Origin: Muribaculaceae bacterium
GTDB lineage: Bacteria; Bacteroidota; Bacteroidia; Bacteroidales; Muribaculaceae
DNA: 64,000 bases
NCBI GenBank assembly: GCA_017619355.1
Contig: JAFZSO010000014.1
Coordinates: forward strand, 1-64,000
Reading direction: 5' to 3'
The notes below the pieces were generated by a model. The model made no database searches. It had not been told where the DNA came from and saw only the letters and a program-made list of their open reading frames with translations. The position numbers were made by a program, and so were the translations under genes. The stretch's first letter is position 1, and each line of letters starts with the position of its first letter. Positions 1-64,000 of the stretch are shown piece after piece.

Positions 1-980
<980 letters not shown>

Positions 981-998
981 AAGTGTTTTCAGTTGTTG

Positions 999-1565
999 TC
1001 AAGGATTCAGGTTGCCAGCATTGTAGAGGCTATGAATCGAGTCGGTGTAGGCTGGCAGTGCATCGGCCACATCGGTTTTGGAACCCAGTAGCCATGGCAC
1101 GGTGTTCAGGGTGATGAACAAGGGCTTGTCGCTCTCGAGCCGCTCGGGCTTGAACAGCTCGGCGTCGGGCTTGCTCACAAAGTAGATGTTGAGCACGAAG
1201 CTCATGGCGAGCAGCATCACGAGGGCACCCACAATAGCCCCCAGCAAGCGGTCGATAGGCCCCAGAAGCAGGGTGTGGGTGATGCCCTTGATGAATTTGC
1301 CCACGATGCGGCACGCCAGGAAAACCACGATGAAAAGCACACCCAGCGCTATGGCGCTAGAGGTCTCGGCTGCCATGGGCCACTTCTCCCAGCCGCTGCA
1401 CATGCCACGCAATGCCTCCACGGCCTTGTCACCCATGATCAGGCACACCAGTATGCCCAGCACCACGCCCACAATGGTGGAGATTTCGCCTATGATTCCT
1501 TTTTTTAAACCATAGATGATGCCACCTGCCAGCAGCACTAATATCACGATGTCGATTACAGTCAT
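999..1565 (-). CDS. CvpA family membrane protein
   Basis: A 188-residue integral membrane protein of the CvpA (colicin V production) family. It starts MTVIDIVILVLLAGGIIYG and has four hydrophobic helices at roughly residues 5-20, 25-45, 70-90 and 105-130, followed by a soluble tail of about 50 residues. The helix-1 and helix-2 region with YGLKKGIIGEISTIVGVVLG is the family's hallmark. CvpA proteins are widespread inner-membrane proteins whose exact role is unsettled. ATG at 1565 is chosen because a good promoter lies just upstream and the first helix begins immediately. The gene precedes sufB by 18 bp. Confidence 0.88.
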   Translation of the reverse strand: MTVIDIVILVLLAGGIIYGLKKGIIGEISTIVGVVLGILVCLIMGDKAVEALRGMCSGWEKWPMAAETSSAIALGVLFIVVFLACRIVGKFIKGITHTLLLGPIDRLLGAIVGALVMLLAMSFVLNIYFVSKPDAELFKPERLESDKPLFITLNTVPWLLGSKTDVADALPAYTDSIHSLYNAGNLNP

Positions 1566-1590
1566 ATTCTATATATATTGTTTGAAAGTG

Positions 1591-1622
1591 CAAAATTAGT
1601 GTAAGGCGAGCGAAATGCCAAA
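1591..1622 (-). promoter_or_regulatory. Bacteroidetes-type promoter for cvpA-sufB
   Basis: On the minus strand, TTTG (1622-1619) and TAATTTTG (1598-1591) are separated by 20 bp, matching the TTTG/TAnnTTTG consensus of Bacteroidetes primary promoters. It ends 25 bp before the cvpA start codon. Confidence 0.6.
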
Positions 1623-1770
1623 TTTATTTGGGCATTTCCGAGCCGCAACCTGATTTCACCGAATGCAGTGAGGTATCAGTTATTTCTGTCGAAATAAAGA
1701 AATTTTAGGGGTAAACACACATTCTGAGCCCAAATAGATGGATTTTTCGTGTTAAAAAATGTATATCTGC

Positions 1771-1800
1771 TTGTTATGTAGTAAAGTGGCATTAACTTTG
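1771..1800 (+). promoter_or_regulatory. Bacteroidetes-type promoter for the GYF_2 gene
   Basis: TTG at 1771-1773 and TAACTTTG at 1793-1800 are separated by 19 bp. The box ends about 54 bp before the ATG at 1855, leaving an AT-rich leader. The rest of the 289-bp gap between the divergent genes shows nothing else recognisable. Confidence 0.6.
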
Positions 1801-1854
1801 CTTTCAGAGAACTCGAAATTATTCATTTTATAACAATTTTATGCTATTAGTGAA

Positions 1855-2922
1855 ATGACCTATTATTTTGTATCGAACAACGAACGCAAGGGCCCTTACG
1901 AATTAGAAGAGCTCAAGGCGATGGGTGTCATAACCCCTGACACTCTTGTATGGACCAATGGCATGCCCGATTGGGTGAAGGCCAGTGAAGTAGCTGACAT
2001 GCATGGAATTTTGTATGCACCCGATCCCACTGTGGCCGCCAACGACTATGCGGCCTATCAGCCACAGCCGGAACCTGTGCAGCCCGAAGCCACCATGGCT
2101 CAGCCTCAGTATCAGGAACCTGTTCAGCCTCAGTATCAGGAGCCTGTTCAACCGCAATATCAGGAACCCGTGCAGCCTCAGTATCAGGAACCGGTGCAGC
2201 CTCAGTATCAGCAGCCTGCACAACCTCAGTACCAGCAGCCTGCGCAGCCTCAGTACCAGCAGCCTGCACAGCCTCAGTATCAGCAACCTGCTCAACCTCA
2301 GTATCAGCAACCCTACCAACAGCCTTACCAGCAGCCTTATGAAGCACCCAAGAAAAAGAAATCAAAAGCTTGGTTGTGGATTATCTTGGGCCTCCTGGTG
2401 GCAGCGCTGGCAGTGATGGCTATCACGAACCCGAGCAAGAGTGACCATGTGAAGGCTATCAGTAAGGAGATGTCGAAGATGTTTGACAAGGTTGGTGGCG
2501 AGATGGGTGCCGTGATGGGCATGATGGGCGACAAGCTCACCCCTATGCTCGAGAAGGAGCTCGATTATCACAACTATGTGTTCTTCTCGACCGTGACCGA
2601 CAAGAAGGGTGATCGTCTGAGTTGGGGTCTGTTTGGCAATGTTTGGGCCACTGTAGATGAAGATGGCAAACAGCTCAAGGAACTGCAGGAGAGTATTGAC
2701 TCACTGAAGAATCTCGGCGGCTCGACCGGCCTGGACACTCCATCGGACAATGAGAGTGACAATGCCACCACCGGCGATGATGAAAATGCAGTGGCTACGA
2801 CGCCCAGCGATGACGACATTCCCGACCTGAACCTCGACGATCTTGGCAGAGAACTCGACAAGGCGGGTGATGAACTCAACGATGCACTGAACGACCTGCA
2901 GAAGGAACTTGAAAACCTCTAA
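1855..2922 (+). CDS. GYF_2 domain membrane protein with PQYQ(E/Q)P repeats
   Basis: A 355-residue protein of unknown function. Residues 1-50 form a GYF_2 domain (DUF4339: YYFVSNNERKGPYELEEL, then DTLVWTNGMPDWVKA), a presumed peptide-binding module. Residues 83-162 are nine near-perfect eight-residue repeats of PQYQEPVQ or PQYQQPAQ plus a degenerate tail. A basic KKKKSK segment leads into one transmembrane helix at about 174-192 (WLWIILGLLVAALAVMAI). The following part resembles DUF4359 (NPSKSDHVKAI, then LSWGLFGNVW), and the end is acidic and rich in Asp. Such architectures are common in Bacteroidetes as membrane sensors or scaffolds, but no partner is known. A shorter relative with GYF_2 and a PQYAQ stretch lies at 36909. 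Confidence 0.8.
   Translation: MTYYFVSNNERKGPYELEELKAMGVITPDTLVWTNGMPDWVKASEVADMHGILYAPDPTVAANDYAAYQPQPEPVQPEATMAQPQYQEPVQPQYQEPVQPQYQEPVQPQYQEPVQPQYQQPAQPQYQQPAQPQYQQPAQPQYQQPAQPQYQQPYQQPYQQPYEAPKKKKSKAWLWIILGLLVAALAVMAITNPSKSDHVKAISKEMSKMFDKVGGEMGAVMGMMGDKLTPMLEKELDYHNYVFFSTVTDKKGDRLSWGLFGNVWATVDEDGKQLKELQESIDSLKNLGGSTGLDTPSDNESDNATTGDDENAVATTPSDDDIPDLNLDDLGRELDKAGDELNDALNDLQKELENL
2101..2340 (+). repeat. 24-bp in-frame tandem repeats
   Basis: Nine consecutive 24-bp units (2101-2316), each starting caGCCTCAGTATCAG or a close variant, encode PQYQ(E/Q)P(V/A)Q; a degenerate tenth unit follows. The first four units encode EPV and the later ones QPA, suggesting block expansion. The length keeps the reading frame. 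Confidence 0.9.
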
Positions 2923-2940
2923 GGTTTTAATGTAACGCAA

Positions 2941-2974
2941 AAGGCTGCAACCATTTAGGCTGCAGCCTTTTTTT
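2941..2974 (+). terminator. Rho-independent terminator after the GYF_2 gene
   Basis: The inverted repeat AAGGCTGCA/TGCAGCCTT (2941-2949 and 2961-2969) has an 11-nt loop and is followed by a run of T. It starts 18 bp after the stop codon at 2922. Confidence 0.8.
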
Positions 2975-2985
2975 ATGTCAGTTGC

Positions 2986-3435
2986 TTAGGCGCGGTGCAG
3001 GATGTCGTAGTTGGCATCGCGCACAAAGGCGAGCATGAGCTGTGCCGAGTGCTTGCGCCAAGCGGTGGCGTGGTAGTCGTCGAGGTCGCCATAGCAGCGC
3101 ATGAGGGCATAGGCTGCAAAGGCGTTTTCAAGAATCTGCTTGAGGTGGCCTGGCAGTGACTCGGCATAGGGGTGACGGAAGCAGAAGGTGAGCCTGATGT
3201 TGGCGTGCTCAATGTTGGGATTGAAGTTGGCAAAGGCGATGTAGGCCGCGGCCTTGGTGATGAGGTCGTCGTAGGCCTCTTTCACTTTGAGCGTGAGCAA
3301 TCGGCTGTTGTCGGGCGTGAGTCGGTAGAGGTGCTTGTTGTGGGCACAATGCCAGGCACTTTGCGCATAGATGCTCTCAAGCACATCGTCGAGGTCAATA
3401 ACGACCTCCAGCGAGTAAATGTTTTGTGTTTCCAT
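2986..3435 (-). CDS. Hypothetical protein
   Basis: A 149-residue protein I do not recognise. It starts METQNIYSLEVVIDLDDVLESIY and is mostly helical in character, with a Cys/His-containing stretch (SAWHCAHNKHLYRLT) and a conserved-looking end (AFVRDANYDILHRA). No signal peptide or membrane helix is seen. The frame is open up to an ATG at 3504, which overlaps the stop of the upstream gene as ATGA; I prefer 3435 because the extra 23 residues come from AT-rich repetitive sequence and look non-coding. It follows the equally unknown gene at 3501-3941, probably in the same transcript. Confidence 0.6.
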   Translation of the reverse strand: METQNIYSLEVVIDLDDVLESIYAQSAWHCAHNKHLYRLTPDNSRLLTLKVKEAYDDLITKAAAYIAFANFNPNIEHANIRLTFCFRHPYAESLPGHLKQILENAFAAYALMRCYGDLDDYHATAWRKHSAQLMLAFVRDANYDILHRA

Positions 3436-3500
3436 AGTAAAAGTAGTGAATAGTAGAATAGTAAAATTAGGTAATAGTAATGAGGGTGAGGGGAGGTTGC

Positions 3501-3941
3501 TCATGCTACGCGGAGTTGGCGCAGACGCTTCTCGCGTCGCTCGCGGCTGGCTCGATAGGTGTTCCAGTAGGCATAGTTAGGGTCGATGTAATAGCCTGAG
3601 GCTCTGCCATGCAGCAGTACAAAGTCGAGCGCAGCTGCTATCGAGATGTTGCGGTTCATTCTCACGTCGCTCACCTGTTGCGCCAGTTCAATCCAAAAGG
3701 CGCGCTTGATGGGCGTTTTCACGGGCACAATGCCCTGATTGATGATTTTGCACACCACAGGGTAGGCGCGTTCAAAGCTCACATTGTATCGAGGCTTTCC
3801 CTGCTTGAGGGCGCACTCGATGGCGGCTCTGCGGGCATTCTTCACGCCAGCAGCAAGCATGAGTTGCAGGGCGTCGTGATAAAGGTCGAGAAACTCGCTG
3901 TCGCGAGTCATTCGGTTTTGTGTTTTTCCGTTGATATTCAT
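3501..3941 (-). CDS. Hypothetical basic protein
   Basis: A 146-residue basic protein without recognisable family. It has no signal peptide or membrane helix. The N-terminal half reads like a helical domain (FLDLYHDALQLMLAAG, NARRAAIECALKQGKPRYNVS) and the C-terminus is strongly basic (YRASRERREKRLRQLRVA), which would fit nucleic-acid binding, but that is inference. A Bacteroidetes-type promoter lies about 45 bp upstream, making it the first gene of a two-gene unit. Confidence 0.6.
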   Translation of the reverse strand: MNINGKTQNRMTRDSEFLDLYHDALQLMLAAGVKNARRAAIECALKQGKPRYNVSFERAYPVVCKIINQGIVPVKTPIKRAFWIELAQQVSDVRMNRNISIAAALDFVLLHGRASGYYIDPNYAYWNTYRASRERREKRLRQLRVA

Positions 3942-3985
3942 TTTTTTACTGTTTTAAAAAGGTTGTAGAAATGATTTATTCCCTG

Positions 3986-4017
3986 CAAAGATAATGCAAG
4001 AAATGGTAAAATGCAAA
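3986..4017 (-). promoter_or_regulatory. Bacteroidetes-type promoter for the hypothetical pair
   Basis: Minus-strand TTTG (4017-4014) and TATCTTTG (3993-3986) with 20 bp between them, ending 44 bp before the ATG at 3941. Confidence 0.6.
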
Positions 4018-4062
4018 CAAAATAAGGTAAAATTACTATTCTTCTGTGATTTTTTCTCAAAA

Positions 4063-4752
4063 TCAGGGTTGGCTCTGCATGGCGTCGAGGGTGATTTGCA
4101 TCAGTGCCTCGAGGTAGGTACCCACAAACTGGATGTTCTGCCGGTTGCTCACATTGAAGTTGAAGGTGTGGCACAAGGGAATCCCCTTCTTGGCGCTTTG
4201 CAGTACATACACGATGGCGAAGTGTTTGCCATGCTTCACGAACCGGTCAACCACAGTCATCTGGTGCTTCTTGTCGTTGAAGATGAAGTTGCGCCACAGT
4301 TCGTCGTGTGGCTGGATGTCGCTGTCTACGGGGTTGGCTTCTACCACCATCTGTGAGCCGTCGGCGCGGTGCACGAAATCGGGTAACCAGCGGTTGATGG
4401 GATTGGTGGCAAGAATGAGGTACTGGTCGGCGAGAATGACTTCGATGGAGTCGATGCGGAGCGGGATTTGCTTCACCACATCGGCTATGTACTGGGCCAG
4501 GGCAGGGTCGTAGTGGTTGAATTCATCACGACTTTTGATGAGATTCAGGTCAAAACTGCCATTGCTTGCATTGGTGAGGGCCGTGGTGCTGTTGCCCCCA
4601 AAGTTCACCGTCATGCCGTTGGCCATGCTCGATATGGTGTTGTCCTGCAGTGTCCAGTCACTATGGGTGCCGAAGGTGGGCATCACCTGCTTTGCACAGC
4701 TCGCAAGTGTGAGGGCAAGGAGTATGAGCAGTTGTGGGAGTATTCGTTGCAT
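4063..4752 (-). CDS. Putative lipoprotein
   Basis: A 229-residue predicted lipoprotein. From the ATG at 4752 it begins MQRILPQLLILLALTLASC, a signal peptide with lipobox LASC and acylated Cys at residue 19. The mature part has no domain I can name; it contains IDSIEVILADQYLILATNP and an FNVSNRQNIQFVGTYLEAL segment near the end. A longer in-frame extension exists upstream but it is Arg-rich and would bury the signal peptide. It starts 11 bp after the stop of the PAS gene, so the two are likely co-transcribed. Confidence 0.75.
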   Translation of the reverse strand: MQRILPQLLILLALTLASCAKQVMPTFGTHSDWTLQDNTISSMANGMTVNFGGNSTTALTNASNGSFDLNLIKSRDEFNHYDPALAQYIADVVKQIPLRIDSIEVILADQYLILATNPINRWLPDFVHRADGSQMVVEANPVDSDIQPHDELWRNFIFNDKKHQMTVVDRFVKHGKHFAIVYVLQSAKKGIPLCHTFNFNVSNRQNIQFVGTYLEALMQITLDAMQSQP

Positions 4753-4763
4753 ACTTCTCCAGA

Positions 4764-5096
4764 TTATCGTTGGTAATGAGGCATATCGTCGGGGAGGACG
4801 ATGGAAATCTCCACCATGCCTTGCACCTCGCCATTGTCGTCTTTCCAAGGCGACTGGAAAATCAATTTCTTTTGGCCGTTTTTGCTGATGGTGTAGCAGT
4901 TGGTGGTATCGGTCTGCATCATTTGTCGGATCATGTCTTGGGAGCGCTGCTGGTGGCAGGGAAACAGGTTCTTGCCCACCAGGGTTTCGCCATTCTTGCT
5001 AAAAGTGTTGCATGAGCGCTCGTTCATATAGATAATGTTGCCCTCGCGGTCGCACACCGTGATGGCGCAGTGCATGTTTTCAGCCCAGTTGTCCAT
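4764..5096 (-). CDS. Stand-alone PAS domain protein
   Basis: A 110-residue protein that consists almost entirely of one PAS domain. Residues 5-30 read like a PAS core (NMHCAITVCDREGNIIYMNE), followed by LVGKNLFPCH and a C-terminal sheet (KKLIFQSPWKDDNGEVQGMVEISI). No output domain is attached, so it would have to act through a partner. The ATG at 5096 is chosen because the sequence upstream is low-complexity intergenic DNA with a promoter box. The downstream lipoprotein gene is 11 bp away. The ligand is unknown. Confidence 0.8.
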   Translation of the reverse strand: MDNWAENMHCAITVCDREGNIIYMNERSCNTFSKNGETLVGKNLFPCHQQRSQDMIRQMMQTDTTNCYTISKNGQKKLIFQSPWKDDNGEVQGMVEISIVLPDDMPHYQR

Positions 5097-5121
5097 AGTT
5101 TTTATTATTTTAATGATACTG

Positions 5122-5129
5122 CAAATATA
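5122..5129 (-). promoter_or_regulatory. -7 box for the PAS gene
   Basis: Minus-strand TATATTTG (5129-5122), 25 bp before the ATG at 5096. No well-spaced -33 TTTG was found, so support is partial. Confidence 0.4.
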
Positions 5130-5203
5130 CCACAAATCAGCCAAAAAGCGGGAGGTTGTGTTGAAATTTTTAGGTTTTGTGCTGAAGTGAGCCAGAAATA
5201 GGT

Positions 5204-5211
5204 TATTTTTG
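5204..5211 (+). promoter_or_regulatory. -7 box for the thioesterase gene
   Basis: TATTTTTG at 5204-5211, with TTTG at 5176-5179 (24 bp spacing, slightly long). Transcription would start near the ATG at 5221 or 5230, implying a very short or absent leader. Confidence 0.45.
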
Positions 5212-5220
5212 TGGAAAAAA

Positions 5221-5601
5221 ATGACTGATATGTTGAAAGAAGGATTGAAATACACGAGCAGGCTGGTGGTGGACGATGCGCACACCGCCGCGATGATGGG
5301 GTCGGGCGATATGGCGGTACTCGCCACGCCCGCCATGCTGGCGCTTATGGAGAACGCTGCTATGCTTGCCGTGGCCGACCATCTGCCCAAGGGGGCCACC
5401 ACTGTGGGCGGTCACATCGCATCGAGTCACTTGAAACCTTCGGCAGTGGGTGCCGAGGTAAGTGCCACCGCCGAATTGACGAAGGTGGAAGGCCGCAAAC
5501 TGCACTTCAAGGTCGTGGCTCACGAGGGTGAAACCCTTATTGGCGAGGGCACGCATCTGCGCTTTGTAGTCGATCGCCAGAAGTTCTTGAGCAACCTGTA
5601 G
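5221..5601 (+). CDS. Hot-dog fold thioesterase (FlK-like)
   Basis: A 126-residue thioesterase-superfamily protein of the fluoroacetyl-CoA-thioesterase-like group, presumed to hydrolyse an acyl-CoA in the cytoplasm. The family pattern is clear: MLKEGLKYTSRLVV, then GSGDMAVLATPAMLALMENAA (with the catalytic-region Glu), a TTVGGHIASSHLKP stretch with the conserved His, GAEVSATAEL, and a C-terminal GEGTHLRFVVDRQKF. Most family members start at the second methionine (5230); both are possible. The substrate is unknown, and the gene appears to be monocistronic. Confidence 0.85.
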   Translation: MTDMLKEGLKYTSRLVVDDAHTAAMMGSGDMAVLATPAMLALMENAAMLAVADHLPKGATTVGGHIASSHLKPSAVGAEVSATAELTKVEGRKLHFKVVAHEGETLIGEGTHLRFVVDRQKFLSNL

Positions 5602-5656
5602 CGGAAATGGAAAAACAGTTGTAAAATAGGGTGAAAAAGGTTTTTTTTGAGGGTGG

Positions 5657-5690
5657 TTTGCTGTGGTTTGGGCAAAAGTATGTATATTTG
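5657..5690 (+). promoter_or_regulatory. Promoter of the tubulin-like/actin-like operon
   Basis: TTTG at 5657-5660 and TATATTTG at 5683-5690, 22 bp apart, ending 55 bp before the ATG at 5746. It is the only clear promoter found before the seven-gene operon ending at 14521. Confidence 0.6.
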
Positions 5691-5745
5691 TAAGTTTTAT
5701 ATATATTTTTAGACTTACGAAACATTAAAGTTTATCATAGATAAG

Positions 5746-7203
5746 ATGAAACGGAAACCGACCTTTTCTTTGCTTTTGGGCGCAGTGACGCTGGCTTTGA
5801 GCCTGGTGCTGGGTGCCTGTGGAGGTTCTCCCGTCGAGAAGATGGTGAAGAACGCCTTCCTGCAAGGCGACACCACGCAGGTGCGCTTCGACAGCATTTG
5901 CAGCATCATCAAGGCGAGCCCCGACCGCTACAGGGATTTCGTGGACGAGAACGGAGAAATCAACATCGAGAACCTGAGTAAGATGATAGAGAAGGTGGGC
6001 GGCAGCTTGCGTCCGCCCATGCACTGGAATGTGAAGGCTTATGGCGTGGAGAGCTATTCACTCACCGTGTATTTTGAGCGAAGCGGTTCCATGGTTCCTT
6101 ACGACCAGACAAGTGGCGGCGGTCAGTTGAAAAAGGCGGTGAACGACCTGATCAACTACTTCCCCGCCGACGAGGACAAGGTGAGCATCAATATCGTGAA
6201 CAACGACATTTATCCTTACAACGGCACAACGGCAAGCTTCCTGCAAGACCGCAACATCTACGAGAGCACGCGTGGCACGGGCGATGCCAGCTTCACCGAC
6301 TTCCAGCTCATCTTCGACAAGATATTCAAAGCGCAGAAGCCCGGCAATGTGAGCGTGCTGGTGACCGACCTTATCTACTCACCCAAGAACACGGCCGATG
6401 TGAGCGTGGAGAAGATATTGAACGAGGAGAACAGCCTCGCCACTGCCATCTTCAAGCAGTATAAGGGCAAGTCGATTATCGTGAACCAGCTCATGGGCGA
6501 CTTCGACGGCAAGTACTATCCTTACAACGGTGAACCCTTTGACTATCGTGGCCGCCGGCCCTTCTATGTGATAGTAATTGCCGATGCCCAGGTGATGGAC
6601 CGCATGGCGGGTGATGTGCGTTTCGACCGTTTCCTGAACCTGCCCTGCGTGTTGGAGACCTATCGCTTTAATCAGGCCCAGAGCCAGTTGAAGTACAGGA
6701 TACTGCCCAGCTGGAAAGACGATGTGGGCCGGTTCCGCATCAGCCGCGACAAGCAGGGGGCACTCACCCAGTGCGAGGGCGACCGCGAGACGGGCGTGCT
6801 GTGCTTCACGGTGGCGGCAGCGCTCAACGGCCTGCGCAAGAGCGATGCCTTCTTGACCGATGTGAACAACTATACCATTCAGTCGCACGACGGCTATGCC
6901 ATCAAGGTGCGCAAAGTGGAACCAGCCGATATCAACGGCAATAACAAGGATTATTTGGAAGGCATGACGCACCTGATGACCTTTACCGGCAAGCTCCAGT
7001 CGCCGCGCGACGAGGTGATGGTGACTCTGCGCAACGACTTCCCAGAGTGGATCAGCAGGAGCACCAGTCGCGACGACAGTCATGCCGGCGGCAACTTTGC
7101 CGGCACCACATTCGGACTCGAACAGTTCCTGCGTGGCATCTACGATGCCTTCACGGCAGGCGACAGCAACTATGCGACTCTGACAATAGAAATTGAGAAA
7201 TAA
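5746..7203 (+). CDS. vWA-like lipoprotein, first gene of tubulin/actin-like operon
   Basis: A 485-residue lipoprotein. The N-terminus is a signal peptide ending in a lipobox (LGAC, Cys at about 25), so the protein should be anchored in an envelope membrane. From about residue 105 a von Willebrand A-like fold is suggested by a beta strand followed by FERSGSM (residues 110-116), which resembles a MIDAS motif DxSGS with Glu in place of the first Asp. Further strands (KVSINIVNND, NVSVLVTDLIYSP, RPFYVIVIADAQVMD) fit the same fold. It is followed 17 bp later by a small membrane protein and then the tubulin-like gene. I infer it is the outward-facing component of that system. The vWA call is mine and moderate. 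Confidence 0.7.
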   Translation: MKRKPTFSLLLGAVTLALSLVLGACGGSPVEKMVKNAFLQGDTTQVRFDSICSIIKASPDRYRDFVDENGEINIENLSKMIEKVGGSLRPPMHWNVKAYGVESYSLTVYFERSGSMVPYDQTSGGGQLKKAVNDLINYFPADEDKVSINIVNNDIYPYNGTTASFLQDRNIYESTRGTGDASFTDFQLIFDKIFKAQKPGNVSVLVTDLIYSPKNTADVSVEKILNEENSLATAIFKQYKGKSIIVNQLMGDFDGKYYPYNGEPFDYRGRRPFYVIVIADAQVMDRMAGDVRFDRFLNLPCVLETYRFNQAQSQLKYRILPSWKDDVGRFRISRDKQGALTQCEGDRETGVLCFTVAAALNGLRKSDAFLTDVNNYTIQSHDGYAIKVRKVEPADINGNNKDYLEGMTHLMTFTGKLQSPRDEVMVTLRNDFPEWISRSTSRDDSHAGGNFAGTTFGLEQFLRGIYDAFTAGDSNYATLTIEIEK

Positions 7204-7220
7204 CAAAAACGACAATAACG

Positions 7221-7667
7221 ATGGAGAAAAAAGTGACATATCTTGTAGTGGGCATTGCAATCACGGTGCTCTACTGGATATTCAAGGTGGAAATTCTTGA
7301 GAAACTCTATTTTGCCCAAGGCTTTAGCGATGAGATGTATAACAACAGCATCTACGGCATCGTGACCGCCATCAGCATAGGCATGGCGTGGGGCGTGGCT
7401 GCCATCTACTATTATGTGATTAACTCGGTGCGTTTTGCCCGCTGGTGGCACTGGTTGAGCATGCTGGTGATCGTGACCCTCATCACGCCCATCATCTGTT
7501 ACTTTGTGACCACGGGCATTTTCAACAGTGCTGGCAAGGACTTCACGCACGAGGCCATGGCATTCGAGTTGAGCAACATGATAGCCGTGGCGGCCTTGTT
7601 TGTGGTAGCGTCGTTCTCCATCAGGTGGTGGAGCAGTAACTGCAGGCATACGCCTATACCGCAATAG
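7221..7667 (+). CDS. Four-helix membrane protein
   Basis: A 148-residue integral membrane protein with four predicted helices at roughly 5-22, 45-67, 76-98 and 115-136. I recognise no family. It lies between the vWA-like lipoprotein (17 bp upstream) and the tubulin-like gene (49 bp downstream) and is therefore likely a membrane subunit or anchor of the same system. The C-terminal tail is short and Trp/Arg-rich. Function is unknown. Confidence 0.7.
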   Translation: MEKKVTYLVVGIAITVLYWIFKVEILEKLYFAQGFSDEMYNNSIYGIVTAISIGMAWGVAAIYYYVINSVRFARWWHWLSMLVIVTLITPIICYFVTTGIFNSAGKDFTHEAMAFELSNMIAVAALFVVASFSIRWWSSNCRHTPIPQ

Positions 7668-7716
7668 TTTAGGGTTTAGAGTTTTGAGAATATTGATAAC
7701 AATGTAGACTCATTAT

Positions 7717-9237
7717 ATGAAATTATTTGTATTTGCAATAGGCGGAACAGGTTCGCGGGTGCTCAAGTCGCTCGTGATGCTTGCCGCTGCAGGTGTGCGG
7801 CCTCTTGACCAGGACGGCAAGCCACTGGAGAACTTCGAGCTGGTGCCGCTCATCATCGACCCGCACAAGAGCAACGAAGACCTGAAGCGCACCGATGCGC
7901 TGCTCAACTCCTACCGCATGATTCGCGAGAAGTTGCATGGTGGCCGAATCAACGCCGAGGGTTTCTTTGCCATGAAGATTTCCACGCTGCAGGAAATCAT
8001 GGGCATGACCACCGCTCAAATCAACGATACCTTCGTGTTTAATATGGAGGCAGTGGGGCAGTGCAAGTTCCGCGACTTCATAGGCTACGACACGATGAAC
8101 GAGCCCAACCAGGCACTGTCGTCGCTACTCTTTGCCGACTACCAGCTCGAGAACAAGATGAACATTGGCTTTGTGGGTTCGCCCAACATAGGCAGTGTGG
8201 CGCTCAACATGGTGAAGGACAGTGAGGAGTTCAAGGCGTTCTCCAATGTGTTTGGCGAGGGCGACCGCATCTTCTTCATCAGCAGCATCTTTGGCGGCAC
8301 GGGTGCGGCCGGATTCCCCATTCTGGTGAAAAACATCCGTCAGGCCCAGAACATTGATGTGAGCAACAAGAGTTTCTTGCAGAAGGCTCCCATTGGCGGG
8401 CTCACGGTGCTACCTTACTTTAACCTGAACAACAGTCAGGGCAAGAGCATCGACAAGGCCGACTTTGTGGTGAAGACGCAGTCGGCACTGCAATACTACA
8501 ACGAGACGCTCACAGGCATGAACGACCGCAATGTGAATGTCATCTACTATCTGGGCGACCAGACATCGTCGGTGCCCTATGACTACGATCCGGGCAATGT
8601 GCGTGACCAGCACGACCCTGCTCATCTGGTAGAAATGGTGGGAGCGATGGCACCGCTGAAGTTTGCCGGAATTCCCGACAACCAGATATATGACACCCTC
8701 GGTGGCTTCCAGCCCACCAAGGCGTTTGAGTATGGACTGGAACGCGACCTGCTCGACCTGGATTTCGCCACCTTCGGGCTGGAGACTCGCCAGCTCATCT
8801 ATAGGCCCATGGTCAAGTTCCACATGCTCTTTGTGTATCTGCGCACGGGTTTCAAGAGCATCATTGGTCAGGGCTTCACGCAAGATGAGCCCAAGATCAA
8901 GAGCGACTTCATCACCTCGCAGTTCTACCGCCAGCTCACCGAGCACTTCTTTGATTACTACACCGAGTGGCTCACTGAACTGCACCGCAACATCAGGCAT
9001 GTGCAACTGTTCAATGTGGGTGAGGAGAACCTGGCCAACATCATCAAGAATGTGACCACCCGCAAGACCTTCTTTGGCCGCAAGAGCGTGGACAATAACA
9101 CCTTCCATGCCGAGCTGAACAAACTGAGCCGCGATGCCAAGCAGTACAGTGATCGCACGGTTGAGTTCAAGCTGCTCGACCTCTTCAACCATGCTGCCGA
9201 TAAGGTGCTTGACGAAAAATATGAAAACATCAACTGA
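7717..9237 (+). CDS. Tubulin/FtsZ-superfamily GTPase-like protein
   Basis: A 506-residue protein that resembles the Tubulin_2 (tubulin-like) group rather than FtsZ. Residues 4-14 (FVFAIGGTGSR) match the first glycine-rich loop of the fold; residues 189-199 (SSIFGGTGAAG) match the tubulin signature GGGTGTG; PLIIDPHKSN fits the T3 region and GGLTVLPYF the strand after the signature. No membrane helix is present. The stop at 9237 is followed by the ATG of the actin-like gene after 2 bp, so the two are tightly coupled. GTP binding is expected from the motifs; filament formation is not shown. The C-terminal half has no obvious similarity to FtsZ. Confidence 0.82.
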   Translation: MKLFVFAIGGTGSRVLKSLVMLAAAGVRPLDQDGKPLENFELVPLIIDPHKSNEDLKRTDALLNSYRMIREKLHGGRINAEGFFAMKISTLQEIMGMTTAQINDTFVFNMEAVGQCKFRDFIGYDTMNEPNQALSSLLFADYQLENKMNIGFVGSPNIGSVALNMVKDSEEFKAFSNVFGEGDRIFFISSIFGGTGAAGFPILVKNIRQAQNIDVSNKSFLQKAPIGGLTVLPYFNLNNSQGKSIDKADFVVKTQSALQYYNETLTGMNDRNVNVIYYLGDQTSSVPYDYDPGNVRDQHDPAHLVEMVGAMAPLKFAGIPDNQIYDTLGGFQPTKAFEYGLERDLLDLDFATFGLETRQLIYRPMVKFHMLFVYLRTGFKSIIGQGFTQDEPKIKSDFITSQFYRQLTEHFFDYYTEWLTELHRNIRHVQLFNVGEENLANIIKNVTTRKTFFGRKSVDNNTFHAELNKLSRDAKQYSDRTVEFKLLDLFNHAADKVLDEKYENIN

Positions 9238-9239
9238 CA

Positions 9240-12200
9240 ATGAGCAACATACTATCTTATAACAACAAGACCGCCAAGAGCGGAGCCGACGACTGGATTG
9301 CGGTAGAGCCATATAGCGACGACGACATCCGACAAATCAAAGACCCCAACGGAGGCCTGTCGCAGAACCCGCGCACTGCCATACCCAGTCCCTTTGCGCA
9401 GCTCGACCTCGTGAAGAACGCTTTCGACCACCTGACCAATGGCGGCACGCGCATGACAGGCATCGTGAGCGAGCTGAAAATGGTGAGCGACGCCCTCGAT
9501 GTGGCGCAACTCTTCTTTGAGTATGAGAACCACCGCGATGTGCTCCACGTGGTGCGCTGGAACAAGGCCACCGAGATAGAGCGTCTCAAGGCCGACCCGC
9601 GTCATCGACTCTATGGCGAGACCCTTCAGCTCTTCATGCAGAGCGACAGCGTGTATAACTTTGCCGACCTCAACGACTGGTACATCATCATGCTGGGCAA
9701 CCAGGTGCTGGGTGCCACATCGCCCGCCTCGTTCACCCTGGCAGCCCCCTTTGCCAAGGTTGAAGAATCGGTGAATGTGGAGCCTAACATCAAGCTCTTC
9801 GGCACCGTGCGCGACCTGTGGGAACGCGACGAAGAGTTTGTGTTCCACTTGTTCCTGCTTTTCAATGCCTACACGCAGTTGCGCTACAAGCTGGGCAATG
9901 TGTATGCCTATATGGTGAAGAACCTGCCACTCATCGAGCGCAACAAACCACAACTCTATCAACGAATTCTGCAGGCGTTGCCTAACCCCACCGCCCTGCA
10001 AACTGACCGCGAGCCGCTGGTGCGCCAGATGCTCGACCAGCAGTACAGCCCCTTTGTAGGCGAGGACGAAATCACCATTCTCTCGGCACCGCTTTATCAC
10101 AAGCGCAGCATGGACATCCGCCATATGGCCGCCGAGAGCGACTTTGTGATTGCACCCACCCGCACTATGCCAGCAGGCACGGTGCTGCCTCTTGTGTTGC
10201 GCAACAACTTCAACGGAAGCATCGACCACTACCGCTATGTGAACCGCGAGTGGGAGAGTGCTACCCAGGTATATGCCTCGGGGGTGGCGATGAGAGAGCG
10301 CAAATTGCCAGGCACTAATATTCAGTATCCCTTTCTCACGACGGCCGATTTCCTGGCCGAGTCGATTGTGAAACTGAGTGGCGCCATCGACAGCGACCAC
10401 TACTTCGACGGCAACATCGTGCGCGCCAACTATGGTTCCACCTCCAGCTACCTGCTGCCGGTGAAACCGCTCTTCTTCGACTACTTCACGGCAGCCGACC
10501 TGCAAGGCTCCATTCAGGGTCAGCCCATGCTGAGCGTGGTGGAGAACAGCGACGGCAGCGTGACTGTGACACTGCGCATTCCCGTGCGCAAGCGGTTCAT
10601 GGAACTCACGCGCACCTATCTCACGGTGACCGACCCCAACTGGCAGTTCAGCGAGCAGATGGGCACTGGCCGCATCGTGAGCGGTGTTCAGTTGAGCACC
10701 GCCATCTTCCCCTTCGTGCGCACTTCTGGGGCCAATGCCTACAAGGTGCAGCTGTTCTCTTACCTGCGTAACGGCAATGCCAGCCTCAAGTTCTTCGCTC
10801 ATGAGGGCGGCAATGTGGCCGTGACAGGCAAGGAACGCACCAAGACTTCGTTCAGCACCAGTTACTACGATGTGCAGGGAAGTTTTGACTATATGGAGGC
10901 AACGGTACAGACCGAGATGGGTTCGTTCACGGGCATGATTGTGCCGCTGTGGCCGCCCTATAACGAAGCGGCCAAGGAACTGGTGTTTGCGGTCGACTTC
11001 GGTACAACCAACAGCCACATTGAGTGGGCCGAACGCGGGCACGAGTCGCAGCCGCTCACTTTCACGCACAATCAGTCGGCTACGCTTATCGCTTCGCTGC
11101 TCAAGAAGGACTCGCTCCTCATTGCCGACCAGCTGCAGCGCATCGAGTTCCTGCCTCGCGACATTGATGCCGTGTATGGTTTCCCGCTGCGCAGTGCGCT
11201 GGCGAGCAATGTGAATGGCAGTGGCGACACCACGCTGTTCAGCGACATCAATGTGCCTTTCCTTTATGAGCGTCAGTACTTCGACGGCTACCAGGTGACC
11301 ACCAACCTGAAGTGGATGGGCAACAATGTGCTGTCGAAGGAATTCCTGCGCGAGATGGTGCTGCTCATCCGTGCCAAGGCCCTGCTGGAGCATGCTCCGC
11401 TCGACAAGGTGCGGGTCATTTACTTCTATCCCGTGAGCATGGGCGGCAGCGACCGCGGCAAACTGGAGCAGACTTGGCAAGACCTGTACCGCACCTACTT
11501 TGGCGGCGATGCCGATGTGAACCTGCATGCCTATCCCGAGTCGATCGCGCCCTCGTTCTACTACAAGAGCGCCGATGTGGCTGGCAGCAACTTCGTGAGT
11601 GTTGACATTGGTGGTGGCACCAGCGATGTGGTGGTGTATCAGACCACAGCCGACCAGAACAAGACCATTCCGGTAGCCATCTCGTCGTTCCGTTTTGCTG
11701 GCGATGCCATCTTTGGCGATGCCTTCAGCGAGCGTGACGCCGACAACAATCCGCTCATCCGTCATTATAGCGAGTACTTCAAGAAACTGGTAGAGCGCAA
11801 CAGCGATGTGACCTACCTGAACAGCATCCTGAATGTGATTATGGCCCAGAAGCGGTCGGAGGATGTGAATGCCTTCCTGTTCTCGATTGAGAATGTGGAG
11901 CAGTTGCGCAACCTGCCGCCTATGGACCGCAACCTCTATAGCTACAATGCGCTGCTCAAGAACGACGACCAGCGCAAACTGGTGTTCATGTATTTCTACT
12001 CGGCCATTGTCTATTACATCGCCTGTGCGATGAAGCACCGTGGCTATGTGAAGCCCAAGCAGATGTACTTCAGCGGAACAGGCTCGAAGATACTGAACAT
12101 TGTGGGTTCGAAGACGCAAATCAACGAACTCACGCAGGAGATTCTGGAACGCGTCTTCGGCGAGAAGTACGACGAGCAGTTCACCATCAAGATCGAGAGC

Positions 12201-12683
12201 GAGTGTCCCAAGCAGATTACCTGCCGTGGCGGCGTGCGCATCGAGAACCTGCGCACCGACCCGCATCCCACTCCCGAGACGGTGGCAACCATCGACCTCA
12301 TGCGTCCGCGCAACATCAATGCCATGAAGTATTGCTTCTCGATGGTGGGTGACGAGTCGCTCACGATGGCCAAGGTGAACGACCTTGAGGTGCGAGAGCG
12401 GCTGGTGGAGAAGGTGAAGGAGTTCAACCAGTTCTTCATTGACCTTTGCGACAATGTGACGCGCGACGAGTTCGGCATCGACAACAAGGTGATGAACCTC
12501 TTCAAGCAAGTGCTCAACGACAATGTGGCCAATTACCTGATTGCCGGCATCAACACCTTCCTGCAGGGCCGTTACGACGACGATGTGCCCATCGAGGATG
12601 TGCCCTTCTTCTATCCCATCATTGGCATTATCAGGCACAATCTGCTCAAGAACCTGTGCAATGAAGTGATTTCGAAACTATAA
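9240..12683 (+). CDS. Large protein with C-terminal Hsp70/actin-type ATPase module
   Basis: An 1147-residue protein. Residues 1 to about 580 form an uncharacterised region that includes an IPSPFAQLDLVKNAF segment near residue 50 and beta-rich stretches. From about 582 it has an Hsp70/actin superfamily ATPase: phosphate-1 motif VDFGTTN (D586), phosphate-2 motif VDIGGGTSD (D789) and adenosine motif MYFSGTGSKI (942-951). All three motifs are intact, so ATP binding is likely. The size and layout recall SrfB-like giant actin relatives, but I cannot confirm that family. It follows the tubulin-like gene by 2 bp. No transmembrane segment is evident. I infer that it partners with the tubulin-like protein. 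Confidence 0.82.
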   Translation: MSNILSYNNKTAKSGADDWIAVEPYSDDDIRQIKDPNGGLSQNPRTAIPSPFAQLDLVKNAFDHLTNGGTRMTGIVSELKMVSDALDVAQLFFEYENHRDVLHVVRWNKATEIERLKADPRHRLYGETLQLFMQSDSVYNFADLNDWYIIMLGNQVLGATSPASFTLAAPFAKVEESVNVEPNIKLFGTVRDLWERDEEFVFHLFLLFNAYTQLRYKLGNVYAYMVKNLPLIERNKPQLYQRILQALPNPTALQTDREPLVRQMLDQQYSPFVGEDEITILSAPLYHKRSMDIRHMAAESDFVIAPTRTMPAGTVLPLVLRNNFNGSIDHYRYVNREWESATQVYASGVAMRERKLPGTNIQYPFLTTADFLAESIVKLSGAIDSDHYFDGNIVRANYGSTSSYLLPVKPLFFDYFTAADLQGSIQGQPMLSVVENSDGSVTVTLRIPVRKRFMELTRTYLTVTDPNWQFSEQMGTGRIVSGVQLSTAIFPFVRTSGANAYKVQLFSYLRNGNASLKFFAHEGGNVAVTGKERTKTSFSTSYYDVQGSFDYMEATVQTEMGSFTGMIVPLWPPYNEAAKELVFAVDFGTTNSHIEWAERGHESQPLTFTHNQSATLIASLLKKDSLLIADQLQRIEFLPRDIDAVYGFPLRSALASNVNGSGDTTLFSDINVPFLYERQYFDGYQVTTNLKWMGNNVLSKEFLREMVLLIRAKALLEHAPLDKVRVIYFYPVSMGGSDRGKLEQTWQDLYRTYFGGDADVNLHAYPESIAPSFYYKSADVAGSNFVSVDIGGGTSDVVVYQTTADQNKTIPVAISSFRFAGDAIFGDAFSERDADNNPLIRHYSEYFKKLVERNSDVTYLNSILNVIMAQKRSEDVNAFLFSIENVEQLRNLPPMDRNLYSYNALLKNDDQRKLVFMYFYSAIVYYIACAMKHRGYVKPKQMYFSGTGSKILNIVGSKTQINELTQEILERVFGEKYDEQFTIKIESECPKQITCRGGVRIENLRTDPHPTPETVATIDLMRPRNINAMKYCFSMVGDESLTMAKVNDLEVRERLVEKVKEFNQFFIDLCDNVTRDEFGIDNKVMNLFKQVLNDNVANYLIAGINTFLQGRYDDDVPIEDVPFFYPIIGIIRHNLLKNLCNEVISKL

Positions 12684-12696
12684 TTTTTCAGAGAGA

Positions 12697-13383
12697 ATGA
12701 AAACCAGAATAATGATAGGGCTATTGACGGCCGTTTCAGCCCTCCCTGCTATGGCACAAGGCAGTGCCGCAGGTGGAGGAAACAGTTTCCAGACATTTGC
12801 CGACATTGTGATCTTTCTAGTTGCTGCCTGTGCGGCTGTCTTCTGCTATTTTCTTCGAAAGGATTTCAAGGCCGAGCAGGTGCGTGCCGCTGCCGAGGTG
12901 AATGCGCTCAAGGTGGCCATCAAGAATCAGCAGGAGGAGGCAAGGCAGGAGGTTGGCCGCCTTTCCCGTGAGGTGGAAGATCTGAAGGAGCAGTTGCGGC
13001 AAAAGCATGTGGAACCTGCCGTGAAAATGGCACCCAAGCCTCAGGTTGAGCGTGAGAAATTCCCCAAGCGGCTGTTTTTGACCCGTCCTGATGAGCGGGG
13101 TGTGTTCATGGGTGTTTCGCGTGACTTTGAGCCAGGCAATTCCATTTTTGAACTCACCACGCCCGACGGCCGCACGGGAAGTTTCAAGGTGATTGACGAT
13201 GCCGAGGTGCATCACCTGGCACTCATGATGCCTACCGAGAATCTCACACGTGCCTGCACTGGCGACAACATTCAGGTTTCGGGCGGCAAGCGCCGCATCG
13301 TTACCGAGGCTCCGGGCAAGGCTGTGTGCGAGAATGGCGCATGGCGTGTGACCGAGATGGCAAGAATCAGCTATCACAATTGA
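12697..13383 (+). CDS. Coiled-coil membrane protein of the tubulin/actin-like operon
   Basis: A 228-residue protein with a signal peptide (cleavage near AMAQ, residues 18-21), one transmembrane helix at about 34-52, and a coiled coil at about 55-105 (KAEQVRAAAEVNALK to EVEDLKEQLRQK). A compact C-terminal domain of about 110 residues follows (KRLFLTRPDERGVFMG to the end), probably beta-rich and cytoplasmic. I do not recognise that domain. It lies 13 bp after the actin-like gene and 24 bp before the first zinc-ribbon gene. A role as membrane tether or scaffold is inference. Confidence 0.7.
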   Translation: MKTRIMIGLLTAVSALPAMAQGSAAGGGNSFQTFADIVIFLVAACAAVFCYFLRKDFKAEQVRAAAEVNALKVAIKNQQEEARQEVGRLSREVEDLKEQLRQKHVEPAVKMAPKPQVEREKFPKRLFLTRPDERGVFMGVSRDFEPGNSIFELTTPDGRTGSFKVIDDAEVHHLALMMPTENLTRACTGDNIQVSGGKRRIVTEAPGKAVCENGAWRVTEMARISYHN

Positions 13384-13407
13384 TTTTGAACGAGTGGGGG
13401 AGCAGTC

Positions 13408-13872
13408 ATGGTGTATTATTGCAACAAGTGCGGTCGCAAGATTGAGATGACCAAGGGTGAGCTGAATGCTCAGCACGGCCAGATTGTGTGCCCGCAGTGC
13501 CTGGCGGTGTTCAAGATGCCGCGTACCGATGCTCCGCCGCCACCCATCCCGGCAAAATCGACTAAGAAGAAACCGGCCGACGAGGTGCCACCCGTTCCTC
13601 AGCGTCGAGCCAAGGCGGCCCCTGTGCAGCGTGCTCGTCCTGTGACGAGAGTCGCACCGGCAACCACGGCTCGTGCTGCTCAAATGAAATCGGCCTCATC
13701 ACATCGCAAGGCCGCTGCTCCTCGCAAGAAAGCGTCGGGCAAGAATACCAAGAAGCCGCTGTTTGGCATTGGTTTTGATAATATGACCCCGCTGGGGTGC
13801 CTGACGCTGAGTGTGGTGATAGCGCTCGTTTTCTTTGCGTTCTATTATATCTTTGGCGAAGTAATGAAATAA
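13408..13872 (+). CDS. Zinc-ribbon protein with C-terminal membrane helix
   Basis: A 154-residue protein. Residues 4-36 form a zinc ribbon with two cysteine pairs (YCNKCGRKIEM and VCPQCLAVFKM). A long basic, Pro/Ala/Lys-rich linker (about 40-115) leads to a single helix near the C-terminus (LGCLTLSVVIALVFFAFYYIF), so it looks tail-anchored with the ribbon in the cytoplasm. It is the first of two successive genes with this layout and probably shares the operon. The ribbon could bind nucleic acid or protein; nothing in the sequence decides. Confidence 0.75.
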   Translation: MVYYCNKCGRKIEMTKGELNAQHGQIVCPQCLAVFKMPRTDAPPPPIPAKSTKKKPADEVPPVPQRRAKAAPVQRARPVTRVAPATTARAAQMKSASSHRKAAAPRKKASGKNTKKPLFGIGFDNMTPLGCLTLSVVIALVFFAFYYIFGEVMK

Positions 13873-13888
13873 AAATGGTGATTGAGCT

Positions 13889-14521
13889 ATGATTTTTAAG
13901 TGTCCTAAATGTGGTCAAGAGATAGAACTGAGTCAGGAACTGCTCGAGGCAACTGGCTATCAGGCAGTGTGTCCGCAATGTGCCTCGCCCCTGAAGATTG
14001 AAGGCGAGTTTGCCTATATTCCGCTCGCTGAGCAGCCCACCGACGATGTGGAGCCCGACGAGTTGCAGCAGGCTCAGCCTGTGGAGGCGGTAGAGATTGG
14101 CGATGACGAGACACCACCACCGTTTCATGGCGATGTGGCGGGCAAGCATCCGCTCTTCGACGATGCCGTGGCTTACATCAAGACATGCAACGCCATCTCG
14201 GTGCCGCGACTCAAGGACTACTTCGGCATCACGCAGGAAGAGGCGGCCGAACTCATGCGCCAACTCGAGGAGAACGGCATAGTGGGACCGTACCAGGGAG
14301 GGGCACCGCGCAAGATTCTCATTGAGCACAACACGGGACTGCCCAGTGCTTTTGAGAGCCGCCGCACCTTTGAACAAGACAAGCAGCTCGACTTCATGAG
14401 GCGCGAGATGGAGCGTCTGCAGCAGGGTAGCCATCCGCAGGTCAAGACCTACGGTTGCAGCTGTTTCACGGTGCTGATGGTAGCCATGCTTGTCTATCTT
14501 CTTTTCCAGCTATTTCGCTAA
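13889..14521 (+). CDS. Zinc ribbon - FtsK-gamma-like - transmembrane protein
   Basis: A 210-residue protein, last in the operon. Residues 4-34 are a zinc ribbon (KCPKCGQEIELSQ and VCPQCASPLKI). After an acidic Pro-rich linker, residues about 88-150 strongly resemble the gamma domain of the DNA translocase FtsK: HPLFDDAVAYI, SVPRLKDYFGITQEEAAELM and LEENGIVGPYQGGAPRKILI parallel the gamma pattern ending in GIVGP..G.kPReVL. There is no ATPase motor. A short charged segment is followed by one C-terminal helix (CFTVLMVAMLVYLLFQLF). In FtsK the gamma domain reads KOPS DNA and contacts XerD; whether DNA binding is kept here is unknown. A terminator follows at 14561. Confidence 0.8.
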   Translation: MIFKCPKCGQEIELSQELLEATGYQAVCPQCASPLKIEGEFAYIPLAEQPTDDVEPDELQQAQPVEAVEIGDDETPPPFHGDVAGKHPLFDDAVAYIKTCNAISVPRLKDYFGITQEEAAELMRQLEENGIVGPYQGGAPRKILIEHNTGLPSAFESRRTFEQDKQLDFMRREMERLQQGSHPQVKTYGCSCFTVLMVAMLVYLLFQLFR

Positions 14522-14560
14522 GATAGCAAGAATCGAAAAAAGTATTTCTTAGAAATAAAG

Positions 14561-14593
14561 CACGGCTGATGGAAACATCAGCCGTGACTTTTT
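14561..14593 (+). terminator. Rho-independent terminator of the tubulin/actin-like operon
   Basis: Perfect 11-bp stem CACGGCTGATG/CATCAGCCGTG (14561-14571 and 14576-14586) with a GAAA tetraloop, followed by ACTTTTTT. It closes the seven-gene operon 39 bp after its last stop codon. Confidence 0.9.
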
Positions 14594-14643
14594 TGCCCAT
14601 GGGGCGTTGTTTATATAGATAATTAGGCTTGTTATCTCATTTT

Positions 14644-15339
14644 TTATCTCATTCCTAAGGTGTCGATGTTTCCGCTTCCAGTCACATGCTTGGTGTGGCT
14701 TCCCACCTTGCCGCGCAGGTTGATGTTACCCGAACCGGTTATCTCGCTCACGGCATCTTTCACATCAAGGTTGTTGAAATTCACTTCACCTGAACCTGTG
14801 ATGCTGGTGATGAGTTTCTTGGCTTTCAGTTTGTTGACAGAGATATTGCCCGAACCAGTGGTCGTGACGGCCATTTGCTGGCAAGTGAACGGATTGCTCA
14901 AAATGATGTTGCCCGAACCTGTCACTTCCATGTGCGCCTTCTGGGTTGTGAAATCGCTCAGTGTCGACAGGTTGCCCGATCCTGCCATCTCCAACCCTTC
15001 GATTGTGGGAGCAGTAATATTTATCCTCAGTTGCTCCATATTCACATTGTTTGTCTTACCCTTGGTGGTTACAATCAAGGTGTTGTCCTTCACATAAATA
15101 ACCAGGTTGTTGAGCGCTTCCTGGCTGTTGCCTTCAACGGTTACGCTACAGCGTTTGTCTTTGGTCAGAACCACATTTAACGGGCCTGCCACTTGAATGT
15201 TGCGGAACTCATCCACCTTGGTTTTCTTGTTGATTGTGTTCACTTGGGTCTCGTGTGTGCTCATAGCGTTTGAACTGACACTGGAATTCATGCATGTTGC
15301 ATTCAGCAATGCGATGACTAATAAAAGAATTGTTTTCAT
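14644..15339 (-). CDS. Head-GIN (DUF2807) secreted protein
   Basis: A 231-residue exported protein of the DUF2807 (putative auto-transporter adhesin, head GIN domain) family. The N-terminus is hydrophobic (MKTILLLVIALLNATC); NATC could be a lipobox with Cys at 16. The mature part is a right-handed beta-helix type sequence with recurrent GSGNI motifs (AGSGNLS, TGSGNII, TGSGNIS, TGSGEVN, TGSGNIN, TGSGNID). Function of the family is poorly defined. The gene has an octanucleotide repeat tract and an ECF-like promoter motif in its upstream region and may belong to the regulon of the sigma factor at 16241. It is read towards the terminator of the preceding operon. Confidence 0.85.
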   Translation of the reverse strand: MKTILLLVIALLNATCMNSSVSSNAMSTHETQVNTINKKTKVDEFRNIQVAGPLNVVLTKDKRCSVTVEGNSQEALNNLVIYVKDNTLIVTTKGKTNNVNMEQLRINITAPTIEGLEMAGSGNLSTLSDFTTQKAHMEVTGSGNIILSNPFTCQQMAVTTTGSGNISVNKLKAKKLITSITGSGEVNFNNLDVKDAVSEITGSGNINLRGKVGSHTKHVTGSGNIDTLGMR

Positions 15340-15360
15340 TTTGCTTTTGTTTTTAGTTGT

Positions 15361-15472
15361 TTTACTTATTTACTTATTTACTTATTCTCTTGTTTACTTG
15401 TCAACTCGTCTACTAGTTTACTCGTCTACTAGTTTGCTCGTTTACTAGTTTACTCGTTTGCTAGTTTACTCG
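15361..15472 (+). repeat. Octanucleotide tandem repeat tract
   Basis: Fourteen consecutive 8-bp units with consensus TTTACTNG: three TTTACTTA, then TTCTCTTG, TTTACTTG, TCAACTCG, and eight units alternating mainly between (T/C)TACTAG and TTTACTCG forms. The tract starts 22 bp upstream of the ATG at 15339 and separates that gene from its candidate promoter. It fills much of the 308-bp gap between 15340 and 15647; the rest holds the promoter motif and a terminator. Confidence 0.9.
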
Positions 15473-15493
15473 TTTTTTGTTTGCTTTCACTCA

Positions 15494-15530
15494 TTAGACG
15501 CACGAGGGAGTCATTTTGTTTCACACAAAA
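15494..15530 (-). promoter_or_regulatory. ECF-like promoter motif before the head-GIN gene
   Basis: Minus-strand TTTTGTGTGA (15530-15521) and GTGCGTCTAA (15503-15494), 17 bp apart. Both 10-mers are identical to those upstream of the ECF sigma gene (16794-16760), where the gap is 15 bp. CGTC followed by TAA fits the -10 element of many ECF promoters. Confidence 0.5.
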
Positions 15531-15581
15531 CGATTTTTTTTCAAAAATTATGAAAAATAGCAGATTAAACCCGAATCGTGT

Positions 15582-15617
15582 TAAAAAAGGTGTGTCATCC
15601 AACTGAATAACACACCT
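15582..15617 (-). terminator. Terminator of the ECF sigma operon
   Basis: Stem AGGTGTGT/ACACACCT (15588-15595 and 15610-15617); read on the minus strand it is followed by TTTTTTAA. It lies 30 bp past the stop codon at 15648. Confidence 0.75.
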
Positions 15618-15647
15618 GCGTTTCTTTCCCTTTGGGGTTGCCTGATC

Positions 15648-16226
15648 TTATTCGGTTTCTTCGGCGTCTTCTATCTGCTCGATGATGTCGCGATAGTGCT
15701 GCTGAGTCCTGAAGTGCACTCTCAAGCCAATCAAGGCGCCTGCCACAAGGCCCACGATGCAGCACGGCACCAGGTAATCAGATTCGATGCCTGTCTTCTG
15801 TGCCATTTCCCAAATGGCCCACGCGCCCCAGCACAGTGCCATGGGAATGCCAATGTACAGCCAGTTGTTGTCGCGCTTTTTGGCTTTGGCCACCTTGCGC
15901 ATGGTTTCCTGCAGGTTGCCTTCTACCAGTTTTGAGTCGCGCAGGTCGCGTCCGTTAAAGAAGCAGAAACCAACTACTGCCAGCATCATCACACATGTGG
16001 CGAGCCACAGCCAAATCGAGAGTCCGTTCAGTTTCACGAAGGCCCAGTAGCCATAGGGAATCATTGCCAGAGCAATGAGTGAGATCACAAGATAGCGTTT
16101 GTTGATGGTGCTCACGCTGTTCTTGATGGAGCGACGGATGAAGCGATCGTTGACAATCATCTGATTGTCGAGCTTATTTTTCAATTTCGCCATTTGCTGG
16201 CGCATTTCGTCAAGTTCAAAGTCCAT
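15648..16226 (-). CDS. Membrane protein co-transcribed with ECF sigma factor
   Basis: A 192-residue protein with an N-terminal coiled-coil-like segment (MDFELDEMRQQMAKLKNKLD) and two helix pairs at about 49-67/72-90 and 122-140/150-168, ending in an acidic tail (QIEDAEETE). It starts 14 bp after the sigma-factor stop. In Bacteroidetes such small membrane proteins often sit directly behind an ECF sigma gene and may act as its regulator, but no anti-sigma motif is recognisable. ATG at 16226 is chosen because an upstream extension would overlap the sigma gene. Confidence 0.7.
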   Translation of the reverse strand: MDFELDEMRQQMAKLKNKLDNQMIVNDRFIRRSIKNSVSTINKRYLVISLIALAMIPYGYWAFVKLNGLSIWLWLATCVMMLAVVGFCFFNGRDLRDSKLVEGNLQETMRKVAKAKKRDNNWLYIGIPMALCWGAWAIWEMAQKTGIESDYLVPCCIVGLVAGALIGLRVHFRTQQHYRDIIEQIEDAEETE

Positions 16227-16240
16227 AGTCGTGAAGTTTT

Positions 16241-16717
16241 TTAGTCGTTCATTTTTTTGAGTTGTTCTTTGATGCGGAAGAGGCGGCTGCTCACATTGGT
16301 TGTGGATATGCCCACAATCTGTCCAATCTCCTCGTAGGGAATGTTTTCGAGCCACAGTAGCACGATGGCACGGTCGAAGGGCCTGAGCCGATTGATGCGC
16401 TTGTGCAGCATGTCGATCTGCTTGGTGTCTTCGTCATGATCCTCAAAGAGGTTGATGTTCATCGACAGGGGTTCGGTGTTGGTGCGGCGTTTCTTGCGTT
16501 CGAGCGAGATGCAGGTGTTCAGTGTCACGCGGTAAATCCATGTTTTCACATCGCTGCGGTTCTCGAAACCCTCAAAGCCTCGCCACATGTTGATGACCGA
16601 CTCCTGGAAGAGGTCGTTCACCTCGTCGGCATCTTTCGAGAACATGTAGCACACGGTGTAGATGGTGCTCTTGTTCTTCTTGATGGTTTGCGCAAACTTT
16701 GTTTCTAAATCGTTCAT
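16241..16717 (-). CDS. ECF-type RNA polymerase sigma factor
   Basis: A 158-residue ECF sigma factor. Region 2 spans about residues 10-80 (YTVCYMFSKDADEVNDLFQESVINMWRGF in outline, then SDVKTWIYRVTLNTCIS) and region 4 about 105-155 (LRPFDRAIVLLWLENI, then YEEIGQIVGISTTNVSSRLFRIKEQL in outline), the latter a typical helix-turn-helix. It directs core polymerase to a specific promoter set. A bipartite motif upstream of its start recurs before the head-GIN gene, which suggests autoregulation and a small local regulon. The membrane protein gene follows by 14 bp. Confidence 0.93.
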   Translation of the reverse strand: MNDLETKFAQTIKKNKSTIYTVCYMFSKDADEVNDLFQESVINMWRGFEGFENRSDVKTWIYRVTLNTCISLERKKRRTNTEPLSMNINLFEDHDEDTKQIDMLHKRINRLRPFDRAIVLLWLENIPYEEIGQIVGISTTNVSSRLFRIKEQLKKMND

Positions 16718-16759
16718 TGTTTTTAACTCGTCGTTTTTTAAAAATCGATGTTTTGCCCG

Positions 16760-16794
16760 TTAGACGCACATCACTCAAAAAAAATCACACAAAA
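16760..16794 (-). promoter_or_regulatory. Candidate autoregulated ECF promoter
   Basis: Minus-strand TTTTGTGTGA (16794-16785) and GTGCGTCTAA (16769-16760), 15 bp apart and 42 bp before the sigma-factor ATG. The same two 10-mers occur before the head-GIN gene at 15494-15530. Confidence 0.55.
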
Positions 16795-16943
16795 ATACGA
16801 AAAATCGCGAAAAGGGACGATTTTTTGGTTTTCCTTTGGCGTTTTTTGGTAAAGGAATACCTAATTATATTATTGTGTGCTTTGAGACCGAATGTAATGT
16901 GGGAAAAAAGTGAAGTAAAGTGGAAGAAATGAAAATAAATTGC

Positions 16944-16951
16944 TAAATTTG
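16944..16951 (+). promoter_or_regulatory. -7 box for the AraC-family gene
   Basis: TAAATTTG at 16944-16951, 19 bp before the ATG at 16971. No convincing -33 element was seen. Confidence 0.45.
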
Positions 16952-16970
16952 TGGTCTAAAACACCGAAAT

Positions 16971-17807
16971 ATGGACTTTATTACACAATTGAAGGAAAAT
17001 GGCTATTACCTTGGCGATGTTGATGGTAGACAGGTTTCTACGATGCCTGAAATAACGAGTTTTGATGCTGTGTTGCTGTGTCATAGTGGTTATGCCGAGT
17101 TAGAGGTCAACATGGGCCGCATGTCGCTTTCTCCCCACACATGTTTGGTGTGCAGTGGTGTTGTTTATGGCAAGACGCTTAGTGTTTCGTCTGATTTCTC
17201 GCTAACGGTGCTGTTAGTTGATTCCTCATTCTCGCTCGATGCCACCGTGGGTGTGCCCACCGAGGTGAAAAGCATGGTGATGTCGCAGCCTGTGCGTACC
17301 ATCGATAATGAGCAGGACTGGGCCTTGATTAATGGAATCATTGATGTGATGAGACTCTATGAGCGACGTCCGCGATCGGTTTATTTCATGGAGATGGTTT
17401 CGCTGCAGATACGCAGTCTGGTGATGGTCCTGTCAGAAATGTTCCTGTCGAGCGGCAACATGGTGGAGAAGGCCGATTTCACGATGAGCGATACCTATTT
17501 TAGGAATTTCCTCAGACTGATAGATACCCATGTGAAGGAGCATCATGAAGTGGCGTTCTATGCCAAGCAGCTGAACATCACTCCGAAATATCTGAGCGAG
17601 GTGTGCAAGAATAAAGCGGGTTATAAGGCCAAGGAGGTGCTCTCGGCGGTGCTGGTGGCTAACCTGAAGAAAGACATTATGATGAGCGGCAAGTCGATGA
17701 AGGTGATAGCCTATGAATATGGCTTTGCCGATCAGTCGAGTTTGGGCAAGTTCTTCCGCAAGATGACGGGCAAATCGCCAATTTCCTACCGTAAAGGCAG
17801 GTCATAG
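16971..17807 (+). CDS. AraC-family transcriptional regulator
   Basis: A 278-residue regulator. The N-terminal 160 residues are a cupin-like sensing domain (AELEVNMGRMSLSPHTCLVC), followed by a C-terminal AraC double helix-turn-helix at about 175-275: VAFYAKQLNITPKYLSEVCK for the first and MKVIAYEYGFADQSSLGKFF for the second, ending with the usual KMTGKSPISYRKGRS. The ligand and targets are not evident. It is transcribed away from the sigma operon and towards the SemiSWEET gene, so neither neighbour is in its operon. Confidence 0.92.
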   Translation: MDFITQLKENGYYLGDVDGRQVSTMPEITSFDAVLLCHSGYAELEVNMGRMSLSPHTCLVCSGVVYGKTLSVSSDFSLTVLLVDSSFSLDATVGVPTEVKSMVMSQPVRTIDNEQDWALINGIIDVMRLYERRPRSVYFMEMVSLQIRSLVMVLSEMFLSSGNMVEKADFTMSDTYFRNFLRLIDTHVKEHHEVAFYAKQLNITPKYLSEVCKNKAGYKAKEVLSAVLVANLKKDIMMSGKSMKVIAYEYGFADQSSLGKFFRKMTGKSPISYRKGRS

Positions 17808-17843
17808 CGTGTGTCAAGATGTGCAGCAAATGCATGCCTGGGG

Positions 17844-18155
17844 TCACGCCTGTTGCTGTTGTTTTTGTTTCTTCTTTTTCCAGTCGTTGGTCATCTTGAT
17901 GGCAAAGATGATGGCGCTCATGGTGGTTGTGCACAGGTTGCAAAGGAACAGAGGCCAGTTCTCCAGCAGCAGACCCTGAATCATGAAGAAGAAACCGCCG
18001 ATGCCCATAAGCAGGAATGTGCCCACGGCAATGTCGTCGGTCTTGCGGGTGCGCAAGGTGTGAATGAGTTGCGGCAGATAGCCCAGCACCATGCAGATGG
18101 ATGCGGCATAACCCACAATATTGGGCAGCAGTTGGGAAAAAGTGAGTAGTGTCAT
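17844..18155 (-). CDS. SemiSWEET-type sugar transporter
   Basis: A 103-residue PQ-loop protein with three transmembrane helices (about 8-28, 41-62 and 66-86). The family signature is present: NIVGYAASICMVLGYLPQLIHTLRTRKTDD in outline, with the PQ pair, then VGTFLLMGIGGFFFMIQG. SemiSWEETs work as homodimers that move small sugars across the inner membrane. The C-terminus is a Lys/Gln-rich tail (KKKKQKQQQQ). It is a single gene; its substrate cannot be read from the sequence. Confidence 0.88.
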   Translation of the reverse strand: MTLLTFSQLLPNIVGYAASICMVLGYLPQLIHTLRTRKTDDIAVGTFLLMGIGGFFFMIQGLLLENWPLFLCNLCTTTMSAIIFAIKMTNDWKKKKQKQQQQA

Positions 18156-18186
18156 ATACGATGGTTTTTAGTGATGCTTTATAATA

Positions 18187-18223
18187 AAGGCTGTACCCGC
18201 AGGTTCGCGTTGGGCACAGCCTT
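18187..18223 (-). terminator. Terminator of the Tricorn-type protease gene
   Basis: Read on the minus strand, AAGGCTGTGCCC pairs with GGGTACAGCCTT (one G-T pair) and is followed by TATTATAAA. It lies 15 bp past the stop at 18238. The T run is imperfect. Confidence 0.6.
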
Positions 18224-18237
18224 GTGCTTGCAGTGTG

Positions 18238-21200
18238 TTACTTGCCGTCGATTTCGCGCAGCAATTCCTTGACTGCGGCCTTGAGTTGGTCGTCGACACC
18301 ATTGACTACGGTCTCGGGATTGTTGGCGACCTTGATGTCGGGCTCGAGTTGCGTGTTCTCGAGATAGTTGCCGTTCTCGGTCAGATAACCGATGATGGGG
18401 ATGCCGAAGTACATGGTCTCGTCCTGCAGCGTTTCCCACGACACACTGGTCATGGTGCCGGGCACGGGCATGCCCACGAGCTTACCCATGTGCTTGTAGT
18501 TATAGACCCATGGCGTGCCGTGTGCATTGCTGTAGTTGGCCTCGCACTGTAGCATGATGCTGGGCTTGTTCCAGCGGCGGCTTGGCATGTCGCAAGCCTC
18601 GCGTCCGCGAATCACTTGGGTGAGATACTTCTTGCCGCTGAACAGGGTCTCGATATCTTCGTGCAGTCGGCCACCGCCGTTCCAGCGGGTGTCGATGACG
18701 ATGCCTTCACGCATGTTGTACTTGCCGAGCACCTGGCTATAGATGTCGCGATAACTGTCGTCGTTCATCGAGCGCAAATGCACATAGCCGAGTCGTCCGT
18801 TCGACAAGCTGTCGACTAGGAAGGCGCAGCGTTTCACCCAGCGACGATAGAGCAGGTCGTTCAGTTTGCTGGAGTTGATGGGTACTACCACCTCGTCCCA
18901 CGATTTGCCGCCATTGCTCAGGGTGACAAGCGTCTTCTTGCCGGTGAGCCCGTTGAGCAGCAGGGTATAGTCGTTCTCTTCGGTGATTTCGGTGCCGTTG
19001 ATTTTTTCGACGATAGTGCCTGGCGTGACTTTCGACTTCGACTTGTTGAAAGGCCCGTTTTCTATCACTTCAGCCACCTTGAGCCCCTTGCCGGTGTAGT
19101 TCCAGTCGAAGATGAGGCCGAGGTTGGCAGTGCGTTCGCCCGTGCCGCCAGGACGGTATCCGCTGCCGGTATGTGACACATTGAGTTCGCCCAGATACTC
19201 GCTGAGCATCTCCGAGAAGTCATAGTTGTTGTTGATGTGGGGCAGGAACTTGCGGTAGGTCTCGGTGAGCGCATCCCAGTTGATGCCATGATAGTTGAGG
19301 TTGTAGAAGCGTTTCTTGATTTGCTTGTGCACATGGTTGAACATGGCTTCGCGTTCGGCAATGCGGTCAAGATTCATCTCGGCGCTGAAGGCGATGTTCG
19401 TGAGTTTGTCGCCCGCCACGGTGAGTTTCTTCATGGTGTTGCTGCCCAGGATGAACATGTTCTTGCCCTCCTTGTCCATTTCGATGTTGGCCCAGCGCGA
19501 GTCCATCTTGTTGATGAGCTGGGTGCTGTGCTTGCGCAGGTCGAGTTTCCACAGGTCATAGCCTTTTTCAAAAGCCGAGAGGTAGTAGAGATTGCTGCCA
19601 TCCTTGTTGATCATGGCCGAAGCAATGTCGCTGGAGTTGGGTGTGACTCTGACGATGCGATGCTCGATGCCGTCGAGTTCCATTACGATGTCTTTGGGCT
19701 TCTCGTCCTTTTTGGCATCTTTCTTATCGTCTTTCTTGGCATCTTTTTTGTCACCGTCCTTCTTCTTGTCTTCTTCTTTTTTCTGTTCTTTTTCAAGTTC
19801 CTGCAGCAATTCGTAGTCTTCGTTATTGAGGAGATATTTATCGTAGCCCTCCTGGTTGACGAAGGCGAGAATCACGTCGTTGAGCGAGCCCCACGATGCG
19901 TGGCTGCGCATGCCATAGCGGTTGCTGATGAACATGATGGCATTGCCGTCGAGCACCCACTTGGGCGATTCGCTGATATAGGCACTACCGGTAACATTGG
20001 TGATGGGGCCTCCCTTGGAACTCACAATGCCAATGTCGGAGTAGGGGTCGCGCTGGTTGCCAATAAACTCGAGAGCAAACCATTTGCCGTCAGGGGACCA
20101 GCTGTAGCCGAATCCGCCGTTGGTCTCATACCACTGGCTGCCGTCGGTCACTTGACGCACATCCTTGGTCTTGAGATCCATCACCTTGAGTTTGAAGCGG
20201 TCTTCGATGAAGGCGAGTTCCTTGCCGTCGGGCGACACGTCGGGGTAGGCGCGCTCCACGGTAGATGAAGGCAGCAGTATCTCTTCTTTAACGATGGTGG
20301 CGTTAGGGAAGTTCAGATCTTCCTTGCGTTCAATGCTGGCCTTGACGAGTTGCCAGTTGCCGTTGCGTTCGCTGGCATAGTAAAGGCTGCGGTTATCTTT
20401 GCCCCAACTCAAGCCTCTTTCCATCTGCGGGGTGTTGGAGATTTGCTTGGTGGTATTGTATTCGACCGAGGTCACGAACACATCGCCGCGGGCAATGAAA
20501 GCCACCTGCTTGCCGTCGGGCGAGACGGTGGCGCTTGTTGCACCACGCGTGAGGTTGAGTTTCGAAATCTGGTCAGAGTCGTCATGTATGAGGTTGATAA
20601 CAACCTTCTTAGGCTTGTTCCCCTGAGTCATGGTGTAGATTTCGCCATCGTAGGCAAAGCACAGTGTGCCGTTGTTGGCGATGGAGAGGAAGCGCACGGG
20701 GTTTCCTTTGAAAGTGGTCACCTGTTTGGCGTCGGCAGGATTGTTGACGGGGAACTGCCACACATTAAAGGAACCGCCATTGCGCTCACTCAATATGTAG
20801 GCCGTGTTGCCATCGGGACTGAGCACGGGGTTGCGGTCCTCGCCGGCGCGGTTGGTAAGATTGGTGTGCTTGCCGGTTGCTATGTCGTAGCGCCACACGT
20901 CGCGCGTCACCGACGATGTGTGGTGTTTGCGCCAGGCATTTTCGTTGCCCTTGGCATCGTGATAGAGGAAGAACTTGCCGTTAGGAGCAAAGTGCAGCAT
21001 CTCGGCAGGTGTGGCGAGCACGCGTGTGGAGCGTCCGCCCTGCACCGGCACTTTGTAGAGTTCGGTGAGACGTGCCGATGGGAAGAGTGCACTGCTGGCA
21101 GGATCTTGAATGGATGCTGAAAAGTAGATGTATTTACCGTCGGGCGAGAAGGCCGAGGGTGTTTCGTTGGCAGAGTTAAAGGTGAGTTGTTTAGGTGTGC

Positions 21201-21492
21201 CGCCATTGGAAGGCATTACAAAAATGTCGAAATTGCCCTTGCGATCGCTGGCGAAGGCGATGTATTTGCCGTCAGGCGACCATACGCCACCCACTTCATA
21301 CGACGGCTGAGTGGTTAGTTGAATGGCTTGTCCGCCAATGGCGGGCACCTTGTAGATGTCGCCTTTGTAGTTAAACACGATTTCATTGCCGTTAGGCGAG
21401 ATTTCCACATAGCGGAGCCACAGAGGGGTCTCGGCCCATGCTGTGGTGGCTAAAAGTGCTGCGAATGTGCAGCATAAAAGAAGTTTTCTCAT
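18238..21492 (-). CDS. Tricorn-like S41 peptidase, exported
   Basis: A 1084-residue exported peptidase. A signal peptide (cleavage near TAWAE, residue 20) is followed by WD40/PD40 beta-propeller repeats (ISPNGNEIVFNYKGDIY, VWSPDGKYIAFASDR, FSPDGKYIYFSA and others), as in Tricorn protease. A highly charged Lys/Asp/Glu insert (about 570-605) precedes the C1-like helical domain with ELNVSHTGSG, matching the Tricorn Ser-His pair. A PDZ domain and the S41 core follow (IVIDTRWNGGGRLHED; candidate nucleophile Ser in CEANYSNAHG). It probably degrades peptides in the periplasm. The order propeller, C1, PDZ, C2 is complete, so the enzyme looks intact. It is a single gene with its own promoter box and terminator. 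Confidence 0.93.
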   Translation of the reverse strand: MRKLLLCCTFAALLATTAWAETPLWLRYVEISPNGNEIVFNYKGDIYKVPAIGGQAIQLTTQPSYEVGGVWSPDGKYIAFASDRKGNFDIFVMPSNGGTPKQLTFNSANETPSAFSPDGKYIYFSASIQDPASSALFPSARLTELYKVPVQGGRSTRVLATPAEMLHFAPNGKFFLYHDAKGNENAWRKHHTSSVTRDVWRYDIATGKHTNLTNRAGEDRNPVLSPDGNTAYILSERNGGSFNVWQFPVNNPADAKQVTTFKGNPVRFLSIANNGTLCFAYDGEIYTMTQGNKPKKVVINLIHDDSDQISKLNLTRGATSATVSPDGKQVAFIARGDVFVTSVEYNTTKQISNTPQMERGLSWGKDNRSLYYASERNGNWQLVKASIERKEDLNFPNATIVKEEILLPSSTVERAYPDVSPDGKELAFIEDRFKLKVMDLKTKDVRQVTDGSQWYETNGGFGYSWSPDGKWFALEFIGNQRDPYSDIGIVSSKGGPITNVTGSAYISESPKWVLDGNAIMFISNRYGMRSHASWGSLNDVILAFVNQEGYDKYLLNNEDYELLQELEKEQKKEEDKKKDGDKKDAKKDDKKDAKKDEKPKDIVMELDGIEHRIVRVTPNSSDIASAMINKDGSNLYYLSAFEKGYDLWKLDLRKHSTQLINKMDSRWANIEMDKEGKNMFILGSNTMKKLTVAGDKLTNIAFSAEMNLDRIAEREAMFNHVHKQIKKRFYNLNYHGINWDALTETYRKFLPHINNNYDFSEMLSEYLGELNVSHTGSGYRPGGTGERTANLGLIFDWNYTGKGLKVAEVIENGPFNKSKSKVTPGTIVEKINGTEITEENDYTLLLNGLTGKKTLVTLSNGGKSWDEVVVPINSSKLNDLLYRRWVKRCAFLVDSLSNGRLGYVHLRSMNDDSYRDIYSQVLGKYNMREGIVIDTRWNGGGRLHEDIETLFSGKKYLTQVIRGREACDMPSRRWNKPSIMLQCEANYSNAHGTPWVYNYKHMGKLVGMPVPGTMTSVSWETLQDETMYFGIPIIGYLTENGNYLENTQLEPDIKVANNPETVVNGVDDQLKAAVKELLREIDGK

Positions 21493-21559
21493 AAATCTAT
21501 AGTTGGTTATTAATGGTTTTGCTAATCGTATCTTTTTTGAGATGGCTGAAAATCGCTTA

Positions 21560-21567
21560 CAAACTTA
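21560..21567 (-). promoter_or_regulatory. -7 box for the Tricorn-like protease gene
   Basis: Minus-strand TAAGTTTG (21567-21560), 67 bp before the ATG at 21492. A TTTG lies 25 bp further upstream, which is longer than usual. Confidence 0.4.
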
Positions 21568-21640
21568 CGCAAAAAAAATGAGAAAAGCGAGGCAAATAAT
21601 AAAAAATGAGATTTTGTTTCGTATAGTCAAGAGAAAATTG

Positions 21641-21648
21641 TAACTTTG
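21641..21648 (+). promoter_or_regulatory. -7 box for the LRR-dockerin-SGNH gene pair
   Basis: TAACTTTG at 21641-21648 with TTTG at 21613-21616 (24 bp spacing), 38 bp before the ATG at 21687. Confidence 0.5.
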
Positions 21649-21686
21649 TTGGTTAATACATAATACTATTAAAATATAATCTATTG

Positions 21687-24600
21687 ATGCAAAACACGCA
21701 ACATAATGGAATGCGATGGTTGCTTGCCGTGATGGTGTGCATGATGCTGGGCGGAGCAGGCCTGTTCTCGCATGCCAACAACTGTGCTGAGGGTTCTCCT
21801 TCACGCACCGACACCACCGATACCTCAATAGTGAATCCACCTGATACCACTGACACTACGATTGTGAATCCGCCTGACACGACCGACACCACAATAGTGA
21901 ATCCTCCTGATACGACCGATACAACGGTTGTGATTCCGCCTGACACCATTACCCCTCCGTTGCCTGATTTTAAGATCGACTCGCTGTTGCTTTATATCCC
22001 CGATAGCGGCACGTTCAAGATACCGGCCGTCTTCAAGGAGATTGATCCCAAGAGACATTATGTGCAAGTGGGTGATGGTCTTGAGGCAGCCATCGACACT
22101 GCGACGGTGGGCTGGGTGACGATACCTGACACCGTGATTCTGGACAGTGTGAAATGCGCTGTCAAGTGCATAGGTGTGAATGCTTTCAGAGAATGTAAGG
22201 GTATCATGAAACTGGAGTTGCCCAGTATTGTGGAGAGTGTGGGTGATTATGCTTTCTATGGCGACACATCGCTCGGGCACATGATTTGGGATAAGGATAG
22301 CAGTTTGTTGCTTAACATAGGGACTGCTGCTTTTGCTGGCAGTGGCTTGAGAGAAGTGGACCTCCCGCACAAGGTTGTTGAACTGTATCCCTCGTCCTTT
22401 GCTGCCTGCGATTCGCTGCTCAGTGTGACGTTTGGTGACAGCTTGCTGATGATAGGGCGGTCGAGCTTTAGGGATTGCCGCTCCCTTGCCACGATATCCT
22501 TCTCTGAGAGTGTGTACAGGATGGGTACCAATGTTTTTCAGGGTTGTGAGTCGCTCACTGAAGTGCAGTTGCCCCCGTTGTTGAAATCTCTTGCCGATTC
22601 GGCCTTTGCCCAGTGCACGGGATTGACCTCGGTGACGTTTGGCGACAGCTTGCTGACAATAGGGCGGTCGAGCTTTAGGGATTGCCGCTCCCTTGCCACA
22701 ATATCCTTCCCTGAGGGTTTGCGTGGGATGGGAACAAGTGCTTTTCAAGGTTGTGAGTCGCTCACTGAGGTGCAGTTGCCCTCGTCGCTAACCACTCTTG
22801 CCGACTCGGCCTTTGCGCAATGCACGGCTTTGACGACAGCGACCCTTAACCCCGAATTGCGGACGATAGGACGGTCGAGTTTTAAGGATTGCATCTCACT
22901 GGCGTTGATGTCTTTCCCCGACAGTTTATGGCAGATAGGGGCTAAAGCCTTTGTCGGATGCGAGTCGATGGCTTATGTGGTGTTTCCCGATAGCTTGTTG
23001 GCTGTGGGTGACTCGGCCTTCTCAGGTTGTGAGCAACTGGCAAGCCTGCAGTTTAACATGAAATTGCGAGAACTGGGTGACGGGGCGTTTCAAGATTGCC
23101 CTCAGCTTGATTCGGTGGTTTTGCCTGATGGCCTCACATCGTTAGGAGCGCATGCTTTTCAGCGTTGTATGGGGCTTCGCTTCTTTGTTTCCAACGACTC
23201 TTTGAGAGCGATGGGCGACAATGTGCTGGAAGGAGACACAAACCTTTACTATGTTGACATGCGTCGGTCGCGTCAATTGCCTATCCAGAGTGCGAGCCGC
23301 GAAGATGGAATGTTGGGCGGTATCATGGAGCGAGTGCTCGTCTATACCCCTAATGGAAGCGACAAGGCGTTGGGGGTCAATATAATTAACACGGTTGCCA
23401 ATATGGTGACTTATACCGATGGCCTGAATGTTGATGGCGAGGAGTTGCCTTTTGAGCGCAGCCGTGAAGGCGAGGGCACCTACTTGCTGAACAAATACTA
23501 TGGCAGTGACATCTTTGGCCAAATGCTGGGCGAACCGCGTCACGACAACTGCCCGTTGCCCTATGAAGAGCGACCCATGCCAGTGTTCCGACTACGGTTT
23601 AGTGTGAACGGAGCATTGCGTTTCACCAAATATGTGAACTACGGGAAAACCCAGAGTCTCCCCAGTGCGAGCGATCTGGGCTATGTTGCCGGGGCACAGA
23701 CGTGCGTCTACACCGATGCCGATGGTGTGGAGCAAGAATTCACTGATTCAACTGCGGTCTATAGCGATATGGACATTGATGTGACTCTGGCTTATGCGCC
23801 TGGTGATGCCAATTATGACGGGAAGATTGATGTGCTCGATGTTACCACCATTATCAATTACATTCTGGGATTGAGCACCGAGTCATTCGTTTTTGAGAGT
23901 GCCGATATGAATGGTGACGGATCGGTAGATGTGATGGATGTCACTTCAGTGATCAACAGGATTCTGACAGGTGATACCGACGAGGCCACACGGCCCAAGA
24001 CCCTCAAAGTGTTGTGCATAGGCAACAGCTACACCTGCGATGCTTTCTCCTATGTGCCTTTTGTGATGCGCAACATTGCTCCGCAGGTGCAATTCACACT
24101 GGGAATGCTCCACAAGAGCGCATCAACCTTGCAGACTCACTATGAAGAGTGCTTTGATTCTTGTGGTGTTTATCCTTTCTTCTATAAATATAATGTTTCC
24201 GGAAACTGGAAATGTTATCGTCTCTACACGCTCGAACAGGCTCTGAAAAGTGATAAATGGGATGTTGTGATAATGCAGCAGGGAAGCACCGATTCGCGCG
24301 ACTACTCACTATACCAGCCCTATCTCGATTACATGATGGCGTATTTAGATAGCGCGTTAAATACCACATATAAGACAGGCTGGATGCTGATACCGGCTTA
24401 TCCTGATGGACAGGAGTTGCTTGAGAACTCAACGAGCAACGACATGTTCTACGACATTGCGGCCTGTACTGATAGCGTAATGACGCTAACAGGCATGGAT
24501 TTCTTGATTCCTTGTGGAACCGCTATTCAAAATGCCCGCACTACAGAACTCGACAGACTCGGATACTGGGGTCATCTCAGCTATGAGGGCCGCCATCTGC

Positions 24601-24908
24601 AAGACGGAATACCATGCCTTATTGAATCTTATACTGTGGCTCAGGTACTGCTCGACCAGCTGGGGGTGCGGGCGTCGATCGACGATGATTTCCTGAATGT
24701 GACCGATACTTGGCTTGTGGAAAAGGATATACCTCAGGTAGCAGGATCATCGGCAGGCATGACACCCACGAATCGCGAACTTGCCAAGTACTGTGCCAAG
24801 ATGGCCATTCAGAACCCTTATGTGATTACCGATTGTTCGAACTTCATAAACTGGGTAAATGATGCAAAACTAAAAGACAACAGAAAAAAACTTCAAATCG
24901 ATGAATAA
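21687..24908 (+). CDS. Secreted LRR - dockerin - SGNH (DUF4886) protein
   Basis: A 1073-residue secreted protein. A signal peptide (hydrophobic core at 10-27) is followed by four 11-residue Thr/Pro repeats of the type DTTDTTIVNPP (about 40-85). BspA-like leucine-rich repeats of about 23 residues span roughly 155-510 (FRDCRSLATISF, FQGCESLTEVQLP, FAQCTGLTSVTF). Two dockerin type I calcium-binding repeats lie at about 707-768 (GDANYDGKIDVLDVTTIINYIL and DMNGDGSVDVMDVTSVINRIL in outline). The C-terminal 300 residues are a DUF4886 SGNH-hydrolase-like domain with CIGNSYTCDAF (candidate Ser781), VVIMQQGS and GRHLQDG. A TTG just before the ATG is an alternative start. Its stop overlaps the next gene by 8 bp. 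The substrate is unknown. Confidence 0.85.
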   Translation: MQNTQHNGMRWLLAVMVCMMLGGAGLFSHANNCAEGSPSRTDTTDTSIVNPPDTTDTTIVNPPDTTDTTIVNPPDTTDTTVVIPPDTITPPLPDFKIDSLLLYIPDSGTFKIPAVFKEIDPKRHYVQVGDGLEAAIDTATVGWVTIPDTVILDSVKCAVKCIGVNAFRECKGIMKLELPSIVESVGDYAFYGDTSLGHMIWDKDSSLLLNIGTAAFAGSGLREVDLPHKVVELYPSSFAACDSLLSVTFGDSLLMIGRSSFRDCRSLATISFSESVYRMGTNVFQGCESLTEVQLPPLLKSLADSAFAQCTGLTSVTFGDSLLTIGRSSFRDCRSLATISFPEGLRGMGTSAFQGCESLTEVQLPSSLTTLADSAFAQCTALTTATLNPELRTIGRSSFKDCISLALMSFPDSLWQIGAKAFVGCESMAYVVFPDSLLAVGDSAFSGCEQLASLQFNMKLRELGDGAFQDCPQLDSVVLPDGLTSLGAHAFQRCMGLRFFVSNDSLRAMGDNVLEGDTNLYYVDMRRSRQLPIQSASREDGMLGGIMERVLVYTPNGSDKALGVNIINTVANMVTYTDGLNVDGEELPFERSREGEGTYLLNKYYGSDIFGQMLGEPRHDNCPLPYEERPMPVFRLRFSVNGALRFTKYVNYGKTQSLPSASDLGYVAGAQTCVYTDADGVEQEFTDSTAVYSDMDIDVTLAYAPGDANYDGKIDVLDVTTIINYILGLSTESFVFESADMNGDGSVDVMDVTSVINRILTGDTDEATRPKTLKVLCIGNSYTCDAFSYVPFVMRNIAPQVQFTLGMLHKSASTLQTHYEECFDSCGVYPFFYKYNVSGNWKCYRLYTLEQALKSDKWDVVIMQQGSTDSRDYSLYQPYLDYMMAYLDSALNTTYKTGWMLIPAYPDGQELLENSTSNDMFYDIAACTDSVMTLTGMDFLIPCGTAIQNARTTELDRLGYWGHLSYEGRHLQDGIPCLIESYTVAQVLLDQLGVRASIDDDFLNVTDTWLVEKDIPQVAGSSAGMTPTNRELAKYCAKMAIQNPYVITDCSNFINWVNDAKLKDNRKKLQIDE
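22425..22838 (+). repeat. 207-bp tandem duplication within the LRR region
   Basis: Two adjacent copies of a 207-bp unit (starting at 22425 and 22632; 69 codons, three LRRs) are nearly identical over stretches such as GGGCGGTCGAGCTTTAGG. A more diverged third copy follows from about 22839. The duplication keeps the frame. Confidence 0.8.
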
Positions 24909-27357
24909 CATAAAACATAGAATGACTATGCTGGCTGTGCTGCTTGTGGGCTTGTTTTTTCAGCCCATGCAGTTGGCGGCTGACTCCAATTTACCTGAAG
25001 ATGGTAAAGATATCGTAAAGATGAAAGTACCCATACAGGTGACTTCAGGAAGTTCCGATTCGGTTGAGATGACATTCAAGATCAGACGCGACATAGCCTC
25101 TGCTGTGCAACTTGGCGATGGAAGAAAACCATGTGTGCCGCCTGCCACAGTGGGTACATTGACAATTCCCGCTGAAATTTCGGTAAAAGGAAAGGTATTA
25201 CAGGTGGTGTGTGTGGGCGATAATGCCTTTGCTGGTTGTGAAGGCCTGAAGTCGGTGACGTTTGGCACAAACATCAGCAGTTATGGTTCGTATGTGTTTT
25301 ATGAGTGCTCGGTCTTGAAATCGATTTATTTTCAGGGGGATATTAGGTTTCTACCATCAGATTTGATAGTGGACTGCCCGAAACTGGAGCAGGTGAAATT
25401 CGCTGGCGGTTTGTTTTTGGCGAAGATCCCACCTCGCTTTTTATCTGGAAGCCACAGTATTCGTTATGTTTATTTCCCGGCCAGTCTGCAGGAGATAGGT
25501 GAAGAGGCATTTAAGGATTGCAATTTGTTGTCTCAGGTCTCGTTGCCGTCGAAACTTAAGGTGATAGGTGATAAGGCGTTTTATGGTTGTTCCACTCTGC
25601 AGTCGTTCACCATGCCCGACTCACTGAAGAGCATGGGCGACAGTGCTGTTGCCAAAATCCCTGGTTTGCGATTCATCGATTTTCGCAAATCGGGCTCATT
25701 TATGTTTGATGGAGTGCCTCGCCAAAGTCCTGCTTTAGCCGATGTGCCTGACCACACTGTCGTGTATCTGCCCGTAGATGTGTCATGTGAAGGCGGTGTG
25801 AATGTGATTGAGACCGACTCGGCGGGAGTGATGACTTGTGCTCAATTTGTGGTAGATAGTGTGGAAATGACACCTGAACAATGCATGAGCGGTGAGGCGA
25901 CCTACAAACTCAACAAGTTTTTTGGAGGTTACACATTCCGCCAGTTGTTAGGTGTAGATAATTATCCCATCCCTTCCAGTGAATACACGAAACGCGTGTT
26001 CAGGGTGTCGTTCTCGTATGAAGACTCGGTTCGTGCTTACAGGTATGTGAACGCTAACAAGACCGTGCAGCTTCCAGATCATGAGGAGTTGGACATACCC
26101 TATTGCACGCTGGCTTATTACTATACTAATGCAGGAAAGCAAAAGGCATTCACCAATAAGGTGACGGTGAGTCAAGACCTCACAGTCATCGTCCAGCTCA
26201 AGCGTGTGAGGTGTGATGCTAATGGCGATGGGTTTATCAATGTTCAAGACATCACAACGGTGATTAACGCCATATTAGGCAATGAATCAGATTCTTATTA
26301 TGAATTCAATGCCGATGTTGACAATAGCGGTACTGTGGATGTGCTTGACGTGACCTTGATTATCAATAAGATTCTGTCAGGTGATTTTAGGCCCCTTATC
26401 AACGATGGCCTGAACATTCTTGCACTGGGCAACAGCTTCATGTGCGATGCCTTTTCCTATGTTCCTTACATCTTGGAAGAATCAATGCCCGAAGTGAATG
26501 TTTACTTCAGTATGTTGAATCATGGAGCAGGCACATTGCGAAATCATTATATTGACCACATGGTGAACAAGGAACCCTATGAGGTGTGTTATACCTTCGA
26601 CAATGTAGGGTTCTGGCATACTTCTGCCCAGGATGTGGTAACTGTCGACTCTGTGCTTGCGAGCAGGCAGTGGGATATGATCCTGTTACTACAAGTTAGC
26701 AACCAATCAGGCAGTTATAATACCTATCAGCCTTATTTGGACAGTCTGCTCGATTCGCTACAGGCAAAAGCACCAGGGGCGGTTTTCGGATGGTTGCTTA
26801 CGCCTTCGTGGGCCGATGATTATGTGGTGTTTACCGAGGGTGATACGAGCGATTCGATGTATCATCGTATTGCAGATTGCTCTCAAAGAGTGCTCAATGA
26901 GACGCTGGTGAAATTTGTTATTCCGGCGGGTACGGCCATTCAGAATGCCCGTCACACATTGCTCGACTCGTTGGGCACATTCGGTCACCTCACGTTTGAT
27001 GGTCGTCACTTGCAAGATGGACTGCCATGCTTGATCGAGGGACTTACTGCGGCTCAGGTTCTTGCCGACTTCTTGGGGTTGGAAGCTCCTATCGATGATG
27101 TCAATCTGCCTGTGACTGAGAGTTGGGCGGTCAGTAACAACATTCCCCAGTTTGCCGATCCGGTAGTGGGCATGACTGAAAGCGAGATTCAGTTAGGCAA
27201 GGAATGCGTGAAAGCTGCTATTCAAAATCCGTTTGAGATTACTCAGATAGGTGGCGATGATGGTGGCGGCGGTGAAGACCCCGGCGGTGGTGGAGATCCC
27301 GGCGGTGGTGGTGACCCAGGTGGCGGTGGAACTCCCGATGGCGGTGGCCACGAATAA
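24901..27357 (+). CDS. Secreted LRR - dockerin - SGNH (DUF4886) protein, paralogue
   Basis: An 818-residue paralogue of the preceding gene, overlapping its end by 8 bp (ATGAATAA) and so translated from the same mRNA. It has a signal peptide (cleavage near LAAD, residue 27), a shorter block of BspA-like repeats (about 105-250), dockerin repeats at about 440-498 (CDANGDGFINVQDITTVINAIL and VDNSGTVDVLDVTLIINKIL in outline), and a DUF4886 SGNH-like domain from about 504 (LALGNSFMCDAF, candidate Ser512; GRHLQDG near the end). The last 40 residues are a Gly/Asp-rich tail of GGGGDP repeats, absent from the first copy. A duplication followed by divergence is evident. Confidence 0.85.
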   Translation: MNNIKHRMTMLAVLLVGLFFQPMQLAADSNLPEDGKDIVKMKVPIQVTSGSSDSVEMTFKIRRDIASAVQLGDGRKPCVPPATVGTLTIPAEISVKGKVLQVVCVGDNAFAGCEGLKSVTFGTNISSYGSYVFYECSVLKSIYFQGDIRFLPSDLIVDCPKLEQVKFAGGLFLAKIPPRFLSGSHSIRYVYFPASLQEIGEEAFKDCNLLSQVSLPSKLKVIGDKAFYGCSTLQSFTMPDSLKSMGDSAVAKIPGLRFIDFRKSGSFMFDGVPRQSPALADVPDHTVVYLPVDVSCEGGVNVIETDSAGVMTCAQFVVDSVEMTPEQCMSGEATYKLNKFFGGYTFRQLLGVDNYPIPSSEYTKRVFRVSFSYEDSVRAYRYVNANKTVQLPDHEELDIPYCTLAYYYTNAGKQKAFTNKVTVSQDLTVIVQLKRVRCDANGDGFINVQDITTVINAILGNESDSYYEFNADVDNSGTVDVLDVTLIINKILSGDFRPLINDGLNILALGNSFMCDAFSYVPYILEESMPEVNVYFSMLNHGAGTLRNHYIDHMVNKEPYEVCYTFDNVGFWHTSAQDVVTVDSVLASRQWDMILLLQVSNQSGSYNTYQPYLDSLLDSLQAKAPGAVFGWLLTPSWADDYVVFTEGDTSDSMYHRIADCSQRVLNETLVKFVIPAGTAIQNARHTLLDSLGTFGHLTFDGRHLQDGLPCLIEGLTAAQVLADFLGLEAPIDDVNLPVTESWAVSNNIPQFADPVVGMTESEIQLGKECVKAAIQNPFEITQIGGDDGGGGEDPGGGGDPGGGGDPGGGGTPDGGGHE
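27246..27354 (+). repeat. Gly-Asp-Pro rich C-terminal repeat
   Basis: Short GGTGG-rich units encode GGGGDPGGGGDP-type sequence at the end of the paralogue. Likely a flexible spacer or cell-surface linker. Confidence 0.7.
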
Positions 27358-27429
27358 TACCTGAAATCGGGTTGAGTTTTGAAAGATTCACGTTTAATAA
27401 ACACGATAAAAGCATAAACAACGAAGGTT

Positions 27430-28896
27430 ATGGAAGATGCAGGACAGAGATTGACTACAACACAAAAGCTGGGTCAGCGCATAGTGCCGTGGCAAATGCA
27501 ACTTGTGCCGCTGCTTGTGATGAACGGTCTGGAAATACATGACCAGATTGCGCGCGAACTTGCAGGGAATCCGGCACTTGAGGTGAAATCAGATCCCGAG
27601 GAGCAGAATCTGGACAAGACGGAGGATGGTGAGACCTATCGTGAAAGTCCCGATGAAATGCAGCGAAAAGACTATGGTGACGACGACGATATGCCCGTGT
27701 ATCATGCCAATAACCGAAGTCGGGATGATGAGTATTTTGAACCTTTGGCTGTTGCTGAAGAAAGCTTGAGCGACTACCTGATGGCTCAGATTCGCGAGCG
27801 CAACATCAATGAAAAAGAGGAGCTGATAGCTGAACATATCATAGGCAACCTGGATGATGACGGCTACTTGCGTCGCAGTCCTCATGCAATCGCCGACGAG
27901 ATTACATATTATGGGACAATGGAGGTGGATACTGCCGAGGTGAAGAAGGTGCTCGCCATGGTGCGGGAACTGGACCCCCCTGGTATTGGTGCCACCGACT
28001 TGCGCGACTGCATCCTGCTGCAGTTGCACCAGAAGGAAAGCGATGCGACCACCGAACTTGCCTGCACAATAGTGGAGAACTTTTTTAATGAGTTTAGTCA
28101 CAAGCATTATGACAAGATATGCGCGGCGCTGAACATCACTGATTCACAGCTCAAGTCGGCCATCGATGTGATAACGAGTGTGAACCCAAAGCCAGGCAGT
28201 GCCTTTGCCGGTTCAGAGAATGAGCGTCGCAGCCAGCAGTTGACCCCTGATTTCCTGATTGAGATAGACGATACCGACCCTGAACATCCCGACTTGCAGA
28301 TGACGCTGCTGAACAATATTCCAGAGTTGGAGATTTCGGAGAGTTACACGTCGATTTACCGCAAGATGATGCAGAGTGCCGACAAGAAATCGCTCCAGAA
28401 AGGAGATGTGGCCATTGTGAAGGACGGCTATGAACGAGCCAAAGACTTCATTGGCGTGTTGCGTCGCCGTCAGGAGAAATTGCAGTTGACGATGGAGGCC
28501 ATCATGCATCGTCAGCGTGACTTTATGCTCACGGGAGATGAGCGAAAACTCAAGCCGATGGTGCTGAATGATATAGCAGAGATTACCGGTCTTGATACAT
28601 CGGTGATATCCCGCGTGACATCGGGCAAGTATGTGACCACTCCATGGGGTGTGTTCAGTCTGAAGTATTTCTTCTCCGAGGGTCTGATGCATGAGGCAGG
28701 CGAAGAGGTATCGACGCGAGAAATCTGTTCGGTGCTCAAAGAACTGGTCGATGGCGAGGACAAGCGTCATCCGCTGAGCGACGAGAAACTGTGTTCCGAA
28801 CTGCAGGCTCGTGGCTATCGAATAGCGCGTCGCACCATTGCCAAGTATCGTGAGCAGCAGAAGATACCTGTGGCTCGATTAAGAAAGGAGATGTGA
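27430..28896 (+). CDS. rpoN: RNA polymerase sigma-54 factor
   Basis: A 488-residue RpoN. The N-terminal region I is present (QKLGQRIVPWQMQLVPLLVM), then an acidic region II, the core-binding domain (ERNINEKEELIAEHIIGNLDDDGYL in outline) and the DNA-binding domain. The diagnostic RpoN box is at the C-terminus (IARRTIAKYREQQ). Sigma-54 recognises -24/-12 promoters and needs an AAA+ enhancer-binding activator; none is in the window. The first residues start at ATG 27430, about 70 bp after the previous gene. The stop overlaps the ATG of the PAP2 gene (TGATG), so the two are coupled. Confidence 0.96.
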   Translation: MEDAGQRLTTTQKLGQRIVPWQMQLVPLLVMNGLEIHDQIARELAGNPALEVKSDPEEQNLDKTEDGETYRESPDEMQRKDYGDDDDMPVYHANNRSRDDEYFEPLAVAEESLSDYLMAQIRERNINEKEELIAEHIIGNLDDDGYLRRSPHAIADEITYYGTMEVDTAEVKKVLAMVRELDPPGIGATDLRDCILLQLHQKESDATTELACTIVENFFNEFSHKHYDKICAALNITDSQLKSAIDVITSVNPKPGSAFAGSENERRSQQLTPDFLIEIDDTDPEHPDLQMTLLNNIPELEISESYTSIYRKMMQSADKKSLQKGDVAIVKDGYERAKDFIGVLRRRQEKLQLTMEAIMHRQRDFMLTGDERKLKPMVLNDIAEITGLDTSVISRVTSGKYVTTPWGVFSLKYFFSEGLMHEAGEEVSTREICSVLKELVDGEDKRHPLSDEKLCSELQARGYRIARRTIAKYREQQKIPVARLRKEM

Positions 28897-29570
28897 TGAA
28901 TCAGGAACCCGATATGGAAGCAACACAATCCTCAAAATCAATTGATAAGTTGGTGACCTTTGGTGCCCACTTCTTCTCGGCGGTGCTGAGTCCTATGCTC
29001 ATGCCCACTTATGGCGTGTTTCTGGTGCTTTGGTGCTCCTTCCTCAATGCCAATCCTATAGGCGACAGGGTGGGGGCGCTGATCGTGGTGTTCGGCATCA
29101 CATGCATCTTGCCCATCGTGTTCATTGCATTGTTGCACAACTTCAAGGTAATCAAAGACAAGCGCCTTGACGAACGCGCCGAGCGGAGCATCCCCTATGT
29201 ATTTGCCATCTTGTGCTATGTGGCGGCTTATTTTTATCTGAATCACATTCATGCGCCGCAGTGGTTCTCGGCTTTTATGGCAGGCGGAGCACTGGCATGT
29301 GCCGTGTCGTTCCTCGTGAACCTGAAGTGGAAAATCAGTGCGCACATGGCGGGCATAGCCGGTGTGGTTGTGCTGCTCTTTGAGTTGCATAGCCCGTCGA
29401 ACCGCCTCGAAGCCTTCGACCTCTCGTGGATACTCTGGGTTGCCATATTGCTGGCGGGCCTTCTGGGGTCGGCACGCATGGTGCTGAACCGTCACACCCT
29501 TGCCCAGGTGCTTGCAGGCACACTCAACGGTCTGGTTTGCGTTAAGTTGGCCATGATGATTTGGGGTTGA
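28896..29570 (+). CDS. PAP2-superfamily membrane phosphatase
   Basis: A 224-residue integral membrane protein related to phosphatidic-acid phosphatase type 2. It has about six hydrophobic helices. A degenerate set of PAP2 motifs is visible: KDKRLDERAERSIPY in place of KxxxxxxRP, KISAH for PSGH, and SARMVLNRHTLAQVLAG for SRxxxxxHxxxDxxxG. The last motif keeps Arg and His, but Gln replaces the Asp, so catalysis is plausible but unproven. The ATG overlaps the rpoN stop by one base; a GTG three bases earlier is possible. Confidence 0.75.
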   Translation: MNQEPDMEATQSSKSIDKLVTFGAHFFSAVLSPMLMPTYGVFLVLWCSFLNANPIGDRVGALIVVFGITCILPIVFIALLHNFKVIKDKRLDERAERSIPYVFAILCYVAAYFYLNHIHAPQWFSAFMAGGALACAVSFLVNLKWKISAHMAGIAGVVVLLFELHSPSNRLEAFDLSWILWVAILLAGLLGSARMVLNRHTLAQVLAGTLNGLVCVKLAMMIWG

Positions 29571-29606
29571 TGTAAAAAAACAGTTAATCGTGATATAACA
29601 CTATTT

Positions 29607-30113
29607 ATGAAACCATTAGTGAGCATTATTATGGGTAGCACGAGCGACCTTCCAGTGATGGAGAAAGCGTGCAAGTGGCTCAATGAAGCCCAAATTCCCT
29701 TTGAGGTGAATGCCCTCTCGGCGCATCGCACACCCGAGCAGGTGCAGCAGTTTGCCGAGCAGGCTGCGGGTCGCGGTGTGAAGGTAATCATTGCAGGTGC
29801 CGGCATGGCTGCGGCCTTGCCCGGTGTAATAGCCGCCTCGACCACATTGCCCGTGATAGGCGTGCCCATTTCGGGCATGCTCGATGGCCTTGATGCCCTG
29901 TTGAGTATGGTGCAGATGCCTCCGGGCATACCTGTGGCTACAGTGGCAGTGAACGGAGCGCAGAATGCCGCGGTGCTTGCCGCGCAGATGCTTGCTCTGG
30001 GCGATGCCGAGATAGCTGCTCGCGTCAAGGCGCAGAAACAGGGCCTTGCCGGCAAGATTGTGAAAGCCAATGCACAGCTTGCCGACATCAAATATGAGTA
30101 CAAGACCAATTGA
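29607..30113 (+). CDS. purE: N5-carboxyaminoimidazole ribonucleotide mutase
   Basis: A 168-residue class I PurE, which converts N5-CAIR to CAIR in purine synthesis. The family pattern is complete: VSIIMGSTSDLPVM at the N-terminus, NALSAHRTPEQ with the catalytic His, IIAGAGMAAALPGVIAA, PVIGVPISG and LLSMVQMPPGIPVATVAV. The length is normal. purK is not adjacent. The gene lies 36 bp after the PAP2 gene and 39 bp before ispG on the same strand, so all may be read together. Confidence 0.97.
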   Translation: MKPLVSIIMGSTSDLPVMEKACKWLNEAQIPFEVNALSAHRTPEQVQQFAEQAAGRGVKVIIAGAGMAAALPGVIAASTTLPVIGVPISGMLDGLDALLSMVQMPPGIPVATVAVNGAQNAAVLAAQMLALGDAEIAARVKAQKQGLAGKIVKANAQLADIKYEYKTN

Positions 30114-30152
30114 ACACTGACATCAGCGAGAACTCAATAAAACCATGCAGTC

Positions 30153-31961
30153 ATGATGAACTACAGGCGTCGCAAAACCATTGCGGTGAACATAGGAGGC
30201 GTACCCTTGGGGTCAGATTATCCCATCAGGGTGCAGTCGATGACCAACACCTCGACCGACGACGTCGAGGCGAGTGTGGAGCAGTGCCAGCGCATTTCTC
30301 AGGCTGGAGGCCAGTATGTGCGTCTCACGGCACAAGGCGTGAAGGAGGCCCAGAACATAGGCATCATACGCCAGCAGCTGCGTGAGCGCGGCTGCGATGT
30401 GCCGCTTGTGGCCGACATCCATTTCAATCCCAAAGCCGCCTTTGCCGCCGCACAGGTTACCGACAAGGTGCGCATCAATCCCGGCAATTTCGTCGATCCC
30501 GCACGCACTTTCAAGAGCCTGGAGTACAGTGACGAGGAGTATGCCGCCGAACTGCAACGCATTCGTGAGGCACTTATTCCTTTCATTGCCTTGTGCCGTG
30601 AGCATGGCACTGCGGTGCGACTGGGTGTGAATCATGGTTCGCTGAGCGACCGCATCATGAGCCGTTATGGTAACACCGCCGCCGGCATGGTTCAGAGTGT
30701 GATGGAGTTCCTGCGCGTGTTTGTGGAGCAAGGGTTTACTGATGTGGTCATCTCCATGAAGGCCTCGAATGTGGTGGTCATGGTGGAGTCAGTGCGGCTC
30801 CTTGTCGCCACTATGGATGCCGAGGATATGCACTTCCCGCTGCATCTGGGCGTGACCGAGGCGGGGTTTGGCGAGGATGGCCGCATCAAGAGCGCTGTGG
30901 GCATAGGCACCTTGCTTGCCGAGGGACTTGGCGACACCATCCGTGTGTCGTTGAGTGAGGAACCCGAGGCCGAGATTCCGGTGGCGCAGAAGTTGGTAGC
31001 CTATGTGGCCTCACGCGAGGGGTTGCCGCCCATTGAGGGTGAGGTAAGCCGTCATTTCAATGCCCTTGCGCCCGAGCGCCGTGTCACGGAGCCTGTGGCC
31101 GATGTGGCAGGAGGCCGATTGCAGCCCGTGGTGGTGGCTTCGTGTGCCCCTTCACAAGCCATGCCACAACCTGATTTCTATTATAGCGAAGCTGGTGCTG
31201 CCGACAATGAGCACCGTTTCATTGTGCCGCTTTTGGCATATTCGGGCAAGACCAACGAATCTCCGCTCTGCACTTTGCACGAGTTGTCGCAATGCGTCGA
31301 TGCGGCAGTGAAATGGGTTCAGGTGCCTGCCGACACACCCGTGGCTCAACTCGAGGCGTTGCGAGGCCGCACCGATGTGGTGCTGGTAGTGACACCGACA
31401 CATGCCAATGTGAGTGCGAGCATCGAGGCATTGCTGCACAGGTTGGTCGATGCTGACCTGAAGTTGCCTGTGGTGTCGCGCATTGCTTATGCCGATGCCG
31501 ACCGCGAATGGCTGCAGGTGAAGGCAGGAACCGACTTTGGCTCTCTGCTGTTGCACGGCTTTGCCGACGGCGTGTGGCTCGAGACTCCGAATGCCGAGAA
31601 CCCGCAAGAGGTGGTGGCATGCGAGTTTGCCTTGTTGCAGGCGGCTCGCCTCAGAATGAGCAAGACCGAGTTCATCTCGTGCCCAGGTTGTGGACGCACC
31701 ATGTTCGACCTGCAGACCACGGTGCGACGTGTGCAGGCCGCTACTCAGCATCTCACGCACCTCAAGATTGGGGTGATGGGCTGCATTGTGAACGGACCTG
31801 GCGAGATGGCCGATGCCGACTATGGCTATGTGGGAGCGGGCCGCAACCGCATTAGCCTGTACAAGAACAAGACCTGCATCGAGAAGAATATACCTGAAGA
31901 AGAAGCCATTGAGCACCTGATAGCACTCATCAAGGCACATGGCGATTGGCGCGACCCGTGA
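30153..31961 (+). CDS. ispG: 4-hydroxy-3-methylbut-2-enyl diphosphate synthase (long type)
   Basis: A 602-residue IspG (GcpE), which reduces MEcPP to HMBPP in the MEP isoprenoid pathway using a [4Fe-4S] cluster. The N-terminal TIM barrel (VPLGSDYPIRVQSMTNTST, RINPGNF, RLGVNHGSLSDRIM) is separated from the C-terminal Fe-S domain by a long insert of about 230 residues, the form found in Bacteroidetes, Chlamydiae and plants. The cluster cysteines are in SCPGCGRTM and MGCIVNGPGEM. A second ATG three bases downstream is equally possible. It is probably co-transcribed with purE. Confidence 0.97.
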   Translation: MMNYRRRKTIAVNIGGVPLGSDYPIRVQSMTNTSTDDVEASVEQCQRISQAGGQYVRLTAQGVKEAQNIGIIRQQLRERGCDVPLVADIHFNPKAAFAAAQVTDKVRINPGNFVDPARTFKSLEYSDEEYAAELQRIREALIPFIALCREHGTAVRLGVNHGSLSDRIMSRYGNTAAGMVQSVMEFLRVFVEQGFTDVVISMKASNVVVMVESVRLLVATMDAEDMHFPLHLGVTEAGFGEDGRIKSAVGIGTLLAEGLGDTIRVSLSEEPEAEIPVAQKLVAYVASREGLPPIEGEVSRHFNALAPERRVTEPVADVAGGRLQPVVVASCAPSQAMPQPDFYYSEAGAADNEHRFIVPLLAYSGKTNESPLCTLHELSQCVDAAVKWVQVPADTPVAQLEALRGRTDVVLVVTPTHANVSASIEALLHRLVDADLKLPVVSRIAYADADREWLQVKAGTDFGSLLLHGFADGVWLETPNAENPQEVVACEFALLQAARLRMSKTEFISCPGCGRTMFDLQTTVRRVQAATQHLTHLKIGVMGCIVNGPGEMADADYGYVGAGRNRISLYKNKTCIEKNIPEEEAIEHLIALIKAHGDWRDP

Positions 31962-31993
31962 CCCTGAAAGGTGCATGGCACGCCGATGCCTGT

Positions 31994-32008
31994 TGCAACC
32001 GGGTTGCA
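31994..32008 (+). promoter_or_regulatory. Palindrome upstream of the metal permease
   Basis: TGCAACC-G-GGTTGCA is a perfect 7-1-7 palindrome, 80 bp before the permease ATG. Its form suits binding by a Fur-family dimer, and such a regulator is encoded by the second gene of the unit. The link is inference. Confidence 0.4.
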
Positions 32009-32035
32009 GAGTTGTGGCAGTTGTGGTCCATTTTC

Positions 32036-32066
32036 TTGCTCCATTGGTGACGCGTGTGTTACTTTG
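32036..32066 (+). promoter_or_regulatory. Possible promoter for permease and Fur-family gene
   Basis: TTG at 32036-32038 and TTACTTTG at 32059-32066, 20 bp apart; the -7 box has one mismatch to TAnnTTTG. It ends 21 bp before the ATG at 32088. Confidence 0.4.
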
Positions 32067-32087
32067 CATCAAAAATCATCACAAGTC

Positions 32088-33257
32088 ATGGAAGAAGTAT
32101 TGCATTTGATCAACGAGATGTCGCCTTTCCTGCTGCTGGGATTCCTGTTTGCAGGTCTGCTGCATGCCTTCGTGCCGCAAGGTTTCTATAGGCGTTACCT
32201 CTCTGGTAAAGGTGTTGGACCGGTAGCGCGTGCCGCCCTGATTGGGGTGCCGCTGCCACTGTGTTCGTGTGGGGTGATACCCACTGCCATGTCGCTGCGC
32301 AAGCAAGGTGCTTCACGCGGTGCGGTAGCATCGTTTCTCATCGCCACTCCGCAGACGGGCGTCGATTCCATCCTTGCCACGGCCGCTATGCTGGGCATCC
32401 CCTTTGCCGTGATGCGGCCTCTGGTGGCCCTGGTCACAGCGCTCTTTGGCGGTGTGCTTGTCGATAAGGTGGCAGATGACGAAGAAGAGTACAATGATAG
32501 TGGTGAGGAGCATTGCTGCTGTCACCATCAGGAGGAAAAGCCAAGTGTCGAGGAGCATTGCTGTTGCCATCATCAGGAGGAAAAGCCTAGTGTCGAGGAG
32601 CATTGTTGCTGTCATCATCAGGAAGAGAAATCGAGTGAAGAGGAGCATTGTTGCTGCCATCAGCAAGAGAAGGAACCTGCCACAACCTTCGTGGCGAAGA
32701 TGCGCAAGGCTCTCAATTTCGCTTTCGTAGAAATGGTGGAGGATATCGGCAAGTGGCTCGTGGTGGGCCTTGTGGTTGCAGCTGCCATAACGATTGCGGT
32801 ACCCGATGAGTGGTTTGTTGCCTTTAAGGACAATACATTGCTCTCGATGCTGCTCGTGCTGGTCATCAGCATCCCCATGTATGTGTGTGCCACGGGATCC
32901 ATTCCCATTGCGGTGGCACTCATGGCAAAAGGATTGACACCTGGTGCAGCGTTGGTATTGCTCATGGCAGGTCCAGCGGCTAATTTCGCCTCTATCTTGG
33001 TGTTGCGTGCCAAATTAGGCACACGCTCGCTCATAGCCTATCTGGCTGCGATAGTGACTGGCGCCATAGCATTCGGTTGTATCATTGACTGGCTGTTGCC
33101 TCGCGAATGGTTTATGAGCAATGTGATGGCCATTACTCAGCACGAGGGCTCCGGAACACCCATCGAGTGGGCATGCACCGCCTTGCTGGCTATTCTGCTC
33201 ATATACAGTTTAGTCATACAACGATTTAAAGGACATAGTCATGAACACAAGCACTGA
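32088..33257 (+). CDS. SO_0444-type metal efflux permease with Cys/His repeats
   Basis: A 389-residue permease of the SO_0444/ArsP-like (DUF318) family, proposed Cu/Zn efflux transporters. The N-terminal half has four helices with the signature IGVPLPLCSCGVIPTAMSLRKQG; the C-terminal half has helices with MYVCATGSIPIAVALMAKG and LLMAGPAANFASI. Between them, residues 140-195 hold four units of EEHCCCHHQEEKPSV type, obvious soft-metal ligands in a cytoplasmic loop. The C-terminus is His-rich (GHSHEHKH). ATG at 32088 is chosen over an open upstream extension because it starts at the first helix (MEEVLHLINEMSPFLLLG). It overlaps the Fur-family gene by 17 bp. Confidence 0.88.
   Translation: MEEVLHLINEMSPFLLLGFLFAGLLHAFVPQGFYRRYLSGKGVGPVARAALIGVPLPLCSCGVIPTAMSLRKQGASRGAVASFLIATPQTGVDSILATAAMLGIPFAVMRPLVALVTALFGGVLVDKVADDEEEYNDSGEEHCCCHHQEEKPSVEEHCCCHHQEEKPSVEEHCCCHHQEEKSSEEEHCCCHQQEKEPATTFVAKMRKALNFAFVEMVEDIGKWLVVGLVVAAAITIAVPDEWFVAFKDNTLLSMLLVLVISIPMYVCATGSIPIAVALMAKGLTPGAALVLLMAGPAANFASILVLRAKLGTRSLIAYLAAIVTGAIAFGCIIDWLLPREWFMSNVMAITQHEGSGTPIEWACTALLAILLIYSLVIQRFKGHSHEHKH
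32505..32675 (+). repeat. 45-bp tandem repeats encoding Cys/His motifs
   Basis: Three full 45-bp units (32505, 32550 and 32595) and a partial fourth (from 32640), each beginning GAGGAGCATTG(C/T)TG(C/T)TG, encode EEHCCCH(H/Q)Q followed by an acidic spacer. Confidence 0.9.
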
Positions 33258-33696
33258 TAAACCGTTACCCCATGTGGCAGTGAACGACCAGCAGGCCCTT
33301 GAGAATGCCGGGTTGCGCGTGAGCGCGGTGCGGCTGCTGGTGTGGCGCACCGTGCGTCATGAGATGCAGGGGCCCTTCTCGCTTGCCGATGTGCAGGACC
33401 GCCTGCCCACTGTCGACCGCTCTACCGTGTTCCGTTCGCTGGTAGCCTTTACCGAGGCGCATCTGCTGCATGAGATTGACGATGGCTCGGGCACGCACCG
33501 CTACTGCGTGTGTCACCTCGACGACACGCGTCAATGCCAGGGTCATGTGCACCTCACTTGCCGCAAGTGCCATCGCACCTGGTGTCTGCAGCGGGTGGCT
33601 ATTCCCGCAGTGCCGTTGCCAGAGGGATTTGTTATCAATTCCACTGAATATGTGGTGAAAGGTCTTTGCCCCGAGTGTGCGCAGCAGGAGGCATAA
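33241..33696 (+). CDS. Fur-family metal-responsive repressor
   Basis: A 151-residue Fur-superfamily regulator. The winged helix lies at about 17-80 (NAGLRVSAVRLLVWRTV, then FSLADVQDRLPTVDRSTVFRSLVAF in outline). The metal-binding part has HRYCVCHLDD, CQGHVHLTCRKC and the C-terminal CPEC, giving a four-Cys structural zinc site. Its position, overlapping the end of a Cu/Zn-type efflux permease, suggests control of that operon, most like a Zur-type sensor, although which metal it senses cannot be read. The gene ends 6 bp before the convergent head-GIN gene. Confidence 0.9.
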   Translation: MNTSTDKPLPHVAVNDQQALENAGLRVSAVRLLVWRTVRHEMQGPFSLADVQDRLPTVDRSTVFRSLVAFTEAHLLHEIDDGSGTHRYCVCHLDDTRQCQGHVHLTCRKCHRTWCLQRVAIPAVPLPEGFVINSTEYVVKGLCPECAQQEA

Positions 33697-33702
33697 CGGT
33701 TG

Positions 33703-34425
33703 TCAGTCCTCGTCGGTGATGGGGAGGGCCTTTAGCGAGCCCAGTTGACGCAGTTTGATGCTCGATGGAGTACCTTTGTAATGCACTTTCCCTGAACCAG
33801 TTCCCTTGAGCACAAGCGGTCCGCCTGTGCTGTTGCAGTAGATGTGCCCTGTGCCCACAATGGAGCAGTTGATGCTGTGCGCCTCGAGGTTGCGTGCCTC
33901 AATCACCCCCTTGCCCACATTCTTGCACTCAAGTTTCTCGCAAGTGCCGCTTACGGTGATATTGCCCTTGCCGGTGAGTATGTTCAGGCTTGCCTCTTCG
34001 GCATCAAGTCCGTTGACGGTGATTGAGCCGTTGTCGAAGGTCTTGGCGGTGAACTTGCTCACGGGGCGCAGTTGCCTGATGTTCACATCCCCTTTTCCTT
34101 CGTTAGTCACCTGCAGCAGTTCGGTGGAGTAGAGTGTGATGACCGGCAACTTGCTGTTCTTGAGGTTATCGTCGCTCAATCGCAGGGTGAGTTTCCCTTT
34201 TGTGCTATTGGAGAGGACGATGGCATGTGCCAGGTCGGGGTTTGTCGTGAACACGGCATAGCCTGCCGAGTCGGTCGAGAAGAGGTATTCCACGCTCAGG
34301 TTGTCGGTTACGCTCAGTTCGCAGAAGTTGCCCACTTCTATCTTGTATTCCTTTTCTTGCGCCTGCGCAGCTGAGGTGATGCACAGGGCGGCGATGATGG
34401 CGAGTGTAGTGTTGAGGCGGTTCAT
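33703..34425 (-). CDS. Head-GIN (DUF2807) secreted protein
   Basis: A 240-residue exported protein of the DUF2807 family. From the ATG at 34425 it begins MNRLNTTLAIIAALCITSAAQAQ, a classical signal peptide with cleavage after AQA. The mature part is a beta-helix-like series with GKGDVNI, DNGSITVNGL, GKGNITVSG, GKGVIEARNL, GTGHIYC and GSGKVHYKG, the same pattern as the protein at 14644. It starts 13 bp after the dus stop codon and is probably in its operon. Its function is undefined. Unlike the 14644 gene, it has no repeat tract or ECF motif upstream. Confidence 0.82.
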   Translation of the reverse strand: MNRLNTTLAIIAALCITSAAQAQEKEYKIEVGNFCELSVTDNLSVEYLFSTDSAGYAVFTTNPDLAHAIVLSNSTKGKLTLRLSDDNLKNSKLPVITLYSTELLQVTNEGKGDVNIRQLRPVSKFTAKTFDNGSITVNGLDAEEASLNILTGKGNITVSGTCEKLECKNVGKGVIEARNLEAHSINCSIVGTGHIYCNSTGGPLVLKGTGSGKVHYKGTPSSIKLRQLGSLKALPITDED

Positions 34426-34438
34426 AATGCTTTGGGTG

Positions 34439-35428
34439 TTAGGCTTGTTGTGGAAGATATTTTTGTTCAATGAGGTTGAGGATTTCGTTGAGTTCGTCGA
34501 AGGTCTTGGCGCGCAGCATGGCGATGCGGGTCTCCCTGAAGTTGTAGATGCCTTTGAACAGCGGCGTGGCGGCGAGGTGGCGGCGAATGTGCAGAATGCC
34601 GCGGTACTCGTCGATGCGGTTGATGCTCTCGTTGATCTGGCGGCGGATGAGTGCCATTTTCTCCTGAGGGGTGATGACGGGCATTTCGCCAGTGGTGAGA
34701 TAGTGCTTCATTTCCCTGAAAATCCAGGGCGCACCGATGGAGGCCCGACCCACCATGATGCCGTCAACGCCATAGCGGTCGTAGTACTCGGCAAGTTTCT
34801 GTGCCGAGGTGATGTCGCCGTTGCCAATGATGGGGATGGTCATGCGCGGGTTGTTCTTCACCTCGCCAATCAGGGTCCAGTCGGCCTCGCCTGTATAGAG
34901 TTGGGAGCGGGTACGGCCGTGAATGGTGAGTGCCTGTATGCCGCAGTCCTGCAGTTGCTCGGCGAGTTCCACAATGTGCTTGCTGTTGTGGTCCCAGCCC
35001 AGCCGTGTCTTGGCGGTGACGGGCACTTTCACGGCATTGACCACGGCCCGGGTGATGTTGAGCATGAGCGGAACATTGCGCAACAGTCCGGCACCGGCGC
35101 CTTTCGAGGCCACCTTTTTCACGGGGCAGCCAAAGTTCAGGTCAATCACATCGGGTTGAGCGGCTTCGGCCATCTTGGCGGCCTCCACCATAGGGTCGAT
35201 TTCCTTGCCGTAAATCTGGATGGCGGCGGGGCGTTCGGCGGGCGAGATGGTGAGTTTGCGCACGGTCGACTGGATGTTGCGTATGAGCGCATCGGCCGAG
35301 ACAAACTCAGTATAGACCATATCGGCCCCCTGTTCACGGCAAATCTGCCTGAACGAGAGGTCGGTGACGTCCTCCATGGGAGCGAGCATCACAGGCCGGT
35401 CACCTAAATCAATATTCCCTATCTTCAT
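34439..35428 (-). CDS. tRNA-dihydrouridine synthase
   Basis: A 329-residue flavoenzyme that reduces specific uridines to dihydrouridine in tRNA. Family motifs are clear: VMLAPMEDVTDLSFR at the N-terminus, DLNFGCPVKKV (with the catalytic Cys), VTAKTRLGWD, LTIHGRTRSQLYTG, IIGNGDI and GIMVGRASIGAPWIF. The subtype (DusB-like) is likely but not certain. ATG at 35428 is chosen because it matches the family start (MKIGNIDLGDRPVM) and lies just behind a promoter; upstream sequence is intergenic. Confidence 0.93.
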   Translation of the reverse strand: MKIGNIDLGDRPVMLAPMEDVTDLSFRQICREQGADMVYTEFVSADALIRNIQSTVRKLTISPAERPAAIQIYGKEIDPMVEAAKMAEAAQPDVIDLNFGCPVKKVASKGAGAGLLRNVPLMLNITRAVVNAVKVPVTAKTRLGWDHNSKHIVELAEQLQDCGIQALTIHGRTRSQLYTGEADWTLIGEVKNNPRMTIPIIGNGDITSAQKLAEYYDRYGVDGIMVGRASIGAPWIFREMKHYLTTGEMPVITPQEKMALIRRQINESINRIDEYRGILHIRRHLAATPLFKGIYNFRETRIAMLRAKTFDELNEILNLIEQKYLPQQA

Positions 35429-35442
35429 AATGGTTTGTGTTG

Positions 35443-35472
35443 CGAAATTAATGAAAAACTCCGAATTAACAA
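35443..35472 (-). promoter_or_regulatory. Promoter for the dus gene
   Basis: Minus-strand TTG (35472-35470) and TAATTTCG (35450-35443; one mismatch to TAnnTTTG), 19 bp apart, 14 bp before the ATG. Confidence 0.45.
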
Positions 35473-35525
35473 TGAACAAGGGGCAAAAAGGAGTAAAATG
35501 AGGTGTGGATATGGCTAATATGTAG

Positions 35526-35533
35526 TAACTTTG
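35526..35533 (+). promoter_or_regulatory. -7 box for the MATE exporter
   Basis: TAACTTTG at 35526-35533, only 10 bp before the ATG at 35544, implying a very short leader. No clear -33 element. Confidence 0.5.
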
Positions 35534-35543
35534 TGGGGTGAGC

Positions 35544-36860
35544 ATGAATCGTGAGATACTGAGGATAGCATTGCCGGCGATTATCGCCAATGTGACGGTG
35601 CCGCTGCTGGGCCTCGCCGACACGGCGATTGCGGGTCACCTGAGCAGCACTCAGGGGGCGGCCTACATTGGCGCCATCTCGGTGGGCGCGATGATGTTCA
35701 ACCTCATTTACTGGAACTTCGGATTCCTGCGCATGGGTACTTCGGGCATGACAGCCCAGGCCTACGGGGCGGGCGATGTGAATGAACAGGCTCGGCTGTT
35801 GCGCAGTTCGTGCGGACTGGCGTTACTCATCAGTATGGGTATCATTGCGTTGCAATGGCCGTTGCAATGGCTGGCACTGTGGGCGATAGGCCCGTCGGAG
35901 GGTGTGCGCGACCTGGCGCTGAGCTATTTCTACATAGGTGTTTGGGGTGCTCCGCCCATCTTCATCATGATGTCACTGAAGGGGTGGCTGCTGGGTATGC
36001 AGAATTCCACCTATCCCATGGCTATCTCGATAGGGGTGAATGTGCTCAACATTGTGGTTAGCGTGATTGCCGTGTATGTGCTGCACGTGGGGTTCAAGGG
36101 CATTGCCATCGGCACTGTGGTGGCCGAGTATGTGGGCCTGCTGATATCGGTGTGGGTGGTGTGGCGCAAGTATGGCGACATAGTGCGGCGCATCAAGTGG
36201 CGACGACTCTTCGACTTCACGGGCGCAGGCAAGTTTATGCGTGTGAATGCCGACATTTTTGTGCGCAGTTTTGTGCTGATGCTGGTCACGCTGTTCTTCA
36301 TCTCGGCAGGAGCACGTAGCGGCGACATGATACTGGCGGTGAACGCCCTGATGATGCAGTTGTTCACGCTCTACTCGCACTTCATCGACGGAGTGGCGTT
36401 TGCTGGCGAGGCACTGGTAGGCAAGTACTATGGTGCAGGCAATGTGCGACGCATGAACCTGTGTGTGCGGCGGTTGTTTGTGTGGGGCGGCGTGGTGATG
36501 CTGGTGTTTGCGGTAGCCTATGCGTTGTTTCCCGAGGGCATCTACTCGCTGCTCACGAGTGATGGCGGCGTGGTGCAAGCCGCCATGGACTATCGCTGGT
36601 GGTGCGTGGCTATACCGGTGGCAGGCATGGCCGCCTTTGTGTGGGATGGGGTGTATATAGGCCTGACAGCCTCGCGCGCTATGATGGTGGCTGTGCTGGT
36701 GGCGGGGGGCATCTTCTGGCTATCTTACTTTGTGTTGCCTGCCGATTGGGGCAATGACCGCCTGTGGCTAGCGTTCATACTATACTTGACCGTGCGTGGG
36801 GTGATACTCACCATGCGTTACCGCCGTTATGGGAAAGAAAAGTTGAAAAACTTGCAGTAA
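35544..36860 (+). CDS. MATE-family efflux transporter
   Basis: A 438-residue integral membrane protein of the MATE family, DinF-like subgroup, with about twelve helices. Typical pieces are ILRIALPAIIANVTVPLLGLADTAIAGHL in outline, FLRMGTSGMTAQAYGAGD in helix 2-3, and a second-half repeat (DGVAFAGEALVGKYYGAGN). Such proteins export cationic compounds or drugs by ion antiport; the substrate here is unknown. The first ATG after the promoter box is 35544; a GTG six bases earlier would lie almost on the promoter. It is divergent from dus. Confidence 0.92.
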   Translation: MNREILRIALPAIIANVTVPLLGLADTAIAGHLSSTQGAAYIGAISVGAMMFNLIYWNFGFLRMGTSGMTAQAYGAGDVNEQARLLRSSCGLALLISMGIIALQWPLQWLALWAIGPSEGVRDLALSYFYIGVWGAPPIFIMMSLKGWLLGMQNSTYPMAISIGVNVLNIVVSVIAVYVLHVGFKGIAIGTVVAEYVGLLISVWVVWRKYGDIVRRIKWRRLFDFTGAGKFMRVNADIFVRSFVLMLVTLFFISAGARSGDMILAVNALMMQLFTLYSHFIDGVAFAGEALVGKYYGAGNVRRMNLCVRRLFVWGGVVMLVFAVAYALFPEGIYSLLTSDGGVVQAAMDYRWWCVAIPVAGMAAFVWDGVYIGLTASRAMMVAVLVAGGIFWLSYFVLPADWGNDRLWLAFILYLTVRGVILTMRYRRYGKEKLKNLQ

Positions 36861-36886
36861 AAGTTTCAAAATTGTGCATTAATCGT

Positions 36887-36894
36887 TAAATTTG
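36887..36894 (+). promoter_or_regulatory. -7 box for the GYF_2-CD225 gene
   Basis: TAAATTTG at 36887-36894, 14 bp before the ATG at 36909. No convincing -33 element. Confidence 0.45.
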
Positions 36895-36908
36895 CAAAGT
36901 AAAACAAT

Positions 36909-37484
36909 ATGACTATGATACAGCGCATTTGGATAAACCAGAATGGAGTGCAGAGCGGTCCGTTCATGATGGAGGAATTGGCAGCCAAGGGTCCGTTGAG
37001 CCGCAACACCTATGTGTGGTTCAAGGGTATGGCCGACTGGCAAAGAATCGATGCGGTGCCCGAACTTGCCGCGATGATGCAGCCCCTCGAAGTCACCGAA
37101 GCAGAAGCTGCCACCGAAGCCACAGTTGCCGAGGCAGCCGCGTTGCCTCCCGATATGCCCCCTGTGCCTGAACTTGGCCCGCAGCCCCAATATGCTCAGC
37201 CACCGCAATACGCACACATGCCCCAGTATGCTCAGCAGCCTGCCATGGTGCCAAAGCGTCCGCCTCACAACCTGTTCTGGTCGGTGGTGGCAGTCATCTT
37301 CTGCTGTTCCATTCCGGCAATAGTGGCGATAGTGTATGGTGCGCTGGTGACATCGAAATACAATCAGGGTGACTATGCCAAGGCGCAGAAGTATAGCGAC
37401 ATCAGTGCCTGGTGGTGCATTGCCGCCATTGTGCTGGGTGTGATATCGCTGCCCATCAGCATTCTCATGACCATGATGCAATGA
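36909..37484 (+). CDS. GYF_2 - CD225/dispanin membrane protein
   Basis: A 191-residue protein. Residues 4-55 are a GYF_2 domain (RIWINQNGVQSGPFMMEEL, then YVWFKGMADWQRI). A Pro/Gln-rich linker with PQYAQ units follows. The C-terminal part is a CD225 (interferon-induced transmembrane, dispanin) domain with two helices: NLFWSVVAVIFCCSIPAIVAIVYGALV in outline, then the cytoplasmic KYNQGDYAKAQKYSDISAWW loop and the second helix. These are common in Bacteroidetes but not understood. The stop overlaps the ATG of the DUF2752 gene as ATGA, so the two are translated together. Confidence 0.88.
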   Translation: MTMIQRIWINQNGVQSGPFMMEELAAKGPLSRNTYVWFKGMADWQRIDAVPELAAMMQPLEVTEAEAATEATVAEAAALPPDMPPVPELGPQPQYAQPPQYAHMPQYAQQPAMVPKRPPHNLFWSVVAVIFCCSIPAIVAIVYGALVTSKYNQGDYAKAQKYSDISAWWCIAAIVLGVISLPISILMTMMQ

Positions 37485-37858
37485 ACAAGCGTCGTGCTCT
37501 AATCATTATTACGGCGGTGGTGGCAATAGTTGCCGCCATCGTTTATTTCTATTTCGACCCCTCGTCGTCGCGGCTGTTTCCTCGCTGCCTGTTTTTAGAA
37601 ACCACGGGAGTGAAATGCCCGGGATGCGGCAGTCAGCGTGCGGTGCATGCCCTGCTCCATGGGCAAGTGGGTGCGGCGTGGCACTACAATGCCATGCTGG
37701 TGGTAGGCATTCCGTTGATAGTCTTTTACCTGTTGGTGAGCGTGATGCAAGAGCGGTGGCAGCGGCTCTACCGTGTGCTGTTCTCACGCGTGGTGCTCCT
37801 GTCGCTGGTGGGCTTGATTTTGCTTTGGTGGGTGCTGCGCAATGTGATTGATATGTGA
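37481..37858 (+). CDS. DUF2752 membrane protein
   Basis: A 125-residue membrane protein of the DUF2752 family with three helices (about 6-24, 64-84 and 98-117). The family hallmark is the short loop TGVKCPGCGSQRAVHALLHG between the first and second helices, with a Cys pair. Function is unknown. Its ATG overlaps the stop of the GYF_2-CD225 gene by 4 bp (ATGA), a pairing often seen in this phylum. Confidence 0.88.
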   Translation: MNKRRALIIITAVVAIVAAIVYFYFDPSSSRLFPRCLFLETTGVKCPGCGSQRAVHALLHGQVGAAWHYNAMLVVGIPLIVFYLLVSVMQERWQRLYRVLFSRVVLLSLVGLILLWWVLRNVIDM

Positions 37859-37926
37859 ATGGTTATGGCATCGTGCGGTTAATAGATGACGAATCTTTGA
37901 AGGAAAGGAAAAATTTATTTCTCTTT

Positions 37927-37961
37927 TTTGAATGAAATTCAAAACTAATTCCCTATCTTTG
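37927..37961 (+). promoter_or_regulatory. Promoter for the secreted dockerin protein
   Basis: TTTG at 37927-37930 and TATCTTTG at 37954-37961, 23 bp apart, leaving a 75-bp AT-rich leader before the ATG at 38037. Confidence 0.55.
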
Positions 37962-38036
37962 TAAATTGAATGAAAAGCATCTTTTTCGAATGACTTTTTA
38001 TATTTATTTTATTAACCAACATAAACTATTAACAAC

Positions 38037-40589
38037 ATGAGAAAATTTTTATCTCTTTTCACAATGTGTCTTATGGCAGTGGCTGCGCTTCATGCCGAGA
38101 CCTACGTGATGGCCGATCAAAGTGGTTTGCCCGATGGATCTAGTGAATCATGCACTATGACATTAGGCACTATCACAATGACCCTTGATAAGGCTGGCGC
38201 CTCGAATAATCCTACCTACAATGCCACAGGTAAGGACGTGCGCGTTTATGCTAAGGGTACTGTTACAATCACAAGCACTGGAAGTGCGTTAACCCAGATT
38301 GTGTTCAATCTTTCGGCTCAAGGCAAGAAGCGCCTTGCTCCCATTACGGCCAACACTGGCAATGTTGCAACTCAAGCACTTGGCGACGAGACAGTGACCT
38401 GGACAGGTAGCGCCAACAGTGTTACCTTCACGGTGGGCGAAAAGGCCAACTATGGTTCTGACGGTGAAACCAAAGCAGGCCAGTTGTGCTTCCTGTCGCT
38501 CGACATCACGGGTGGCTCTGGCGGCGAAGTTACCGTGAGCGCCCCCACATTCACCCCTGCAGCTGGTACCTACTACACTCCCATTGATGTGACCATCAAG
38601 AGTGGCACAAGTGGCGCCAGCATTTATTACACGCTCGACGGCAGCGAACCCACTACCAGTTCTACTGCTTATAGCAATCCCGTCCACATCACCGCTACCA
38701 CCACTATCAAGGCTATTGCCGCAGCCGATGGTAAGGTGAGCTCGGTGTCAACTGCCGAGTATGTGATGAGCAATGCCACCAGCGTGGCAAACATCGCCGC
38801 CTATCAGGATGTGGCCGATGGCACAATGGTGAGCTTTGCCAATCCTGTGATGGTTGAAGGTCACAATGGCAAGAGCCTCTATGTGAAGGATGACAGCGGC
38901 TATGCGCTGTTCTACGGAACTATCACTCAGAAGTATAAAACTGGCGACGTGATTCCCGCTGGTTTTGTGGGCAACAAGACTACCTATGCAGGCGAACCTG
39001 AACTGGAAATCAACGACAACGGCAACTTCCAGGCTCCTACCAGCACAGCTACTGTGAATCCTGAAACCATTCAGGTGAGTGACATTGATGATGCCGCCAT
39101 GTTTGCACACTATGTGTATATTGCTGGAGCACAACTGAATCCCAAGACCTATGTTATCAAGGACAACAGCGGTGAAGCTACCTATTACACAGGCATGGGC
39201 GCATCGACTGCCGACTCTACCAAGACTTACAATGTGTGGGGCGTGATTGGCTCGCGTGTGGTTAACAACGAAACCATCTATCGCCTGCTTCCCATGAAGA
39301 TTGAGGATGTGAATAGTGGCGGCGGTGGCGAAGGCATCCAGAACATTGCCGAGATGGTGGCTCTTGATAAAGGAACATCGTTCACCTTTGGTGGTGAAGT
39401 GGTAGTTACTTACCGCGACGCTAATGACAAGCGCTACCTCTACATCAAGGACGCTACAGGTTCTGCCCTTATCTACGGCAGCGACTTTGAGTTCAACCAG
39501 GGTGATGTGCTTGCCAGCGGATGGCAAGGCACCATGGACAACTACAATGGCCTTATCGAGGTGAAAAATGTTACCGGTCTTACGGCTACTGGCCAAACTC
39601 AGACTGTGACCCCCGTAGAGAAGACTGTAGCCGACATCGTTGCTGCTAACCAGAACATCTACTGCGTCATCAAAGGTGTGAAGATTACCGGTGTGAATGG
39701 CCGTAACTTCAGCATTGGTGGTGCAGCTGGTTACAATACCTTCTATAATACTGTGATTCTACCTACCGATGAGACAGTGGACTTTGATGTTGAAGGTATC
39801 ATTTCGGTGAACAAGAACAACCCGCAGTTCATTCCCACTCGTTTCATTGGCGACATCTCGTTGCCTGAGGTGGGAACCATTAACGAACTCTATGCGCTGA
39901 ACAGTGGTGTGACTGCCAAGATTACTGGTGACCTCATTGCTCTGTATCAGAATGGTAACAACCTCTATGTGAAGGATACAGAAGACACTTACTCGCTTGT
40001 TTATGGTTATCTTGAGAACACCTTCGAGAATGGTAACATCATTCGCGATGCTGAAGCTTACTGGACTACTTATCAGGATGCTAAGCAGCTTATTCCGGTG
40101 GGCAGCACCTTCGTGAAGGCTGAAGATGGCACTACGGTTGATCCCGAAGAGATTGCTCTGGAAGAGATTTCTCAGGAGAATGTACACATGTATGTCTGGA
40201 TCAAGGGCGCTACCTTGGTAGAAGACTCGACCAACTACTACACCATCAACGACGGAACGCTCGACATGACACTGTTCAACAAGTTCAACAAGACTGTGAC
40301 CATGCCCGAGACACTTGAAGGCAAGACCTTCGACGTGAAAGCATTCGTGTCGCTCTATAAGGGTGCTTTGCAGCTCTATCCTGTGGAAGTGAAGGATCCT
40401 AACGCTCTGCTGAAGGGTGACGTGAACCGCGATGGCAAGGTGAACGTGTCTGATGTGACGGCTCTCATTAACATGATTTTGGGCGTCATAGAGAAGGATG
40501 AAGAATCGGCCGATGTGAACAAAGATGGCAAGATTAATGTATCTGATGTGACGGCCCTCATCAATATCATCCTGGGCGTCATCAGTTAA
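38037..40589 (+). CDS. Secreted multidomain protein with C-terminal dockerin
   Basis: An 850-residue secreted protein. A signal peptide (cleavage near LHAE, residue 20) precedes a beta-rich domain. Residues about 173-240 are a chitobiase/beta-hexosaminidase C-terminal-like domain (GTYYTPIDVTIKS, SIYYTLDGSEPTTSS). At least three related OB-fold-like modules follow, marked by SLYVKDDSGYALFYG (near 281), YLYIKDATGSALIYG (near 468) and LYVKDTEDTYSLVYG (near 642). The last 60 residues are two dockerin type I repeats (DVNRDGKVNVSDVTALINMIL and DVNKDGKINVSDVTALINIIL in outline). No catalytic domain is seen, so a surface binding or scaffold role is more likely than an enzyme. Confidence 0.82.
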   Translation: MRKFLSLFTMCLMAVAALHAETYVMADQSGLPDGSSESCTMTLGTITMTLDKAGASNNPTYNATGKDVRVYAKGTVTITSTGSALTQIVFNLSAQGKKRLAPITANTGNVATQALGDETVTWTGSANSVTFTVGEKANYGSDGETKAGQLCFLSLDITGGSGGEVTVSAPTFTPAAGTYYTPIDVTIKSGTSGASIYYTLDGSEPTTSSTAYSNPVHITATTTIKAIAAADGKVSSVSTAEYVMSNATSVANIAAYQDVADGTMVSFANPVMVEGHNGKSLYVKDDSGYALFYGTITQKYKTGDVIPAGFVGNKTTYAGEPELEINDNGNFQAPTSTATVNPETIQVSDIDDAAMFAHYVYIAGAQLNPKTYVIKDNSGEATYYTGMGASTADSTKTYNVWGVIGSRVVNNETIYRLLPMKIEDVNSGGGGEGIQNIAEMVALDKGTSFTFGGEVVVTYRDANDKRYLYIKDATGSALIYGSDFEFNQGDVLASGWQGTMDNYNGLIEVKNVTGLTATGQTQTVTPVEKTVADIVAANQNIYCVIKGVKITGVNGRNFSIGGAAGYNTFYNTVILPTDETVDFDVEGIISVNKNNPQFIPTRFIGDISLPEVGTINELYALNSGVTAKITGDLIALYQNGNNLYVKDTEDTYSLVYGYLENTFENGNIIRDAEAYWTTYQDAKQLIPVGSTFVKAEDGTTVDPEEIALEEISQENVHMYVWIKGATLVEDSTNYYTINDGTLDMTLFNKFNKTVTMPETLEGKTFDVKAFVSLYKGALQLYPVEVKDPNALLKGDVNRDGKVNVSDVTALINMILGVIEKDEESADVNKDGKINVSDVTALINIILGVIS

Positions 40590-40642
40590 AACCAGAGACC
40601 TGACAACGACTCGAGTAGTAACCTCGAATTGTTGAAATTTGC

Positions 40643-40687
40643 AAAGGTGGCACTATCATTGGCCATAATGAGGTGCCACCTTTTTTT
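40643..40687 (+). terminator. Terminator after the dockerin gene
   Basis: Stem AAAGGTGGCAC/GTGCCACCTTT (40643-40653 and 40673-40683) with a 19-nt loop, followed by TTTT. It starts 54 bp after the stop. Confidence 0.8.
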
Positions 40688-40725
40688 AATAATCCAAGTC
40701 ATCAAACAATAGACTGTAGTTTTTT

Positions 40726-41826
40726 ATGAAATCAATGTCGCTTCTTACCCGGTCTCAGGGTGAGGCCATGAAAGGTTTTGCTATCTTATGCATTATGATG
40801 CATAATTTCAGTCATTTCCTTACTCGTAATGTTCAGGAAAATGAATATTGGTTTAATGAGGAAAATGGGCGCAATATGTGGGAGTTTCTGTCTAATCTTA
40901 CACTCTCTTCGTCTGTTGTTTTACCCATTTATCTGTTCACCTTCATGGGAATAGGGGTGCATGTGTTCACCTTTATGAGTGGTTATGGCTTGGTCAAGAA
41001 ATATGAGTCGCCCGAAATGCCGCAGATAAGCGCATGGCGTTTTGTGCGTTATCGTTACCTGAAGTTGCTTAGGCTCATGCTTGGAGGTTACTTGTTGTGC
41101 ATGCTTGTTTGGTGGTTGATTCATAATGAATTATTGACCAATCCTTTGAGTATAGTGGCACAGTTGACGATGACCATTAATTTGTTGCCAAATCCTAATA
41201 TTAACATTGTGCCTGGCCCTTATTGGTTCCTGGGCATGATCATGGAGATGTATGTGATATACAGGTTGTTGCTTTATCGAAAGCCTGGTGGCACAATGTG
41301 GCAACGCAACTGGCCAACAGTGGCGATGATAGTGTTGGCGCTCCTTGTTGAAGCGCTGTGTAATCCCACGAGCGATCTGCTGGTATATTTGCGTTACAAT
41401 TGCGTCTATGGAGCATTGCCCTTCGGGCTCGGTGTGATGGCAGCGCGTGCCGATTGGAGCCGGTTGCATGTTTCCCGTTGGCTCTACTGGTTGTTGCTGC
41501 CTGTGCTGTTGGTGCTGATGTTTGTAGCAAACTACAGCTTCTGGTTGTGGATGTTTATACCGGTCTTTGCTATCATGTTTGTGTTGATAATCGTGCGCCT
41601 CTCATCGTTGCGGCTGGAGAAGGTCTTGGCATGGGTGGGCGCATTGTCTGCTATGCTCTTCATCGTGCATCCTGCAGTTCGAGAGTGCTTCCTGGGGCTT
41701 GCTCGCAATAGCGGAACATCAATCTGGTTGCGCTATGCTTACATAGCGGTTTACTTCCTGTTGTCCTTTATTTTGGCGATGGGTTACAGGCGTTTCCTGA
41801 AGCTGTTGCCATCTCCGAAATTGTGA
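40726..41826 (+). CDS. Acyltransferase-3 family membrane protein
   Basis: A 366-residue integral membrane protein of the acyltransferase-3 family, with about ten helices. It has the N-terminal region with the active-site His candidate (ILCIMMHNFSHFLTRN), the FVRYRYLKLLR segment after helix 2, PGPYWFLGMIMEMYVIY, and a late IVHPAV segment. Family members acetylate or otherwise acylate cell-surface glycans. It is a single gene between a terminator and a convergent gene; the glycan it acts on is unknown. Confidence 0.85.
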   Translation: MKSMSLLTRSQGEAMKGFAILCIMMHNFSHFLTRNVQENEYWFNEENGRNMWEFLSNLTLSSSVVLPIYLFTFMGIGVHVFTFMSGYGLVKKYESPEMPQISAWRFVRYRYLKLLRLMLGGYLLCMLVWWLIHNELLTNPLSIVAQLTMTINLLPNPNINIVPGPYWFLGMIMEMYVIYRLLLYRKPGGTMWQRNWPTVAMIVLALLVEALCNPTSDLLVYLRYNCVYGALPFGLGVMAARADWSRLHVSRWLYWLLLPVLLVLMFVANYSFWLWMFIPVFAIMFVLIIVRLSSLRLEKVLAWVGALSAMLFIVHPAVRECFLGLARNSGTSIWLRYAYIAVYFLLSFILAMGYRRFLKLLPSPKL

Positions 41827-41845
41827 TAAGTTTCCCTCAACCCAA

Positions 41846-43345
41846 TTAGTGGAGTGAGAGGGTGGTGTTGAGGTCGCGTACCACAGCTTCGCGGCTCGTG
41901 CCGCAGTTGTTGCGGTCTTCAATCACACTCTTGAGCATGGGTTCCAGTTTGGGGAAAAGTTCTTCGATGAGGAACTCGGTCACGCGTCCGCCTTCGCCGT
42001 GCAGCATGTCGTTGAGGGCTACTTTGAATTGTTCTTTGAAGGCCTCGGCAATGTACGTGTTGTCACGTGTGCTTTCGTCAGCTTCCACAAATTCCATCAC
42101 AGCCTGCTGCATGGGCTCCTTGAAATATCGCAGGGCAATCTGCTGAACTTCCTCGGCCGATTCGGGCAGTTTGATGGGGGCTTCCATCATTGTCAGCACT
42201 CCTGCCACCTTGCCGAGTTTGCCGTCGAGTTTCGACCACAGTTTGTTGGCTGCCATGGCCGCCATCGACTCGGCTGCGTGAGCCAGTTTGCCGCGTCCTG
42301 CTTCTCTCAGATCAGGGCACGACGGCACTGAGGTGATGTACTCGGTAGTTACATCCACTTTGTCCCACTTCATCGAGGGGGTGAGCAGGCGGTAGGCGAA
42401 GGGGTAGGTGATGGCAGAGCCGGTGGCAATCTCGTAGATGGAATCGGTTTTCTCGCGGTTATAGTCGAGAGCGATGTCGTTCACATGCAGGTGGCCGGTG
42501 AGGATGAGGTGGATGCCTGCATCCATCAGTTGTTCACGCACTTGCGTTGCATTGGCAACGATATAGTTGCTGAGCAGGGTCTGTTCCTTGTCGAAGTGCT
42601 GCACGGCATGGTGGTGCATCATGGCAATCACCTGCTTGCCCTCGGCACGAGCCTGGGCGGCCTGTGCAGTAATCCACTCCATGGTTTCGGGCTTGATGCG
42701 TCCGGCATTGTGATAGGAGTCAATAGAGTCGCCACGGCTCTTGAGTAGGTTTTCTTCGTCGCGGTTGCTGTCGATGGCGATGAGCATGATGCCGGGTAAT
42801 ATTTCAGTGATATAACTCAAAGAATTGGGGTCATAGTTTGAATCATAAGCATAGCCGAAGTCGGCATAAAGTTGCGTGAAGGTATCGCGGTCGATAGTGG
42901 CGGCAGCACTGGTTTTCTTTCCGTTGAATGATTTAGCGTTGGGGTTGCTGATGTCGTGATTGCCGGGAATGACCAGCACCTTGATGCCCAGTTTGCGCAG
43001 GCGTTGCAGTTTCGATATCACATACTCGTGACTCAGCAGTTCCCCGTCTTTGGTGAGGTCGCCAGTGATGAGAACGGCGCAAGGCAGCAGCTTCTCGGCA
43101 CGGCTGACGATGGCTTCGAGTATCTCGCCACTTTGTCCTATCATGCGCATGTCATTTTTAGCGTAGTTGTCGAAGGCACTGCCGGCTTTCGTCACCAGTG
43201 CAGGTGCCATGGTGTGTATGTCGCTCATCACAAGCACTTGATTAGTGAGCACCGGTTTGACGAAATGCGTGCGAATCTTGTCGTCGGCACTGCTTGCCAT
43301 CGCTGTGAGCAGTGCAAGCATTATGATGCAAAGGGTCTTTTTCAT
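41846..43345 (-). CDS. Exported calcineurin-like metallophosphoesterase
   Basis: A 499-residue exported phosphoesterase. A signal peptide (MKKTLCIIMLALLTAMASSA) is followed by the full set of metallophosphatase motifs: MSDIH (D42, H44), ITGDLTKDGE (D96), PGNHD (129-131 in the motif), MMHHHA and LTGHLHVND. It would use two metal ions to hydrolyse phosphoesters in the periplasm; the substrate is not evident. The C-terminal 180 residues are a helical extension without recognised domain. It is divergent from the glycosyltransferase gene. Confidence 0.9.
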   Translation of the reverse strand: MKKTLCIIMLALLTAMASSADDKIRTHFVKPVLTNQVLVMSDIHTMAPALVTKAGSAFDNYAKNDMRMIGQSGEILEAIVSRAEKLLPCAVLITGDLTKDGELLSHEYVISKLQRLRKLGIKVLVIPGNHDISNPNAKSFNGKKTSAAATIDRDTFTQLYADFGYAYDSNYDPNSLSYITEILPGIMLIAIDSNRDEENLLKSRGDSIDSYHNAGRIKPETMEWITAQAAQARAEGKQVIAMMHHHAVQHFDKEQTLLSNYIVANATQVREQLMDAGIHLILTGHLHVNDIALDYNREKTDSIYEIATGSAITYPFAYRLLTPSMKWDKVDVTTEYITSVPSCPDLREAGRGKLAHAAESMAAMAANKLWSKLDGKLGKVAGVLTMMEAPIKLPESAEEVQQIALRYFKEPMQQAVMEFVEADESTRDNTYIAEAFKEQFKVALNDMLHGEGGRVTEFLIEELFPKLEPMLKSVIEDRNNCGTSREAVVRDLNTTLSLH

Positions 43346-43377
43346 TTTTCTTCAGTTGATAGTTGATAAATACGATG

Positions 43378-43385
43378 CAAAAGTA
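43378..43385 (-). promoter_or_regulatory. -7 box for the metallophosphatase gene
   Basis: Minus-strand TACTTTTG (43385-43378), 32 bp before the ATG at 43345. No clear -33 element. Confidence 0.45.
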
Positions 43386-43426
43386 ATAAACTTTGGAAAA
43401 ATCTCCTATAAGGGAGAAAAAATAAC

Positions 43427-43434
43427 TATCTTTG
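43427..43434 (+). promoter_or_regulatory. -7 box for the glycosyltransferase gene
   Basis: TATCTTTG at 43427-43434. It ends only 5 bp before the ATG at 43440, so the transcript would be leaderless or nearly so. Confidence 0.5.
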
Positions 43435-43439
43435 CCTAT

Positions 43440-44177
43440 ATGAAACCCACTTTCACCATAGTTACTGTCACATGGAATGCGGCCAGCGTGATTCAACCCA
43501 CGCTCGACAGCATCAAAATGCAGTCTTGCACCGACTTTGAGTATCTGCTGGTCGACGGCCAGTCGACCGACGACACGCTCGAAAGGGTGCGTGCCGCGGC
43601 TATCGGCAACACGCGCATCGTGTCGGAGCCTGACCGGGGTTTGTATGATGCCATGAACAAGGCCATGGGGCTGGCGCAGGGTGAATACATCATCTGGCTC
43701 AATGCCGGCGATGCCTTTGCCGCACCCGACTCGCTGGCACGCATGGCAGTGTTGGCACAAGACCGCCCCGATGTAATTTATGGGCAAACTCAACTGGTTA
43801 ACAGTGAGCGACAGGTGGTGGGCAAGCGGCATCTCACCGCTCCCGAGCACCTTACTGCCGACTCGTTCAAGCGCGGCATGCTGGTGTGCCATCAGGCCTT
43901 TGTGGCAAGGCGTGAAATCATGCCGCAGTATGACCTGCAATATCGCTTCAGTGCCGACTATGACTGGTGCATCAAGGTGCTCAAGGTCTCACAGAGCAAT
44001 GCCTATGCAGGCCCAGAACCCCTCATCAACTTCCTTGACGAGGGCACTACCAGTCGCAACCACAAGGCATCGCTCAAGGAGCGCTACCGCATCATGTGCA
44101 AGAACTACGGCACTTTGCCCACCATGTGGCGGCATCTGGGTTTTGCCATTCGGCACCTGATGCGCAAGTGGCGTTAA
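43440..44177 (+). CDS. Family 2 glycosyltransferase
   Basis: A 245-residue cytoplasmic GT2-type glycosyltransferase. The N-terminus is the GT-A nucleotide-binding fold (FTIVTVTWNAASVIQPTLDSI in outline), then FEYLLVDGQSTDDTLE, EPDRGLYDAMNKAMGLAQGEYIIWLNAGD, in which NAGD stands at the usual DxD position, and FSADYDW. This group adds sugars to surface polysaccharides. It stands alone, not in a polysaccharide operon. The ATG at 43440 matches the family start; an open extension upstream runs through the promoter and is rejected. Confidence 0.92.
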   Translation: MKPTFTIVTVTWNAASVIQPTLDSIKMQSCTDFEYLLVDGQSTDDTLERVRAAAIGNTRIVSEPDRGLYDAMNKAMGLAQGEYIIWLNAGDAFAAPDSLARMAVLAQDRPDVIYGQTQLVNSERQVVGKRHLTAPEHLTADSFKRGMLVCHQAFVARREIMPQYDLQYRFSADYDWCIKVLKVSQSNAYAGPEPLINFLDEGTTSRNHKASLKERYRIMCKNYGTLPTMWRHLGFAIRHLMRKWR

Positions 44178-44194
44178 AATGATTTTGATGCGAA

Positions 44195-44214
44195 ATTTGC
44201 GTTTTTTCGCAAAT
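44195..44214. other. Inverted repeat upstream of recA
   Basis: ATTTGCG-TTTTTT-CGCAAAT (44195-44201 and 44208-44214), 17 bp after the glycosyltransferase stop. It could be a weak terminator of that gene or an operator near recA; no T run follows on the plus strand. Confidence 0.4.
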
Positions 44215-44262
44215 GTGTGCAAATTAGTGGCACGAATATGGGTGTAAATTTGCAGTGTGAGA

Positions 44263-44294
44263 TTTGTGAAATTGGCTTTGATTTGCTAAATTTG
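44263..44294 (+). promoter_or_regulatory. Promoter of recA
   Basis: TTTG at 44263-44266 and TAAATTTG at 44287-44294, 20 bp apart, leaving a 68-bp leader. A second TAAATTTG at 44245-44252 could serve an alternative start. Confidence 0.65.
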
Positions 44295-44362
44295 TAACAT
44301 GAAAGCAAGCGCATCTTGCCACACAACAAGAAACTTAATAACTAAAAACGATAAATAAAATT

Positions 44363-45424
44363 ATGGAAGAAAAAATGAACATGGAGCAGCAGGCTCAAAG
44401 TGGCCGCCAGCCGGTATCGCCCGAGAAACTCAAGGCGCTGCAGGTGGCAATGGACAAGATCGACAAGACCTACGGTCGTGGTTCAATCATGAAACTGGGT
44501 GACGAGAGCATCGAGAATGTGGAGGTGATTCCCTCGGGATCTATCGGTCTGAACTATGCGTTGGGTGTGGGAGGTTACCCGCGCGGACGCATCATTGAGA
44601 TTTATGGTCCCGAAGCAAGTGGTAAGACCACACTGGCCATTCATGCCATTGCCGAAGCGCAGAAGATGGGCGGCATTGCAGCCATCATCGATGCCGAGCA
44701 TGCCTTTGACCGCTTCTATGCCGAGCAGCTGGGTGTGGATGTGAACAGCCTTCTCATCTCGCAGCCCGACAATGGCGAACAGGCTCTGGAGATTGCCGAT
44801 CAGCTCATTCGCTCCAGCGCCATCGACATCATCGTGATCGACTCGGTAGCAGCACTCACCCCCAAGGCCGAAATCGAGGGCGAGATGGGCGAGAGCAAGA
44901 TGGGGCTGCAGGCAAGGCTCATGAGCCAGGCATTGCGCAAGCTCACCGCCACTATCAGCAAGACCAACACCACTTGCATCTTCATCAACCAGTTGCGCGA
45001 GAAACTGGGCGTGCTCTTCGGCAATCCCGAGACCACTACGGGTGGTAACGCGCTCAAGTTCTACTCTTCGGTGCGCATCGACATTCGCCGACTGGGCCAG
45101 ATTAAGGACGGCGAACAGGTGCTGGGCAACCTCACTCGCGTGAAGGTGGTGAAGAACAAGGTGGCGCCTCCGTTCCGCAAGGCCGAATTCGAGATTCTCT
45201 TTGGCAAGGGCATTAGCCGCATTGGCGAGATTCTTGACCTGGGCGTGCAGTTCGGCATTGTGAAGAAGAGCGGTTCGTGGTTCTCCTACGAGGGCACCAA
45301 GCTGGGTCAGGGCCGTGATGCCGTGAAGCAGCTGCTTGCCGACAATGTGGAACTGTGCGACGAACTCGAAGAGAAGATTTTTGCCGCCATGCATGGCGAG
45401 AAGCCAGCTGAGGCTGCCGAGTGA
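44363..45424 (+). CDS. recA: Recombinase RecA
   Basis: A 353-residue RecA, the ATP-dependent strand-exchange protein of homologous recombination. Walker A is GPEASGKTT (82-90); other conserved parts are [37 protein letters not shown] in outline (Walker B), the L1 region [15 protein letters not shown] and L2 [18 protein letters not shown]. The length is normal and the C-terminus is acidic. It is monocistronic, with its own promoter and a strong hairpin downstream. No LexA-type box was recognised. Confidence 0.98.
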
Positions 45425-45509
45425 TGTGCTCAGTTCACCACTGAAAATTGAACTCTAACCAATACCTGAAAAACACCTAATTTTTTGAATTCTCATCATG
45501 ATGTAAAAG

Positions 45510-45533
45510 GGCGGAGCCGATTTCGGCTCCGCC
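45510..45533. terminator. Strong hairpin between recA and the MFS gene
   Basis: GGCGGAGCCGA-TT-TCGGCTCCGCC, an 11-bp GC-rich perfect stem (45510-45520, 45523-45533), followed by TTGTTTCTGTT on the plus strand. It probably ends recA and, on the other strand, the MFS transcript. Confidence 0.8.
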
Positions 45534-45545
45534 TTGTTTCTGTTA

Positions 45546-45590
45546 CTAGATGTTCTAGATAATCTAGAGTTGCTAGAGGGTCTAGGATTT
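45546..45590 (+). repeat. 9-bp tandem repeats with CTAGA core
   Basis: Five units at exact 9-bp spacing (CTAG at 45546, 45555, 45564, 45573 and 45582): CTAGATGTT, CTAGATAAT, CTAGAGTTG, CTAGAGGGT, CTAGGATTT. The first five bases are kept and the other four vary. It lies between the hairpin and the MFS stop codon. Confidence 0.8.
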
Positions 45591-45609
45591 GTGTGATGGG
45601 GTGTGTTGG

Positions 45610-46794
45610 TTAGCGCAGCTTGTGGCGGTTGTAATGGCTGCGGGCGAAGGCGAAGAAGGTGGCGACGCTCGCCACATTCACGATGACCATGGTCCAGAAG
45701 GCCGACAGATAGCCAAAAGCATTGGCAAGAATGCCGCCTATAAGCACACCCAACCCCATGCCTATGTCCCACGAGATGAGCACGCTGGAGTTGGCAGTGC
45801 CACGCTGGTCATTGCGTGCCAGGTTGATGAACATGTTCTGGAAAGCGGGCCACATGTGACCGTTGCCCAGGCCGATGAGGATGGCCGAGCCAAAGTATCC
45901 AATATCGTTGGGACACACCACAAACAGCGTATAGCCCACCACCGAGATGCACATGCCTCCGCTGGCATTCTGCACAATCTTTCCATGGCGCAGTGCCTTG
46001 GCACCTTGCAGGCGAGATAGCATGAGGCCGATGGAAATGAGCATGAACCATGTGCCTGTGCCACCGGTGCGATGCAATATCTCTTTGCTGTAGATGGCGA
46101 GATAATTGCTGAGCACACCAAAGCAGAAACCGAAACCCGTCATGCAGATGGCGAGAATCCAGCCAGGCGTGAGGAAGAAGCGGTCGAGCGACACCTTCTG
46201 CTTGTTCTTGACGATAGCGCGAGGATTGAGTTTCACGGTAGCGTCCACCACCAGACCTATGCCGGCTATCACGAGCGACATGACGAACAGCAGGTCGAAG
46301 TTCTGCACATAGTGATAGATGTAGAGTGCCACCGAAGGGGCGAGGGCCATGGCGAGATTGTTGCTCAGTCCGTAGTAGCCTATGCCCTCGGTGCGTCGGC
46401 TTGAGGGAAGCACATCGATGGCCACGGTGCTGTTGGCCACGGTAACGGCCCCATAAGGTGCACCATGCAGTGTGCGCACAATGGCGAACAGCAGCAGGGT
46501 GCCGGCGGCAAGATAACCCGCAAAGAAGATGAAGAAGACGAAAAAGCACACCATGAGCACCTGCTTGCGCGGGAAACTGTCAACCACATAACCGCTGAAG
46601 GGCCGCATGAGCATGGTGGTCACCGTGTAACCCGAGAGCACCAGCCCTATGACATCCTTAGTGGCGCTGAAGCGCTCGCTCAGGTAGAGTGGCAGCAGGG
46701 GAGTGAGCAAATAAAAAGCAAAAAAGAGAAGAAAATTGGCAGTCATTACCTTCAGGTAATTGCTGTTCCATAACTTCTCTTTTGGCTCGTTCAT
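45610..46794 (-). CDS. MFS transporter
   Basis: A 394-residue major facilitator with twelve predicted helices. The loop 2-3 signature is present in the form GYVVDSFPRKQV, and the N-terminal half shows RPFSGYV and RTLHGAPYGAVTVANST; the second half has LGNGHMWPAFQNMF. The start (MNEPKEKLWNSNYLKVM) is typical of a drug-exporter-like subgroup in Bacteroidetes. Substrate is unknown. It is 62 bp downstream of miaB on the same strand and may share its transcript. Confidence 0.9.
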   Translation of the reverse strand: MNEPKEKLWNSNYLKVMTANFLLFFAFYLLTPLLPLYLSERFSATKDVIGLVLSGYTVTTMLMRPFSGYVVDSFPRKQVLMVCFFVFFIFFAGYLAAGTLLLFAIVRTLHGAPYGAVTVANSTVAIDVLPSSRRTEGIGYYGLSNNLAMALAPSVALYIYHYVQNFDLLFVMSLVIAGIGLVVDATVKLNPRAIVKNKQKVSLDRFFLTPGWILAICMTGFGFCFGVLSNYLAIYSKEILHRTGGTGTWFMLISIGLMLSRLQGAKALRHGKIVQNASGGMCISVVGYTLFVVCPNDIGYFGSAILIGLGNGHMWPAFQNMFINLARNDQRGTANSSVLISWDIGMGLGVLIGGILANAFGYLSAFWTMVIVNVASVATFFAFARSHYNRHKLR

Positions 46795-46856
46795 AAATGG
46801 TTGCGTTTTTACGCTATATGTACTTTGATAAAAATGCGACTTTGATTATCAGTATT

Positions 46857-48224
46857 TTAACTGCCAATCTTATGGCCTATGAGGGTGGCGCTGGTGTATT
46901 TCTCTACTTTGCAGTGAATAAAATCGCCAATGTGTGTGTCGCCTGCGGGGAACACAATCACCTTGTTCTGCTGGGTGCGGCCGAACATGTCGTCGCGCGA
47001 GCGCTTGCTGTAGCCTTCCACCAGAACCTCAAATGTCTTGCCCACATCGTTGCGGTTACTGCACTGCGAGAGTTCATTCTGCAGGGCAATCATGCGGTTC
47101 AGGCGGTCGATTTTCACCTCTTCGGGCACATTGTCGGGCAGATTCTTGGCGGCAAAGGTGCCGGGCCGTTCGCTGTACTTGAACATGAAGGCCGAGTCAA
47201 AGCCCACCTCGCGCATGAGCGAGAGGGTTTCCTCAAAGTCTTCCTCGGTTTCGTCATGAAATCCGGTGAACATATCGGTTGAGATGCCGCAGTCGGGCAT
47301 GGCCTCGCGAATCTTGGCAATGCGGTCCAGATACCACTCGCGGGTATATTTGCGGTTCATGAGTTTGAGCACCTTGTTGCTGCCGCTTTGCACGGGCAGG
47401 TGAATGTGGCGACAAATGTTGTCATGACTTGCCATGGTGGCGATAATCTCGTCGGTGAGGTCCTCGGGATTGCTGGTAGTGAAACGCACACGCATCTCGG
47501 GAGCCGCCTCGGCCACAATCGCGAGCAGGCGTGCGAAGTCGATGGGCGCAGAGCCGTCGGCGGGTTTGAAGAGGTAGGAGTTCACATTCTGGCCCAGCAA
47601 GGTAACTTCCTTGAAACCTTTCTGCTGCAGGTCGGCGAGTTCGTTGAGAATGCTTTGTGGCTCACGGCTGCGTTCTCGCCCGCGGGTGTAGGGCACAATG
47701 CAGTAGGTGCAGAAGTTGTTGCACCCGCGCATGATGCTGATGAAGCCACCTACCTTGCTGCCCGCTACACGCTGCGGAATCACATCGCGATAGGTCTCGG
47801 TGGTCGAGAGCTGAGTGTTGATGGCCTTCTCGCCGTTCTCGGCCAGGGCAATGAGGCTGGGCAGTTCCAGATAGGCATCAGGGCCTGCCACCACATCCAC
47901 ATCGTAGTCGGTGATGAGCGTGTCCTTGAGTCGCTCTGCCATACAGCCAATGATGCCCACGATGAGTCGGCGGTTGCGCTGGCGGCGCAGGGCGTTGAGC
48001 TGGTTGAGTCGGGCAAAAATGCGCTGCTCGGCATTGTCGCGCACCGAGCAGGTGTTGATGAAAATGGCGTCGGCATGGTCGAGCGTGTCGGTAGTCTCGT
48101 AGCCAGCCATCTGCATGACTGAAGCCACCACCTCGCTGTCGGCCACATTCATTTGGCAGCCGTAGGTCTCGAGGTAGAGCCGCTTGCCGCTTTCCTGAGC
48201 GTTATAGGTGAGTTTCAAATCCAT
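46857..48224 (-). CDS. miaB: tRNA-2-methylthio-N6-dimethylallyladenosine synthase
   Basis: A 455-residue radical-SAM methylthiotransferase that adds the 2-methylthio group to i6A37 of tRNAs. The N-terminal UPF0004 domain has three cluster cysteines (C23 in YLETYGCQMN, C59, C94 in GCMAER). The radical-SAM cluster is RGCNNFCTYC (C168, C172, C175), followed by IVPYTRGRERSR. A C-terminal TRAM domain (about 385-450) binds RNA. The YGCQMN motif and the neighbourhood favour MiaB over RimO or MtaB. It begins 21 bp after serS. Confidence 0.96.
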   Translation of the reverse strand: MDLKLTYNAQESGKRLYLETYGCQMNVADSEVVASVMQMAGYETTDTLDHADAIFINTCSVRDNAEQRIFARLNQLNALRRQRNRRLIVGIIGCMAERLKDTLITDYDVDVVAGPDAYLELPSLIALAENGEKAINTQLSTTETYRDVIPQRVAGSKVGGFISIMRGCNNFCTYCIVPYTRGRERSREPQSILNELADLQQKGFKEVTLLGQNVNSYLFKPADGSAPIDFARLLAIVAEAAPEMRVRFTTSNPEDLTDEIIATMASHDNICRHIHLPVQSGSNKVLKLMNRKYTREWYLDRIAKIREAMPDCGISTDMFTGFHDETEEDFEETLSLMREVGFDSAFMFKYSERPGTFAAKNLPDNVPEEVKIDRLNRMIALQNELSQCSNRNDVGKTFEVLVEGYSKRSRDDMFGRTQQNKVIVFPAGDTHIGDFIHCKVEKYTSATLIGHKIGS

Positions 48225-48245
48225 TGCGTTTTCGCTATGGGGCGA

Positions 48246-49517
48246 TTAGTCGATGATGTCGAAGCCAGTGTAGGGCTGGAGTGCCTTGGGAATGCGAATG
48301 CCCTCGGGTGTCTGGTTGTTCTCGAGCAGGGCAGCCACGATGCGCGGCAGGGCCAGTGCCGAGCCGTTCAGGGTGTGGCATAGGTGAGTCTTCTTGTCAT
48401 CGCCACGATAGCGGCACTTCAGGCGGTTGGCCTGATAGGTCTCGAAGTTCGATACCGAACTCACCTCAAGCCAGCGCTGCTGAGCGGCCGACCACACCTC
48501 GAAATCGAAGGTGATGGCGCTGGTGAAGCTCATGTCGCCGCCACACAGGCGCAAGATGTGCCAGGGCAGTTCGAGTTTCTCGAGCAACGATTGCACATGG
48601 TCCTTCATCTCCTCGAGAGCCTCATAGGAGTTCTCTGGTTTCTCGATGCGCACGATTTCCACCTTGTCGAACTGGTGCAGGCGGTTCAGACCGCGCACGT
48701 CCTTGCCATAGGAACCGGCCTCACGACGGAAGCAAGCCGAGAATGCACAATTCTTCTTGGGCAGTTCTTCCTGTGGGATGATGACATCGCGGTAGATGTT
48801 GGTCACGGGCACCTCGGCGGTGGGAATGAGGTAGAAGTTATCGACTTGGCAGTGATACATCTGGCCCTCCTTGTCGGGCAATTGGCCAGTACCCAGACCC
48901 GAATCCTCGTTCACCACCAGAGGTGGTTCAATCTCGGTGTAGCCAGCCTTCGAGGCTTCGTCGAGGAAGAACTGTACCAGGGCGCGCTGCAGTTTGGCAC
49001 CCTTGCCAATGTAGACGGGGAAGCCTGCTCCAGTGATTTTCACACCCAGGTCAAAGTCGATGAGGTTATATTTCTTGGCGAGGTCCCAGTGGGGCAGGGC
49101 ATCGGCGGGTAATTCAGGTATTTCGCCGCCGGTCTTCTCCACAATGTTGTCCTCGGCCGTCTTGCCTTCGGGCACGCCCTCGTAGGGCACATTGGGAATG
49201 GAGAGCAGAATGTTGGTGATATCGTTCTCGATGGCTTTGAGATTGTCGTCAATCTCCTTGTTGGTGGTCTTGAGTTGAGCCACCTGCGCCTTGACCTGCT
49301 CGGCCTCGTCGCGGTTACCCTGCTTCATGAGCGCGCCAATCTGTGCGGCCATCTTATTGAGTTGTGCGGCATTGTCGTCACGGTTCTTCTGTGCAGCGCG
49401 GCGCTGCTTGTCGAGTTCGACAATTCGCATAATGGGTTCTTGAGCATCGAAGTGCTTGACAGCAAGACGCTTGATTACTTGCTGCGGGTCGTTGTTGATA
49501 AGTTGTAGCGTGAGCAT
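48246..49517 (-). CDS. serS: Seryl-tRNA synthetase
   Basis: A 423-residue class II aminoacyl-tRNA synthetase that charges tRNA-Ser and tRNA-Sec. The N-terminal coiled-coil arm spans about 30-105 (RRAAQKNRDDNAAQLNKMA, then QVKAQVAQLKTTNKEID). The catalytic core holds motif 2 (FSACFRREAGSYGKDVRGLNR in outline) and motif 3 near the C-terminus (LNGSALALPRIVAALLE). The length is normal. It is the first gene of a probable serS-miaB-MFS unit and lies downstream of ftsZ beyond a hairpin. Confidence 0.97.
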   Translation of the reverse strand: MLTLQLINNDPQQVIKRLAVKHFDAQEPIMRIVELDKQRRAAQKNRDDNAAQLNKMAAQIGALMKQGNRDEAEQVKAQVAQLKTTNKEIDDNLKAIENDITNILLSIPNVPYEGVPEGKTAEDNIVEKTGGEIPELPADALPHWDLAKKYNLIDFDLGVKITGAGFPVYIGKGAKLQRALVQFFLDEASKAGYTEIEPPLVVNEDSGLGTGQLPDKEGQMYHCQVDNFYLIPTAEVPVTNIYRDVIIPQEELPKKNCAFSACFRREAGSYGKDVRGLNRLHQFDKVEIVRIEKPENSYEALEEMKDHVQSLLEKLELPWHILRLCGGDMSFTSAITFDFEVWSAAQQRWLEVSSVSNFETYQANRLKCRYRGDDKKTHLCHTLNGSALALPRIVAALLENNQTPEGIRIPKALQPYTGFDIID

Positions 49518-49555
49518 AATATTGATAAAAACTTAAGTTTCAGTAATAATGAATA

Positions 49556-49587
49556 ACTGCCGCACCACGTCATCACGGTGCGGCAGT
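49556..49587 (-). terminator. Terminator after ftsZ
   Basis: Perfect 11-bp stem ACTGCCGCACC/GGTGCGGCAGT (49556-49566 and 49577-49587) followed on the minus strand by TATTCATTATT. It separates the dcw cluster from serS. Confidence 0.75.
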
Positions 49588-49639
49588 GCAAAATTACACA
49601 ATTAATTTGTAATAATTGAGTGTATCGTCGAGAAAATGC

Positions 49640-51016
49640 TCAACTGCCAAACTCAATGGTGGTGGCTGTGCCTTTCTTGGGTTGCTGTGGCTCGGGCTTG
49701 CGCACAGGCGTTGCGGGCACATTTTCCTGCATTTCTTTGAGTCGAGCCTTGATTTTCTGGTCGCGTTTAACCACGGGAACCTTCTCAAGCAGATCAATGA
49801 TCTCATCGTTGTCAATGTCGTTAGGCTTGAGCACAAAGTAACGGGCCTCAGCCATCTCAATGTTCTGCTGGATGAGTTTCTCCTTGCCATACTCGATGCC
49901 GATGCGTTCCATGGCTTCCTTTTCGGTCGAGGTCTTCACGGGAGCGGCTTTTTCCAGGCTGGGTGTTTCGCCTTCAAGCGTAACATCGAAACCAGCAGCG
50001 AGAATGGTGATCTTGATCTTGTTGTCGAGCGATTCGTCGAAGGTTGCACCCCAAATCACGTCGACCTCTTCGCCGAAGTTGGTCATGAACTGTCGCATCT
50101 CGTCGACCTCTGCCATGCGGAAGGGATTTTCGGAGTTGGGGTTGAAATAGAAGTTCATGAGAATGCGCTTGGAACCGTACACATCGCGGTTGCGCAGCAG
50201 CGGTGATTCAAGTGCGTCCTCGATGGCCTTGGTTACGCGGTGTTCGCCCTCGCCGTAACCTGAACTGATGATAGCCACACCACCATCGCGCAGGGTAGTG
50301 TTCACATCGTTGAAGTCGAGGTTGATTTTACCCTCGGCAGTGATCAGTTCAGAGATGCTGCGAGCGGCAATCGAGAGGGTGTCGTCGGCCTTGCCGAAGG
50401 CGTTCACGAAGTCAAGGTCGGGATAAATCTCGGTGAGTCGCTCGTTGTTGATGATGAGCAGAGCATCTACGTAGTTCTGCATCTCATCGGCACCACTGAG
50501 AGCCTTGAGAATCTTCTTGGTGCCCTCGAACAGGAAGGGGATAGTGACAATACCAATGGTGAGGATGCCCTTGTCACGGGCTATGCGAGCCACCACGGGA
50601 GCGGCACCGGTACCGGTACCACCACCCATACCGGCGGTGATGAACACCATCTTGGTTTCGTCGTCAAAGAGCGAGGCGATGTCGTCGGCACTCTCTTCGG
50701 CGGCAGCCTTGGCTTTCTCGGGGTCGTTGCCAGCGCCGAGGCCAAAGGTGGTGTTAGGCCCTATAAGCAGGCGGTTAGGCACGGGTGAGTTCTGGAGTGC
50801 CTGGCGGTCGGTGTTGATGACCACGAACGACACACCGCTGATATTTTGAGCATACATGTGGTTGATGGCGTTGTTACCGCCGCCACCCACACCCACAACC
50901 TTAATGATGGTGGGCATTTTTTCGTCGATTTTGAAACCCGAGCCTTGTTCGAGTGTTTTGAAAATATCGTTGTCCGTAGACTCTTGCATATTTGGCAAAT
51001 CTTTTAAGTTCGGCAT
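49640..51016 (-). CDS. ftsZ: Cell division GTPase FtsZ
   Basis: A 458-residue FtsZ, the tubulin homologue that forms the division ring. The GTP-binding loops are VVGVGGGGNNAIN and the tubulin signature GGGTGTG (131-137), with INTDRQAL and the T7-like NLDFNDV. The C-terminal region after about residue 350 is long, with a charged linker and a basic/Pro-rich stretch near the end (TPVRKPEPQQPKKG). The family start in this phylum is not well fixed; a second methionine at residue 10 is possible. It is the last gene of the dcw cluster, 49 bp after ftsA, followed by a terminator. Confidence 0.98.
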   Translation of the reverse strand: MPNLKDLPNMQESTDNDIFKTLEQGSGFKIDEKMPTIIKVVGVGGGGNNAINHMYAQNISGVSFVVINTDRQALQNSPVPNRLLIGPNTTFGLGAGNDPEKAKAAAEESADDIASLFDDETKMVFITAGMGGGTGTGAAPVVARIARDKGILTIGIVTIPFLFEGTKKILKALSGADEMQNYVDALLIINNERLTEIYPDLDFVNAFGKADDTLSIAARSISELITAEGKINLDFNDVNTTLRDGGVAIISSGYGEGEHRVTKAIEDALESPLLRNRDVYGSKRILMNFYFNPNSENPFRMAEVDEMRQFMTNFGEEVDVIWGATFDESLDNKIKITILAAGFDVTLEGETPSLEKAAPVKTSTEKEAMERIGIEYGKEKLIQQNIEMAEARYFVLKPNDIDNDEIIDLLEKVPVVKRDQKIKARLKEMQENVPATPVRKPEPQQPKKGTATTIEFGS

Positions 51017-51065
51017 GATTCTTTGATTTTAAAGTAAAACATTAATGAATACACTCGGGTTATGA

Positions 51066-52373
51066 TTACATGTCTTCGCTATCAGTTTCCTGAAGCAGGC
51101 TACCTAACTTGTCGCTGATAAATTTCCACTTCGACTTTTTGGGTTTTTCGGGCTTCTTCTCAGGTTTGACTTCAGGAACCGGTTCGGTCTTAGGTGCAGT
51201 GTTCACATGCAGTCCAGTGCCACCATCGTCGTAAGTGATGATTTCAATGCACGATTCGCCGTCGGTCAATATCTCAGCACCCTTGGCCAGGAGCGAGAGT
51301 ATTTGAATATACTCGGGCCTGTTGATGGTTTGGTCGAGGATGTTGAGAGTGTGAGGAACGGTACCGGTCCTGACGTTGATTTTGGCGGCTTCTTCCAGTT
51401 TCTTGTTGAATCCCTGCAATTGAGCACCACCGCCAATGAGCACAATGTTCTTGATGTCCTCGTTGTTAAGGTTGGCATAGGGTATCTGCCTGATGATGTT
51501 GGCGATGATTTCACCAGCACGTGCCGAGATGTATTGTGCAGCATCGGCCGAGTTCACGCCCTCAATGTTGATGGACTCGTTAGAGAGCTCAAGCGGGTTG
51601 TGGATGTTCTTCTTTACACGTTCAGCATCGGCCTCAATGATGGTGAGTCCGTTTTCAATGTCCTTGGTAATGTTGCGTCCGCCCAGTGGCAGCGTGGTGA
51701 AATAGAGGAGAGAACCATTTTTGTAGATGGCAACTTCGGTGGTTTCGGCACCCATATCCACAAACATGCAGCCCAGCGATTTCTCTTCGGGTGAGAGAAT
51801 TTCGTCGGCAGCCGCCAGTGGGGTGACAATGTAACGCCGCACCTCAATGGTGGGTTCCATGACACGCTTGAGGCTGATTTTGATGGCTGGTTTAGCCACG
51901 ATGCGATTGAGCTTGATGCTTATTTTTGAACCAAACTGTCCGCTGGGACTGTCGGTTTCCTTGTTGTCGACATAGAATGCGCGTGGCACCACGTCGATGG
52001 TATCATAGTTATTGCTGGTGGTGCGCATCGATTCCTGAATGATGCGGTCGATAATCTGGTCGGTGATGGCATTGGATGAGTCGAGGTCTCGGTTTGCCTC
52101 GGTGATTTCTGAGTGCAACGAGCGGCCGCTGATGCCCACAAACACCTCTGTGATGCGACCGTTAATGCGGTTTTCAAGCCGCCTGAGAATGCGGTTGATG
52201 GCACCTTTAATATTCTCTACATTCTTCACTTCGCCGTGGCGCACACTATTGATGAGCCGCTCTTCTTCGAGCATGCGCACAGTAACATAGCCCGACGAAG
52301 ATTTGTCGGCAATGGCTCCAACTATCTTGGAACTGCCAATTTCAAAGGCTACGATATATTGGTTCTTCTCCAT
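51066..52373 (-). CDS. ftsA: Cell division protein FtsA
   Basis: A 435-residue actin-family protein that tethers FtsZ to the membrane. The phosphate-1 region is AFEIGSSKIVGAIADKSS, the 1C domain follows (VFVGISGRSLHSE), then CMFVDMGAETTEVAIYKNGS for phosphate 2 and IVLIGGGAQLQGF for the adenosine motif. The tail after about 395 is a linker of Pro/Lys/Glu (PEVKPEKKPEKPKKSK) ending in a short amphipathic helix (WKFISDKLGSLLQ), the expected membrane-binding element. It lies 13 bp after ftsQ. Confidence 0.97.
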   Translation of the reverse strand: MEKNQYIVAFEIGSSKIVGAIADKSSSGYVTVRMLEEERLINSVRHGEVKNVENIKGAINRILRRLENRINGRITEVFVGISGRSLHSEITEANRDLDSSNAITDQIIDRIIQESMRTTSNNYDTIDVVPRAFYVDNKETDSPSGQFGSKISIKLNRIVAKPAIKISLKRVMEPTIEVRRYIVTPLAAADEILSPEEKSLGCMFVDMGAETTEVAIYKNGSLLYFTTLPLGGRNITKDIENGLTIIEADAERVKKNIHNPLELSNESINIEGVNSADAAQYISARAGEIIANIIRQIPYANLNNEDIKNIVLIGGGAQLQGFNKKLEEAAKINVRTGTVPHTLNILDQTINRPEYIQILSLLAKGAEILTDGESCIEIITYDDGGTGLHVNTAPKTEPVPEVKPEKKPEKPKKSKWKFISDKLGSLLQETDSEDM

Positions 52374-52386
52374 AACGTGTAAATGA

Positions 52387-53301
52387 TTAATTATTGTTAT
52401 TATTGTTTTTTTCTTTATTGGTGTTGTTGTTATCGTCGTTTTTGGGCTTTTCGCTGTTGGTGGCCTTCTTCTCTGCGGTGACTGGTTTATGGTCGTCAGA
52501 GATGGTCATGGTCTCGATGTCGTCAGCGGGATCCTCGTCTTCATTGTCGTACTGGAAGGTGGGAACCACCTTTTTCTTAGCAAGCGTGGCCACTACCTGG
52601 TGGTCCCACTTGACCGAGATGGTATCGTAGGTGTTCCATCCTTTCTCGGGCATGACCTTGCGGTAGAACAGGAGCAGTTTGCGGAACTTTGCCTGATAGT
52701 TGTCGACGCTGCCCATGTTCACGATGTGACCGTTGAAGCAAGGCACCACGTAGATGTTCTGCGGGTCGCGATACTTATACATGGTGACGATGCTTGCCAG
52801 CGTGGAATCGGCACTCACATAGTCGACCATGGGCAGGAGTTTCTCGGGACCGAAGCCCTTGCTGAAGTGCCCCTCCACAATGGGAACATCGGTGAAGAAG
52901 TTAGTGGAGGCGGGTATCACTTTGCCCTCTCGGTTCACATAGTAGGAGTTGTCGCCATCAAACACGCGCAGCACAGGGATGAGTTGCTTGACTCTGATCT
53001 GGAACACGCCGCTTTGCCCCTTGATGCACTGTGCCGACTCGAGGAAGCGCGACTTGGAGAGCGCCTTCTCGATGCTGTCGCTATTGATTTGCCACATAGG
53101 CAGTCCCACAATCTTGAAGTTCATCGTCTTCAGGTCGCTGATGATGCCTTCAGGTGTGACAAACGAGGTTTGCTCGGTGTTCTCCACCACCACCTCAATG
53201 GATTTGCACACCTGGGCTTTAGCCTTGTTACGGGCCCAGTAAACACCCCACACAAGCAGTGCGGTGAGCAGCAGGAGCAATATGTATCTGACTATCTTCA
53301 A
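52387..53301 (-). CDS. ftsQ: Cell division protein FtsQ
   Basis: A 304-residue bitopic membrane protein of the divisome. One transmembrane helix lies at about 4-20 (VRYILLLLLTALLVWGVYW), followed by a POTRA-like and beta domain in the periplasm (SFVTPEGIISDLKTMNFKIVG in outline, YVNREGKVIPAS, FTDVPIVEGHF). The C-terminus is an acidic/Asn/Lys-rich low-complexity tail of about 50 residues. The start appears to be TTG at 53301, overlapping the murC stop as TTGA; no ATG fits because the next methionine lies far past the membrane helix. Confidence 0.93.
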   Translation of the reverse strand: MKIVRYILLLLLTALLVWGVYWARNKAKAQVCKSIEVVVENTEQTSFVTPEGIISDLKTMNFKIVGLPMWQINSDSIEKALSKSRFLESAQCIKGQSGVFQIRVKQLIPVLRVFDGDNSYYVNREGKVIPASTNFFTDVPIVEGHFSKGFGPEKLLPMVDYVSADSTLASIVTMYKYRDPQNIYVVPCFNGHIVNMGSVDNYQAKFRKLLLFYRKVMPEKGWNTYDTISVKWDHQVVATLAKKKVVPTFQYDNEDEDPADDIETMTISDDHKPVTAEKKATNSEKPKNDDNNNTNKEKNNNNNN

Positions 53302-54683
53302 TGTTTCTGTTTTTTCACTTCCTGGCAGATTTGGGGCAACAGATTGATGATGTCACCGGCCCCAACCGTCAATAAAATATCAAAGTTACACAATTGCAGC
53401 GAATTAATCAAATTTTCTTTGGTATAAATCGTTTTTTTCTCGCAAGAAAGGTCTTTGAGTATGATTTCGCTGGTCACACCAGGTATTGGCTCCTCTCTCG
53501 CAGGGTAGATGGGCAGCAGAATCACCTCGTCGGCGAGCGACAGGGCGCGGGCAAAATCGGGGGCTAAATCACGCGTGCGCGTGTAGAGGTGCGGCTGGAA
53601 AATGACCGAGATTTTGCGGTCGGGATAGAGGTCGCGCACCGACTTGATGCTGGCTTCGATTTCGCTGGGGTGATGGGCATAGTCGTCGATGACCACTTTG
53701 CCATGCGGGCCGTCTTCCTTGAGCCAGAATTCGAAGCGGCGTTTGGGACCCTGGAACGAGTCCATGGCCTGTTTCATGGCCTCGGCAGGCACATGAATGA
53801 GCCATGCCACCGCCATGGCGGCGATGGCGTTCTCGATGTTGATGCTCACGGGAACTCCCAGGTTCACATCGGTGATGACCGTGCCGTTAGGTGTTACGAA
53901 GTCGAACACGATCTGGCCATTGCCCTTGCGAATGTTCTGGGCGTGGAAATCGCCGTGTTCCAGTCCATAGGTGTAGCAGTGTACCCCCTCTTGCAGTCGT
54001 GGTTTCAAGGCAAGTCCCTCATGCACAACAAGTGAGCCACTGGGTTTGATAAGGCTGGTGAAGTGTGCAAAACTTTCGAGATAGGCCTCATAGGTGCCAT
54101 AGATGTCGAGGTGGTCGGGGTCGGTCGAGGTCACCACGGCAATATAGGGCCTCAGGTGATGGAACGAGCGGTCGAACTCGTCGGCTTCAATCACTGAGAA
54201 GGGGCTGCTATCTGATAGCAGGAAGTTGCTTCCGTAGTTGCGCAGCACACCGCCCAGAAAAGCGTTGCTGCCTATGCCCGACACTTGCAGGATGTGTGCC
54301 ATCATGCTCGAAGTGGTGGTCTTGCCATGTGTGCCTGCAAAGCATAGGCCCAGAGTGTCATCGGTAACGATGCCCAGCACCTTGGCGCGTTTCACCACCT
54401 CGAAACCGTTGTTCCTGAAGTATTGCAGGCCTGCGTGCGAGTCGGGCACAGCAGGGGTGTACACCACCAGTGTGCTTTTGGGGTCGCGGCAGTAGTCGGG
54501 AATGAGGTCAGGGTTCTCGTCAAAGACGATTTCCACGCCTTCGTCTTGCAAGGCCTGGGTGAGTTCAGAGGGTGTGCGGTCATATCCTGCCACCTTCTTG
54601 CCTTTTGCAAGGAAGTAGCGTTCGAGGGCGGCCATACCAATGCCGCCTGCACCCACAAAGTATAATGAACTGAAATCTTTCAT
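53298..54683 (-). CDS. murC: UDP-N-acetylmuramate-L-alanine ligase
   Basis: A 461-residue Mur ligase that adds L-Ala to UDP-MurNAc. The N-terminal Rossmann part has VGAGGIGMAALERYF; the ATP-binding motif is GTHGKTTT (117-124); later motifs are ADEFDRSF, STDPDHLDIYGTYE and YAHHPSEIEASI. The length is normal. It overlaps ftsQ by 4 bp at the end and starts 12 bp after murG. It acts in the cytoplasm, first in the chain MurC-D-E. Confidence 0.97.
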   Translation of the reverse strand: MKDFSSLYFVGAGGIGMAALERYFLAKGKKVAGYDRTPSELTQALQDEGVEIVFDENPDLIPDYCRDPKSTLVVYTPAVPDSHAGLQYFRNNGFEVVKRAKVLGIVTDDTLGLCFAGTHGKTTTSSMMAHILQVSGIGSNAFLGGVLRNYGSNFLLSDSSPFSVIEADEFDRSFHHLRPYIAVVTSTDPDHLDIYGTYEAYLESFAHFTSLIKPSGSLVVHEGLALKPRLQEGVHCYTYGLEHGDFHAQNIRKGNGQIVFDFVTPNGTVITDVNLGVPVSINIENAIAAMAVAWLIHVPAEAMKQAMDSFQGPKRRFEFWLKEDGPHGKVVIDDYAHHPSEIEASIKSVRDLYPDRKISVIFQPHLYTRTRDLAPDFARALSLADEVILLPIYPAREEPIPGVTSEIILKDLSCEKKTIYTKENLINSLQLCNFDILLTVGAGDIINLLPQICQEVKKQKH

Positions 54684-54695
54684 GACAGCAAAATT

Positions 54696-55808
54696 TTAAT
54701 CGGTAAGAATCTTTTCTATCTCGTCAACAATGCGCTCGGCGGCGTTGTTCAGCGCCATCTTCTTCACGTTGGCGGCAAGCGAGTCGAGGGCAGGCTGGTC
54801 GGTGACCAGTTGCAGCATCTCGTCGACGAGCCGCTCCTGTGCCTCGGCATCGGGAATCATGCGTGCCGCATCCTTGTTGACCAGCGCCATGGCATTCTTG
54901 GTCTGATGGTCCTCGGCCACGTTGGGCGAGGGTATCAGGATGGAGGGCTTGCCCAGCAGCTGCAGCTCAGATATGGAGCTGGCGCCGGCACGCGAAATGA
55001 CGAGGTCGGCAGCGCGGTAGGCAAGGTCCATAGAGCTGATGAACGGTACCTGCTTCACATTGCCGGCACCCGATGTGGCCCTGGCTGCGGCGCATTGCTC
55101 ATTGTAGAATTTGCCAGTCTGCCACAGCACCTGCACTTCTTCAGTCTCGGCAATGCGCTTGAGGCCGTCGATGATGCTGTTGTTGATGGTGCGTGCGCCC
55201 AGGCTGCCGCCAATGATGAGAATGGTCTTCTTGTCGGGGTCGAGTTGCAAGGCTTCACGTGCCTCTTGGGGCGAGGAAGTGCACTCGAGCAGATTGCGAC
55301 GCACGGGGTTGCCGGTGAGCACAATCTTCTCGGCGGGGAAAAACCGCTCCATGCCTTCGTAGGCCACGCAAATGCTTTTTGCCTTCTTGGCCAGCAACTT
55401 GTTAGTGACGCCGGCATAGGAATTCTGCTCTTGCAGCAGGGTGGGAATGCCCTTTTTCTGAGCCATCTTGAGCATGGGGCCGCTGGCATAACCGCCCACA
55501 CCTATTGCAATGTCGGGCTTGAAGTTGTTCAGGATGCCCTTGGCAATGCTCATGCTCTTGCGCAACTTGAAGAGCACCTTGAAGTTGCGCCAGATGCGCT
55601 TGCGGTCAAAGCCTATCACGGGCAGGCCCTTGATGGGGTAGCCCGCAGCGGGAACTCGTTCCATTTCCATGCGCCCCTCAGCCCCCACAAACAGGATTTT
55701 GGCATCGGGGTATCGCCGCTTGATTTCGTTGGCGATGGAGAGGGCGGGGAAGATGTGACCTCCGGTGCCGCCACCACTCACGAGATAGTTCTTGTTATTT
55801 CCATTCAT
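54696..55808 (-). CDS. murG: UDP-GlcNAc:lipid I GlcNAc transferase MurG
   Basis: A 370-residue GT28 glycosyltransferase that converts lipid I to lipid II on the cytoplasmic face. Conserved parts are YLVSGGGTGGHIFPALSIA at the N-terminus, GVGGYASGPML, LQEQNSYAGVTNK, LIIGGSLGART and the late RAGASSISELQLLGKPSILIPSP in outline. ATG at 55808 overlaps the end of ftsW by 14 bp; an open extension further upstream lies within ftsW and is rejected. Confidence 0.97.
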   Translation of the reverse strand: MNGNNKNYLVSGGGTGGHIFPALSIANEIKRRYPDAKILFVGAEGRMEMERVPAAGYPIKGLPVIGFDRKRIWRNFKVLFKLRKSMSIAKGILNNFKPDIAIGVGGYASGPMLKMAQKKGIPTLLQEQNSYAGVTNKLLAKKAKSICVAYEGMERFFPAEKIVLTGNPVRRNLLECTSSPQEAREALQLDPDKKTILIIGGSLGARTINNSIIDGLKRIAETEEVQVLWQTGKFYNEQCAAARATSGAGNVKQVPFISSMDLAYRAADLVISRAGASSISELQLLGKPSILIPSPNVAEDHQTKNAMALVNKDAARMIPDAEAQERLVDEMLQLVTDQPALDSLAANVKKMALNNAAERIVDEIEKILTD

Positions 55809-57147
55809 TTTTGCGTAACAGTTGTGTTGGATTTTCAGCGCCGAGTCCTTCGGGCAGCTGATTCTCCTCCGATTTATTGTTCTTGATATTGCCGTTAGCA
55901 ATGGTGCGGCTCACGCTGAGCATGATGCCAAACGCTATGCTGGTGACGATGATCGACGTACCACCCTTGGAGATGAGCGGCAGTGGCTGCCCCGAGACGG
56001 GGAACACGCCCGAGTTGATGGCCATGTGGAAGAGTGCCTGGAAGGCAATCATTGAGGCCATACCAATGATGAGCAGTGCCGGCAGCACACGCCGGCAGCG
56101 CCGCGCAATCATGGCCGCTCGAGCCAGAAGCCACAGGTAGAGGATGAGCACGAAAATGCCTCCTATGAGACCCGTCTCCTCGATGATGATGGAATAGATG
56201 TAGTCGCTGAAGGCCAGCGGCAGACGGCTGCACTCGCGCGAATTGCCAATGCCCACACCGGTGATGCCGCCATGTGCCTGCGCCATGCGCGAGAACATTT
56301 CCTGCTGGTTCTTGTCGGTCAAGGGCCTATACACGAGCGAGTCCTTGTTCCACCATTCCTTCACACGGCTCTTCCAGGTGCCGCTACGGTCCACCTTGTT
56401 CTTGCTGTCGGGGCTCATGTTGTCGGCAATGGTGTCGCCCTCCATCACCACATTCTCGGCGGCGAGCAGGTTGGCCTCTTTGCTGTCGTTGTTCTTCTTA
56501 ATGAGCATGAAGCACCCGAACACTATGCCGTAGATGACGAGCACCGAGACGAGTTTTTTCATCCGCGTACCGCCAATCAGCAGCATCGACAGACTGATGC
56601 ACATGAGCAGCAGCGTGTTGGTCAAACCGCTCTGCAACAGCAGTCCACCGAATAGCCCCACTATCACAGCCGCTCCAATGATGCCCGTCAGGCTCACATC
56701 CTTGTTTTTTTGCGAGCGCGCAAGAATATAGGCCAGCAGGGTGACGATAGATAGCTTGGCAAGTTCGGCTGGCTGCAGTGTGAAGCCTCCCGGCAGTGTG
56801 ATGGCTCGCTGTGCCCCGTTGATGACCTCGCCAAAGAGCATCACATACACGAGGCTGATGATGGTGAACACACCCAGTCCCGGAATCATGAGCGCCAGCA
56901 GATTCTTGTTGTTATAATTGGTCCTGTAGAGGAAAAAGATGCATGCAAAGCCTATGGTCAGGAAAATGCAGTGCTTGATGATGGGCATATACACGCCCGC
57001 CGTGGCCACCTCTCGACTCGATGCGCTATACGACTCGATGATGGAGATGATGATGAGCGTGAAATAGATGCCCCAAATCCAGGGGTCACCATATTTGCGG
57101 GTCACCTCTTCATATTTGTTCACTTTTTCGTGTTTTGCTTCAGCCAT
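55795..57147 (-). CDS. ftsW: Peptidoglycan polymerase FtsW
   Basis: A 450-residue SEDS-family membrane glycosyltransferase that polymerises lipid II at the septum. About ten helices are present, with SEDS segments such as GGFTLQPAELAKLSIVTLLAYI in outline and NSGVFPVSGQPLPLISKGGTS in outline. A large extracytoplasmic loop lies at about 220-290 (VDRSGTWKSRVKEWWNKDS). The C-terminal tail is charged. It lies 12 bp after murD and overlaps murG by 14 bp. FtsI is its cognate transpeptidase in the same cluster. Confidence 0.95.
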   Translation of the reverse strand: MAEAKHEKVNKYEEVTRKYGDPWIWGIYFTLIIISIIESYSASSREVATAGVYMPIIKHCIFLTIGFACIFFLYRTNYNNKNLLALMIPGLGVFTIISLVYVMLFGEVINGAQRAITLPGGFTLQPAELAKLSIVTLLAYILARSQKNKDVSLTGIIGAAVIVGLFGGLLLQSGLTNTLLLMCISLSMLLIGGTRMKKLVSVLVIYGIVFGCFMLIKKNNDSKEANLLAAENVVMEGDTIADNMSPDSKNKVDRSGTWKSRVKEWWNKDSLVYRPLTDKNQQEMFSRMAQAHGGITGVGIGNSRECSRLPLAFSDYIYSIIIEETGLIGGIFVLILYLWLLARAAMIARRCRRVLPALLIIGMASMIAFQALFHMAINSGVFPVSGQPLPLISKGGTSIIVTSIAFGIMLSVSRTIANGNIKNNKSEENQLPEGLGAENPTQLLRKNEWK

Positions 57148-57159
57148 GGTGTGCGGGAT

Positions 57160-58512
57160 TTAAGAGATTTTGTTCACATTTTCTTTAAATTGCTCTCCAC
57201 GGTCTTCCATGTTCTTGAACAGGTCGAAGCTGGCGCAGCAGGGCGAGAGGAGCACGGTGTTGCCGCTCTCGGCCAGCGCATGGCATTTCTCCACGCACTC
57301 GGCCATGCTGCGGGCATCGGTCACCACAGGCACCTTGCCGTCGAAGAAGTTGTGCAGCTTGGCATTGTCCACGCCCAGGCACACAATGGCCTTCACCTTT
57401 TCCCTCACGAGCGGTTCAATCTCGCTATAGTCGTTGCCTTTGTCCACACCGCCCAGAATGAGCACCACGGGTTCGGTCATGCTCTCCAGGGCATACCAGG
57501 TGGCATTCACGTTGGTGGCCTTCGAGTCGTTGATATAGGTGACACCGCCCACTTTCCTGATGAACTGGAGTCTGTGCTCCACGGCTTCAAAGTCGGCCAG
57601 TGCGGCGCGAATCACCTCATTCTTGATGTCGAGCACCGATGCCGAGAGACCGGCAGCCATCGAGTTGTAGATGTTGTGCAGTCCCTTGAGCGATAGTTCG
57701 TTGCGACCCACTTGCCAAGCGTTTTCGGGCAAGTTGAAGTGCAGTACATCGTCGGCCATATAGGCGGCACAATTTTCATCGTTGCGTGCGGTGAAAGGCA
57801 ATAGTCGTGCCTCGGTGTCCACCTGCTTGAGCTGTGCGGCGATGATGGGGTCGTCGTACCAGAAGATGAAGGTGTCGTCGCTCGTCTGGTTCTGCATGAT
57901 GCGGAATTTAGCGGCGGCATAGTTCTCCATCTTGTAGTCGTAGCGGTCGAGATGGTCGGGAGTGATGTTGAGCAGCACAGCCACATTGGCCTTGAATTCA
58001 TACATGTTGTCGAGTTGGAAACTGCTCAATTCAATCACATACACGTCGTGGTGCGTGGTAGCTACCTGATAGGCAAGGCTGTTACCCACGTTGCCGGCCA
58101 GGCCCACATTGAGGCCAGCCTTCTGCAGGATGTGATAGGTGAGCAGGGTGGTGGTAGTCTTGCCGTTGCTGCCGGTGATGCACACCATCTTGGCATCGGT
58201 GTAACGGCCGGCAAACTCTATCTCGCTGATGATGGGAATGCTCTTGGCAATGGCCTTCTTCACAATGGGGGCCGTGTCGGGGATGCCCGGGCTCTTGATG
58301 ATCTCGTGCGCGGCGAGCACTTTGGCTTCGGTGTGACCGCCCTCTTCCCACTCGATGTGGTATTCTTCAAGTTTTTCCTTGAATTTAGGCTTGATGGTGC
58401 CCATGTCCGACAGCCACACGTTGAAACCTTTCACCTTGGCAAGCACAGCGGCTCCCACACCGCTTTCGGCGCCTCCCAGAACTACAATGTTTTTAGTTAA
58501 ATTGTTCTCCAT
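57160..58512 (-). CDS. murD: UDP-MurNAc-L-alanine:D-glutamate ligase
   Basis: A 450-residue Mur ligase adding D-Glu. The N-terminal domain has VVLGGAESGVGAAVLA; the ATP-binding motif is ITGSNGKTTTTLL (112-124); other motifs are ELSSFQLDNM, LNITPDHLDRYD, INDSKATNVNATWYAL and LLSPCCASFDLF. The length is normal. It lies 28 bp after mraY and 12 bp before ftsW. Confidence 0.97.
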   Translation of the reverse strand: MENNLTKNIVVLGGAESGVGAAVLAKVKGFNVWLSDMGTIKPKFKEKLEEYHIEWEEGGHTEAKVLAAHEIIKSPGIPDTAPIVKKAIAKSIPIISEIEFAGRYTDAKMVCITGSNGKTTTTLLTYHILQKAGLNVGLAGNVGNSLAYQVATTHHDVYVIELSSFQLDNMYEFKANVAVLLNITPDHLDRYDYKMENYAAAKFRIMQNQTSDDTFIFWYDDPIIAAQLKQVDTEARLLPFTARNDENCAAYMADDVLHFNLPENAWQVGRNELSLKGLHNIYNSMAAGLSASVLDIKNEVIRAALADFEAVEHRLQFIRKVGGVTYINDSKATNVNATWYALESMTEPVVLILGGVDKGNDYSEIEPLVREKVKAIVCLGVDNAKLHNFFDGKVPVVTDARSMAECVEKCHALAESGNTVLLSPCCASFDLFKNMEDRGEQFKENVNKIS

Positions 58513-58540
58513 TTTATTGTATCTATTTTTGTCTGTAAAA

Positions 58541-59800
58541 TTAACGTATTTTTAGGGTGACGAAAGTAATTACTGCAAGGAAGATGGCGACGAGGAAGAA
58601 GCGCATCACAATCTTCGATTCGGGAATGGCTCCCTTGGGGTTCTGCCACTTGGCCTCGACCTGACCTGCCGGCACTTGGAAGTGGTGGTGCAGAGGGGTC
58701 ATCTTGAAGATGCGTTTGCCCACGCCGCTCCTGCGCTTGGTGATCTTGAAATACAGCACCTGAATCATCACCGAGAGGTCTTCGATGAAGAAGATGGCAC
58801 ACAAGATGGGGATGAGCAGCTCCTTGCGGATGAGGATGGCAAACACCGCAATAATGCCACCCAGGCACAGGCTGCCCGTGTCGCCCATGAACACCTGGGC
58901 AGGATAGGAGTTATACCACAGGAAGCCGATGGTGGCACCGATGAATGCGGCTGCATACACCACCAGCTCGGAACTGTCTGGGATATACATGATGTTGAGG
59001 TAAGTGGAGTAGATGACGTTGCCCCCCAGGTAACACATGATGGCGAGGGCAACGCCTATAATGGCCGAGGTGCCCGTCGCGAGTCCGTCAAGTCCGTCGG
59101 TCAGGTTGGCACCGTTGCTCACAGCTGTGATCACGAAGATGGTGACGAGGATGAACACAATCCATCCACCCGTCTGTGCGCTGTCGCCCATCCACTTGGT
59201 CAGGTAGGCATAGTCGAAGTTGTGATTCTTCACAAAGGGGATGGTGGTCTGTGTCGACTTGATGTTCTGTGCCTTATGCTCAATGACGAGTTCATGCGTC
59301 TCGGGGTCGACCGTTTCCACATTCTCGCTCATGACCACAGCGGGGCTCAGATACATGGTCAGACCCACAATGAGTCCCAGGCCCACTTGTCCCACAATCT
59401 TGAATTTACCCTTCATGCCCTCCTTGTTGTGATGAGCCACCTTGATGTAGTCGTCGGCAAAGCCCAGCGCACCGCACCAAATGGTGGACACAATCATGAG
59501 AATCATGTACACATTGTTGAGCTTGCCCAGCAACAGACACGGAATGAGGATGGCGATGATGATGATGATGCCTCCCATGGTAGGGGTGCCTTTCTTTTCG
59601 AGCTGCCCCTGCAGTCCCAGGTTGCGCACCAGTTCGCCCACCTGCATGATTTGCAGTCGGTCGATAATGCGGCGGCCTATCACGATAGCGATGAACAACG
59701 AGAGCAGCAGCGCGAATCCGGCTCTGAAGGTAATGTAGTCGAAGAGTCGTGCTCCCGGCACATTGTATTCCTGAAGAAAGTGAAATAAGTGGTAAAACAT
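58541..59800 (-). CDS. mraY: Phospho-MurNAc-pentapeptide transferase MraY
   Basis: A 419-residue membrane enzyme that makes lipid I by transferring phospho-MurNAc-pentapeptide to undecaprenyl phosphate. About ten helices are seen. Signature pieces are KKGTPTMGGIIIII, GFADDYIKVAHHNKEGM, ANLTDGLDGLATG, GFLWYNSYPAQVFMGDTGSL in outline and KMTPLHHHFQ near the C-terminus. An insert of about 60 residues around 165-215 between helices is longer than in proteobacterial MraY, as usual in this phylum. It follows murE by 12 bp. Confidence 0.96.
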   Translation of the reverse strand: MFYHLFHFLQEYNVPGARLFDYITFRAGFALLLSLFIAIVIGRRIIDRLQIMQVGELVRNLGLQGQLEKKGTPTMGGIIIIIAILIPCLLLGKLNNVYMILMIVSTIWCGALGFADDYIKVAHHNKEGMKGKFKIVGQVGLGLIVGLTMYLSPAVVMSENVETVDPETHELVIEHKAQNIKSTQTTIPFVKNHNFDYAYLTKWMGDSAQTGGWIVFILVTIFVITAVSNGANLTDGLDGLATGTSAIIGVALAIMCYLGGNVIYSTYLNIMYIPDSSELVVYAAAFIGATIGFLWYNSYPAQVFMGDTGSLCLGGIIAVFAILIRKELLIPILCAIFFIEDLSVMIQVLYFKITKRRSGVGKRIFKMTPLHHHFQVPAGQVEAKWQNPKGAIPESKIVMRFFLVAIFLAVITFVTLKIR

Positions 59801-59812
59801 ATAGCGATGGAA

Positions 59813-61279
59813 TTAAAGTTTTTCGGTTTTGAAAATGTCCTGAAGCACTTCGCGGTCATCGAAGTGGTGCTTCACGCCGTTAATCTCCTGGTAATCTTCA
59901 TGTCCCTTGCCTGCCACAAGCACCACATCGCCGGGCTTGGCGAGCATGCATGCGGTGGTAATGGCCTGGCGACGGTCGGTGATGGTGAGCACTTTGCTGC
60001 TCAGTTCGGGGTCAACGCCTGCCTGCATGTCGTGCAGAATGGCGTCGGGGTCTTCGGTGCGGGGGTTGTCGCTGGTGAGAATCACCTTGTGGCTGCGGGT
60101 CACGGCCTCATGTGCCATGATGGGACGCTTGCCCTTGTCGCGGTCACCGCCGCATCCGCACACGGTGATGACCTCGGCCTTGCCGTTAATGACTTCGTTG
60201 ATGGCGTTGAGCACGTTCACCAGCGCGTCGGGGGTGTGGGCATAGTCCACGATGGCGGTATAGCCACGGGGCGAGCGCATCGTCTGGAAGCGCCCTGCCA
60301 CCGGTTTGAGCATGGTCATCTTCACCAGCAGTTCGTCTTCGGGGAAACCGAGCAGGGTGGCGGCACCATAGACTGAGAGCAGGTTGTAGGCATTGAAGCG
60401 GCCGGTAAAGAGCACTTCGAGTTGCTTGCCGTTGATGTCGAGCAGGGTGCCGTCGATGCGGTCTTCCAGCACCTTGGCCTTGAAGTCGGCAATGGAGCGC
60501 AGCGAGTAGGTGTGCTTGCTGGCCTTGGTGTTTTGCACCATCACTTGTCCCACCTTGTCGTCGATGTTCACCAGCGCAAAAGCAGTGGCGGGCAGTGCGT
60601 CGAAGAACATCTTCTTGGCCTCGATGTAGTTCTCGACGGTCTTGTGATAGTCAAGGTGGTCGCGTGTGAGATTGGTGAAAATGCCGCCCTTGAAAGTGAG
60701 CCCGTCGATGCGGTGTTGCGAGCACGCGTGTGAACTCACTTCCATGAAGGCATAGTCGCAACCTGCCACCACCATGTCGTGCAGCAAGCTGTTGAGGGCG
60801 ATGTGGTCGGGCGTAGTCTGCTTGGCGGGAATCACTTTGCGGTCAATGATGTTCTGCACGGTCGAGAGCAAGCCGGCCTTGTAGCCCATCATCTGGGTGA
60901 GTTCGTAGAGCAGGGTGGCAGTGGTGGTCTTGCCGTTGGTACCGGTAACGCCCACGAGTTTCAACTTCTCAGAGGGGCGGTCGAACCACTCCGAGGCGAT
61001 GACGGCGAGTGCCACATGCGAGTCTTCGACCTGCACAAAGGTCACGTTCTCAGGCATCTCGGCAGGCAGGTCTTCACACACGATGGCTGCAGCACCTTGG
61101 CTCACCACGTCGGGGATGAAACGGTGTGCGTCGACTGCCACGCCCTTCACGGCGATGAACAGGGCACCTTGTGCGGCCTGACGTGAGTCGCAGGTGATGC
61201 TTGTGATTTCTACTTGTGTGTTGCCCACCACACTTTTTGTGGCAATGGCCGATATGAGTTGTTGAAGCGTCTTGCTCAT
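59813..61279 (-). CDS. murE: UDP-MurNAc-tripeptide synthetase MurE
   Basis: A 488-residue Mur ligase that adds the third amino acid of the stem peptide. The ATP-binding motif is [10 protein letters not shown] (111-120); [15 protein letters not shown] and YAHTPDAL follow. The DNPR motif in [11 protein letters not shown] near residue 405 is the sign of meso-diaminopimelate specificity, as expected for a Gram-negative. The length is normal. It lies 31 bp after ftsI. Confidence 0.96.
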
Positions 61280-61310
61280 GATGATGTTTCTTTTTTTTGT
61301 GTTGATGGTG

Positions 61311-63371
61311 TTATTTGAGGGTTAGCAATATCTGGTCGCCACGGCGGTAGGCACTGCCGGCTGGCAGGCTTTGGCTCATCACACAGCCGTTGCCGTTGAG
61401 CCGCACATTGATGCCGCGCCGCTCGAGCAGGGCTACAGCATCACGCACATTGAGCCCTAACACGTTAGGCACACTGTTGCCGCTGGTGTTCTTGGCTTTG
61501 GCATACACCTTCAGACCGCCCAGCCCCAAACCGCTACGCAGGTTCTTGTTGCGTGCGGGATTGAGTGTGGCAAAGAGTTGCGGTTGCTTCTCGGCACCTT
61601 CGTTGTTGGCCTTGAAGTCGGTTTCATCGCCCAGCATGCCGCGGGCATACATGCGCAGGGCTATGTTCTTGAGCACGGTGCCGCTGCTGGCGCCTGCCGA
61701 GGCAATCTGTCCGCCGCGAATGAGCACCATGCACGAGTATTTGGGCTTGTCGTAGGGGAAGAATCCGCAGAAGGCGTAACGCTTCTGGCTGCCGTAATGG
61801 CCATCTTCCAGCGTGTAGGCGGTACCGGTCTTGCCGGCGATCACCACCTTGTCGTTCTGCACCCACTTGCGTGCGGTGCCTCGGCTGCCCCACACCACCT
61901 CGCGCAGGCACTGTTTCAGTTTCTCGGCATTCTCGGCCGAGCAGATGTGGTCACGAATGTAGGATACGGGCACGATCGAGTCGGGTTCGCCCTCACGTGA
62001 GTATTTCTTGACCAGGTGGGGACGCACAAACCGGCCCTCGTTGGCAATGGCGTTGTAGATGGCGAGGGTGCGCAGTGGCGGAATCTCGGTGGTGTAGCCG
62101 AATGCCATGCGCGAGAGCGAGATGCGTCCGCCATTGTCATTTTTCAGTTTCGGGAAATTGGGCACCATTTCACCGCCAATACCCGAGTGGAACTCGTCGA
62201 AGAAGCCCATCTCCTTGAGTCGCTGGCGGAATCCGTCGGGATTGCTGCCATACTTGCTGATGATGATTTTCGACATGCCAATGTTTGACGACCGCTCAAT
62301 GATTTCCTTGGGCGAGAGGGTGGCGCTGCCGTAGTGGTCCTTGATGGGGCGGTTACAGTAGTTCCACACCGAGCCGGTTGCCCATTGCTCGTCGATGCTT
62401 TTCACAATGCCGTCTTCCAGTGCCACGAGCATGGAGATGGGTTTCATCACCGAGCCGGGCTCATAACCTGTCACAGCATTGTTGCGACCCTCCACATAGT
62501 CGGTGCCTTCCTCATTCTTCTCCAGGTTTGAGATAGCCTTGATTTCTCCGGTTGCCACCTCCATGAGCACGGCTGTGCCCCATTGTGCCTCGCTCTGCAC
62601 AAGCATGTTGTAGAGTTCGTTCTCTACGATGTCCTGCAGCTGAATGTTGATGGTGGTGGTGATGTCATAGCCCTTCACGGCAGGCACATTTTCCCAGTCA
62701 ACGATGCTGTTGGTGAGCTGGATGCGTTTGGCTTGCCCAGGAATGCCATAGAGGGGCGTGTCGAGTGCCATTTCCAGACCCGACCTGCCATGAATGCTCT
62801 TGCTGGTTTGGTCCTCGCCTGTGCTGCCAATGCTGCGTGATGCCATTTTCCCGTATGGCTTGCAGCGCGACATCTTCAGCTCGGCATAGAGTCCCGTCTT
62901 GCCGGGCTTCATGTTGAAGAAGGGGAACGATTTAATTCGCTTGTACTCCGAGTGCGAAAGTTTGGAGAACAGGCGGTAGGCTCGTTTGCCCTTGGCCTTG
63001 GCGGCGAGCAGTTCGTTACGCCACTGGTCGGTGGTCTTGGAGGGGTCAAAGGTGTGCAGACTGTCGCACAGGGCGGGCAGTGAGTCGTTGAACGCCTTCT
63101 GGTCAAAACCCGACGTCTTCCAGTCGACGCGGGCAGTGAAGAAGCGCAGGTTGGCGGCAAGTACCGAGCCGTCGTCGGCCAGAATCATACCTCGCTCGGG
63201 TTCAATGAGCGTTGTGTCAGAAAGAATCTCGGCAGCCTTCTTGTTCCAGAGCGAACCGTAGACGACGGTTGTCTTGAACACCTCATAAACGATGAATGCC
63301 GAGAAAAGCAGCATGAAACCCACTATCAGTGAGTAGCGCATCAAGATGTGTTTTTTGTTAGACTGTTTCAT
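61311..63371 (-). CDS. ftsI: Septal transpeptidase (FtsI/PBP) with PASTA domain
   Basis: A 686-residue class B penicillin-binding protein. One N-terminal helix (about 12-30) anchors it; the pedestal domain follows ([19 protein letters not shown]). The transpeptidase motifs are GSVMKP (nucleophile about Ser307, Lys310), RSSN (SxN, 361-363) and GKTGTA (KTG, 514-516). A C-terminal PASTA domain of about 60 residues ([21 protein letters not shown] in outline) is present, as in other Bacteroidetes. The ATG at 63371 lies 1 bp after the stop of the ftsL-like gene; a TTG nine bases upstream is possible but overlaps it. Confidence 0.95.
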
Positions 63372-63372
63372 A

Positions 63373-63708
63373 TTATTCAAATAATTTATAGGGTGGCTGG
63401 TCGGGTGATGTTAAGCCAAGGTGCATGGTGTCGACAAGATTCTTCATTTGGCTTTCACGTATCATGGAGTTATATTTGGCGCTGGCGGTCACACAGTCGG
63501 TGCGTGCGTTGTCGAGGTCAAGGCGCAGTTGCATCACCTGCTGCAGGTGGTTCTGGCACATATATTTGTTGCTGATATACATGAGCATGAGCACAATGAA
63601 GGCGAGGGCATAGATCCAGTGCTTCTTGAAGAAGTTGAGAGTGAGGAAAATGCGTCCTTGCACTACGTTGCGCACTATCTTGGTACTGTTATTCGTCTGA
63701 GTTGCCAT
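63373..63708 (-). CDS. FtsL-like division protein
   Basis: A 111-residue bitopic membrane protein between rsmH and ftsI, the usual place of ftsL. It has a basic N-terminal cytoplasmic part, one helix at about 32-47 (YALAFIVLMLMYIS) and a short coiled coil after it (HLQQVMQLRLDLDNARTDC). FtsL sequences are poorly conserved, so the name rests on position, size and topology. It would link FtsQ/FtsB-like partners to the FtsW-FtsI pair. Confidence 0.85.
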   Translation of the reverse strand: MATQTNNSTKIVRNVVQGRIFLTLNFFKKHWIYALAFIVLMLMYISNKYMCQNHLQQVMQLRLDLDNARTDCVTASAKYNSMIRESQMKNLVDTMHLGLTSPDQPPYKLFE

Positions 63709-63735
63709 GTGTTCTTGATGCTATGATATGTTTTT

Positions 63736-64000
63736 TTATAATTTCTCGGCCACACGCAGTTTGGCGCTTCTCGACCGCGGGTTGTTTTCAATCTCTGTCT
63801 CGTCGGGCACAATCACCTTGTTGTTGACCAGCTTCCAGGGGGTGTTGACCTTGCCGAAGAAGTCTTTCTCTACCTTGCCCTCTATGTTGCCGCTGCGCAT
63901 GAAGTTCTTCACCAGGCGGTCTTCGAGCGAGTGATAGGTGATGATGGCAAGGCGGCCGCCGGGCTTGAGCACCTGCAGGGCCTGAGTGAGCATTTGCTTG
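63736..64000 (-). CDS. rsmH: 16S rRNA methyltransferase RsmH (C-terminal part)
   Basis: The last 88 codons of RsmH (MraW), which N4-methylates C1402 of 16S rRNA. The segment KPGGRLAIITYHSLEDRLVK and the C-terminal ENNPRSRSAKLRVAEKL are family hallmarks. The start lies beyond the right edge. Its position at the head of the dcw cluster is standard; mraZ would be expected further upstream. It ends 27 bp before the ftsL-like ATG. Confidence 0.95.
   Translation of the reverse strand, partial: KQMLTQALQVLKPGGRLAIITYHSLEDRLVKNFMRSGNIEGKVEKDFFGKVNTPWKLVNNKVIVPDETEIENNPRSRSAKLRVAEKL

Follow-up and report, generated by a model that had tools for sequence, protein, structure and literature searches.

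Seven co-directional genes, here called A to G, lie near the start of the window (the whole 64,000-nucleotide stretch of DNA analysed). The first-pass annotation had described them as an operon with gaps of 2 to 49 bp, one promoter and one terminator. Rereading the open reading frames from the sequence bore out this layout: all seven are on the plus strand, and the gaps A-B, B-C, C-D, D-E, E-F and F-G measure 17, 49, 2, 13, 24 and 16 bp.

5683-5690, plus strand: candidate promoter, weak -7 box TATATTTG, about 55 bp upstream of gene A
5746-14521, plus strand: operon span, genes A-G
5746-7203, plus strand: gene A, lipoprotein, vWA-like
7221-7667, plus strand: gene B, 148 residues, four transmembrane (TM) segments
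7717-9237, plus strand: gene C, 506 residues, probable divergent tubulin/FtsZ relative
9240-12683, plus strand: gene D, 1147 residues, probable actin/Hsp70 superfamily member
12697-13383, plus strand: gene E, one TM segment and a coiled coil
13408-13872, plus strand: gene F, zinc ribbon and C-terminal TM anchor
13889-14521, plus strand: gene G, zinc ribbon, FtsK gamma winged-helix domain and C-terminal TM anchor
14561-14586, plus strand: strong terminator-like hairpin, 3' of gene G

The single terminator was readily found, as a hairpin of 11 pairs followed by a T-run. The single promoter fared less well: sigma-70-like matches in the operon region are at chance level (8 observed vs 6.7 expected), and the one candidate, TATATTTG, is a weak box that resembles the Bacteroidota -7 consensus. 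The operon genes are under purifying selection, with dN/dS of 0.05-0.17 for all seven against relative L082 and 0.16-0.39 against L084; against L143 and L085, part of the genes were saturated or not found. By hydropathy, A has a single N-terminal segment, B has four TM segments, E has one, F and G each have one at the C terminus, and C has a marginal segment at its T4-loop region. When the seven proteins were scanned against Pfam and NCBIfam, the FtsK gamma domain of G was the sole match above a curated cut-off, and PADLOC and PHROGs scans gave little for A-F.

Genes C and D as tubulin and actin/Hsp70 relatives

Gene C carries two glycine-rich loops, IGGTGSR (T1-like) and FGGTGAAG (T4-like), and across 33 diverse members G9, G10, G12 and F192-G196 are invariant, so that both nucleotide loops are retained. 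At E<=0.1, Tubulin_2 was matched by 30 of these 33 members and PF00091 by 27 (best E 3.1e-9). The window protein alone scored E=0.024 against PF00091 and 14.5 bits against Tubulin_2, under the gathering cut-off of 27, and it likewise missed the Tubulin cut-off. A Gloeothece homologue does reach the Tubulin_2 cut-off (40.8 bits), and C matches an annotated Gloeothece tubulin-like protein by tblastn (E=4e-15). In a PDB profile search, all 24 matches at E<=1 were tubulin/FtsZ chains, although weak (best 0.014), and profile alignment with FtsZ was also weak (4% probability in a home-made hhalign, mismatched pairs <=0.6%). None of 21 relatives was matched by Pfam PF13809, implying that this model misses the window's clade. 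The curated and PDB profile searches thus favour the tubulin assignment of the first-pass annotation, and they support C as a probable divergent member of the tubulin/FtsZ superfamily, near Pfam Tubulin_2 (FtsZl1).

Gene D had been credited with all three Hsp70/actin motifs. They are indeed present, in order, behind an N-terminal extension of about 570 residues: phosphate-1 near 583-595, phosphate-2 near 787-798 and adenosine near 943-952. All three are upheld by residues invariant in 27 members (D586, G588, D789, G791, G792, D796 and G946). A profile of diverse members (A8) matched PDB chains of MreB (1.5e-8), the actin family (1.4e-6) and Hsp70 (1.2e-5), and a genus-level profile (A3) matched none; home-made hhalign gave 95.6% for DnaK and 31.7% for MreB, with mismatched pairs at <=0.6%. 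Motifs and curated and PDB profiles together support D as a probable member of the actin/Hsp70 ATPase superfamily. We also considered SrfB (PF07520), another large protein. This identification was rejected: D scores 11.9 bits, far under the cut-off of 27.1, its weak match lies around the phosphate-2 motif, and only 4 of the 27 members match at E<=0.1.

Membrane partners and the conserved core

Of the membrane partners, A has a lipobox, B four TM segments, E a TM segment with coiled coil, and F a C-terminal TM segment. Gene A has its lipobox cysteine at Cys25 and a vWA-like MIDAS motif, ERSGSM; C25, S113, M116 and D208 are invariant in 25 diverse members. One of these 25 reaches a Pfam VWA model (E=0.052), the other 24 have no match at E<=0.1, and a PDB search with gene A profiles found no vWA chain; we call A vWA-like on the basis of its motif. 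Gene E shows, by eye, a signal peptide and a C-terminal segment alike among its relatives, which were collected by iterated HMM, a type of search that coiled coils may mislead. Gene F has an N-terminal CxxC...CxxC zinc ribbon, and its Pfam/NCBIfam matches all fall under the cut-offs. The description of G as a tail-anchored zinc-ribbon protein was right about the anchor and the ribbon, but it overlooked the FtsK gamma winged-helix domain (PF09397, 44.7 bits vs a cut-off of 30.6).

Among 80 named loci, those with contig room retain A in 76/78 cases, B in 78/78, D in 76/78 and E in 67/71. A zinc-ribbon/TM relative occurs anywhere in the locus in 58/80, and an FtsK-gamma-like domain in 19/80, in 3 of these upstream of the operon. 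Judged from these neighbourhoods, the conserved core is A-E (vWA-like lipoprotein, 4-TM protein, C, D and membrane coiled-coil protein), and the zinc-ribbon genes are a feature particular to the window's clade. The idea of a seven-gene unit kept in relatives therefore survives for A-E, which stay together, but not for F and G. The core order recurs at the named loci, at loci from the wider order and phylum and, incompletely, on plasmids of cyanobacteria; Picosynechococcus strains are among the cyanobacteria with relatives.

At E<=1e-10, D was found in 11 of 392 Bacteroidota genomes, all 11 among the 12 with C; the twelfth has a broken C. These whole-genome searches scored few candidates per genome (two in one C-D search), so some copies of C or D may have been missed. 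Distances in C and D correlate closely (rho 0.974 across 88 loci and 0.897 inside the clade), a comparison that has no unlinked control pair. A weak D-like tblastn match lacking a C match lies on one Hyphomicrobiales replicon (E=5e-3), and two weak matches in the search of relatives were set aside by eye, L080 as FtsZ and L081 as a MurD-like protein. Chance clustering was rejected in view of gene retention in the 80 loci and C-D co-occurrence in the 392 genomes. On these searches, C and D are tightly linked: their distribution across other Bacteroidota and cyanobacteria is scattered, but one is hardly ever present without the other. This recurrence suggests a little-known membrane-anchored machine. 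Within the genus, the operon is present in 23 of 24 relatives, and outside it is patchy; such near-constant presence is unusual for a defence system and counts against a defence reading.

Stator-like genes and known systems

Of 20 distant loci where the contig leaves room, 12 carry a MotA/ZorA-like gene in the operon, and 11 of these have a MotB/ZorB-like gene as well. At E<=1e-8, the MotB-like profile found 5 of 392 genomes, all 5 inside this operon type and nowhere else; outside it, 3 of 41 relatives gave weaker matches (1.5e-5 to 6.4e-4). ZorB models were matched by 5/5 MotB-like proteins scanned (best 4.8e-14), and ZorA clearly by 2/5 MotA-like proteins (9.3e-8 and 2.6e-5). The remaining three give weak ZorA matches or none, one of them fitting LeoBC better (6.2e-8). 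One MotA-like protein passes the Pfam MotA_ExbB cut-off (23.2 vs 22.9 bits). A profile search of the window's genome found no ZorA/ZorB-type stator pair. Other variable downstream genes in relatives encode trypsin, aspartyl protease, YkuD, TerD and ParA proteins. The flanks were also compared with PADLOC to look for a defence island. At E<=1e-10 there were 23 protein-family pairs involving 20 families, so no more than 23 of the 100 flanking proteins can be matched, a figure with no background for comparison.

The MotA-like and MotB/OmpA-like pair, with its ZorB and partial ZorA matches, resembles Zorya. Unlike Zorya, these operons have a tubulin/actin core, and the window's clade lacks the stator; PADLOC models of ZorC, ZorD and ZorE matched none of the seven window proteins (E<=1) and none of the relatives' proteins scanned. 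FtsZ-FtsA is a likeness in working principle, as a partnership of tubulin and actin superfamilies. Both are in the window, as the first-pass annotation had said, and are distinct from C and D.

49640-51016, minus strand: FtsZ
51066-52373, minus strand: open reading frame that we take to be FtsA

They belong to other families than C and D, for which reason a recent FtsZ/FtsA duplication was rejected as origin, and D has 1147 residues vs 435 for the window's FtsA. Tightly linked tubulin- and actin-superfamily pairs are, to our knowledge, rare outside FtsZ-FtsA.

The closest published relative is FtsZl1/Tubulin_2, placed beside a vWA protein, with a predicted role in "membrane remodelling" (Makarova and Koonin, 2010; PMC2875224). 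As C shares its operon with the vWA-like A, the published tubulin-like protein adjoins a vWA-type protein; it too coexists with FtsZ and is patchily distributed, and some systems have OmpA-type proteins. In the published kind, the tubulin core is followed by a coiled coil and an alpha-helical C-terminal domain. The window operon differs in its tightly linked actin/Hsp70 partner and, in many relatives, the MotA/MotB-like pair, and by Pfam scan its seven proteins lack the P-loop GTPase or Ser/Thr kinase partner frequent in the published systems. A second comparison is with GTPase-centric conflict systems, in which tubulin and HSP70 are described as non-overlapping themes and which are described as nearly absent from cyanobacteria (Kaur et al., 2020; PMC7159879). 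Their GAP1-N2 systems likewise bring tubulin or HSP70 together with proteins of the vWA type, partners in the membrane and effectors that vary. Profile scans of the seven window proteins found no DO-GTPase or GAP1.

A possible membrane-anchored machine

We give roughly even chances to a reading in which A-E form a nucleotide-driven tubulin/actin assembly at the inner membrane with exchangeable outputs, most likely a response to envelope damage or invasion. From the sequence comparisons we infer nucleotide binding, hydrolysis, polymerisation, topology and purpose. On the cytoplasmic face, GTP-binding C and ATP-binding D would pair in the manner of FtsZ and FtsA and switch between assembled and disassembled states; a cytoskeletal, polymer-based function for the two is likewise something we infer. 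B and E would fasten the pair to the membrane, and A, facing the periplasm, might sense or grip something there. Outputs would differ between relatives: many would use an ion-driven stator of the ZorAB/MotAB type that binds peptidoglycan, others proteases or an L,D-transpeptidase, and the window its tail-anchored F and G with their zinc-ribbon and winged-helix domains. A system that detects envelope damage or invasion and responds to it would follow a logic nearer to Zorya than to cell division.

Other readings account for parts of the data. D could work as a chaperone of the Hsp70 kind, with C as the GTPase that times a sensor complex in the membrane; such a non-filament switch would resemble the conflict systems that Kaur et al. 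(2020) describe. The hhalign preference of D for DnaK over MreB fits this, as do the vWA-like and exchangeable protease-type partners, and one relative's ParA protein has a sub-threshold DO-GTPase1 score (22.6 vs 27 bits), the same relative matching the candidate defence model PDC-M28B (1.9e-18). We nevertheless consider such a switch rather unlikely: the window proteins match neither DO-GTPase nor GAP1, Hsp70 ranks behind MreB and an actin-family protein in the PDB matches of D, and PMC7159879 keeps tubulin and HSP70 apart and the systems nearly out of cyanobacteria. We rate no higher the view that the operon is simply of the FtsZl1 "membrane remodelling" type put forward in 2010 and holds no real novelty. 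The closeness of C to Tubulin_2/FtsZl1 and the adjoining vWA-like lipoprotein gene speak for it, but the published GTPase/kinase partners are absent from the seven proteins, and a term search of the main text of PMC2875224 found no Hsp70, SrfB or MotB, its actin passages concerning other proteins.

Less probable still is a second morphogenesis or division cytoskeleton, in which C and D filaments shape or divide the cell and the FtsK gamma domain of G links it to chromosome segregation. The shared operon of tubulin and actin superfamilies, its presence in 23 of 24 same-genus relatives and the FtsK gamma domain agree with this. Against it, FtsZ turned up in all 41 phylum genomes examined for it and C in 12 of 392, the FtsK-gamma-like domain is confined to 19 of 80 loci, 3 of them with it outside the operon, and the core genes also sit on cyanobacterial plasmids. 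We do not favour a division role, because FtsZ and FtsA are already present and the operon is patchy outside the genus.

Within the envelope-response reading, we tentatively picture a fullest form, doubtful as it is, in which the tubulin relative and its actin/Hsp70 partner join a ZorAB-like, peptidoglycan-bound, ion-driven stator, so that the cytoskeletal pair draws on both nucleotides and the ion gradient to sense or fight envelope attack, the window's clade having swapped the stator for zinc-ribbon/DNA-binding-like membrane tails. A second tubulin-actin pair, retained in several Bacteroidota families and cyanobacteria and in many cases accompanied by a stator homologue, would let cooperation between the superfamilies at a membrane be put to the test. 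It could also supply a role for the FtsZl1 kind, for which PMC2875224 offered a prediction only. Among the matches listed in searches of an open-access literature library, none described the pairing of tubulin with actin or its link to a stator.

Organization of the operon and its tubulin- and actin-related proteins

The first-pass annotation had described seven co-directional genes with a single promoter and a single terminator. The seven open reading frames, here called A to G, do lie at 5746-14521 on one strand (plus), separated by gaps of 17, 49, 2, 13, 24 and 16 bp, and a hairpin supports the terminator. The support for the promoter is weak: sigma-70-like matches in the operon region were no more than at chance level. 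These signals, and the division genes also found in the window, are as follows.

5683-5690: candidate -7 box, resembling what we take to be the Bacteroidota consensus
14561-14586: terminator-like strong hairpin and T-run, 3' of the seven genes
49640-51016, minus strand: FtsZ
51066-52373, minus strand: presumably FtsA

C was proposed to be a tubulin-like protein. The window's own C falls below the cut-offs of both Tubulin_2 (14.5 bits, cut-off 27) and Tubulin (15.4 bits, cut-off 33). Nevertheless, a tblastn search with it retrieved an annotated tubulin-like protein on a Gloeothece plasmid (E=4e-15), itself above the Tubulin_2 cut-off at 40.8 bits. Among 33 diverse C members, 30 matched Tubulin_2 and 27 matched PF00091 at E<=0.1 (best 2.3e-10 and 3.1e-9, respectively), and all 24 PDB matches of the C profile at E<=1, although weak (best 0.014), were to tubulin/FtsZ proteins around the T4 loop. 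The match to a profile of Bacteroidota FtsZ was weak (probability 4%). The plasmid link, the Pfam matches of members and the PDB matches together support placing window C in the tubulin/FtsZ superfamily.

D was said to carry all three Hsp70/actin motifs. Indeed, these motifs are present in order, with key residues invariant across 27 diverse members. At E<=1 a profile of these members retrieved 135 PDB matches. The 60 listed comprise MreB and Hsp70/DnaK proteins and a single member of the actin family; MreB ranks first (1.5e-8), followed by the actin-family protein (1.4e-6), which is matched at two motifs in the correct order, and by mitochondrial Hsp70 (1.2e-5). Pfam families matched at E<=0.1 include FtsA (11 members), Ppx-GppA (6), EutA (5), MreB (4) and SrfB (4), and hhalign gave 95.6% for a DnaK profile, 31.7% for MreB and 0.05% for FtsZ. 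Family model searches gave no match in the first ~570 residues of window D.

A is a lipoprotein with an invariant Cys25 and an (E/D)xS(x)S-type motif; its vWA fold is probable, with one of 25 members reaching a VWA model (E=0.052). Hydropathy gives B four transmembrane segments, and E has one after an apparent signal peptide. F and G each carry a zinc ribbon and a C-terminal transmembrane anchor, and G contains an FtsK gamma domain, above cut-off.

Conservation of the core and linkage of C and D

A scan of a genome collection confirmed at least 543 relatives among 597 stretches, of which we used the best 80, here the named loci; genes were counted at a locus only where the contig has room. The expectation that the genes stay together was upheld for A to E, both in the named loci (A 76/78, B 78/78, D 76/78, E 67/71) and in distant ones (11 at order level: D 11/11, A 9/9, B 10/11, E 6/10; 11 at phylum level: D 10/11, A 9/11, B 9/11, E 7/10). 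Assignments of E, made with an iterated profile of the coiled-coil protein, are the least sure. The expectation held less well for F and G, which are genes of the window's clade and often, but not always, present: a relative of one or the other occurs somewhere in 58 of the best 80 named loci.

Low dN/dS values indicate purifying selection on all seven genes. They range from 0.05 to 0.17 against L082, the named locus (among the best 80) with the most similar C (91%), and from 0.16 to 0.39 against the relative L084; against L143 and L085 part of the values are saturated, and the comparison detected neither F nor G in L085. E and F (12697-13872) are less conserved, with 61-62% identity to L082 versus 80-93% in the other five genes.

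Within the genus, C was found in 23 of 24 relatives, the exception being a 74%-complete genome. At order level it occurred in 20 of 295 genomes, a count that includes the window's own and two that by eye are FtsZ or chance. Three profile searches each covered 392 phylum genomes, apparently in an identical draw (same number, same handles). C (E<=1e-3) was present in 12 and D (E<=1e-10) in 11, all within those 12 and the window's genome among them; the D profile was built without sequences from the ten other genomes matched, and the D search, scoring two candidates per genome, may have missed some. In the twelfth genome, G626, C is broken by one internal stop. The decayed operon there (locus L185, about 7.2-10.1 kb) also has a MotB-like gene with internal stops, and D was not found in it. 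The distances between loci measured on C and on D are correlated (rho 0.974 for 88 loci; 0.897 inside the window's clade), although co-inherited genes would correlate anyway and the comparison has no unlinked control pair. A weak D-like tblastn match unaccompanied by a C match was seen once in the plasmid collection (CP131057.1, Hyphomicrobiales bacterium UR115, 199493-200257, E=5e-3).

The pair extends to cyanobacteria: tblastn with C found five plasmid records, four of them with D. The two inspected, from Gloeothece and Picosynechococcus PCC 8807, have C and D next to each other. In both, an A-like lipoprotein gene lies 5' of the pair (in Gloeothece, on the other strand), the B position is taken by a small membrane protein that gives no match to the B model, and weakly matching E-like proteins come after C-D.

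Several loci depart from the common arrangement. An extra gene (422 or 523 aa) separates C and D at L026 and L037, on the contigs of L086 and L149, respectively; one genome has two copies of A-D (L064, L066) with different downstream genes; and core A-E is carried by a Prevotella replicon of 1.77 Mb that is listed as a plasmid (NC_022111, L167). Bacteroidales also have a second type of tubulin, a deeper one (~530 aa, IGGTGMR; L022, L023, L073-L079). A D relative of ~1140-1230 aa adjoins it in five of eight loci with room, and these models detected no A, B or E beside it in loci with room.

Downstream genes and possible function

The genes downstream vary by lineage. Zinc-ribbon/transmembrane proteins often occupy this place in the window's clade; elsewhere there are a trypsin-like protein (L063), an aspartyl protease (L064) or a YkuD L,D-transpeptidase (L188). 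An FtsK-gamma-like domain occurs in 19 of the best 80 named loci, in three of them upstream of the operon.

Of the 20 distant loci with room, 12 (from ten genera, one of which contributes three loci) have a MotA/ExbB-like gene after the core, accompanied in 11 by a MotB/OmpA-like gene. Such stator genes were absent from the best 80 named loci with room (MotA-like 0/63, MotB-like 0/60). A PADLOC scan covered ten stator-like proteins from five loci. All five MotB-like proteins matched ZorB models (3.9e-8 to 4.8e-14). ZorA was matched clearly by two of the five MotA-like proteins (9.3e-8, 2.6e-5), weakly by another two (0.028, 0.23) and not by the fifth; the weak two fit other models better (LeoBC, 6.2e-8; DruC, 1.6e-5). 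One MotA-like protein passed Pfam MotA_ExbB (23.2 bits, cut-off 22.9), and MotB_plug and OmpA matches were below cut-off. A MotB-like profile matched 5 of 392 phylum genomes at E<=1e-8, each time within this operon; four of these genomes fed the profile, so what is informative is that it found no match elsewhere. An earlier profile at a looser E<=1e-3 found nothing in the window's genome or 23 of 24 same-genus relatives, and among 41 relatives it gave weak matches in three, each time away from this operon.

Makarova and Koonin (2010, PMC2875224) reported that FtsZl1 has partners of the vWA, GTPase, kinase and OmpA kinds, and they proposed membrane remodelling; a term search of that paper's main text found no Hsp70, SrfB or MotB. 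Our verdict is that the operon is a variant of the FtsZl1 type. We do not class it as Tubulin_2, because window C is below that cut-off; a 2023 study (PMC9871819) of the evolution of FtsZ and tubulin left Tubulin_2 proteins aside because of their divergence. Nor is it classed as Zorya, which has a ZorA/ZorB pair: like genes stand in the operons of distant relatives, whereas the window has no stator. Defence by Zorya depends on the binding of ZorB to peptidoglycan, on the tail of ZorA and on the flow of ions (PMC11890865). The main text of a stator-evolution paper (PMC12505986) does not mention tubulin, and the open-access literature searched yielded no account of tubulin-actin pairing.

We infer nucleotide use, polymerisation and purpose for the C-D assembly as follows. 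In the reading we favour, C and D would form a nucleotide-driven pair at the inner membrane, where B and E would hold it; A would be the periplasmic lipoprotein of the assembly, and its outputs would be exchangeable. A surveillance or defence role is favoured because of the patchy spread, the plasmid carriage and the protease or stator outputs; the near-universal presence of the system in the genus argues against such a role. Conflict systems with tubulins or with HSP70 have been treated as non-overlapping themes, nearly absent from cyanobacteria (Kaur et al., 2020, PMC7159879). Of 100 flanking proteins, no more than 23 matched defence models, a figure with no background rate for comparison.

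Two further loci carry other proteins downstream of the pair. At L189 (2856-4063) two similar TerD-type proteins, one of which was scanned (PF02342, 237 bits), follow a divergent tubulin-actin pair. At L021 (10487-12199) a ParA-type protein matches DO-GTPase1 below the threshold and also matches the candidate defence model PDC-M28B.
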